Assembly: GCA_030378105.1 (NCBI GenBank)
Contig: JAUCGL010000035.1
Location: forward strand, 1-35,585
Length of the DNA: 35,585 nt
Source: Candidatus Halobeggiatoa sp. HSG11
GTDB taxonomy: Bacteria > Pseudomonadota > Gammaproteobacteria > Beggiatoales > Beggiatoaceae
Direction: 5' to 3'
Shown: piece by piece, positions 1 to 35,585 of the stretch
How positions within the stretch are numbered: the stretch's first letter is position 1
Layout: each line of letters starts with the position of its first letter
Notes under the pieces: model-generated
Databases searched by the model: none
What the model was told of the DNA's origin: nothing
Seen by the model: only the letters and a program-made list of their open reading frames with translations
Position numbers and translations under genes: made by a program

Positions 1-100
1 TTTCTGAGTCTGTTAATGGATTGACAAATAACATGTTTTTATGTTCTCTTGTAGTGGATGGTTTGAAATTTTATCTGATTATAGTATATCATATTTTTTG

Positions 101-1402
101 TTAAAATACTTTTGTGTATCTACATACTATAACGAGTATCTTATCAATGTGAGGTTTTGATAATGATTTTCCTTGCAACAAACCTAATAATTTTTGTCTT
201 GTGTATTCAAGTAATTCATCATTACTATATGAACTATATAGTTCCAAATAAAATCTAACTTCTGCAATTAAGACTTGTTTCATTATGTGAGATGTATTTG
301 CAGGGTCAATATTTTCAATAGAAAATAAATATTTATTAAGGTTATATTCATATAGTTGGTATTCTTTATTATTAAAATTTAATTTTTTCCTTAACAAAAA
401 CCGACTAAACTCCTGAAACAACACCGTCTGATTCTCCGGCAACTTTCCCCTCTCTCGCCAAAACATCGCAATCAACTTCAAAAAAAACGGATTCTCCGCC
501 AACTCCCGATAACCCAACTTACGATCAATCAACTGCTTATACAAAACCTTCCAATCAACCAACCCCATATTCTTCAAAAACCGCTTAATCTGCCCCCGAG
601 AAAACAAATCAATAATTACCTTCCGACTCTCAAACCGCTCCCGATAATCCAACTTCCGACAAGCAAAAATAAACTTATTCCGTCCAGAATACCTATCCGC
701 AAACTGCTTCAACACCTCAAACCTTGCCCCATAATCAGCCCGTGGCATCTCATCCATACTATCAAACAAAAACACCACCTGCCCAGCTACTAACAAAGTA
801 TCCAACTGCTCACAAATCCGACTCCCCAAATCCTCCCCAAACTGCTCCAACAAAGTATTATCAACAAATTGCCTAACCGCATCACCACTATGCAAAGAAA
901 GAGTAAAAGTATTAAGCGGCAAATAAATTGGAATCAATGGAGCCTTACTATTTTTCATCCTCTCAGCCAACTGCAACCCAATCTGTCGCAACGTAACACT
1001 CTTCCCCGAACCCGGATCACCCAACAACACCAAAGGCTCCTCAGACCTAAATAAAGTACTAACAATATTCCGAGTCAACTTATTATCCTGCCGAGAAAGA
1101 GCCGCATGAGCAGTCAAAAAACTCAAATTCTCCCCTCGTGCCATCTCCTTCAACACCCAATACAAAGGCTCAACCAACTTACCAGACTGAGCAATATTCT
1201 CCTTATCACTATAACCCAACGGCAAATTAAGCCGAGTCAACAAATCATCAAACTCCACAAAATAATCCTGCTGCCACCCAGCAACATCAGCTTCTCCATC
1301 AAAACGAAACCACCTCCGCCGTAAATAAGAAAACCAATGAGGATTAGCAATAAAAGAAACTGTAATAATAGCCAAGAATAAGACAGTTAAGATAATATTC
1401 AT
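101..1402 (-). CDS. Membrane-anchored NACHT-domain NTPase (STAND family)
   Basis: A 433-residue NACHT ATPase. Residues 1-20 form a hydrophobic anchor, a linker follows, and Walker A (GDPGSGKS) lies near residues 128-135 with Walker B (VVFLFDSMDEMP) near 209-220. NACHT proteins are STAND switches in signalling and anti-phage immunity. An in-frame TTG three codons upstream is possible, but ATG at 1402 is the likelier start; no good ribosome site is visible. The protein ends soon after the helical part of the NACHT module, with no repeat sensor domain, so it may be truncated; the next gene on the far side is outside the window. Codons change from G/T-ending (positions about 400-1400) to A/T-ending (101-390), as if the 3' end had a different origin. 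It reads in the same direction as dsrP but is separated by 215 bp and is functionally unrelated. The ATPase call is firm; the biological role is inferred. Confidence 0.85.
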   Translation of the reverse strand: MNIILTVLFLAIITVSFIANPHWFSYLRRRWFRFDGEADVAGWQQDYFVEFDDLLTRLNLPLGYSDKENIAQSGKLVEPLYWVLKEMARGENLSFLTAHAALSRQDNKLTRNIVSTLFRSEEPLVLLGDPGSGKSVTLRQIGLQLAERMKNSKAPLIPIYLPLNTFTLSLHSGDAVRQFVDNTLLEQFGEDLGSRICEQLDTLLVAGQVVFLFDSMDEMPRADYGARFEVLKQFADRYSGRNKFIFACRKLDYRERFESRKVIIDLFSRGQIKRFLKNMGLVDWKVLYKQLIDRKLGYRELAENPFFLKLIAMFWRERGKLPENQTVLFQEFSRFLLRKKLNFNNKEYQLYEYNLNKYLFSIENIDPANTSHIMKQVLIAEVRFYLELYSSYSNDELLEYTRQKLLGLLQGKSLSKPHIDKILVIVCRYTKVF

Positions 1403-1568
1403 AATTAACAACTTATTGGAAATAAAAGGAGTTTCGCAGAAATTTCATGATGTCCCGGAACGTCCATATTCCGTGAACTAATCAATTTTACAAACCACAT
1501 AAATAGCTTAAGAGTCCAAAAATATATGCTGATTTTAAGAAGGAAGTGGAGTATTGGAATTAAAAAAA

Positions 1569-1591
1569 GACGAATTCGTCACGAATTCGTC
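1569..1591. repeat. Overlapping palindromes downstream of dsrP
   Basis: A perfect 12-bp palindrome (gacgaattcgtc) is followed at once by a second near-copy (acgaattcgtc). It lies 26 bp after the dsrP stop and could be the end signal of the dsr transcript, although no clear U-run follows the stem on the minus strand. The rest of the 215-bp gap to the NACHT gene shows nothing recognisable. Confidence 0.5.
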
Positions 1592-1617
1592 CTGAATAGA
1601 AATTTTGAAATTACTGC

Positions 1618-2826
1618 TTAACCTTTAAAAGTTTCGTCAATATCAGTATCGGCCAAACTGCGTGGCATAAATGGCAAAATTCTAACAGCCGTTACAGTCA
1701 ACAATGACGCAATTGCAATGCCACTGAGACCTAACATGATTTCCCAAATACTTGGTGTATAAGAATATGTATCAGCTACAAAAACAGAACTAACAATTTC
1801 TTTGCCCGGAAATATTTCCAATGGATAAACCTGACCACCAATTATAATGACATATAATAGAGACATTCCACCAACAAGAGTCAACAATGATGCTGCTGCA
1901 ATACTTATTCGACTGTGAGTAAAACGCTCATGATACAGAAGTGCTAATGGTAATATAGTTCCTAAGAACATATAACCACCCCAGAATAATACTGTATAAA
2001 TACCACCACCGGCTAATATAAAATATTCGACTCCATGTCGACCAGTAAAATATAGATGAGTTAAATGATAAACCAGTACGAAGTAAAATACTCCAGCAAT
2101 TAAAATACCTAATAATTTCTTTGGCCTTCTTAAAATACCATCTCCTAAGGAACAGTGAGTTTCCCAGCAATCAATCAACAGAACAATTAAAAATATTGCT
2201 AATCCTAATGACAAAGATAAAGCAATAAATAATGGAGCCATGATTGCAGTTTGATAAGCCTCCTTAGCTACTATAAAACCAAAAATCGAACCAGTACCAG
2301 TGGTAAGTATTAAACGCCAAGTAAACGCAATTAAACCAGCAGTAGGATAATAACGTTGCATACTTCTCTGCATCATAAACCATAAGTAAATGGCGCAAAT
2401 AATTAAAAAACCATTATATAAAATAATATTCCATGCAAAAATAGATTTAAAATTATAAGAAGTCATTGCAACTATTATACGATCTGGTCTACCTAAATCT
2501 AAAACCAATACTGATAATCCACCGAGCAACAAAGTAATAGCAAGTAAAGCGGATAAACGAGCTAATGGGTTATAGAAAATTTTGCGAAATACAGAGCTGA
2601 TTGAAGCTACATTTAATACCCCAGACGCTGCTAAAATAAGGAAAATAGCAAAAACATGTGGTATTCCCCACACAATCTGATTATTCATACCAGTAATAAT
2701 GTGACCGTGATGTTCCATATTATAGGATGCAAGCAAACCTAATAAAATAAAAAACACTGACACAATTATTCCACCATAAAAAGCAAAACTTTTACCTTCA
2801 ATAATATAAAAAGTAACATTTTTCAT
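1618..2826 (-). CDS. dsrP: DsrP, NrfD/PsrC-type integral membrane subunit of DsrMKJOP
   Basis: A 402-residue protein made almost wholly of hydrophobic helices (about 9-10 membrane spans), of the NrfD/PsrC quinone-interacting family. In DsrMKJOP it sits in the cytoplasmic membrane beside the periplasmic DsrO and exchanges electrons with the quinone pool. The length fits DsrP of sulfur oxidisers. The start is ATG at 2826, three bases after the dsrO stop, with an AAGGG ribosome site 9 bases upstream; the pair is clearly co-transcribed. It is the last recognisable gene of the operon: dsrN, dsrR and dsrS, which follow dsrP in A. vinosum, are not seen here. The call rests on family features plus position next to dsrO. 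Confidence 0.95.
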   Translation of the reverse strand: MKNVTFYIIEGKSFAFYGGIIVSVFFILLGLLASYNMEHHGHIITGMNNQIVWGIPHVFAIFLILAASGVLNVASISSVFRKIFYNPLARLSALLAITLLLGGLSVLVLDLGRPDRIIVAMTSYNFKSIFAWNIILYNGFLIICAIYLWFMMQRSMQRYYPTAGLIAFTWRLILTTGTGSIFGFIVAKEAYQTAIMAPLFIALSLSLGLAIFLIVLLIDCWETHCSLGDGILRRPKKLLGILIAGVFYFVLVYHLTHLYFTGRHGVEYFILAGGGIYTVLFWGGYMFLGTILPLALLYHERFTHSRISIAAASLLTLVGGMSLLYVIIIGGQVYPLEIFPGKEIVSSVFVADTYSYTPSIWEIMLGLSGIAIASLLTVTAVRILPFMPRSLADTDIDETFKG

Positions 2827-2829
2827 AAT

Positions 2830-3555
2830 TTACAACCCTTGATAACGTACGCCCGGATTCAGTTTTAAATCAGGTCGTAAAACAGAACTACTCATTTCCT
2901 TTAATTTCTTGTGAATCTCACTGTCTGGATTATTTATATCACCATATATCATAGCTTGATGACCTGCTGTTTCACAAGCCTCTATACAAGCTGGACCTAC
3001 TCCAGTATCAATTCGATATACACAGAAGTTACAAGCTTCTACTGTACCTTTACCACGTGGAGAATGCGGTTTTTGATTTTCCAAAGCTTCATGTACAAAC
3101 GAACGAGCTTTATAAGGACATGCCATCATACAATAACGGCAGCCAATGCATATATGTCGATCTACCAACACAATTCCATCATCTCGTTTAAAAGATGCAC
3201 CAGTTGGACAAACATCTACACAAGGCGGTTTTTCGCAATGCTGACACATAATTGGTAAAGATGATTCCTTACCAGTCTGTTTATCGCGTAATGTCACCTT
3301 GCGAATCCAAACAGGTTTAATTTCAATCGGAACCTCTTCAGTTAAACCATGCTCTTCAGTACAAGCATCTAAGCAAGCAGTACAATCGTTAATACATTTA
3401 TTGGTATCAATCAACATACCCCAGCGAGTTGTTGATTTAACTGGTCTTTCAGTATGATGAGCTTGAGAAATACTATATAATAATACACCCGGAGCTATTG
3501 TAATAGCAGCTGATTTCTTGAGAAAATCACGGCGATTTTGATTAGAAACGTTCAT
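2830..3555 (-). CDS. dsrO: DsrO, periplasmic ferredoxin-like iron-sulfur subunit
   Basis: A 241-residue protein with a twin-arginine signal (NRRDFLKK, RR at residues 8-9) followed by a hydrophobic stretch, so it is exported folded by Tat. Sixteen cysteines form four [4Fe-4S] ligand sets: C54/C58/C61/C65, C104/C107/C112/C116, C136/C139/C142/C146 and C175/C178/C190/C194. These groups interleave as in NrfC/PsrB/HybA-type subunits. It pairs with DsrP and probably passes electrons between DsrJ and DsrP. The start is ATG at 3555; the nearest GGGA is far upstream, so translation initiation may be weak. It follows a 243-bp gap instead of directly following dsrJ, because an extra gene is inserted. Confidence 0.96.
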   Translation of the reverse strand: MNVSNQNRRDFLKKSAAITIAPGVLLYSISQAHHTERPVKSTTRWGMLIDTNKCINDCTACLDACTEEHGLTEEVPIEIKPVWIRKVTLRDKQTGKESSLPIMCQHCEKPPCVDVCPTGASFKRDDGIVLVDRHICIGCRYCMMACPYKARSFVHEALENQKPHSPRGKGTVEACNFCVYRIDTGVGPACIEACETAGHQAMIYGDINNPDSEIHKKLKEMSSSVLRPDLKLNPGVRYQGL

Positions 3556-3765
3556 AAAAATGCAATCAATCCCAACTAGGGAAAATTGTTGCCTCCTTAA
3601 CTATAGATATAATCATTGGTAGCTGACATACACTATCTCAGTTTATCAAACTATTATCTATTGAATAGATATATGATTTAATACGAATTTTCTAAGTTTA
3701 ACTTAGATTAACCTACTTGAATTTTTACTAGCTCAGTTGTTCTTTAAGATGGGATTTAAGGCATC

Positions 3766-3793
3766 CTTAGTTCCCAAAATATGGGAACTTAAG
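3766..3793 (-). terminator. Hairpin downstream of the inserted gene
   Basis: AGTTCCCA (3769-3776) pairs perfectly with TGGGAACT (3782-3789), and the stem extends outward with one bulge to 3766/3793. It lies 5 bp past the stop of the 382-residue gene. No U-run follows, so it could be a terminator, a stability hairpin or a repeat. The rest of the 243-bp gap up to dsrO shows no gene. Confidence 0.4.
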
Positions 3794-3798
3794 AATAA

Positions 3799-4947
3799 TT
3801 AGGACTCAAACCATTTTGCTAACAATTTATCAACATTACTTTTGTTGAGAGTTTGTCTATCATCTGGGCTATTCCATATCTCCCACTGATAGCTTTTAGT
3901 TTTAGAAAAGAGCAATAACATGGTTTTATTATTACCACTTATAACATCTATTCTACCAACCGCACCAAACACATCAGTTTCAACAGGTTTCAGTATAATC
4001 TGATGTTCTCCCATACTTATTTCAAGAGTTTCAACATCATAAGACCCTAAATTATCATCCAATCTATTTGTAACAGTGTTAAACACAAAAGATGGTTTTG
4101 ATAACCAAGATTGCATTCTTTTATACATAGCTCCAATTTGATTCACCCAAGTATTTCTTGTTTGGCTGGACGTTGTTTTGCTAGTATTTTTGGGCCTATT
4201 TTTTGTTGGAGTTTTAGTAGTAGCAGATTTTTTTGCTACCGGAGTTTTAGTCGCAGTAGACTTAGCAGCAGGTTTTTTTGCTACAGGAGTCTTAGTTGCA
4301 GTGGATTTGGCTGCAGATTTTTTAGCTGCCGGAACTTTAGCTGCCGGAGCTTTAGTAGTTTTTTTAGCCACAGGTTTAGCCACAGATTTTTTGGTAGCTG
4401 CTGGTTTAGCTTTTTTAGAATTTTTAATATTTCCAAAAATACTATCCCATGCCAACTTATCCTTATTATCTACTTTGAAATAACCATGTTTTTCCACAAA
4501 TTTGATAATTGGATTGTTGAGAGTTAGCTTCTCAAATTTTTTGAGATTTTCTAAGTTGTTTTCAAATACACTGGCATTAGCTTGTACATTAAACACCTTT
4601 TCTTCACCTTCAAACATTTTGACTCCTTTACCAATCGGTTCAAAACCAAGAGCTTTAAGGGAGTCTAAATAGCTTTTTATTGCAGGTAAAATCTTAACAT
4701 ATTCTTTTGCCGGCACACCAATCATTTTTTCCATACGTCTTATTCTGGTATCAGTATGGAATTTTTCGATTTTAGTTTCAAAACGTTTCCGAGTTTGAGA
4801 AAAACCCCACAAAAATACCCCTTCATTGTTAGGAAATTTATTGGTATCTGGAACAACACATGAAAACCCGTTATTACGACGGAAACCATGTAACTCAATC
4901 AATTCTTGAGCAAATTGTTCAACTTTCTTTTCTATCATAGATGACAT
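3799..4947 (-). CDS. Unrecognised Lys/Ala/Pro-rich protein inserted between dsrJ and dsrO
   Basis: I do not recognise this 382-residue protein. It has three parts: an N-terminal globular region (about 1-175) rich in aromatic and charged residues; a low-complexity basic stretch (about 178-272) of repeated units such as KSTATKTPVAKK and AAKSTATKTP, resembling histone H1-like or linker tails; and a C-terminal globular domain (about 275-382). There is no signal peptide, membrane span or cysteine motif. ATG at 4947 is preferred because GGAG lies 6 bases upstream; an upstream ATG would add 17 residues but lacks such a site. Gaps of about 224 and 243 bp, each with a hairpin, separate it from dsrJ and dsrO, so it may be an independent insertion that reads with the operon. 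The tail suggests nucleic-acid or polyanion binding, which is inference only. Confidence 0.8.
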   Translation of the reverse strand: MSSMIEKKVEQFAQELIELHGFRRNNGFSCVVPDTNKFPNNEGVFLWGFSQTRKRFETKIEKFHTDTRIRRMEKMIGVPAKEYVKILPAIKSYLDSLKALGFEPIGKGVKMFEGEEKVFNVQANASVFENNLENLKKFEKLTLNNPIIKFVEKHGYFKVDNKDKLAWDSIFGNIKNSKKAKPAATKKSVAKPVAKKTTKAPAAKVPAAKKSAAKSTATKTPVAKKPAAKSTATKTPVAKKSATTKTPTKNRPKNTSKTTSSQTRNTWVNQIGAMYKRMQSWLSKPSFVFNTVTNRLDDNLGSYDVETLEISMGEHQIILKPVETDVFGAVGRIDVISGNNKTMLLLFSKTKSYQWEIWNSPDDRQTLNKSNVDKLLAKWFES

Positions 4948-5137
4948 TATTTTCTCCGAATGAGAACTCAACACAGATTTGATACTATAGGGAAGCAAAT
5001 CTTTATCATTATTTACAAATATTTAAACACTATATTTAAAACTCAGAAGAAAGATTACTTGCTTCCACATATCAATTTTATTGTCATATGGTAAAGACAA
5101 ACAAGTAATAATGCAAGCAAATTTTATGTTTATAGTA

Positions 5138-5157
5138 AACTTTTTTTCAAAAAAGTT
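5138..5157 (-). repeat. AT-only hairpin between dsrJ and the inserted gene
   Basis: AACTTTTTT and AAAAAAGTT form a perfect 9-bp stem with a 2-base loop, 14 bp past the dsrJ stop. It could mark the 3' end of a dsrA-to-dsrJ transcript; its low GC makes it a weak terminator. Confidence 0.3.
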
Positions 5158-5171
5158 GAAAATTAAGCTAA

Positions 5172-5600
5172 CTAATCAGACTGTACTGGCCCAATATCAA
5201 CACTGAAAGATTCCTGTGGCTTACTTGTATGGCATTGAAAACAATCAATATTAACTGCTGCATAGGTATGACAACTACGACAAAAATGCTTTGAACTTTG
5301 ATGGACTGTTGGATAGTTTCCTGATTCATCAGCAGTTACATGGCAATTAATACACGCTACCAAACTATGTTGTAAAGTACGCATTCCGCGTCGCATGGTA
5401 TCATGTCGGTAATGTTTCAAAAATAAACCATGTCGTTGTCGCATAAAATCGGTTGGTTCAACACATGACTGTTCAGCTGAGAAATTACTTTTAGCTTTAG
5501 GTATCTCTGGCATAGGTACTTCTCCAGCTGACACTCCATTAACAGCCATAGCTAACAATAATCCACAACTTAGCTTCCCCAAAAATTTTAATATTTTCAT
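5172..5600 (-). CDS. dsrJ: DsrJ, periplasmic triheme cytochrome c
   Basis: A 142-residue exported cytochrome. Residues 1-25 are a Sec signal (basic start, LLLAMAV core, VSA cleavage site). Three heme c sites are present: CINCH (83-87), CRSCH (107-111) and CFQCH (120-124). C46, just before EPTDFMRQRH, is placed where DsrJ carries the unusual cysteine axial heme ligand proposed to take part in sulfur chemistry. In DsrMKJOP it is the periplasmic cytochrome working with DsrO. The start is ATG at 5600. It follows dsrL after a 54-bp gap that holds a terminator-like hairpin, and is separated from dsrO by the inserted gene. Confidence 0.97.
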   Translation of the reverse strand: MKILKFLGKLSCGLLLAMAVNGVSAGEVPMPEIPKAKSNFSAEQSCVEPTDFMRQRHGLFLKHYRHDTMRRGMRTLQHSLVACINCHVTADESGNYPTVHQSSKHFCRSCHTYAAVNIDCFQCHTSKPQESFSVDIGPVQSD

Positions 5601-5622
5601 ATTCGCTACTCTAGTTAAAAAT

Positions 5623-5640
5623 GTAGGGCGATTGCCCTAC
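5623..5640 (-). terminator. Terminator-like hairpin inside the operon, between dsrL and dsrJ
   Basis: GTAGGGC (5623-5629) pairs perfectly with GCCCTAC (5634-5640) around a 4-base loop. On the transcribed (minus) strand the stem is followed by ATTTTTAA, so it looks like an intrinsic terminator or attenuator 14 bp after the dsrL stop. It may lower expression of dsrJ-O-P relative to dsrA-L. The core also resembles the GTAGGG palindromic repeats elsewhere in the window, so a repeat insertion is possible. Confidence 0.55.
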
Positions 5641-5654
5641 AAATTCAAATGAGG

Positions 5655-7631
5655 TTACTCTCCAAGGCCCATATTAATATAACCGGTAGGACATACATCC
5701 GAACAGATATGACAACCTATACAACGACTGTAATCGGTATAAACATAACGTCCAGTAGTAGTTTCCTTTTTCGGAGTACGCTTAACTGCTTCTTGTGGAC
5801 AAAACAGAACACAGTTATCACATTCAAAACATAAACCACAACTCATACAACGTTTAGCTTCATTTTGAGTGGTTTCAGTACTAAGACCATTCATACGTTC
5901 GCCAAAATGTCCCAATACTTCATCAGATGAAACTGGTTTATCTTCACGTATATTACGATCTGTATGTTCAAAATGACCTAAAAATAAAGAACTAGGTGCA
6001 ATTACTTCATTAAAAGAACGATCTTCATAATTATGTACTGCATAGTTAGCATCTGAAGTTCCACGCAGATCACCTTCTTCAGGTTTAAAATCTTCTGGAG
6101 ATAATTCAGTTTCTTGCAGTTTAGATAATAGATTAAAGTGATGTACATCTACTTTAGGACGTTTAGTATGCTCTGATTGTGCTAAATAACTATCAATTGT
6201 ATTAGCCACAATGGAACCATGACCAATTGCAGTAGTTAACAAATGAGGTCTGATAATATCGCCAGCCACAAAATGACCGGGCCGTCCTTTAACTTGATAA
6301 AATGGATCGGCATCAATAAAACCACGTCCATTATCTAGCTCTTCCAAACCATCTTTTAAATTACCAAATTGACCAATTGCAGAAACAATCAAATCAGCTT
6401 TAATTTCATACTCAGTACCGTCAATTTTAGTAGGAATCCCTTTGTTATCAACAGTACATTTTGCCATTTTAAGGCCAGTGGCATTACCATCAGTACCAAT
6501 TATTACCTCAGTTGGCATAACACCAGCTTGAATATCAATACCTTCACGGATGGCATCTTGTACTTCATGTTCAGCCGCAGTCATTTCTTCAATTGGAAAT
6601 AAAGAAGTCAATACAACATCCGCACCTTCTTTAGCCCCCAATTCAGCAACATCATAAGCAACATAACCAATAACTGAACCATCAGAAGCATTATCTTGAA
6701 CAGTATTTTTAACTTGATCTTCTGGAATATGACTATAACCCAAACGCCGTGCTACAGAAGCTACATCAATTGAAGTATCACCACCACCAACAACAATAAT
6801 TTTCTTAGGAACGTGATGAACTTTTTCCTGATTAAATTCACCTAAAAAATCAACTCCAGTTATACAGTTAGGAGCATCAGAACCAGCTGCTGGTAATGGA
6901 CGGCCAGATTTACAACCAATTGCCCATAATACAGCATCAAATTCTTTTTCTAGGTCAGCGATACTGATGTCTTTACCAACTTTGGTATTTAAACGTAAAT
7001 CTACGCCCATATCAGTAATACGTTTGATTTCACCAGCTAACATATCGCGAGGAGTACGATAGCCGGGAATACCATACATCATCATACCGCCTAATTTTTC
7101 ATGATCGTCAAATACAGTACAACCATGTCCTAAACGACGCAATTGATAAGCAGCAGATAAACCGGCTGGACCACCACCAATAATGGCAACTTTTTTACCA
7201 GTATTTTCACCGGCTGGGGCCAATTTATAACCTTTTTCTAATGCAGTATCGCCAATAAATTGCTCAACTGCATTAATGCCAACATAGTCTTCCAACTTAT
7301 TTCGATTACAACCATTTTGACAAGGTGCTGGACAAACACGCCCCATAACTGAAGGAAACGGATTGGCATCAGTAGAACGCCTAAAAGCATATTCTTGCCA
7401 GTCCATATCTTGGGGGGCTTTTTCATTTTCCCGAACTATTGATAACCAACCACGTATGTCTTCACCGGCTGGACAACTACCTTGACAAGGTGGAGTACGG
7501 TGAATATAAGTTGGACATTTATAGCTCCAACTTGCTTGAAATATATCATCTTTCCAAGCATAATGTTTGCTATCACCATCTTTAAACCTACGAAAAGAAA
7601 GCTTATGTTCTGATGTCGTCTGCTCAGACAT
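5655..7631 (-). CDS. dsrL: DsrL, NAD(P)H-linked iron-sulfur flavoprotein partner of DsrAB
   Basis: A 658-residue cytoplasmic flavoprotein of the GltD (glutamate synthase small subunit) type. In order: an N-terminal cysteine region (C39, C49, C53, C100, C104, C108) for Fe-S clusters; the FAD fold GGGPAG (152-157); a second nucleotide fold GGGDTS (282-287) for NAD(P)H; a linker; and a C-terminal ferredoxin domain with cysteines between 595 and 611 and at C637/C640/C643/C647. In sulfur oxidisers DsrL passes electrons from DsrAB to NAD(P)+ and is essential for sulfur oxidation. The length matches oxidative-type DsrL-1. The start is ATG at 7631 with a perfect AGGAGG 4 bases upstream; the gap to dsrK is 30 bp. 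Confidence 0.97.
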   Translation of the reverse strand: MSEQTTSEHKLSFRRFKDGDSKHYAWKDDIFQASWSYKCPTYIHRTPPCQGSCPAGEDIRGWLSIVRENEKAPQDMDWQEYAFRRSTDANPFPSVMGRVCPAPCQNGCNRNKLEDYVGINAVEQFIGDTALEKGYKLAPAGENTGKKVAIIGGGPAGLSAAYQLRRLGHGCTVFDDHEKLGGMMMYGIPGYRTPRDMLAGEIKRITDMGVDLRLNTKVGKDISIADLEKEFDAVLWAIGCKSGRPLPAAGSDAPNCITGVDFLGEFNQEKVHHVPKKIIVVGGGDTSIDVASVARRLGYSHIPEDQVKNTVQDNASDGSVIGYVAYDVAELGAKEGADVVLTSLFPIEEMTAAEHEVQDAIREGIDIQAGVMPTEVIIGTDGNATGLKMAKCTVDNKGIPTKIDGTEYEIKADLIVSAIGQFGNLKDGLEELDNGRGFIDADPFYQVKGRPGHFVAGDIIRPHLLTTAIGHGSIVANTIDSYLAQSEHTKRPKVDVHHFNLLSKLQETELSPEDFKPEEGDLRGTSDANYAVHNYEDRSFNEVIAPSSLFLGHFEHTDRNIREDKPVSSDEVLGHFGERMNGLSTETTQNEAKRCMSCGLCFECDNCVLFCPQEAVKRTPKKETTTGRYVYTDYSRCIGCHICSDVCPTGYINMGLGE

Positions 7632-7661
7632 CTTACCTCCTAATATTGATTGATAAATTTA

Positions 7662-9170
7662 TTAGCCTGGAGTTTTAACTTCAGTAGTTAATACAATGGC
7701 ATCACCAACTAATTGGTGAATACTGATAACTGTATCCATTTCAAAGCCATAATAGGGTAAAACTTTAGCAAATTGAGTCTTACAAATTGCACAAATTGCG
7801 GCCATATGAGTCACTCCATGATCATCAACAACTTGTTTGAGAGCTTCCATACGTGGTAATGCACCCTTGACTCGAATTTCTATCAAATCATCAGTTAATA
7901 AACCACCACCACCACCACAGCAATAAGTCTGATCTTTAATAGTATCAGGTTCCATATCATAGTAGTAATTACAGCAGGCTTTGATAACTTCGCGTGGAAT
8001 GTCAAATTGACCACCCGGCTTATCACCCATACGGGTTCCCCGAGCTACATTACAAGAATCATGGAAGGTTAAACGCCGATGATCATTGGCTGACTTATCT
8101 AATTTAATAACACCTTTTTGAATTAAATCGTAGGTGTATTCACAGATATGTTGAGGAACTGGATAGCGAGTATCAAGAAAATCAAATGGTCCAGCAAGAG
8201 TATTTAAGAAGCTATATGCTACTCGCCATGCGTGACCACATTCACCAAAAATAATTCGTTTAACTTTAAGGTCTATTGCAGCTTTACGAATTCGCTGCGA
8301 AACCTTCCGCATGTTTTCATAACTACCAATAAACATACCAAAATTAGCAGCTTCAGAAGCATAAGAACTCAAAGTCCAAGAAGCTCCGGCTTGATGAAAT
8401 ACTTTGGCATAACCGATTAAACCATCAATATGTGGTTCAGCAAAGAAATCTGCGGATGGAGTTATAAGTAAAATATCCGCTCCTTCAACATCCAAAGGCA
8501 TTCGAATATCTAAACCAGTCTCATCCTTAATATCTTCTTCTAAACCTTCTAAAGTATTGGCTAATGCAGGTTTTGGTAAACCTAAATTATTACCAATTTT
8601 ATAGATTTTAGGTATAATTTCGTTACAATATTTCTGTCCTAAGCCGACAGTATCAAGAATTTCCCTAGCCGCCATTGAGATTTCAGCAGTGTCTATTCCA
8701 TAAGGACAAAAAACTGAACAACGCCGACATTGAGAGCATTGATGAAAATAATTGTACCAATCATCTAATACATCTTTGGTTAAATCTTTTGCACCAACTA
8801 ATTTTGGAAATAATTTACCAGCTAAAGTAAAATGCCGTCGATAAACTTGCCTTAGTAAATCTTGACGAGCAACTGGCATGTTTTTAGGGTCATTAGTACC
8901 GATCATATAATGGCATTTATCAGTACAAGCACCACATTTAACACAAGAATCTAAAAAAACTCGTAAGGAACGATATTTTTTCAGCAAGTCACCCATTTTT
9001 TCAATAGCAACATCATGCCAATCATCTATCAATTCACCCGGAAAACCCAATGCTTCTTGCATGTCTGGTTTAGCTACAAAAGGTCCATTGCCTTTCATAA
9101 CTCCAGGTTTTAAAACTGGTACGGTTGGATAGGGCCTAAATTCAGGGGTATCAAATTTTGTTTTTGCCAT
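7662..9170 (-). CDS. dsrK: DsrK, HdrD-like iron-sulfur subunit of DsrMKJOP
   Basis: A 502-residue cytoplasm-facing protein. Two [4Fe-4S] ferredoxin sites are visible at C76/C79/C82/C86 and C145/C148/C151/C155, followed by two cysteine-rich CCG-type regions, including GECGHAWR, HDSCNVARG, YCCGGGGG and AICAICKTQF. The CCG motifs bind the non-cubane cluster of heterodisulfide reductase HdrD/HdrB, which fits the proposed role of DsrK in handling the DsrC disulfide or trisulfide. The start is ATG at 9170 with a GGAAGG-like site upstream. It lies 9 bp after dsrM, and together they form the DsrMK module. Confidence 0.97.
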   Translation of the reverse strand: MAKTKFDTPEFRPYPTVPVLKPGVMKGNGPFVAKPDMQEALGFPGELIDDWHDVAIEKMGDLLKKYRSLRVFLDSCVKCGACTDKCHYMIGTNDPKNMPVARQDLLRQVYRRHFTLAGKLFPKLVGAKDLTKDVLDDWYNYFHQCSQCRRCSVFCPYGIDTAEISMAAREILDTVGLGQKYCNEIIPKIYKIGNNLGLPKPALANTLEGLEEDIKDETGLDIRMPLDVEGADILLITPSADFFAEPHIDGLIGYAKVFHQAGASWTLSSYASEAANFGMFIGSYENMRKVSQRIRKAAIDLKVKRIIFGECGHAWRVAYSFLNTLAGPFDFLDTRYPVPQHICEYTYDLIQKGVIKLDKSANDHRRLTFHDSCNVARGTRMGDKPGGQFDIPREVIKACCNYYYDMEPDTIKDQTYCCGGGGGLLTDDLIEIRVKGALPRMEALKQVVDDHGVTHMAAICAICKTQFAKVLPYYGFEMDTVISIHQLVGDAIVLTTEVKTPG

Positions 9171-9179
9171 TAGACCTTC

Positions 9180-9947
9180 CTATTCAGACGTAGTAGTTGT
9201 TGATGCTGGTGAAGTTTCAAATTCTTTAACCGCCCAAGGAGCAACATGGCGTTTTTCACGAGGATTGTCAACTTGGTTACGAGTAGGACTAAAGAATATT
9301 CCCGGTGCATGTAATAATTTACTAAATGGGAATACAATCATTAATAAAATAACCGCACTCAAATGAACTAATAACATTGCATCAGTAGGCATAGTTTGCC
9401 AATTGAAATCAAAACATAACAAGCTTAATATAAATGCTTTAAACTGTACGATATCAGTGCGAGTAACAAAACTTATTAAAACTCCACTTATTCCAATTGT
9501 CAGCAATAAAAATAACATCAAATAGTCAGATGGAGCACTGATATAACAAATTCTTGTTACAAACATGCGTCTCATTAATAATCCAAGTAGCCCAAATAAC
9601 ATCAAAAAACTACCGTATTTACCAAATGGTTGAGCTAAAACAACTAAAGTCCAAACCGGGTCCATAAAATAGCGTAAATGACGAATCAAAACTATCCATA
9701 AAGCCAGATGGAATATCATGGCAAATAGCCAAATCCATTTATTAGAACGAAATAAACTTCTAAAAAATACAACTTCTGACAATAGCCGTATAACAACACC
9801 TCCAGTAGTTAAAGGTGCTGGTGTAGTTGGTATTTTTAATGGTGCTGGAGTAATAGCATATTGATATACTTTGTACCCTAATCCGAATAATAAGATGAAG
9901 GTAGCGAAATAAAACGAAATGGCATAAAACGCCGTCCAAAATTCCAT
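9180..9947 (-). CDS. dsrM: DsrM, membrane cytochrome b subunit (NarI-like)
   Basis: A 255-residue protein with about five to six membrane helices and a hydrophilic C-terminal tail. Histidines H80, H90, H195 and H213 lie in or at the ends of helices and are candidate heme b ligands, as in NarI/HdrE. It is expected to carry electrons between the quinone pool and DsrK. The Thr/Ser-rich tail (ASTTTT) is a minor oddity. The start is ATG at 9947 with AAGGA 7 bases upstream. The upstream gap to dsrC is 156 bp and holds a nested inverted repeat. Confidence 0.95.
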   Translation of the reverse strand: MEFWTAFYAISFYFATFILLFGLGYKVYQYAITPAPLKIPTTPAPLTTGGVVIRLLSEVVFFRSLFRSNKWIWLFAMIFHLALWIVLIRHLRYFMDPVWTLVVLAQPFGKYGSFLMLFGLLGLLMRRMFVTRICYISAPSDYLMLFLLLTIGISGVLISFVTRTDIVQFKAFILSLLCFDFNWQTMPTDAMLLVHLSAVILLMIVFPFSKLLHAPGIFFSPTRNQVDNPREKRHVAPWAVKEFETSPASTTTTSE

Positions 9948-9966
9948 AAGTGCATCCTTTTAATGG

Positions 9967-10097
9967 TTAATTGTAAATGGTTAATTATTAATGAACTTTG
10001 ATATACCAACCATTTAATATGCATTAACCACTTGAGACTTAAATTTTTGGAAATACACACATTTAAGTCTCAAATTTAATTAACCATTCACAATTAA
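9967..10097 (-). repeat. Nested inverted repeats between dsrC and dsrM
   Basis: Outer arms 9967-9987 and 10077-10097 match at 20 of 21 positions when inverted. Inside, TTGAGACTTAAAT (10032-10044) pairs perfectly with 10061-10073. The whole 131-bp gap can fold as one long hairpin just after the dsrC stop. It may act as a 3' stability or partial termination element that lets dsrC be expressed above dsrMK. It may equally be a mobile palindromic repeat, since ATTAACCATTC-type sequence recurs near 31735. Confidence 0.65.
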
Positions 10098-10103
10098 TAA
10101 TTA

Positions 10104-10439
10104 TTAAACGCAACCAGTTGGTTTAGGAAGTCCGGCAAATCGACAAGCCTGTTTAGCTGGGCCATAAGGAAATAACTCATATAAATATTTGCTATTACCT
10201 TTTTCTGGTCCTAATTTTTTGCCAATAGCCTTAGTCAACACTCGTACAGCTGGTGCAATTTGATATTCATCATAATATTCACGTAAAAAGTTAATAACTT
10301 CCCAGTGATTATCAGTAAGCTCTAACTCATCTTGTGCAGATAATATTTTAGCTGCATCTTGAGTCCACTCACTTAAGTTAACTAAATAACCTTCTTCATC
10401 AACTTCTACAGATTTACCATTAACATCAATACTTGCCAC
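10104..10439 (-). CDS. dsrC: DsrC, sulfur carrier protein with both redox cysteines
   Basis: A 111-residue DsrC/TusE family protein. The flexible C-terminus holds both conserved cysteines, C99 (KQACRF) and the penultimate C110 (PTGCV), 11 residues apart. That is the mark of true DsrC that forms the DsrC-trisulfide substrate or product of DsrAB; TusE-only proteins keep just one. It accepts sulfur from DsrEFH and is reoxidised or handled by DsrMKJOP. The start is GTG at 10439, with GGAGG 10 bases upstream. It sits after dsrH with a 49-bp gap and is followed by a large hairpin. Confidence 0.98.
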   Translation of the reverse strand: MASIDVNGKSVEVDEEGYLVNLSEWTQDAAKILSAQDELELTDNHWEVINFLREYYDEYQIAPAVRVLTKAIGKKLGPEKGNSKYLYELFPYGPAKQACRFAGLPKPTGCV

Positions 10440-10488
10440 GATATATATTCCTCCAATGAGAACGGATTAAATTTAAAAATAATTAAGG

Positions 10489-10794
10489 CTACAGCCAAGA
10501 TTGTACTCTTTCACTTGCTGTAACTAGGTCTACAAAACCTAAATAATCAACAGTTTCTATACCTGCAATAAGATTATCGGCTTTCATACCACGAGCTTCA
10601 AAATCTGGTAATAAAACGTGAATTTTGCAATTTTGCATAGCTTCGGTTAGCAAAGCTTCAAAACGAGTGCCTTTAGAAGCACCATAAACACCATCTTCAA
10701 ACAATAACACACAATGCCCAGAACGAGCTAGACGTAAACAAGTTTCTAACGAATTAGTCTCAAAGGGCGATTTATTCACAATATGTAATGTCAT
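10489..10794 (-). CDS. dsrH: DsrH, TusB-like subunit of the DsrEFH sulfur transferase
   Basis: A 101-residue protein of the DsrH/TusB family. C19 (in LETCL) aligns with the conserved DsrH cysteine (Cys20 in A. vinosum); C28 and C56 are extra. With DsrE and DsrF it forms a hexameric (E2F2H2) cytoplasmic sulfur relay to DsrC. The start is ATG at 10794 with AAGAGG 5 bases upstream; it lies 9 bp after the dsrF stop. Confidence 0.95.
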   Translation of the reverse strand: MTLHIVNKSPFETNSLETCLRLARSGHCVLLFEDGVYGASKGTRFEALLTEAMQNCKIHVLLPDFEARGMKADNLIAGIETVDYLGFVDLVTASERVQSWL

Positions 10795-10803
10795 TTCAAC
10801 CTC

Positions 10804-11223
10804 TTAGAAACTTAATACAACGTCTTGTTGTTCCATTAAAGCAGCCAATTCTTCACTATTAACAAGTGAGATTGAAGGCTTCTCCGCATAATTATCATTT
10901 TCATCTTCATAAGTAAGATTCATCAAATCATCCAAACTCAAACCACGTTGCTCAAGGGAATCTTTATCTACGTATATTTTATTTATATCGTAGTCACCCA
11001 AAGCATTATAGGTAGGTGAAAAGTTTTTCATACCAATACCATCAGTAGACTGATTTTTTTTGAGTTGATAAACTCCATCATCAATGAATGCTAAACTCAC
11101 ATCTTGTTCAAACGCTGCTCCTATCAACACTACTTCCAGTGATTCTAACGCATAGATAGAACCATAAGGAGCCTTACGATTAACATACAAGAATTTTTTT
11201 GTTACACCACCACCTTCTTCCAT
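10804..11223 (-). CDS. dsrF: DsrF, TusC-like subunit of the DsrEFH sulfur transferase
   Basis: A 139-residue protein of the DsrF/TusC family, with the family-typical KKFLYVNRKAPYG start and FIDDGVYQL core. No cysteine is present in the whole protein, consistent with a structural rather than sulfur-carrying role in the DsrEFH hexamer. ATG at 11223 is chosen, 4 bp after the dsrE stop with GGAG 9 bases upstream; a TTG further upstream would overlap dsrE. Confidence 0.95.
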   Translation of the reverse strand: MEEGGGVTKKFLYVNRKAPYGSIYALESLEVVLIGAAFEQDVSLAFIDDGVYQLKKNQSTDGIGMKNFSPTYNALGDYDINKIYVDKDSLEQRGLSLDDLMNLTYEDENDNYAEKPSISLVNSEELAALMEQQDVVLSF

Positions 11224-11227
11224 ATTA

Positions 11228-11620
11228 TCAATCTCCAAATACTACCAAACGTTCTGATTGAATGCCAGCTTCAATAAGTTGGCCTAAACCAGAAATACGG
11301 AATCCTTCAGCAATATTATTAGCATCTTTACCATTACGCTTGGCTTCATTTTCATCCAATAAACCACGTCGCTGGGCTGCTGCTATACATACTACCAAAT
11401 CTAGGTCATATTGTTTGGCTAGTTCAGACCAGCGATTAACAATATTACGATCATCTTGAGGTGGCACGGTTAAACGAGTAGCATTGTTTACCCCATCGTG
11501 GTAAAAAAATACTCGAAAAATTTCGTGACCCTTTTCTAAAGCTGCTTTAGTAAAATTATAAGCAGAATCAGATGCTTGATGTTGATAAGGTCCTTCACTA
11601 ACCATTATACCCAATTTCAT
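11228..11620 (-). CDS. dsrE: DsrE, catalytic sulfur-carrying subunit of DsrEFH
   Basis: A 130-residue DsrE/TusD family protein. With the ATG start at 11620 the single catalytic cysteine falls at C78 (LDLVVCIAAAQRRG), the same number as the persulfide-forming Cys78 of A. vinosum DsrE. It takes sulfur from upstream transferases (TusA, rhodanese) and hands it to DsrC. A GTG one codon upstream is possible, but ATG has GGAG 9 bases away. It lies between dsrB (23-bp gap) and dsrF (4-bp gap). Confidence 0.96.
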   Translation of the reverse strand: MKLGIMVSEGPYQHQASDSAYNFTKAALEKGHEIFRVFFYHDGVNNATRLTVPPQDDRNIVNRWSELAKQYDLDLVVCIAAAQRRGLLDENEAKRNGKDANNIAEGFRISGLGQLIEAGIQSERLVVFGD

Positions 11621-11643
11621 CACAAATTACTCCTTTAAGTATT

Positions 11644-12711
11644 TTAGAAATGAATATGAGCTGAAGCGTTAAGGCTATTACGTGCTCCACGCCAATTATC
11701 AACATGATATTTGGTAAATGGTAATTCAGTCAACTCAAAGAAACGTGGCCAACCAATCCTTTCAACCCAATCACCAATTCGTTCCCAATCCTTGGCATCT
11801 TCTTTATAGACTCGAAGAATGTTTTTAACAACGGCAGCAACTTCGGGCCAACGCGGAGGATTATTAGGAAGACCAGCAGCAACTAGTTTGTGGAAAGTCG
11901 GTTTGCTTCTAGCATTAGACTGATTACCACCAACCCAGATAGCAATTTTGGAATGTTCTGGATCGTTGATTTGCATTGGTGGACATGGAGGGAAACAAGC
12001 TCCACAACATACACATTTCTTTTCATCAACTTCAAGAGAAGGTTTACCGTTCACTACTGCTGGACGAATAGCAGCAACTGGACAACGAGCAACAACTGTT
12101 GGACGTTCACAAACATTAGCAACTAAATTGTGATTAATCTTAGGTGGTTTAGTATGCTGAATATTGATTGCAATATCACCTTGTCCACCACAGTTAATTT
12201 GACAGCAAGAAGTTGTCATGTGAACTCGGTTAGGCATATTCTCATTAATGAATTCTTCATGCAATTCATCCATTAGAGATTTAACTACACCAGATGCATC
12301 TGTACCGGGAATATCACAGTGTAACCAACCTTGAGTATGAGAAATCATGGTGACAGAAGGACCGGTTCCACCAACTGGAAATCCTTCAGACACTAATTTA
12401 TCAACTAACGGTTGAACTCTGGATTCATCAGTAATCATGAATTCAATATTACTACGAATGGTAAATCTAACGTAACCATCAGCAAAATCATCAGCAATAG
12501 TACATAACTTACGGATGGTATAAACATCCATTTGTCTTTGTGTACCGGCACGTATAGTCCAAACTTTTTCACCGCTATCAGCTGTATGACATAAAACGCC
12601 TGGACGTGGACGTTCATGATACTTCCAAGCACCATAATTGCGAGCCAAAGTTGGGTGCATGTATTGGAATGGATCGGGTACCCCACTTTCTATAGGCATC
12701 CGTGGTGGCAT
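11644..12711 (-). CDS. dsrB: DsrB, beta subunit of (reverse) dissimilatory sulfite reductase
   Basis: A 355-residue siroheme-containing subunit. The sulfite reductase core shows cysteines near 169-174 (TSCCQINCGGQGD) and a further motif near 201-210, followed by an inserted ferredoxin domain (KKCVCCGACFPPCPP, about 232-246) for an extra [4Fe-4S] cluster. It forms the alpha2-beta2 enzyme with DsrA, running in the oxidative direction (sulfur to sulfite) given dsrEFH and dsrL in the same operon. The start is ATG at 12711 with a perfect AGGAGG 6 bases upstream; a TTG two codons earlier is rejected. It is separated from dsrA by 133 bp of AT-rich repeats, a wider gap than usual for this pair. Confidence 0.98.
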   Translation of the reverse strand: MPPRMPIESGVPDPFQYMHPTLARNYGAWKYHERPRPGVLCHTADSGEKVWTIRAGTQRQMDVYTIRKLCTIADDFADGYVRFTIRSNIEFMITDESRVQPLVDKLVSEGFPVGGTGPSVTMISHTQGWLHCDIPGTDASGVVKSLMDELHEEFINENMPNRVHMTTSCCQINCGGQGDIAINIQHTKPPKINHNLVANVCERPTVVARCPVAAIRPAVVNGKPSLEVDEKKCVCCGACFPPCPPMQINDPEHSKIAIWVGGNQSNARSKPTFHKLVAAGLPNNPPRWPEVAAVVKNILRVYKEDAKDWERIGDWVERIGWPRFFELTELPFTKYHVDNWRGARNSLNASAHIHF

Positions 12712-12717
12712 AAACAA

Positions 12718-12840
12718 CCTCCTAAAAAAAATTATAATTCTTAATTCTTAATTCTTAATTAAAGTCAAAAACTTAAATAGCAAAAGTTATGTTTGTTTTT
12801 AAGATTTTAATTAAGCATTAAGCATTCATAATTAAGCATT
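12718..12840 (-). repeat. AT-rich repeat array between dsrA and dsrB
   Basis: The gap holds three tandem AATTCTTAATT-like units (about 12733-12760) and, further on, inverted TTAAGCATT units. A 19-bp stretch at 12818-12836 recurs identically at 16388-16406 beside the DUF971 gene, so it belongs to a dispersed repeat family. The dsrB ribosome site is at its edge (12718-12723). Confidence 0.6.
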
Positions 12841-12844
12841 GCTA

Positions 12845-14086
12845 TTAAGCAGCTTTACGATCCTGCCATTTTTTAGCTTCTTCATCCCAATCGTCCATTC
12901 TTATGTAAGAACTTTGACGTGGTTGTGAAATCATATTTGGATCAACTTCTAAACCAATACCTTCTATAAAATTAACTAAACCGATACGTTCAATCATTTC
13001 GCCAGTACGTTCATGTTCTAAAGCATTTTCTGCAAAGAAATCAATAGTATTACCAGCAATTTCATTTAATTGTTCATAATCTTCTTCGGTGTCTAATTTC
13101 ATAAATGGTACAATCACAGTACCCATTAAGTCACCAATTTTCAGAGTACGTTTACCACCAATTAAAACTGTTACACCTTTGTCATCGCCAGTAGCTAAAG
13201 CTTTAGTCATAACATTAATACAGTGCATACAACGCACACAACTACGATTATCAACGTCTAAAGTATCGTCATCATTGAGTGATAAAGCATTAGTTGGACA
13301 ACGAGAAACAACGTTATCAACTACATATTTACGGCCTTTATCAGCAATAAAAGTCTTAACTTCAGCTTGATTAACTTTCATGTCATCACGCCATGTACCA
13401 ATGACAGCCATATCAGCTCTAGTAATTGACTGCATACAATCGTTTGGACAGCCTGATACTTTAAATTTGAACTTATAAGGCAATGCTGGACGGTGCATAT
13501 CATCAATGTAGGTATTAACCAACATCCGCAAAACCTTCTGCTCATTAGCACAAGATTGTTCACAGCGAGCTGCACCAACACAAGACATACCGGTACGAAC
13601 AGCTGGGCCAGCACCACCCATATCAAAACCCATTTCATTTAATTCATCAAAACAGGGTTGAATGTTATCGGTAGTTGTACCTTGTAACATGATATCACCA
13701 CTTTGACCATGTAAAGCGATCAAACCAGAACCATATTTTTCCCAAACATCACAAAAGTCACGTAATAGTTTGGTATTATAGTGCATTCCAGGTGGTGGCA
13801 TGATGCGTAAAGTATGAAATTCTTTGGATTCCGGATAGTTTTTTGCAACCTCGGAAAAACGTGGAATAACTCCACCACCATAACCAATAACACCTACAGT
13901 GCCACCTTTCCAATAACCTTTACGAGTATTATAGGAATGTTCTAATTGGCCCAGTAGGTCAACCATCATGTTTTGATAAGGTTTACCTTCATCTTTAGCA
14001 AGACGCTTAATGCCAGTGATAAAGCTAGGCCAAGGCCCACTTTCCAACTCATCAAGCATCGGAGTATTATGCATCGGTTTACCCAT
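12845..14086 (-). CDS. dsrA: DsrA, alpha subunit of (reverse) dissimilatory sulfite reductase
   Basis: A 413-residue siroheme/[4Fe-4S] subunit. The paired cysteine motifs of the siroheme site are clear: CVGAARC (about 169-175) and CPNDC (about 213-217). A C-terminal ferredoxin domain follows (C263, C283, C286, C289). With DsrB it oxidises DsrC-bound sulfur to sulfite in this oxidative pathway. ATG at 14086 is preferred, with GGAG 10 bases upstream; a TTG three codons earlier is unlikely. It is the first gene of the operon and is transcribed divergently from the RNase G gene. Confidence 0.98.
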   Translation of the reverse strand: MGKPMHNTPMLDELESGPWPSFITGIKRLAKDEGKPYQNMMVDLLGQLEHSYNTRKGYWKGGTVGVIGYGGGVIPRFSEVAKNYPESKEFHTLRIMPPPGMHYNTKLLRDFCDVWEKYGSGLIALHGQSGDIMLQGTTTDNIQPCFDELNEMGFDMGGAGPAVRTGMSCVGAARCEQSCANEQKVLRMLVNTYIDDMHRPALPYKFKFKVSGCPNDCMQSITRADMAVIGTWRDDMKVNQAEVKTFIADKGRKYVVDNVVSRCPTNALSLNDDDTLDVDNRSCVRCMHCINVMTKALATGDDKGVTVLIGGKRTLKIGDLMGTVIVPFMKLDTEEDYEQLNEIAGNTIDFFAENALEHERTGEMIERIGLVNFIEGIGLEVDPNMISQPRQSSYIRMDDWDEEAKKWQDRKAA

Positions 14087-14127
14087 TTTTAACAAGCTCC
14101 TTTGGTTAATAGAAAATATTATTTTTC

Positions 14128-14156
14128 AGTATATCATAAAATACTAATATTGATAA
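14128..14156 (-). promoter_or_regulatory. Candidate promoter of the dsr operon
   Basis: On the minus strand TTATCA (14156-14151), a 17-base spacer and TATACT (14133-14128) fit a sigma-70 type promoter at 4/6 and 5/6 positions. A start near 14121 would give a leader of about 35 bases before dsrA. The region is very AT-rich, so chance matches are likely. The rest of the 187-bp divergent region holds TATAAT at 14224-14229 as a possible -10 for the RNase G gene, without a good -35. Confidence 0.35.
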
Positions 14157-14273
14157 TATACTGTGATTAAATTTTTTATCTAACGAGAAATCTATTAAGA
14201 TAAATTTAAAATTAAATACATACTATAATGATTATTAAATCGTTATCAATAACAATAACTAATAATAAAACTT

Positions 14274-15416
14274 ATGTCTCAAGAAATCTTAATTTCTAAT
14301 ACTGCTGGTACGACTCAGATAGCAGTAATAAAAAATAATCAACTAGCAGAGATAATAGTAGAAAGAAATGATAGCTTACTCGGAAACATATATAAAGGTC
14401 AAATAACCAGAGTATTGCCGGGTATGAAAGCAGCATTTGTTGATATTGGCTTAAAACAGCCAGCATTTTTACAAAGTGATTGCTCTATCTATCAAGGCCA
14501 GATTTTATTAACACAGGTTATAAAAGAACCAATAAAAAATAAACAAGCTCGTCTGACCACTAAAATTTCTATTCCTTCACGTTACATTGTACTTTTACCA
14601 TATTCACCTGATTTGTTCAAGATTTCTAATTGTATTAAATCTGTCACGGAACGCCAACGCTTAAAAAATATAATTTTATCAAAAAGTTCCGAACATGGGA
14701 TTATTATCCGTACTGCTGCTGAAGGAGTTACAGACAAATTATTACTCAACGATTTAGACTTTGTGCATAATCTATGGCAAGATATTAAATATACAAGGAC
14801 AAATTCATTAATTTATAAAGAATTACCAATGTATTTACAAATTATTCGTGATTTAGTTGAACCTTTTAAAATTAAAGTTGACTCACCGGAAATTTTCAAA
14901 AAAATAACTAAATTTGATAAACAATTTGAGTCGGATATAGATTATTATTCTGAAGAACGTCCTTTGTTTGATCTGTATTCTATCAATATTAACAGATTAT
15001 TAGAACCAAAAGTCAAACTTGATTCAGGAGGTTATTTAATCATAGAATCAACAGAAGCGATGACTGTGATTGATGTTAATACTGGTTCTTACATAGGTAA
15101 AAATAATTTGGCGGAAACCATACTTACCACTAATTTAGAAGCAGCAATAACAATAGCTAATCAGTTAAAATTACGTAGTATAAGTGGGATAATTATTATA
15201 GATTTTATTGATATGAGAGATGAGAAACATAAACAACAAGTTTTAGACACATTAAAACAAGGCTTTATCAATGAACATGTCAAAATAAGTAAAATATCTA
15301 AACTAGGATTGGTAGAAATGAGTCGAAAGTATACTCGTGACAGTTTGGAACAGGTTTTATGTGAAAGCTGTTCAACTTGTGAAGGTAGAGGAATATTGCC
15401 GTTAAATGTTAATTAA
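14274..15416 (+). CDS. rng: RNase G-type endoribonuclease, C-terminally short
   Basis: A 380-residue RNase E/G family protein. An S1-like RNA-binding part lies at about 35-85, the 5'-sensor/RNase H-like region follows, catalytic aspartates are D267 (VIDVNTG) and D310 (IIIDFID), and the zinc-link is C363-x2-C366-x2-C369 (CESCSTCEGRG). It processes rRNA and mRNA 5' ends. E. coli RNase G is about 489 residues; this protein stops about 10 residues after the zinc-link and lacks the roughly 85-residue C-terminal domain. The S1 insert is also shorter. All catalytic residues are kept, so it may be active as a minimal form. The start is ATG at 14274 with no clear ribosome site; it is divergent from dsrA. 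Confidence 0.9.
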   Translation: MSQEILISNTAGTTQIAVIKNNQLAEIIVERNDSLLGNIYKGQITRVLPGMKAAFVDIGLKQPAFLQSDCSIYQGQILLTQVIKEPIKNKQARLTTKISIPSRYIVLLPYSPDLFKISNCIKSVTERQRLKNIILSKSSEHGIIIRTAAEGVTDKLLLNDLDFVHNLWQDIKYTRTNSLIYKELPMYLQIIRDLVEPFKIKVDSPEIFKKITKFDKQFESDIDYYSEERPLFDLYSININRLLEPKVKLDSGGYLIIESTEAMTVIDVNTGSYIGKNNLAETILTTNLEAAITIANQLKLRSISGIIIIDFIDMRDEKHKQQVLDTLKQGFINEHVKISKISKLGLVEMSRKYTRDSLEQVLCESCSTCEGRGILPLNVN

Positions 15417-15432
15417 GAGTTAAAACTGAATA

Positions 15433-15468
15433 GACCTGACAGGTTTCCAAAATCTGTTAGGTCTTATT
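15433..15468 (+). terminator. Hairpin after the RNase G gene
   Basis: GACCTGACAG (15433-15442) pairs with CTGTTAGGTC (15454-15463), with one G-U pair, followed by TTATT. It lies 17 bp after the rng stop and between convergent genes. The CTGTTAGG core recurs at 22947-22973 after nirJ, so it may be a dispersed repeat used as a terminator. Confidence 0.55.
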
Positions 15469-15496
15469 AGCTTCGAAAATTGTTGAGCTATTATTT

Positions 15497-16156
15497 CTAT
15501 AACTCAAAATGAGTGCTAGTTTGGCCTAATAACTGTGGCAATGAAGTTTCAAATAAAATTTCACTTTCAAACTCATCTTTTGTAATACGATTAATAACAT
15601 AAGCTTGCATGGCTGGTTCTTGACCAACTATTGCAAACAGACTACCACCAACATTAAGTTGTTGTTGAAACTTTGGGTCTAATGTTGCCAAAGAACCAGT
15701 AAAAACAATCAAATCATAATTATTTTTAAAATTCCAGTCGTTAATGGCGTTACCAATATCAAAGGAAACATTTTTAATATTCAAAGACTTAAGTTTATAT
15801 TTAGCATCCCAAACAAAATCTTTATAAATATCAATGCTATCAACAAATCTGGCAGCTTTAGCCAACAATGCGGTCATATAACCACTCCCAGTACCAATTT
15901 CTAATACCATATCAGTTGGATGGACCATTAAAGCTTGTAGCAAACGAGCTTCGATTTTAGGAGCCATCATAACCTGACCGTGCATAAGTGGAATACTAAC
16001 ATCGGAAAAAGCTTGAGCATGATAATTTTCAGGAACAAATTTCTCTCTTGGTACAGCAGATATTAAATCTAATGTTTGTTGCTCCAAAGTTTCCCAAGGA
16101 CGAATCTGTTGTTCAACCATGTTGAAACGGGCTTTTTCTATATCAAATCTTGGCAT
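15497..16156 (-). CDS. Protein-L-isoaspartate O-methyltransferase family protein
   Basis: A 219-residue SAM-dependent methyltransferase. The SAM-binding motif I VLEIGTGSGY is at about 84-93, and the preceding PLMHGQVMMAPKIEARLLQAL region is typical of PCMT-like proteins. True Pcm repairs isoaspartate in aged proteins; this shorter, divergent paralogue (often found near tolC in gammaproteobacteria) may have another substrate. ATG at 16156 is chosen, with AGG 9 bases upstream; an upstream ATG would add 13 residues with no site. It faces rng tail to tail. Confidence 0.85.
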   Translation of the reverse strand: MPRFDIEKARFNMVEQQIRPWETLEQQTLDLISAVPREKFVPENYHAQAFSDVSIPLMHGQVMMAPKIEARLLQALMVHPTDMVLEIGTGSGYMTALLAKAARFVDSIDIYKDFVWDAKYKLKSLNIKNVSFDIGNAINDWNFKNNYDLIVFTGSLATLDPKFQQQLNVGGSLFAIVGQEPAMQAYVINRITKDEFESEILFETSLPQLLGQTSTHFEL

Positions 16157-16258
16157 AGTAATTATCCTGTTGTTTTTTTTAAGATTATATAACACAGTTA
16201 TTTTTTAATTAATAATCGTAATTATGAATAAAAATTCAAAAGATTTGAGTCTTTTTTA

Positions 16259-16393
16259 GCTTAAGGAATGTGCAAGAAATAACTTAGTCAACTTGTAGGA
16301 GTTGCAAGGTCTCCTTGCAAGTTTGAAACAAGGGAACCTTATACTCCGAAATTCTTAAAAAATGTATTGTTATTACATATATATTCCTTAAGC
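16259..16393. repeat. 135-bp palindromic element
   Basis: Terminal inverted repeats GCTTAAGGAAT (16259-16269) and ATTCCTTAAGC (16383-16393) match perfectly. Inside is a second perfect hairpin, TTGCAAGG (16302-16309) with CCTTGCAA (16313-16320). There is no coding capacity. The right end overlaps the 19-bp repeat shared with the dsrA-dsrB gap. It looks like a small non-autonomous element. Confidence 0.55.
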
Positions 16394-16401
16394 ATTCATA
16401 A

Positions 16402-16770
16402 TTAAGAATTAGTAGGAGAACGTTGTTGGCCAGCTTTTTCTAAATCTTGTAGATATTTTTGCCATAATTGTTCTTGATTTTTGGAAATATGATATAACCA
16501 ATCCCAAGAATAAATTCCACTATCATGCCCATCATCAAAATATAATTGAATGGCATAGTTGCCAACTGGTTCAATTTTCTCAACTTTAACATCTGCTTTA
16601 CCAACTTGCAAAGTTTCTTCGCCGGGTCCATGACCTCGTACTTCAGCAGATGGAGAATAAACTCGCAAATATTCACAAGTTAATTCAAATTGTTCTTCAG
16701 TATCAAAACCGATTTTTAAAACCCCGGATTTTTGGTGTAGATTAATTTCAGTAGGAATTGGTATAGTCAT
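16402..16770 (-). CDS. DUF971 (GBBH-like N-terminal) domain protein
   Basis: A 122-residue single-domain protein of the DUF971 family, with the typical CEYLRVYSPSAEVRGHGPG and DDGHDSGIYSWDWLY signatures. The fold is related to the N-terminal domain of gamma-butyrobetaine hydroxylase, and stand-alone forms have been linked to Fe-S or metal handling, but the function is unsettled. Near-full family length. The start is ATG at 16770. It is bounded by palindromic elements on both sides, so it is probably its own transcript. Confidence 0.9.
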   Translation of the reverse strand: MTIPIPTEINLHQKSGVLKIGFDTEEQFELTCEYLRVYSPSAEVRGHGPGEETLQVGKADVKVEKIEPVGNYAIQLYFDDGHDSGIYSWDWLYHISKNQEQLWQKYLQDLEKAGQQRSPTNS

Positions 16771-16831
16771 GGTTATGTTTCTTTAAATAAATGTTTTTAT
16801 TGTGATAATGAAATTCAAATTTAACGAACGT

Positions 16832-16900
16832 GATAGACGCAAGCGTTGTATCTCTACCTGCATATTATTTGATTTTGTAGAGACGCAATGCTTGTGTCTC
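16832..16900. repeat. GTAGAGACGCAATGC-type inverted repeat
   Basis: Arms 16832-16857 and 16877-16900 are inverted copies with a few mismatches around AGACGCAAGC/GCTTGTGTCT. It lies just past the stop of the LysM-SH3 gene and can serve as its transcript end. Similar hairpins are common dispersed repeats in AT-rich filamentous bacteria. Confidence 0.6.
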
Positions 16901-16924
16901 CAGTCTCTTGATAGTCGAGTAATA

Positions 16925-18670
16925 TCAGTTAATTGATTGCATCCATTGGTCTATCTGTTTAATTACATCATCTTTTTTTGCATAGTTAGTTTCGCTAACA
17001 ATAGCTTTCAACTTGTCTAGTTCCTTAGATAAATACTTATTGTTATTCAGTATTTGTGATTGTTGAGTTGATTTAATGAAGTCAACCGTTTTATCCAAAT
17101 ATTTATCTACTTTGCTCATAGCAATAAGTTTAGTCAATGAGCGTAAATGTAACATTGCTATTTTAGCAGCTCTTTTAGGCGATGCTTGCATGTCATCTTT
17201 AATCGCAGTTAAAAAATTTACTAAATTGATTTGGTTAGGTAAATCCATTTTTTTCTTAGCACGTTTTTTAGCTATCTGGAAATAAAATTTAGCTCTTTTT
17301 TCCGGCCGTACTGGTACAAATTCAGATAAGTATTGTCCAAAAATCCAACCAGTCTTACCTGTATTTGTTTTAATTTTATACCAATAATTATAAAACCTTC
17401 CTGCTTTTTTTGGATTTCTAGTACGAGCCAACTGTTTAACAATTGCACCAAAATGTAATTGCTCCACAACGTTGTGTTTCTTGAGTTTTGGCTTAGAACG
17501 TACATTAATTCCAGATGCAGTTACAAGCTTATGTTTTGAAAGCTTATTAGTTATTATGTTTAATTTTTGGCCAACATATATTCTATACGGACGTTGCAAA
17601 TTATTCCAATTAGCTATATCGGCTATAGTACAACCAAAACGTCTACCTATATCATATAAAGTATGGCCAGATCGTACTGTAAATATAGTTATTTCAGAAT
17701 GTGGGTCAACAACTAATTCTTTTATAGTTTTAGGTTGAGAAGGTTTAGCAGCAACTGACAGAGCTGTAGACATATCACCTTTAGAAACTGTAGGAACTAT
17801 TTTAGGAGCTTTTTTATTATTTGAATTATTGGTTGCAAAAGATATTTCAGTTCGCCCTTTGATAGCCTTAGACATTAAAAAACCAGTTGTTTCCTTGTCA
17901 GCATGTTTTAATGCCACTTTTAAGCTAGTAGGTATTGGTAAATAAAGACCTAATTGAACATTTTGAGTTTGACAAGCTGGAGCATTTGGTAATAAATTCA
18001 ATCGTATAGCAACTCTTCCTCTATTAAGATGATGAAATGCGAATTGATTCAAAAAATCTTTTGCTAGGCGATAACCACAGCCGTTGACCATAATTTCAGA
18101 CCATTCTAAGGCTTTAAATAATCCATTTAACATTAATTGGTTTGGATTGCCAATTTCTGATATATCTTTATCACGCAAATTATTAACAATATCAGATAGT
18201 CTTGCCGTTGATGCTTCTGAATCATTTTTTGCAAAAGCAGATTTAATTAAATCATCATTTTTTAATGCCTTAACCAAATCAGATTCATTAAAAAAATTAG
18301 TAAGCATAACTTTACTACCAGATATTAGGTCTCTAGCAACAAATTTAGTTATAATTGAAGGGTGTGGAGTAGAATTGCAATTAACATATTCAGTTTCTTG
18401 AAAATTGGCAATATTGCCTACTACTGATAACAAAATAAATTCACGCTCATAGTTACAATTCTCTGAAGAATTATCTCCCATAAAATCAGCTTCAAAGTCT
18501 TGTTTGGCCAGTTCTTTGGCTGAAAATGTTGTTTTACCAGCTTTGGTTGCAATGATATCTTCTGAGGTCCAAGATATATTTAAATCAGCATTTTCGCCAC
18601 TCCAAATAGTATTCCCTGAGACAACATGGCTGAAAAATAATAAAACTAATAATAATTTGGTGATATTCAT
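16925..18670 (-). CDS. Exported LysM and SH3-domain protein
   Basis: A 581-residue exported protein. Residues 1-19 are a Sec signal peptide. An unrecognised N-terminal region (20-320) with six cysteines follows, then a LysM domain (about 328-373, TVRSGHTLYDIGRRFG) for peptidoglycan binding, a bacterial SH3 domain (about 380-450, NVRSKP and TGWIFGQYLSEF), and a helical C-terminal tail. It likely sits in the periplasm attached to the wall; no catalytic domain is visible, so it may be a wall sensor or scaffold. The start is ATG at 18670 with AGGGA upstream. It appears to be transcribed alone. Confidence 0.85.
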   Translation of the reverse strand: MNITKLLLVLLFFSHVVSGNTIWSGENADLNISWTSEDIIATKAGKTTFSAKELAKQDFEADFMGDNSSENCNYEREFILLSVVGNIANFQETEYVNCNSTPHPSIITKFVARDLISGSKVMLTNFFNESDLVKALKNDDLIKSAFAKNDSEASTARLSDIVNNLRDKDISEIGNPNQLMLNGLFKALEWSEIMVNGCGYRLAKDFLNQFAFHHLNRGRVAIRLNLLPNAPACQTQNVQLGLYLPIPTSLKVALKHADKETTGFLMSKAIKGRTEISFATNNSNNKKAPKIVPTVSKGDMSTALSVAAKPSQPKTIKELVVDPHSEITIFTVRSGHTLYDIGRRFGCTIADIANWNNLQRPYRIYVGQKLNIITNKLSKHKLVTASGINVRSKPKLKKHNVVEQLHFGAIVKQLARTRNPKKAGRFYNYWYKIKTNTGKTGWIFGQYLSEFVPVRPEKRAKFYFQIAKKRAKKKMDLPNQINLVNFLTAIKDDMQASPKRAAKIAMLHLRSLTKLIAMSKVDKYLDKTVDFIKSTQQSQILNNNKYLSKELDKLKAIVSETNYAKKDDVIKQIDQWMQSIN

Positions 18671-18726
18671 ATGTTTCCCTGTAGATATTTATGCAGATTA
18701 AGATAACTAACTAGTTTTACATACAT

Positions 18727-18958
18727 TAGACATCTTTCCTAAATAAGTATATATACTTAATTAACTGAGCTTGCCGCAGAAAGCTTTTATATTCCACCGA
18801 TTTTATCGGTGGTTATTCACATTCAATTCCTTTCAGGATAGTTGTTAAAACAACCCCCAATGGGGTTCACACTTGAATAGCCATAGGTGAAACCTATGGA
18901 ATCAAATTAATTAAAATACTCTCTGCGTTAACCATCTATTATTTAGGAAAGATGTCTA
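18727..18958. mobile_element. 232-bp MITE-like element with multi-hairpin core
   Basis: Perfect 19-bp terminal inverted repeats (18727-18745 and 18940-18958) enclose non-coding DNA with three hairpins: CCACCGA/TCGGTGG (18794-18812), AACCCC/GGGGTT (18852-18867) and CCATAGG/CCTATGG (18881-18899). The core recurs at about 28828-28929 without these ends. It looks like a non-autonomous transposon, or a mobile carrier of a structured RNA. It sits upstream of the LysM-SH3 gene and may supply or block its promoter. Confidence 0.65.
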
Positions 18959-19090
18959 TCAAGTCAATACAATATTCTAACATATTTTTTTAAGTTCTAA
19001 TTTACTAGATGACAAAATATCAAGCTAATTACATTAAAAACAAAAAGTTACTTGTAATGATATTCAGTTATCTTAAGATATTTTTCATTT

Positions 19091-19129
19091 ATTGGGTTAC
19101 ATTTTTTAATTAATAAAATCTAACCCAAT
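19091..19129 (-). terminator. Hairpin downstream of topA
   Basis: ATTGGGTTA (19091-19099) pairs perfectly with TAACCCAAT (19121-19129), 40 bp past the topA stop, in the direction of topA transcription. The loop is long (21 bases) and no strong U-run follows, so termination is only plausible. The rest of 18959-19169 shows nothing recognisable. Confidence 0.35.
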
Positions 19130-19169
19130 ACTTTAGAGTATTTATACAATTAAAAACAATAACAGTATT

Positions 19170-21446
19170 TTATTCCTCTATTTTAACTGAATAACTACAT
19201 GTTTTTTGTGGACATATTTTTTGAGTACCATATTTTTTTGTGGTTTTAACCATTAAAACTGGCCAACTACACTCTGGACATTTTTCTGCTAATGGTTTTC
19301 CAGAAATAGCATATTTACAAGTTGGATAACTTGAGCATGAATAAAAAATTGAACCATAACGTGACTTTTTCTGAACTAAAGTAGCTTTACCACATTCTGG
19401 GCAAGTAACACCTGTATCAATCGGTTTTTCCAATGATTCTGCAAATTTACATTTAGGATAATTACTACAGCCAATAAATTTACTATGACCTTGTTTTATA
19501 ACTAAATCTGAATCGCAATTAGGACATTTTCTCCCTTCCACAACTTCTTGTTTAGGTGGGGTATATTCTTCACCATCAAGATTACGAGTGTAATCACAAT
19601 CAGGATAACCACTACAACCGATAAAATGCCCACGTTTACCAAGACGTTTATTCAAAGGTTTACTACATTTAGGGCAAGCTTCATCCAATGTTTCGTGCAA
19701 ATCCTGTCGTTGCACCGATTTCATTTTTTCATCAACTAGACCTTTGAATTTATCCCAAAATCTCTGCATCAAAGGAATCCACTCTTTTTCTCCACGAGCT
19801 ATTTCATCCAATTGATCTTCTAATTTAGCAGTAAAATCATAGTCTATATAAAGTTCAAAATGTTCGGTTAACAACTTATTAACCACCCGCCCAACATCAG
19901 TAGGAATAAATCGCTTTTTGTCTAAATTAACATATTCTCGTTGCTGTAAAGTGGAGATAATTGTTGCGTAAGTTGAAGGTCTGCCAATTCCAAATTCTTC
20001 CAAATTTTTCACTAAACTGGCTTCAGAAAAACGTGGTGGAGGTTCAGTAAAATGTTGATTAGCAAGAATATCTTGCAACTTAATCAATTCACCAATCTTC
20101 ATTGGTGGTAACATTTTCTCAGTACCATCAGACTGTTTCTTGTCATCTATACCTTCTTCATAAACCAACAAAAATCCAGGTTTAACTATAACTGAACCAT
20201 TAGCCCGAAAATTATTGTCTTTATTACCACAAGCCAAATCAACAGCTACTGTGTCTAAAAGAGCATGAGTCATTTGACAAGCAATGGTACGTTTCCAAAT
20301 CAAGGTATAAAGTTTAAATTGGTCAGGTTTTAAACTGGCTTTTATATCATCAGGATGGCGAAAAGCTGAAGTTGGACGAACTGCTTCATGAGCTTCTTGA
20401 GCATTCTTAGCTTTAGTTTTAAATTTGCGAGCTTGCTTAGGTAAATTTTCCTTACCATAACGTTCTTGTATCACTGTACGAATTTCATCAACAGCTTCAT
20501 CAGCCAGATTAACTGAATCAGTCCGCATATAAGTTATTAAACCAGCAGCTCCATCACCAGTATCTATACCCTCATATAGTTGTTGAGCAGTCTGCATTGT
20601 ACGTTTGGTTGCAAAACCCAATTTACGAGCAGCTTCTTGTTGTAAAGTTGAAGTTGTAAATGGACTGGCTGGTTGCCGCCGGCGTTGCTTTTTTTCAACC
20701 TTAGTAACTTCTAATTGACCTTCGGCTAATTTCAGTAATTTAGTTTTAGCTTTAGTAGCTTGCCCTTCTTTATTAATAGTAAACTGATCTATTTTTTTCT
20801 TAGCTAACAAATTAAGTTTAGCAGTAAAAATTCGGCGTTCTTTTTTACATTTTGCCTCTATTGTCCAATATTCTTGTGGTTTAAAATTTTCAATTTCAAT
20901 TTCACGTTCAACAATTAAACGTAAAGCCGGACTTTGTACTCGGCCAGCAGATAAACCTTTACGAATTTTTCTCCATAAAACTGGTGATAGGTTAAAACCA
21001 ACTAAATAATCTAAAGCTCGCCGAGCCTGTTGAGCATTGATCAAATCCATTGATAAAGAACGAGGATTATCCACTGCTTCTTTAATAGCAGTTTTGGTTA
21101 TTTCATGGAAAGCCACTCGATGGACAGGTTTATTTTTAAGAACTTGCCGTTCATTTAAAATTTCGTATAAATGCCAAGAGATTGCTTCTCCTTCTCGGTC
21201 TGGGTCAGTTGCTAGATATAATGCCTCAGCATTTTTCATAGCTTTAGTAATAGCTTCAACATGTTTAGTATTTTTTTCAATAAGTTGATACTTCATTGTA
21301 AAGTTATTATCAGTATCTATTGCTCCTTTTTTTGGCAATAAATCACGCACATGGCCAAAAGAAGCTAAGACTTTAAAATCTTTCCCCAAATATTTTTCAA
21401 TGGTTTTTGCTTTTGCCGGAGATTCAACTATAACTAAATTTTTCAC
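19170..21446 (-). CDS. topA: DNA topoisomerase I (type IA)
   Basis: A 758-residue type IA topoisomerase that relaxes negative supercoils. The TOPRIM domain carries E9 (VESPAKAKTIEKYLG) and the DPDREGE motif (81-87), and the active-site tyrosine is Y306 (GLITYMRTDS). The C-terminus has four cysteine zinc-ribbon modules (from about 590 on) for single-strand DNA binding; fewer C-terminal domains than E. coli TopA (865 residues) explain the shorter length. The start is GTG at 21446 with only a weak ribosome site. It is divergent from nirJ across a 348-bp region. Confidence 0.97.
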   Translation of the reverse strand: MKNLVIVESPAKAKTIEKYLGKDFKVLASFGHVRDLLPKKGAIDTDNNFTMKYQLIEKNTKHVEAITKAMKNAEALYLATDPDREGEAISWHLYEILNERQVLKNKPVHRVAFHEITKTAIKEAVDNPRSLSMDLINAQQARRALDYLVGFNLSPVLWRKIRKGLSAGRVQSPALRLIVEREIEIENFKPQEYWTIEAKCKKERRIFTAKLNLLAKKKIDQFTINKEGQATKAKTKLLKLAEGQLEVTKVEKKQRRRQPASPFTTSTLQQEAARKLGFATKRTMQTAQQLYEGIDTGDGAAGLITYMRTDSVNLADEAVDEIRTVIQERYGKENLPKQARKFKTKAKNAQEAHEAVRPTSAFRHPDDIKASLKPDQFKLYTLIWKRTIACQMTHALLDTVAVDLACGNKDNNFRANGSVIVKPGFLLVYEEGIDDKKQSDGTEKMLPPMKIGELIKLQDILANQHFTEPPPRFSEASLVKNLEEFGIGRPSTYATIISTLQQREYVNLDKKRFIPTDVGRVVNKLLTEHFELYIDYDFTAKLEDQLDEIARGEKEWIPLMQRFWDKFKGLVDEKMKSVQRQDLHETLDEACPKCSKPLNKRLGKRGHFIGCSGYPDCDYTRNLDGEEYTPPKQEVVEGRKCPNCDSDLVIKQGHSKFIGCSNYPKCKFAESLEKPIDTGVTCPECGKATLVQKKSRYGSIFYSCSSYPTCKYAISGKPLAEKCPECSWPVLMVKTTKKYGTQKICPQKTCSYSVKIEE

Positions 21447-21794
21447 AGTAATTTTCTAAAATGGTAATAAAAATATTTTCATGTTATACATTAACTCAAT
21501 CTTGATAGCAACCTTTCTTAACATAAATTTTATTATTAATGTTCAACTATAAGGTTTTTTTTGCCCCTAAATATTTTATGTCTCACAATTCTTTTATTAA
21601 GCTGAGGTACTTTCATCCTTAATTGGGGAGCGGCTGATTAAAGAAATTATTTTATGCCCGTTCCCTTAAGTATCCTCTATGAAAATTATTTGTTATACTC
21701 ATTAATGCTAACTTACTATTGTTATAAATCTTAAGTATAAACAAAATTATATCAATATAAATCATAAAATAATTTATTAACCGTATAACTAATA
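21447..21794. other. Divergent intergenic region topA / nirJ
   Basis: No gene is visible in these 348 bp. CTTAATTGGGGAGCGG (from 21620) and CCCGTTCCCTTAAG (near 21657-21670) form an imperfect hairpin that could be a regulatory RNA structure or repeat. The stretch next to nirJ is almost pure A/T with many chance -10 matches; no promoter can be assigned with confidence. Confidence 0.4.
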
Positions 21795-22934
21795 ATGTTC
21801 CGTTTAACTCAATATTTAAAAGAATTACTTGCTCCTTCCCCCCTTATTCCAGCCCGACAACCACCAGGGCCAGTTGTTATTTGGAATTTAATTCGGCGTT
21901 GCAATTTAACTTGCAAACATTGTTATTCAATTTCGGCTGATACTAATTTTAAAGGTGAACTTTCAACTGCGGAAATTTTTTCGGTAATGGATGATTTGAA
22001 ATCATTTGGAGTTCCAGTGCTGATTTTATCCGGTGGTGAACCATTATTGCATCCTGATATTTTTGAAATTTCTGCTCGTGCTAAAGCTATGGGGTTTTAT
22101 GTTGGATTATCCAGCAATGGTACTTTAATAAGTCAAGCTAATATTAAACAAATTGCAGATATTGGTTATGATTATGTTGGAATAAGTTTAGATGGTTTAC
22201 GCACAACTCATGATTATTTTCGTAGGCAGCAAGGAGCGTTTGATAAATCTTTACAGGCTTTACGTTTATGCAAAGAGCATGGAATTAAAATTGGCATGAG
22301 ATTTACCTTAACTCAGGATAATGAAACAGAATTTCCACAGATGTTGCAGTTAATGGAAACTGAAAATATTGATAAATTTTACTTGTCTCACCTTAATTAT
22401 GCTGGGCGTGGCAATAAAAATCGAAAAGATGATGTTTTCCATAAAATGACTCGACAGGCAATGGATACTTTATTCGATACTGGTTTAAAAGCTTTGCAAG
22501 AAGGTAAATCGAGAGAGTTTGTTACTGGTAATAATGATGCTGATGGTGTGTATTTATTAACTTGGGCAAAACAACATTTTCCAGATAAGGTAGAACATTT
22601 ACGGCAAAAATTAATTCAATGGGGTGGTAATTCATCCGGAATTAACGTGGCTAATATTGATAATCAAGGTCATGTTCATCCAGATACTTTTTGGTGGCAT
22701 TATTCTTTAGGCAATGTTAAGCAACGGCTTTTTTCTGAAATTTGGACTGATATTTCAGACCCCTTAATGGCTGGTTTAAAACAGCATCCTCGTCCCCTAA
22801 CAGGCCGTTGCAAAGAATGTTATTATCAAAATATTTGCAATGGCAATACAAGGGTGCGAGCTCATCAACTAACCGAAGATTTTTGGGCTGCTGATCCGGG
22901 TTGTTATTTAGATGATGATGAAATTGGATTATAA
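21795..22934 (+). CDS. nirJ: NirJ, radical SAM enzyme of heme d1 biosynthesis
   Basis: A 379-residue radical SAM/SPASM-like protein. The radical SAM cluster motif is C36-x3-C40-x2-C43 (CNLTCKHCY); ILSGGEPLLHPDIF and LSSNGTL are the usual substrate/SAM-contact motifs. The C-terminal auxiliary cluster cysteines are C339, C342, C348 and C370. Length and the N-terminal PPGPVVIWNLIRRCNLTC pattern match NirJ, which removes the propionate side chains to make heme d1 for cytochrome cd1 nitrite reductase. No other nir genes lie in the window, so it is detached from the usual nirS cluster. Other SPASM proteins are an alternative, but NirJ is the best fit. The start is ATG at 21795 with no clear ribosome site. 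Confidence 0.88.
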   Translation: MFRLTQYLKELLAPSPLIPARQPPGPVVIWNLIRRCNLTCKHCYSISADTNFKGELSTAEIFSVMDDLKSFGVPVLILSGGEPLLHPDIFEISARAKAMGFYVGLSSNGTLISQANIKQIADIGYDYVGISLDGLRTTHDYFRRQQGAFDKSLQALRLCKEHGIKIGMRFTLTQDNETEFPQMLQLMETENIDKFYLSHLNYAGRGNKNRKDDVFHKMTRQAMDTLFDTGLKALQEGKSREFVTGNNDADGVYLLTWAKQHFPDKVEHLRQKLIQWGGNSSGINVANIDNQGHVHPDTFWWHYSLGNVKQRLFSEIWTDISDPLMAGLKQHPRPLTGRCKECYYQNICNGNTRVRAHQLTEDFWAADPGCYLDDDEIGL

Positions 22935-22946
22935 TGAGCATCCAAG

Positions 22947-22973
22947 CTTGTTAGGTTTTAAAAGCCTAGCAGG
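22947..22973 (+). terminator. Hairpin after nirJ
   Basis: CTTGTTAGG (22947-22955) pairs with CCTAGCAGG (22965-22973), with two G-U pairs, 12 bp after the nirJ stop. It shares its core with the hairpin after the RNase G gene. No strong U-run follows. Confidence 0.45.
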
Positions 22974-23001
22974 TTCAAATTCGTTCCCATTCATAAGAAG
23001 T

Positions 23002-23277
23002 ACTGCCATTAAGTTAAGGAGATTGATTAGGGTAACCACAAGAAATAACCCCTACAAATAATCATTTAATGTAGGGGCATGTGGTTGCCCCAAACGCAAA
23101 CGGTGAGCTTGTTCACCATTGGGTTGTTAAGGTCTTTTGGTTTTTTATCTTTTAATTGTCTGAATCAGAATTCACAGAATTATAGAATTTTCAGAATAAC
23201 ACCATTAAGGTTTTTAGGTCTTTATGTTTTTTAATTCTGTTAATTCTTAAATTCTGTAAATCCTGATTCAGACAATC
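23002..23277. repeat. Composite repeat region between nirJ and the NLR gene
   Basis: Two units are visible. First, 23002-23095: ACTGCCATTAAGTTAAGG followed by inverted GGGTAACCAC...ACCCCTAC / GTAGGGG...GTGGTTGCCC; related copies occur at 28651-28753. Second, a long inverted repeat of about 43 bp (23155-23201 with 23234-23277) built on GTCTGAATCAGAATT; its right end contains the NLR stop codon (23276-23278), so it likely serves as the NLR 3' end. A direct repeat TTAAGGTnTTTnGG occurs within. No gene is seen. Confidence 0.6.
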
Positions 23278-25495
23278 AATCCTGTTCAATAAACTGTAAA
23301 TTTTCCCTCATAACATCCAAATTAGGATGCCCATTAGGAAAGATAAATTCAAGTATCCCAATAGCTTTAAGTATATATTGTTTAGCCTTATCTTTGTTGC
23401 CTAAATCTTGATAAATCAGAGATAAGTTGTTGTAGGATTGAGCAAAATCTGGATGACTTTTATCTAAGACTTGTTCTCTTATATTTAAAGCTTTAAGAGC
23501 AAAATCCAGAGCCTTATCCAAATTGCCTAAATCTTGATAAATCAGAGATAAGTTATTGTAAGAAGTAGCTAAATTTGGATGATTTTTGTCTAAGATTTCT
23601 TTCCAAATATTATTAGCCTTAAAAGCAAATTTCAAAGCCTTATCCAAGTTGCCTAAATCTTTATGAATAATAGATAAATTGTTGTTAGAAACAGCTAAAT
23701 CTGGATGATTTTTATCCAAAACTTTTTCATAAATATTTAAAGCTTTAAGAGCAAACTTCAGAGCCTTATATAAGTTGCCTAAACTATAATTGATAGTAGA
23801 TAAGTTGTTATAAGAAGCAGCTAAATCTGGATGGTTTTTGTCTAAGACTTCTTTCCAAATATTATTAGCTTTAAGGGCAAATTCCAGAGCCTCAGCCAAG
23901 TTGCCTAAATCTTGATGTATTATAGATAAGTTGTTGTAAGATTGAGCTAAATCTGGATGATTTTTATCTAAGACATTTTCTCTTATACTTAAAGCTTTAA
24001 GAGCAAATTCCAAAGCCTTATCCAAGTTGCCTAAATCTTTATGAATAATAGATAAATTGTTGTTAGAAGTAGCTAAATTTGGATGATTTTTATCTAATAC
24101 TTTTTCTGAAATTTCTAAATCTTTAAGAGCAAATTCCAGAGCCTTATTCAAGTTGCCTAAACCTTGATACACATAATATAAAGCAGCATAAGAAGTAGCT
24201 AAATCTGGATGATTTTCATCTAAGACATTTTCTCTTATACTTAAAGCCTTAAAAGCAAACTCCAGAGCCTTATCCAAGTTGCTTAAATGTTTATGGATAA
24301 CAGATAAGTTACTGTAAACAGTGGCAATTTCTTGATCACCTTTATCATCATTAAACCCAATCCGTTCTAAAACTGCTTGAGCAAATGGCGTATATTTAGC
24401 TCCAGTTAAAGGATTTGTACTTAAAGCTTCATAAAGCCTATTACCAAAAAACTCCACAATATCCGCCACATCCTGATAAACCAACGGATAATTAGCAGCT
24501 AAAAACTCCTTAATAATCTGATGTAACTTAAAAGTTTTATCCTGCTTAATCAACCAACCCTTATCACTCAACTCAACCAAAATATACCAAAAATCCTTAT
24601 TATCCGATTGCTGTAAATACTCCTCCAAATCCTGAAAACCTATCGCAAAACTTGGCATCAACGACAACCTAATCAAAATCTCTTGCACCTCAGCATCCAA
24701 ATCAGCCAACTCAAACCTTTGATTCAAATAAACATTAAAATCAGTCTTCCGATCCAATCGCACCTTCGCCAACCGCCCATCCTCAAACTCCTGCAACAAC
24801 TCCGCTACCGTCTGACAAGAATTAGCCAAACTTTTTGCCGTCAATTCAACAAATAACGCATGATAATCCAAATACTCTAAAACCAAATCAATATCAGCAG
24901 AATCCTCATTATAATAATGTAAAAACAACTCTTTAGCATCCGCCAAAGAAAATGGTTGCAAATTAAACTTAAATTTATTATACTTAACATCAACATCCAA
25001 CCTAGTTGTTATCAACAAAGTAAAACTATTAGTCAAAGACTTAATTGATTCATTTGACTCCAAATCATTAATATCTTGCAAATCATCAACTAACAACAAA
25101 CCAGATTTATTATTTAATTCCGATAAAATACTCTGAAAATTCTCTGGAATAGTATTAAACTTCAAATCAAAAATCGCTTGAAAAGCATTAACAAAATCAG
25201 TTTTTAAATCAGATTTAATAGCCACAAAAGCCAAATAATCATAATCCTTTTTATGCTTATGAAAATATTCAACTGCAAACGAAGTTTTCCCAACTCCACC
25301 AATCCCATTGATAATAACCAACTCATTCGGCTTTGCTAACTCAGCTAAATCTTGTAATTCCTGTTTCCTACCAACAAAAACCTCATTTTTCGGCGGAAGA
25401 ATTGGCTTTAAAGCTTCCTTACTCCCCTCTTGAAAAATAGCATTCTCAACCTTCTCAATATTATAAATTTTATCTGCATTTTGAGTTGTAGTCAT
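23276..25495 (-). CDS. NLR-like NB-ARC ATPase with eight TPRs and N-terminal shared motif
   Basis: A 739-residue STAND ATPase. Residues 5-21 carry QNADKIYNIEKVENAIF, near-identical to the C-terminus of the TIR-like protein encoded upstream. The NB-ARC module follows: Walker A GIGGVGKT (about 64-71), Walker B LLLVDD (about 133-138), the LLITTR sensor (about 160-165), then a winged-helix-like part to about 390. Eight 42-residue TPR_12-type repeats (about 392-735; consensus GNLDKALEFALKAL..) end the protein. ATG at 25495 is preferred, although the CAGG upstream is 14 bases away; a TTG 29 codons earlier would run into a palindromic repeat. NLRs bind ligand through the repeats, oligomerise, and activate an effector; here the TIR-like protein is the likely partner. 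Codon usage shifts at the NB-ARC/TPR border. Architecture is certain; function is inferred. Confidence 0.9.
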   Translation of the reverse strand: MTTTQNADKIYNIEKVENAIFQEGSKEALKPILPPKNEVFVGRKQELQDLAELAKPNELVIINGIGGVGKTSFAVEYFHKHKKDYDYLAFVAIKSDLKTDFVNAFQAIFDLKFNTIPENFQSILSELNNKSGLLLVDDLQDINDLESNESIKSLTNSFTLLITTRLDVDVKYNKFKFNLQPFSLADAKELFLHYYNEDSADIDLVLEYLDYHALFVELTAKSLANSCQTVAELLQEFEDGRLAKVRLDRKTDFNVYLNQRFELADLDAEVQEILIRLSLMPSFAIGFQDLEEYLQQSDNKDFWYILVELSDKGWLIKQDKTFKLHQIIKEFLAANYPLVYQDVADIVEFFGNRLYEALSTNPLTGAKYTPFAQAVLERIGFNDDKGDQEIATVYSNLSVIHKHLSNLDKALEFAFKALSIRENVLDENHPDLATSYAALYYVYQGLGNLNKALEFALKDLEISEKVLDKNHPNLATSNNNLSIIHKDLGNLDKALEFALKALSIRENVLDKNHPDLAQSYNNLSIIHQDLGNLAEALEFALKANNIWKEVLDKNHPDLAASYNNLSTINYSLGNLYKALKFALKALNIYEKVLDKNHPDLAVSNNNLSIIHKDLGNLDKALKFAFKANNIWKEILDKNHPNLATSYNNLSLIYQDLGNLDKALDFALKALNIREQVLDKSHPDFAQSYNNLSLIYQDLGNKDKAKQYILKAIGILEFIFPNGHPNLDVMRENLQFIEQD

Positions 25496-25576
25496 AATTT
25501 TTTTATTAACCTGATTTATATAGATAAAACAACCTTTTTTTCGTTTCCACGTGCTATGCTCATCATTATAAATAAC

Positions 25577-25669
25577 TCCCAAGCAACAAATGTAGGGTGG
25601 GTAGAGCGATAGCGAAACCCACCATTTTGAAGGTTCGGTGGGTTTCCACTTCGTTTCTACCCACCCTAC
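25577..25669. repeat. GTAGGGTGGGTAG palindromic repeat, copy 1
   Basis: Perfect 13-bp arms (25592-25604 and 25657-25669) with an inner AAACCCACC/GGTGGGTTT pair. A second copy lies inverted at 32423-32516, and similarity extends beyond the left arm (TCCCAAGCAACAAATG). It separates the TIR-like and NLR genes and may reduce or tune read-through. Confidence 0.75.
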
Positions 25670-25710
25670 GAAAAACTATGGAACGAGATAAATCGTCTGG
25701 CGAACAGGAA

Positions 25711-26262
25711 TTATTTAAACTCAGCTTTATCTATCTTCCCAATATTATAAATTTTATCTGCATTTTGTACCACAGTCTTATCAGTTTCAACCTCAACTTC
25801 AACCTCATTAAAATACCGCTCCAACTCATCCCTTAACTGCAAATGTAAATCCTCAGTATTCTTATAAACCGTTGGAAAATGCCCCAAACCACTTAATTTA
25901 TTTAAAAATTCCTGTAAACTGTCTTGCTTATCTTGCTTCTTAACCTTCTTAAAATAAGTAAAAAGTTTAGGCTTATCAGATTTATGAAAACTTTTCCAAG
26001 CAATATCAAACTCCTCCTCAGTCCATTTTCCGACCTTAGTATAAAACAATCCCACAAACATATCACAACTAGGAATTATCTCATTATACTTATCCTGCAA
26101 TCTAGTCTTAGACATTGAATTGCTGATAGTATTCTCCCACGCAATAACCTCAATCAAAACCCCTAAAGCCTTGCAACGCTGATAAATAAAATACTCAAAA
26201 TCCTTGCGTTCTTGAGCCAACTCCTCCGATGAAGCCAAAAAAATTGTTATCGTCTTCTGCAT
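25711..26262 (-). CDS. TIR-like (DUF4062-like) effector protein with C-terminal shared motif
   Basis: A 183-residue protein. The N-terminal domain (about 4-140) looks like a TIR/flavodoxin-like fold: first strand ITIFLASSEELAQER, middle CDMFVGLFYTKVG (66-78), then WTEEEFDIAWKSF (80-92), where E82-E84 are candidates for the catalytic glutamate of TIR NADases. DUF4062 or a related non-enzymatic fold is the alternative. The tail ends in QNADKIYNIGKIDKAEF (166-182), matching the start of the NLR protein encoded next. The start is ATG at 26262, with GGAG 6 bases upstream; an ATG four codons earlier overlaps that site. It sits 62 bp after the membrane-protein gene and 215 bp before the NLR gene. 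Domain call moderate, shared tail certain. Confidence 0.75.
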   Translation of the reverse strand: MQKTITIFLASSEELAQERKDFEYFIYQRCKALGVLIEVIAWENTISNSMSKTRLQDKYNEIIPSCDMFVGLFYTKVGKWTEEEFDIAWKSFHKSDKPKLFTYFKKVKKQDKQDSLQEFLNKLSGLGHFPTVYKNTEDLHLQLRDELERYFNEVEVEVETDKTVVQNADKIYNIGKIDKAEFK

Positions 26263-26279
26263 AATTTTCTCCATTAACC

Positions 26280-26314
26280 GGAGTCCAAATTTTAATTTTC
26301 AAAGTTTGAACTCC
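26280..26314. repeat. Hairpin upstream of the TIR-like gene
   Basis: GGAGTCCAAA (26280-26289) pairs with TTTGAACTCC (26305-26314) with one mismatch, in the gap between the membrane-protein and TIR-like genes. A related inverted repeat (TTGGAGTCCAAAGCTT at 26903-26918 with 26965-26980) lies upstream of the membrane-protein gene, so both are copies of a small repeat family. Confidence 0.5.
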
Positions 26315-26324
26315 TTAAAAATAC

Positions 26325-26846
26325 CTACAAATAACTCACGCCAACCTTTAAAAATACCGCCAAGTTTAACACAAAAAATATCCAAGGAATCTTGGTTTCT
26401 ATCTGAGTAAATGGCTGATAAATTTTAAAATTCTCCCCACATCCTCCAGCTTCCCACTCAGCATCATAAGGAGCAATCGGCAAATGCTGTTCAATATGAT
26501 GAATCACCTTAAACTTAATCATATTCAACTGATTATAAGAACGTAACAACCGATACCAAACAACACAAAGAATTATTCCCAATATACTAATAATCAAATA
26601 AAAATCATTAGTTTGAGCAGACTCAACTCCCAACTTAGCTCCAAGATAAACCCCAAATTGCACATAACCAAGCACAGCAATAATGGCACTATTAATAGTC
26701 AAAAAGAATGAATTAGCATTATGTCGCCGACTACTTATTCTATCCGCCATCTCAATGTATAACTTATATATTTCCAAATAATGGGTCTGATAATTATCAC
26801 CATACTTATTCATCCTAACCTTAAATAAAATTTCATCAATATTCAT
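26325..26846 (-). CDS. RipA/SLATT-like small membrane protein
   Basis: A 173-residue protein with three hydrophobic segments (about 46-68, 82-102 and 153-172) and a cytosolic helical N-terminus. The stretch YKLYIEMADRISSRRHNANSF is typical of RipA-family octameric membrane proteins and also resembles SLATT-type two-helix proteins found beside nucleotide-signal effectors. ATG at 26846 is chosen; a TTG 13 codons earlier is possible and the upstream GGGAG is 15 bases away, so the start is uncertain. It is the first gene of a three-gene set with the TIR-like and NLR genes and shares their G/T-ending codon style. It could be the membrane-acting part of the system; this is inference. Confidence 0.7.
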   Translation of the reverse strand: MNIDEILFKVRMNKYGDNYQTHYLEIYKLYIEMADRISSRRHNANSFFLTINSAIIAVLGYVQFGVYLGAKLGVESAQTNDFYLIISILGIILCVVWYRLLRSYNQLNMIKFKVIHHIEQHLPIAPYDAEWEAGGCGENFKIYQPFTQIETKIPWIFFVLNLAVFLKVGVSYL

Positions 26847-27065
26847 AACAACTACAACGCAACTCCCATTTTTTAATGGTTCCAACGCACCTGCATTAAA
26901 ACTTGGAGTCCAAAGCTTCAGTTTTAGAAATATTTAATTTTAATACAAAATAAAACAAAGCTTTAAGCCTTGAATTCCAATTACTTAACTTAAATAGCAT
27001 GGTGAGTTGGAACAGGATACAACATAATAATAGCATGTCTGATTCACTTTTAAGTACAACAAAAG

Positions 27066-28043
27066 CTATCGTGACAAACTTTCCACTTTAATTGACTTAT
27101 CTTCTTCAGATAAAGCCTGTAACAACCTATTTATTTCAGTTTCCCGATTTTTAAACCAATCAACTGACCAAATACGATGAATTTTCCAACCCTTGCTTGC
27201 AAGTATCTCTGTCCGTAGCCGTTCCCGTTCCCGAATTGACTTGGCAGAATGATAATAAACACCATCATATTCAATGCCTAAAATATACTCATTTTCCCTC
27301 TCTGGATGCAACACTCCAACATCAATACCAGCAACTTGAAATACAGTTTGATAACCATGTTCATGCAAAATTTTACTTATAACAACCTCAAAATCATTAA
27401 CTTCAGTATTACGATTAACAACTTGAGTTAATTGACCAGTTTCAGCATATTGCAAATAAGATTTTAATATCTTAACACCTTGCTGAGTTAATTCTTGATT
27501 ATCCAGTTCTTGAATTAAAAGATGTAAAGTTGCCAAACAAGGTAACGAACTAATGGAAGCTTGACAGTTAATAATTTTAGCCGTAAGTTGGTCTAATATA
27601 TTGATATTGCTTAATCATTTTTGAATATCAAACTTCCCAAATACCTCCATTTCTTGGCTAAATTTAGAAAATTGAAAGGTGTGAGACAACAGAGTTTGCA
27701 ACAATGATATTCGCATCGGAGTGTCTTCACTAACTAACCAGTATATTAAATCCGGTGATAAATTGCCAACTGTTTTCAATTCTTCAATTCAATCAGCAAT
27801 ATCAACAATAACACTAACATCAATTTCAATACCATGATATGGCTTACCAAATAGCTTTTTCAAAAACTGATTTTGTTCTACTTCATTGCGTAAATGCCAA
27901 GCAGTAAGCAGATTTTGCACTGCACTATGAATAGAAATAACATGTCTATCGCTTAGGTGTGGCAAATGTTGCTGTAGTAAATTAGCTAATTTAACTATTT
28001 GATTACGCTGGCTTAATAAAGATATAACAAACTCGTTCACCAC
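27066..28043 (-). pseudogene. C-terminal remnant of a helicase-nuclease (REase_MTES_1575 type) with two in-frame TGA codons
   Basis: One continuous frame of 326 codons interrupted only by TGA at 27789-27791 and 27615-27617, both where tryptophan would fit (IAD-x-IEEL, DIQK-x-LSNI). The last 120 residues form a Vsr-like PD-(D/E)xK nuclease domain: DFEVVISKILHEHGYQT, then VAGIDVGVLHP, LGIEYDGVYYHSAKS and GWKIHRIWSVDWF. Such domains close large DUF4011-type superfamily I helicases linked to DNA defence. The helicase part is missing; the frame breaks near 28080, next to a transposase remnant. Decay of an old defence gene is the simplest reading; TGG-to-TGA transitions explain both stops. No intact start is seen. 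Confidence 0.75.
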
Positions 28044-28130
28044 AATAGTTTGGACAGTTTTGAATAAGCATCTGAAATAAAGTGAGAATCCTAACTTATG
28101 ATATAATAGAATTATTAAGAAAGGATTCCC

Positions 28131-28611
28131 ATGGAGATATTAGAAACTGTTTTAGGAAAAATGTCAAATATAAACAAAGCTCAAAGAAACTTTATAATAT
28201 GCGTTTACGAGGCAAAGCGAATTATCGAAATTTAAGTCGTTACAGTGATTATCATGAGAAGAGTTATTCACGCTGGTTTAAACGTGATTTTGATTTCCTA
28301 GAGTTAAACAGATTAAGCTTGGAATATCTGACAGATAAAACCATGATATTGGCAGTGGACTGTAGTTTCATAAGTTACAAGTGGTAAACATACTTACGAT
28401 ATAAGATAAATTATAACAACTGAAAGCAAGGCAAGGCTGAAAAAGGAGTAAGAAATCTCAACCATAAGCCATGATTGATGTAGATTATAATACAGCTTAT
28501 AACCTGTCTACTCGTCAAACTTGTCCTGTAACAGGACCAAATGAAACTCGCGTAAACCAGTATTTATCTCATATTAAACAAGACTATATATCATTAGTGA
28601 GTTATGTTTGA
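28131..28611 (+). pseudogene. Degraded IS4-type (IS701-like) DDE transposase
   Basis: The reading jumps frame several times. 28131 onward gives MEILETVLGKMSNINKAQRN; after a frameshift near 28200 comes RLRGKANYRNLSRYSDYHEK to AVDCSFIS with the first catalytic aspartate; another shift gives SGKHTYDIR; and from 28471 to 28611 IDVDYNTAYNLSTRQT to LSHIKQD. The order matches a full transposase with internal deletions, cut off before the second half. AAGGA precedes the ATG. The insertion probably destroyed the helicase gene on the other strand. Confidence 0.75.
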
Positions 28612-28639
28612 AAAGCCCAGTGCGGTAATTCCACACGCT

Positions 28640-28760
28640 GGGATTTGTGACATTGCCATTAAAAGTTAAGGGCAACCATGAAGGATTGCCACTACGACAA
28701 GATGATGATTTGTAGGGGTAATACCTCATCAATTCGCTTAACTTAATGACAGTGAGGGAT
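28640..28760. repeat. Palindromic repeat with GCCATTAAAAGTTAAGG arms
   Basis: Arms ATTGCCATTAAAAGTTAAG (about 28652-28670) and CTTAACTTAATGACAGT (about 28737-28753) are inverted and related to 23002-23019. The TGTAGGGGTAATACC segment between them also matches the nirJ-NLR gap. There is no coding capacity. Confidence 0.5.
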
Positions 28761-28827
28761 TTGTGAGGAAACAGTTCGGGCAACTGGCTGTTCTACCTCG
28801 TTGAACTTGAAAATTTTCGGATATCAA

Positions 28828-28929
28828 TCAATTTTATCGGTGGCTATCCACATTTAACCCTTTCAGGGTTTATAAATCAACTGTTAACCCGAAGGGGTGA
28901 AACAGCCATAGAGAGTAAAACCTATGGCA
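28828..28929. repeat. Second copy of the multi-hairpin core
   Basis: It runs parallel to 18798-18899: ATTTTATCGGTGG, then CACATTTAACCCTTTCAGG, AACCCGAAGGGGT and GCCATAG...CTATGGC. The CCATAG hairpin is preserved in both copies despite base changes. The 19-bp ends of the first copy are absent. The remaining sequence up to 29045 holds no visible gene. Confidence 0.6.
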
Positions 28930-29045
28930 TTTTAAAAATCAAAAAATGAGGAATTTTAAGACAGAATAAAAGCTGTTTTTCGACAGGCTAGTTCAAGCCC
29001 ACTGCCTGAATTTGCTTATCTTATTTCTAACTTAATTGTAAATAT

Positions 29046-30785
29046 ATGAAACAACTAATTATCTTAACATTACTATTTGTCAGTTTAAATATCCATGCTG
29101 ATTGCTATTTGTTAAAAAATCCTAAGTCAAATTATTACAATCCCAAACCATTGTCTGATGATGTTAAATTGCCTATGCCATGTGATTTGGAGATGATTTT
29201 TCGTAAAATTGTGGTTCCCGGACAAAACTTTTGGGGTGATGAAAAACGAATTATCAAAATTGGTGATGATGCTGGCGATATGTTTGAAATACCTCTTAAA
29301 GCTTCTATCAATGGTTCATTTAACGACTCTAAACAATGGGCAAACTATTTGGGTAAATATGAAGTTACCAAAGCCCAATTTATTGCTGTGATGGGAATTG
29401 AAATATTTCAAAATGAAGTGACTGCATCCACTAAAAATAAAACCAGAAAATTTAATCAAGCAATCGCTAACTTAGCTGAACCAATATCCGAAATAAGCTG
29501 GCCAGTTTTGCAACAATTCATTCACAAATATAACCTATGGCTGTTTGAAAATCATCTTGCTGCCTTGCCTAAACATTTTGAACCCAAAAGCTCCGGTTAT
29601 AACAAAATTCCAGGTTTTATCCGTTTGCCAACCGAATTAGAATGGGAATATGCAGCACGAGGTGGATTTATTAATGGGAAACTAGCAACCGAATTTGATA
29701 ATAAATTACCTTTCAGCGAAAGTAAAATCAACAAATATGCTTGGAACTTGGACAATGCTAAACAGTTGAAACGAATTGGTTTAAAAAAACCTAATCAGCA
29801 GGGTTTACACGATATATTTGGTAATGTGCAGGAATTAACCGGTAACTTATTTTTACCAGAACATTGGTTAGGTAAACCGGGCGGATTAGTTGCAAGGGGC
29901 GGAGATTTAGACACTGAACCAAATCAATTTCGTTCTTCATTACGCAAAGAAGTGGAAATTTACAATTGGCAAACTGATGATAAAAAAATGAAGATTCGCC
30001 GTTCTTATGCCACTGGAATTCGATTGGCTATTGGTTCTAATATTTTAGTTAATAGAGATAGTTATGCTAATTTACAGCAAGATCATCAGCAATATATTAA
30101 AAACATTCGAGCCAAGCTACCAGTTTCCACCACATTAACCAATACTCCGGCTGCGGCTGGAGCTGCTTCTAGTTTACAACAAGCTAGTGGTGTTATCAGT
30201 AAATTAGAACAAAAAAATGAGCAGCTTATTGATAAATTACAAATATTTCAAAATGTTGGTGCAACGAAACGGCAAATACAAAACAGCAATAGAAAATTAA
30301 TCAATAGATTAAGAGAAATAACTTATGAATTAAAAACTATTGATACCCAAATTGCTCAAGCTGAACAGAAATTGGATTTAGGTTTAACTGAAGGAGCCAA
30401 CAGTAAAGTTCAAGATGCGTGGGTTTATGGAGTGTTGATGGGACAAGAAATAATAAAAATCACTGCATTAAATAAAAGTTTGGTAAAATTACAAGAGCTT
30501 GCTAAAATATCAACTAGGCATCAGGAAAAGGTTTTTAAAACTGAAGATAAGATAGTTGAACGAGATAAATATCTTAACGAACTGTTTGCTGCTTATGTGG
30601 AAAAGATACAAAAAATAAGTGGTTATGATAAACGATATGTTAAAATAGCTGTCAATAGCATTAAACAACGCAAACAAACGATTCGTTCTAAAGTTGTGTT
30701 ACCACTGCTAGAAAAACATATTCGTAATTATAATTTACAAGTTAATTTTGATAAATGGTTGCAGGAATTTAAAACAGCTTTTTAA
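29046..30785 (+). CDS. Exported SUMF1/FGE-fold protein with coiled-coil C-terminus
   Basis: A 579-residue protein. Residues 1-18 are a signal peptide. A formylglycine-generating-enzyme (SUMF1) fold spans about 60-332, with GKYEVTKAQF (103-112), RLPTELEWEYAARGG (193-207), GLHDIFGNVQELTGN (253-267), ARGGD and TGIRLAIG (323-330). A long charged region (about 370-560) is predicted to be coiled coil. The only cysteines seen are C20 and C46; the C-terminal cysteine pair of catalytic FGE is absent, so formylglycine synthesis is unlikely and the fold is probably a binding or structural module. It is followed 15 bp later by a lipoprotein gene, with which it likely works. The start is ATG at 29046, no clear ribosome site. 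Confidence 0.85.
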   Translation: MKQLIILTLLFVSLNIHADCYLLKNPKSNYYNPKPLSDDVKLPMPCDLEMIFRKIVVPGQNFWGDEKRIIKIGDDAGDMFEIPLKASINGSFNDSKQWANYLGKYEVTKAQFIAVMGIEIFQNEVTASTKNKTRKFNQAIANLAEPISEISWPVLQQFIHKYNLWLFENHLAALPKHFEPKSSGYNKIPGFIRLPTELEWEYAARGGFINGKLATEFDNKLPFSESKINKYAWNLDNAKQLKRIGLKKPNQQGLHDIFGNVQELTGNLFLPEHWLGKPGGLVARGGDLDTEPNQFRSSLRKEVEIYNWQTDDKKMKIRRSYATGIRLAIGSNILVNRDSYANLQQDHQQYIKNIRAKLPVSTTLTNTPAAAGAASSLQQASGVISKLEQKNEQLIDKLQIFQNVGATKRQIQNSNRKLINRLREITYELKTIDTQIAQAEQKLDLGLTEGANSKVQDAWVYGVLMGQEIIKITALNKSLVKLQELAKISTRHQEKVFKTEDKIVERDKYLNELFAAYVEKIQKISGYDKRYVKIAVNSIKQRKQTIRSKVVLPLLEKHIRNYNLQVNFDKWLQEFKTAF

Positions 30786-30800
30786 ATTGAGGAAACAATT

Positions 30801-31448
30801 ATGTTAAAACAGTTCTTATTAGTTATAATGACAGCTTCGCTGTTGTCTTGTGCAAACATGCCTAATTCTGCGGGTGATCTTGCCCAAAACGAAGCCTTAC
30901 AAGGTGGATTGTTAGGTGGTTTGCTCTGTGGTGGAGCAGCTAAGTTGGCTGGTTTAAATCGAGAACAAATTGTTATAGCCACAGCCGGTTGTGCTGGTAT
31001 AGGTGCTATTGTCGGACAACAATTGCGAGAACGCCGGAAAAAATATGCTTCTGATGAGGAATTTTTTGATGGTGAAATAAAAGTAGCTCAACAGTTTAAT
31101 TCTGATCAAGTTATTTATAAAGATCGATTAGTAGCAGAAGTAAGTGAGTTAAAAGCTGAAAATCAGATGTTGGTTGAATTGCAAAACAAAAAAGGTGTTT
31201 CTGGAACCAAATTGTCTAAACACAGAACTGCAATTAAAAGTAAACAGCAAAAAGTTAAAACTGAAACTCGAAAAATGAAGGAAGAGCTTAAATTTCAAGA
31301 AGCATTGTATACAAAATTGAAAGATGCTAAAAATTCCTCCTCTCGCCTAGCCAATTTGAAAAAGGAAGTTAGCAAGTTGAAACAGGCTATTGTTGCAGTA
31401 GAAAATCAACAATCACAGTTAGCAGAACTGGATGATAATTTGATTTAA
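30801..31448 (+). CDS. Glycine-zipper lipoprotein with coiled coil
   Basis: A 215-residue protein. The lipobox LLSC places the lipidated cysteine at C17. A glycine-rich segment follows (GGLLGGLLCGGAAKLAG, then IATAGCAGIGAIVG), a glycine-zipper of the type that inserts into or oligomerises at the outer membrane. The rest (about 75-215) is charged helix, likely coiled coil. The start is ATG at 30801 with GAGGA 7 bases upstream. Tight coupling to the SUMF1-fold gene, and coiled coils in both, suggest an envelope complex; its task is unknown. Confidence 0.85.
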   Translation: MLKQFLLVIMTASLLSCANMPNSAGDLAQNEALQGGLLGGLLCGGAAKLAGLNREQIVIATAGCAGIGAIVGQQLRERRKKYASDEEFFDGEIKVAQQFNSDQVIYKDRLVAEVSELKAENQMLVELQNKKGVSGTKLSKHRTAIKSKQQKVKTETRKMKEELKFQEALYTKLKDAKNSSSRLANLKKEVSKLKQAIVAVENQQSQLAELDDNLI

Positions 31449-31471
31449 CTTAAAATGTGAATTAAGAGCTT

Positions 31472-31709
31472 GTTGTATATACACCTATTAAAAAGCAAAA
31501 AGGACAAAAAAATCTTGATTCTGCTGATAAATTATATTCAACAGCCGTATCACGAATACGTCAACCAATAGAATCATTATTTGCTTGGCTAGAACTGAAT
31601 CTGCTGGCAGAGTTCGTCCGTAATGCTGGACTTAATGGTTCATATTTTTGAAAGGTTCGCCGCTCTTCTGTTGGAGTCATTTGCGAATCAGCTCTTAATT
31701 CACATTTAA
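31472..31709 (+). pseudogene. C-terminal remnant of a DDE transposase
   Basis: 31472 onward reads VVYTPIKKQKGQKNLDSADK and AVSRIRQPIESLFAWLE, the usual C-terminal part of an IS4/IS5-like DDE transposase (the E of IRQPIES is the catalytic glutamate). After a frameshift near 31640 it continues as LMVHIFERFAALLLESF and stops at 31707-31709. The N-terminal half is absent. Confidence 0.7.
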
Positions 31710-32037
31710 AAAAAGTGCTTTGTATGCAATTATTAATTATGAATGGTTAATTATTAATTAAATTCTATAAAAATATCAATTATTTATTTTGTATTACTGT
31801 AATCTATTTAATCGGGAATTGCTATATATGCTGTGTTGCAGTGGGTTCAAACTGTTAGTCCCAAGATAAAAGGCAGGAACTATCCAAAGTTATTTGGATA
31901 AATTTTTATGCGAAACGTTGAGTTAAAATATCTTCCAAACCCAATGCCCTCGGACTGCCCATGCCAATTCTTTGGTTTTGTCCTGAGGTTACTTGTCTGC
32001 CGTTTGATTTGTTATTATACGAGATTGCAAATCTGAT

Positions 32038-32166
32038 TGGGGGGGCAAGGATTTGTTTACTTCGGTTCGTTCTGTTGTCAATACTGGTCAACGTCAAGGT
32101 TTCTCCGCTTTTCAATCCATTAAAATTACACTCTCTCCTTCCAAATCTTTTTTTTCTTAATTTCTA
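32038..32166 (+). pseudogene. Possible transposase C-terminal remnant (IS66-like)
   Basis: The frame through GKDLFTSVRSVVNTGQRQGF and SAFQSIKITLSPSKSF resembles the last residues of IS66-type transposases (SVVNTGQRQGLSAF). It has no start and no other conserved part. The sequence between 31710 and 32037 holds only an AT-rich repeat (near 31735, ATTATGAATGGTTAATTA, like the dsrC-dsrM gap) and nothing else recognisable. Confidence 0.4.
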
Positions 32167-32226
32167 GTGGGAGTGAGCAATTACTTTAATTAAACCTGAC
32201 GCTGGTGCGTCATGAAGGAATTCCCA

Positions 32227-32285
32227 ACGAAGCCGTTGGGAACTAGAAAACCAACATTCCGTATTTATTTAGGAATCACATTGAG
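32227..32285. repeat. Direct repeat, copy 1 (duplicate of the 3' end of the fibro-slime gene)
   Basis: 59 bp nearly identical to 32533-32593 (ACGAAGCCGTTGGGAACTAG through AGGAATCACATTGAG). The right part equals the last codons plus stop of the fibro-slime gene, so this copy is a detached duplicate of that gene's end. Palindromic repeats lie between the two copies. Confidence 0.75.
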
Positions 32286-32289
32286 CTGT

Positions 32290-32397
32290 GTAGGGTCGGT
32301 GAAGCAAAGCGTAACCGACCATTATAATATAAACAAATATATAAATTATTAATTGGATTTATTTTTGGTCGGTTTCATTTCATTGCACCGACCCTAC
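32290..32397. repeat. GTAGGGTCGGT palindromic repeat
   Basis: Outer arms GTAGGGTCGGT (32290-32300) and ACCGACCCTAC (32387-32397), inner arms AACCGACC (32313-32320) and GGTCGGTT (32367-32374), all perfect. It is a variant of the GTAGGGTGGGTAG family and shares the design of nested arms. Confidence 0.7.
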
Positions 32398-32422
32398 CCG
32401 GCTTGAAATGAAAATATATTAT

Positions 32423-32516
32423 GTAGGGTGGGTAGAAACGAAGTGGAAACCCACCGAACCTTTAAAATGGTGGATTTCATTTCATTCTATCCACCCTACA
32501 TTTGTTGCTTGGGACT
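32423..32516. repeat. GTAGGGTGGGTAG palindromic repeat, copy 2
   Basis: Arms 32423-32435 and 32487-32499 match with one mismatch. Inverted relative to the copy at 25577-25669, with which it shares most of the body and the CATTTGTTGCTTGGGA flank. Confidence 0.75.
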
Positions 32517-32532
32517 TATGTATAACGATGAG

Positions 32533-32593
32533 ACGAAGTCGTTGGGAACTAGAAAACCAAAACATTCCGTATTTATTCAGGAATCACATTGAG
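32533..32593. repeat. Direct repeat, copy 2 (overlaps the fibro-slime stop codon)
   Basis: 61 bp matching 32227-32285 with a few changes. It covers the last seven codons and stop of the fibro-slime gene plus 40 bp downstream. Confidence 0.75.
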
Positions 32594-35104
32594 TATTTGA
32601 CAACCAGTTTCATTAGCCACTTCTGCTTTCATAATAACAGGGTGTTCTATAGCTTCGTTGCTTGATTCATCAAACGTTGCAACCATTTTGCCTTCTTCAA
32701 TATCTACTAATTCTGCTGAAGGTTCATCAGTTGAACATTCTGGATTAATTTGTGGTTCTGCAACTATTTTCATCGACTCACCCTCTAATTCAAATTCAGC
32801 AGTTCCATTTGCTTGAAATTCAAAAGTCATTTCTAAACCAAATGAACTAGAAATAGCGGTTGTTAATTGAGTTGTCGACAATAAAATACTCGGCTGCATC
32901 ATCTGCATCCATCTTTCTGAAGAAGTGAAAAAACCATATCCATCAAAAACACTAAAATTATTGGGAATCTCTTCAAATGCTTCTTGAACTGTAGCATCAA
33001 ACATCACCGCAAAATCACCTAAAATAACAGTACCATGTTTTTTAATTTCGACATGCTGTTCAGTTCCCATAGCTGTGATCAGTTGTTCAATACTCATTGG
33101 TGCTGGATTAAGTTTGATTTGAAATGATTCGGTAACAAACATTTGAAAACCATTTTCATCAATTGTTTGTCCAAGGTTTACATTTTCTGATGCTTCGCTT
33201 ATTTCAGCTACAGTATAAGCTGATTTTTCATCCTCATTTGTGATAAGGATAACTTCATCAGATTGTGCTTCAACAGATACATTTTGATTTATCAATGTCG
33301 TTTCTATTTCTGTAACTACTTCATGAATATCAAGATCGATTTCCAATTCAGATTCATTTGCAGAATTAACCTCTGTTTCAACTTCATTCTCTGTCTCAAC
33401 AACTTGAACCTCAGATTCATCTTCAGAGTTAACTTCTTCTTCAACAATTTCAACCTCGGATTCGTTTTCAGAGTTAACTTCTGTTTCTACTTCATTTTCT
33501 GTCGTGGACTCAGTAATCTCATTTGATTCCTCGGCCTCGGTAGTTTCAGTATTTTCTTCAATTTCTGGAGCTGGAATACTAACTTTTTCATAAGTAATCG
33601 GTAAGTGTTTTTTATGCTCTTCAGGTAAAGCATTAAAGATATGAGGTGCTATTTCCAAGGCATGTTCAATACTTAAACCATCCAATGCTTCCGGTTTAGG
33701 AGCAGCTAATTTAGCGGTTGTAAACGCTGGTATAACCTCAATTGGCATCTGAGCAAAATGTTCCGCTTGTAAGCCAGCACAAGCACTGATACTCATAGAT
33801 TCAATCATAGTGAACGTAAAATTAATCGTTGTTGGTAAACTGCTGATTTGATTAGTAGAAGCCGATTCAAAGATAGCCGAATCAAAATTAGCGATAATTT
33901 CAGGTGTAAAAACAGCCCAAGAATCGGCAGTAAAACTTATCACTTGATTAACAGTGAAGTAACTAAAGACAAGAGGGGAAAGTTTGAGTGTTTGGTCCGG
34001 TGTCATCGTTTGAATAACTTGAGGCGGTAGATTTGTTTCATTAGCCGCTTCTGGTGTTAAATCAAATTGACCTGTTTGAACATTAAAATTCCAACCTTTA
34101 GGTGCTTGTCCTATATCCATATTAACAGCTAGAAATTCAATAATCATGAGATTAGTTATCGTTTCAGTGTCTTCCAGATAAGGAATAGGTAGTTTATTTT
34201 TTAAAGGAGCATCTAAATCATTAATCACAGTCTGAGGAATACGAGCCACTTGAGGAGGAAGTAATGCTTCCACAAGTCCTTTTTCCTCTAATTTTACGAT
34301 ATATTCTACTGTGAAGAAGTAAAACACATAAACTTCCAGTTGTTGGACCATCGTCACATCTAAAATTTCAAAATTAATTTCAGCAGCTGGATTGGTTTTA
34401 GCCACCATTAAATCCATTTCCATTCTAAAATTAGATTGAGTGGTATGTCGTTCGGCAAAAAATAGAACAAATGGATAATTTTCACCCTCAGTTAATCCTA
34501 ATTCATCCAGATTAACCTCCCCCTTTTCGGCAGTATGAACTCCACCAATATCAACAGCCAATTGATTATTTATGAAGACCCAAACATCATCATCTCCACG
34601 AAATTGAAAAACTTGTCCACTACGGTAGGTAAATTCACCTCGCACTTCAAAAGTAAAATGATAGTTATGTGACCGACCTTCATTACCACCTAATTTTCCA
34701 TCAACTGGAAAGAAACTATCGCTATCAAAGGCATAAACATCTCTATCATTTTTTTTCAAGGTAACGTCATACGTTTGAGTGAGCTGAGAATCATGAGCAT
34801 CACTATACCAATCACTTATTTGTTTGGCTTCGCATGAATTACCTTCAATCATAACTGGTTTGCCATCTGCTCCGAGTTCATTTTCGACACAGCCTTTTTG
34901 TAAACCGGGTATGTTACCTTCAAAGTCAATGTGTTCACTACTAAAATCCCGTACAATCCCCGTTAAGGTGATGGTTTCTGGTTTTTCAGTTGGTTGAACA
35001 TTAGTCGTATCTCCCTCTTCAGCTACGGCAAAAAGAGGAATCAATCCAATTGCTAGACTTAAAAAAGCTGCTTGAACAGCGGCTCCCGTTTGTTTGTATT
35101 TCAT
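32573..35104 (-). CDS. Secreted fibro-slime domain protein with acidic repeat region
   Basis: An 843-residue exported protein. Residues 1-29 are a Sec signal peptide. The fibro-slime/PA14-like domain (about 45-250) shows YDVTLKKNDRDVYAFDSDSF, then FRGDDDVWVFINNQLAVDIG and GGVHTAEKGEVNL, the usual carbohydrate- or calcium-binding core known from slime mould spore-coat proteins and Fibrobacter. A middle region (about 250-515) of short helical units follows, then a low-complexity acidic stretch (about 525-620) of repeated EVNSENESEVE-like units, and a C-terminal globular region. It is probably an outer-surface or sheath/slime protein. The start is ATG at 35104, GGAG 5 bases upstream. It is alone, with transposon debris on both sides; the upstream 239 bp show no other gene. 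Confidence 0.88.
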   Translation of the reverse strand: MKYKQTGAAVQAAFLSLAIGLIPLFAVAEEGDTTNVQPTEKPETITLTGIVRDFSSEHIDFEGNIPGLQKGCVENELGADGKPVMIEGNSCEAKQISDWYSDAHDSQLTQTYDVTLKKNDRDVYAFDSDSFFPVDGKLGGNEGRSHNYHFTFEVRGEFTYRSGQVFQFRGDDDVWVFINNQLAVDIGGVHTAEKGEVNLDELGLTEGENYPFVLFFAERHTTQSNFRMEMDLMVAKTNPAAEINFEILDVTMVQQLEVYVFYFFTVEYIVKLEEKGLVEALLPPQVARIPQTVINDLDAPLKNKLPIPYLEDTETITNLMIIEFLAVNMDIGQAPKGWNFNVQTGQFDLTPEAANETNLPPQVIQTMTPDQTLKLSPLVFSYFTVNQVISFTADSWAVFTPEIIANFDSAIFESASTNQISSLPTTINFTFTMIESMSISACAGLQAEHFAQMPIEVIPAFTTAKLAAPKPEALDGLSIEHALEIAPHIFNALPEEHKKHLPITYEKVSIPAPEIEENTETTEAEESNEITESTTENEVETEVNSENESEVEIVEEEVNSEDESEVQVVETENEVETEVNSANESELEIDLDIHEVVTEIETTLINQNVSVEAQSDEVILITNEDEKSAYTVAEISEASENVNLGQTIDENGFQMFVTESFQIKLNPAPMSIEQLITAMGTEQHVEIKKHGTVILGDFAVMFDATVQEAFEEIPNNFSVFDGYGFFTSSERWMQMMQPSILLSTTQLTTAISSSFGLEMTFEFQANGTAEFELEGESMKIVAEPQINPECSTDEPSAELVDIEEGKMVATFDESSNEAIEHPVIMKAEVANETGCQILNVIPE

Positions 35105-35343
35105 AGTTACTCCAATCTTTAAAATTTGTTTAGGATGACAACTGTTATATCAAATTTCTTAACGTACAAACTAATTCATTTTCTCATTGAATAGGGTATT
35201 TCCCTTATTAATGTTAAAGAATATATTTTGAACGCTTATGCCACTATTCTTAGATAAAATAATAATGTTGACATGTATTTAAGTTTATATAAGTTTTTAC
35301 GAAAAGTAAAATTTTTTTCTGGTTCCCATTCACTAGTACTCCA

Positions 35344-35585
35344 TCAACCTTGTATTGATGGATAAAGTGATTTAAGTTTTATCCGAGCATCTTCAGTGGA
35401 AAAACGCCAGTTAACACAAACAGTATCTTGATTCCGTTTCTTTTCCCATAGTTCTTTCTTCTGATCGTAAAATTTCTTGCTCTGGAATACGTCGCTTCAA
35501 ACATTGACGACTTTACAACACCGATTTCTATTTCTGCCATGTTAAGCCAACTACCGTGTTTTGGCGTGTGATGAATTTCCAGACG
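35344..35585 (-). pseudogene. C-terminal remnant of an IS630-type transposase
   Basis: From the window edge the minus strand reads RLEIHHTPKHGSWLNMAEIE, the conserved DDE_3 motif with the last catalytic glutamate. It then shifts frame to CLKRRIPEQEILRSEE and again to LWEKKRNQDTVCVNWRFSTE and DARIKLKSLYPSIQG, stopping at 35344-35346. At least two frameshifts make it inactive. It continues beyond the window. Confidence 0.8.

Follow-up and report, generated by a model that had tools for sequence, protein, structure and literature searches.

An additional gene inside the dsr operon of Beggiatoaceae and its kinship to a HEPN-linked two-gene module

Position of gene X in the dsr operon and in the family

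The reverse-Dsr operon is a well-studied gene set of sulfur oxidation, and its gene order is usually regarded as settled. In the window, i.e., the whole stretch of 35,585 nucleotides that was analyzed, the operon occupies the reverse strand in the order dsrA-B-E-F-H-C-M-K-L-J-X-O-P, where X denotes an additional gene between dsrJ and dsrO. Family models were checked for DsrJ, DsrO, DsrP, and DsrF; the remaining dsr genes of the window are presumably those indicated by sequence recognition and gene order. The features surrounding gene X are as follows:

1618–2826, minus strand: dsrP (context; Pfam NrfD above cut-off; NCBIfam DsrP 52.7 bits, below its cut-off of 350)
2830–3555, minus strand: dsrO (context; NCBIfam DsrO equivalog 304 bits, above its cut-off of 200)
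3763–3796, minus strand: hairpin immediately after the stop of X, without a T-run (folding of the X-dsrO spacer)
3799–4947, minus strand: gene X, 382 amino acids, between dsrJ and dsrO; ATG at 4947, stop at 3799–3801
4954–4957, minus strand: Shine-Dalgarno-like GGAG before X (from the sequence)
5172–5600, minus strand: dsrJ (context; NCBIfam DsrJ 53.6 bits, below its cut-off of 100)
5622–5641, minus strand: terminator-like hairpin with a T-run, between dsrL and dsrJ (consensus scan)

The first-pass annotation of this DNA had described an unrecognized gene of 382 residues at this place; its coordinates, length, and description are correct, and the protein reaches the cut-off of no model in Pfam or NCBIfam. 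The ATG at 4947 is probably the start of X, since the GGAG lies 7–10 bases upstream and recurs before the gene in 13 of the 15 orthologues inspected. Hairpins had been noted on both sides of the gene, which holds for one side: the X-dsrO spacer folds more strongly than its shuffles (z -3.24), with the stem directly past the stop codon, while folding of the dsrJ-X spacer is not clearly above shuffles (z -1.54). A stem like that of the X-dsrO spacer is present in L028, and most other relatives differ. The X-dsrO spacer was also considered as a repeat element, a possibility dismissed for want of a second genome copy at E 0.01, and no known RNA of the Rfam type reached its gathering score anywhere in the window. 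The consensus scan found three terminator-like sites in the window against a mean of 1.1 in shuffled sequence, a count that is no evidence of function; for promoters, too, the scan gave consensus matches only. Given the hairpin between dsrL and dsrJ, control of dsrJ-X-O-P may be separate from that of the preceding genes. Elsewhere in the window, a protein of the NB-ARC/TPR kind, whose numerous TPR repeats are nearly alike (23276–26274), adjoins a DUF4062-like ORF (below cut-off), and a NACHT protein (101–1411) lies near the opposite contig end.

The family of the X-bearing genomes is taken as the Beggiatoaceae, since the named near matches are Thioploca and a Thiotrichales bacterium, and since its 25 genera fit the published count of 25 Beggiatoaceae genera in GTDB (accessible part of PMC11172852). 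A profile built from 15 orthologues matched 22 of 42 genomes of this family, 21 of which hold X; the remaining one, G024, has a stand-alone copy of the C-terminal domain and no X. With X as a single query, 19 of 57 genomes matched at E 0.01; 16 of these hold X, including the genome of the window, and three (G023, G054, and G055) match through the linker only. Whether related genomes carry the same gene at the same place, a check proposed in the first-pass annotation, can be answered in the affirmative: in all 21 X-bearing genomes the order is dsrJ-X-dsrO, on a single contig in 20 of them and split across two contigs in G033, and this order remains unchanged over spacers that range from approximately 50 bases to approximately 3 kb (including some of about 1.4 and 3.1 kb). 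Absence from all close relatives together with frame decay had been named as grounds for rejecting the observation; instead, none of the X matches in these 21 genomes contains an internal stop. G061 has a second copy of X (C264) that is nearly identical to the X of G059 and may be due to co-binning. Among 369 genomes sampled from the class, four of them listed in the family (the genome of the window included), the N-terminal domain matched in the genome of the window only, and the C-terminal domain produced three matches, two of them within the family. Among the genomes searched, X was found in Beggiatoaceae only.

Fifteen family genomes have dsrO without X. In 12 of these, dsrJ is followed by dsrO, with an unrelated ORF of 92 amino acids in between in G009; the remaining three either show no dsrJ next to dsrO or are cut off by the end of the contig. 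Four genomes (G008, G014, G028, and G032) lack X and have a match to neither dsrO nor dsrL; in G004 an X match is absent because the contig ends just past dsrJ. With a threshold of E 1e-60, dsrO was looked for in 36 of the family's 42 genomes, and five of the remaining six show dsrO beside X; G062 (52% complete) stands outside the dsrO count. Since relatives without X exist, X is not a required part of dsr, and at least some lineages with dsr can do without it.

The tree of DsrO and DsrP comprises 36 genomes with dsrO, 16 with X and 20 without it, five of the latter from outside the family. Of the 16 rows with X, fifteen group in a single clade (100/98); the sixteenth, G011, is placed just outside, next to G015, which has no X. 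G006 and G030, two further genomes that have no X, branch with the 15 at a weakly supported fork (87/53). To explain this topology, X must have been gained twice at the same site, or gained once and then lost twice, which is the more plausible course. A search for decayed X in the relatives that lack it yielded four weak matches (E 1.1–7.4), none of them in the 886-base spacer between dsrJ and dsrO of G015.

The dsr operons of the relatives show several other peculiarities. A group I intron (Rfam RF00028, 59.3 bits) lies just before a piece of dsrA (L034:395-658), and an unrecognized ORF sits beside or between dsrA pieces in L033 and L037; a group I intron in dsrA has already been reported in Thiomargarita (accessible part of PMC4853749). 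Six X-bearing operons (L037, L039, L040, L041, L042, and L115) have no dsrL between dsrK and dsrJ; the only match at E 1e-100 in these six genomes is a DsrL-like paralogue located elsewhere (53–55% identity), which the genome of the window also has (C115). Two tandem copies of dsrP follow dsrO in G022 (L031:12811-15683), and a second gene of the DsrC family, 39% identical to the DsrC of the window, is found between dsrK and dsrL in G027 (L077:2912-3253). Tandem TAACTGA repeats occur in L042 just upstream of X (position 9201); intergenic repeats of this kind are described in marine Beggiatoaceae in the available text of PMC4679880.

Domain structure and selection

The protein encoded by X divides into two predicted globular domains and a linker:

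4435–4947, minus strand: N-domain, residues 1–171; roughly alpha-beta3-alpha-beta2-alpha (AlphaFold2 model and alignment of 21 sequences)
4168–4434, minus strand: Lys/Ala/Pro-rich linker, residues 172–260, predicted to be disordered (pLDDT below 50 in 175–190, 195–212, and 214–258)
3802–4167, minus strand: C-domain, residues 261–382; predicted helix, seven strands, and helix (frataxin-like), homologous by sequence to the stand-alone protein termed A below

When X is predicted by AlphaFold2 together with 20 orthologues, two domains come out with confidence, and the stretch between them (175–258) has low confidence; the N-domain modeled alone has a mean pLDDT of 89.7 and a pTM of 0.87. In the alignment of 21 sequences, the N-domain residues H20, C30, D34, E42, W47, R55, E57, H64, and G106-K-G-V109 are invariant. 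The linker had been called H1-like and basic in the first-pass annotation, a characterization that fits its Lys/Ala/Pro-rich composition and its excess of K+R over D+E in 20 of the 20 complete orthologues measured. It shares this composition with histone H1-like proteins (HC2); in contrast to these, it stays below the family cut-offs (Pfam HC2, 21.8 bits against a cut-off of 40) and joins two folded domains as a variable tether, with a length of about 49 to 277 residues among the orthologues when its ends are placed by fixed offsets.

The profile and structure searches that had been suggested for the two globular ends gave unequal results, a homologue (A) and a frataxin-like fold for the C-domain and weak fold matches for the N-domain. 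The closest structural counterpart of the C-domain model is CyaY (Z 10.2, rmsd 2.6 Å over 95 residues, 6% identity), and frataxins fill ranks 1–5 and 7–12. Foldseek returned nothing for this model at E 0.001 and no frataxin in the 50 rows shown, and the frataxin family is absent from the 16 Pfam families matched by any of 15 orthologues at up to E 1; the model of the C-domain is for these reasons regarded as a fold resemblance to frataxin, not as membership in that family. In frataxins, the first helix is acidic, a property tied to iron binding. The C-domain of X differs in this respect as well as in its low identity and its lack of a Pfam match; because its first helix is basic rather than acidic (by inspection), it shows no sign of the iron-binding function of frataxins.

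The model of the N-domain resembles DR2400, of the YjbR/MmcQ group (DUF419), with Z 6.2 over 115 residues, and the C-terminal domain of phage T4 MotA with Z 6.1 over 98 residues, both in the range of chance arrangements; none of the 15 orthologues has a Pfam match to YjbR (PF04237), whose profile finds nothing in the genome of the window. The top Foldseek match of the N-domain was the chaperone CesT (E 0.07, weak), and the VIA rows include Spa15 and ExsC (Z 2.3–2.9). Sequence searches of the PDB with both domains gave nothing below E 0.2, and the Foldseek matches in the PDB and among viral models all had E values worse than 0.001. The viral structure search with the X model returned an uncharacterized protein of an uncultured Caudovirales phage (A0A2H4IZ96; probability 0.96, E 0.014, 121 columns).

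Six pairs from four genomes of one genus give a dN/dS of 0.08–0.16 for the N-domain, 0.28–0.43 for the C-domain, and 0.38–0.63 for the linker, which is the least conserved part of X; the same pairs give 0.08–0.12 for DsrO and 0.16–0.28 for DsrJ. The N-domain is constrained like DsrO, and X is under purifying selection. These values bear on the suggestion, made in the first-pass annotation as one of two readings, that X is a neutral insertion, to which a selfish gene that chanced to sit in dsr may be added here. The absence of X from the 15 family genomes with dsrO, and the proximity of three of them (G015, G006, and G030) to X-bearing ones, would suit such an origin; yet dN/dS far below 1 in both globular domains, 21 X-bearing genomes without an internal stop, and a single fixed site contradict it and make it extremely improbable. 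The other reading, a lineage-specific part of sulfur oxidation, is upheld as far as genomics goes: among the genomes searched, X occurs in this family only, always at the same dsr site, under purifying selection, and is absent from the four family genomes without a dsrO or dsrL match.

Homologues of the C-domain in a candidate toxin-antitoxin pair

Used as a single query, X finds stand-alone copies of its C-domain in relatives at E values down to 1.6e-8, and a stand-alone protein used in the same way finds X in the genome of the window (E 9e-7); in a blastp comparison against a set of 20 proteins, the C-domain and a stand-alone protein share 29% identity (E 4e-12). Because single-sequence searches succeed in both directions, the homology of the X C-domain to these stand-alone proteins, termed A in the following, is supported by sequence without circularity in the search; together with the anatomy of X described above, it is regarded as very probable. 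A profile of the C-domain, with X included, matched 29 of the 42 family genomes, with up to 16 places in a single genome (X counted); 89 places remain as A when matches at E 1e-5 are taken and the copies of X are subtracted.

The genes coding for A tend to have a particular neighbor. The neighbor count covered 84 A ORFs in 82 loci, composed of 81 of the 89 A places, two plasmid loci, and one locus from outside the family. The downstream neighbor carries a HEPN-type RxxxxH motif, usually RxWxAHG, in 58 of these 84 cases, compared to 3 of 351 other ORFs, and it overlaps A in 52 of the 58 by 4 to 52 bases (with starts set by the longest ORF). The other 26 A ORFs have no neighbor with the HEPN motif, some of them on account of contig ends and broken frames; among the 26 are the single A-like matches of an Aneurinibacillus plasmid and of G238, the latter outside the family. 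With a genome-wide profile of the neighbor, termed B, a match was found beside A at 68 of the 89 places, in the order A then B in 66 of the 68. Conversely, A adjoins 57 of the 59 full-length B (at least 400 bases), a count that may favor A-adjacent copies since the profile was built from A-adjacent proteins.

The set of B proteins consisted of 58 ORFs, of which those with 150–230 amino acids were retained (53 references, one listed twice) and 50 were aligned; left out of the alignment were the repeat, L216, and L224, the last two because their A partners are almost the same as others in the set. Ranked by frequency, the first three Pfam matches among the 50 are HEPN families, HEPN_MAE_28990 (18), HEPN_RiboL-PSP (14), and HEPN_Apea (6), all of them weak (E 0.1 or lower, the best 6e-5); when five B proteins were scanned against the cut-offs, one matched HEPN families, below cut-off. 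Residues R142 and H147 are invariant in 50 of 50 sequences, a result that is partly circular as the rows were chosen by that motif. The A proteins are mostly acidic (median pI 5.0) and the B proteins mostly basic (median pI 8.5), with wide ranges in both. The pair is also found on plasmids of Klebsiella and Raoultella with sizes of 3.7 to 177 kb, where A and B occur in the same 18 records. On a Klebsiella variicola plasmid (L167:511-1621), both genes are annotated as hypothetical proteins and overlap by eight bases, as in several Beggiatoaceae copies.

Toxin-antitoxin systems are usually recognized by a partner that can occur alone and a toxin that is rarely found on its own. Since B is rarely seen without A while A can stand alone, the A-B pair looks like a candidate toxin-antitoxin system, with an antitoxin of predicted frataxin-like fold. 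In sharing two adjoining genes, for a HEPN protein and its partner, the pair is reminiscent of the HEPN/MNT system HepT-MntA, as presented in the accessible parts of PMC7641770 and PMC11586414; A differs from the MNT partner in having no match to a nucleotidyltransferase family, in its predicted frataxin-like alpha-beta-alpha fold, and in its position upstream of, and mostly overlapping, the HEPN gene. X itself lacks an adjoining HEPN gene. For the families that B matches most often, MAE_28990/MAE_18760 and RiboL-PSP, the neighbors listed by Anantharaman et al. (2013) are others, namely a ParB nuclease, a DNA methylase, and a ParA/Soj ATPase, in the portion of PMC3710099 that was accessible; that portion also mentions a “mostly beta” N-terminal domain of approximately 121 amino acids in some MAE_18760 members, which, set beside A by description only, might be related to it or be the same domain.

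Several other affiliations were considered and set aside. As to a known defense system, PADLOC gave weak matches only (best E 0.0065), and so did NCBIfam, including one of the antiviral Brig1 to one A protein (E 0.01), far below cut-off. Profile comparisons put the kinship of the X N-domain with B and with A at probabilities of 0.6% and 0.3%, respectively. The PHROGs search returned weak matches only, the DNA of the Klebsiella A-B pair had no match in E. coli genomes, and one A protein had none in phage records.

Origin and possible function of X

In a midpoint-rooted tree of 98 C-domains (79 A and 19 X, with five A ORFs below 130 amino acids left out), the X domains form one clade (SH-aLRT 99), which groups, at a fork resolved only in part (86), with A lineages, among them those with 8-base overlaps and the RHWLAHG motif. 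The C-domains of X keep a P-x-E/G ... GAxGRID stretch common to one A lineage; their median pI is 6.5, compared to 5.0 in A. In every X-bearing genome, X is followed by dsrO, and there is no HEPN gene directly downstream; the genome of the window has neither a stand-alone C-domain gene nor a B match. Given these absences, X has the appearance of an antitoxin-like domain that was recruited and now stands apart from its partner. It is likely that the C-domain of X was recruited from the A-HEPN module; the direction from A to X is suggested by the occurrence of A in several bacterial groups and on plasmids of other bacteria while X occurs in one family, with the tree being midpoint-rooted only.

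A plausible route of insertion is provided by HEPN and PIN genes that sit in the dsr operons of two relatives: in G011, two HEPN-family proteins, each with an unrecognized neighbor, lie between dsrK and dsrL (L038:15169-17567), and in G009 a PIN protein with a small neighbor occupies the same interval (L078:6886-7609). HEPN- and PIN-domain genes do enter dsr operons in Beggiatoaceae. Along this route, a toxin-antitoxin-like cassette would have landed in dsr, the toxin gene would have been lost, and the antitoxin would then have acquired the N-domain and the basic tether and been retained.

The reading tentatively favored here, to which somewhat less than even credence is given as a whole, is that X is a lineage-specific accessory of the reverse-Dsr pathway, in which a family-specific N-domain, a basic linker, and an antitoxin-like C-domain are combined in what would probably be a polyanion-binding adaptor or regulator. 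A function as nucleic-acid-tethered adaptor or regulator, taken by itself, is suggested with more hesitation. The protein would be cytoplasmic (no export signal is visible by eye), the linker would lend it a loose affinity for polyanions, most likely RNA or DNA, and the two globular ends would bind partners; X would thereby tune or assemble the dsrJ-O-P part of the pathway. This function is preferred because the linker is always basic, because one end is akin to a protein that accompanies a predicted RNase, and because the other end weakly resembles a DNA-binding domain (MotA); against it, the linker shrinks to approximately 49 residues in L042, so that a long basic tail is not required.

The fixed place of X between dsrJ and dsrO could also mean that X assists, as a dedicated chaperone or in assembly, the subunits that are exported or membrane-bound (DsrJ, DsrO, and DsrP), and the resemblance of the N-domain to CesT, Spa15, and ExsC points in the same direction; yet these fold matches are at noise level, and dsrJ-O-P are kept in relatives without X, which leaves such a role rather unlikely. 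The basic linker recalls a different proposal, put forward in the first-pass annotation, that X binds polyphosphate, as an intracellular polyanion store, or the surface of sulfur globules. Polyphosphate genes are reported in two genera of the family (PMC11172852, as far as accessible), and the net positive charge of all 20 linkers measured agrees with this proposal; this charge is also its sole positive evidence from the protein, for the linker is the least conserved part of X and can be short, and neither globular domain contains a pointer to globules, the C-domain being homologous to a protein of the HEPN module. It is judged improbable, as is the possibility that X has kept an antitoxin activity and counteracts HEPN modules in trans, whether these belong to the cell or arrive on incoming elements, with its place in dsr merely securing steady expression. 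The retained P-x-E/G ... GAxGRID stretch and the presence of A-B modules in many X-bearing genomes would be expected of an antitoxin in trans; however, the genome of the window, G001, and G003 have X and no B match, G002 has only a fragment of B with a stop, and the C-domains of X are a separate clade, followed by dsrO rather than by a HEPN gene, and less acidic than A. As B is absent from the genome of the window, any HEPN binding retained by X would need another target.

A more elaborate form of the favored adaptor or regulator reading, and an unlikely one in its entirety, would have X made whenever dsr is; the linker would bind RNA, the C-domain a HEPN-type or other RNase, and the N-domain, with Cys30, His20, and His64, would sense sulfur or redox state, thereby setting the ratio of dsrJOP products, while the free A-HEPN pairs would represent a new type of toxin-antitoxin system with a frataxin-like antitoxin.

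Neither X nor the A-HEPN pair was found described in the accessible parts of the literature on dsr operons, on Beggiatoaceae, Thioploca, and Thiomargarita, and on HEPN toxin-antitoxin systems; toxin-antitoxin parts and dsr accessory genes are already known as such, and their fusion inside dsr is new as far as found. Through the C-domain of X, a HEPN-linked module of two genes has also come to light, with up to 16 C-domain places in one genome of the family (X counted) and with copies on plasmids of Klebsiella and Raoultella. A conserved extra gene at one dsr site, in half of 42 family genomes, provides a lead to lineage-specific control of sulfur use; if the favored reading is true, X seems to be a part of a conflict system that was taken into core metabolism, a mobile toxin–antitoxin component recruited by these sulfur bacteria.
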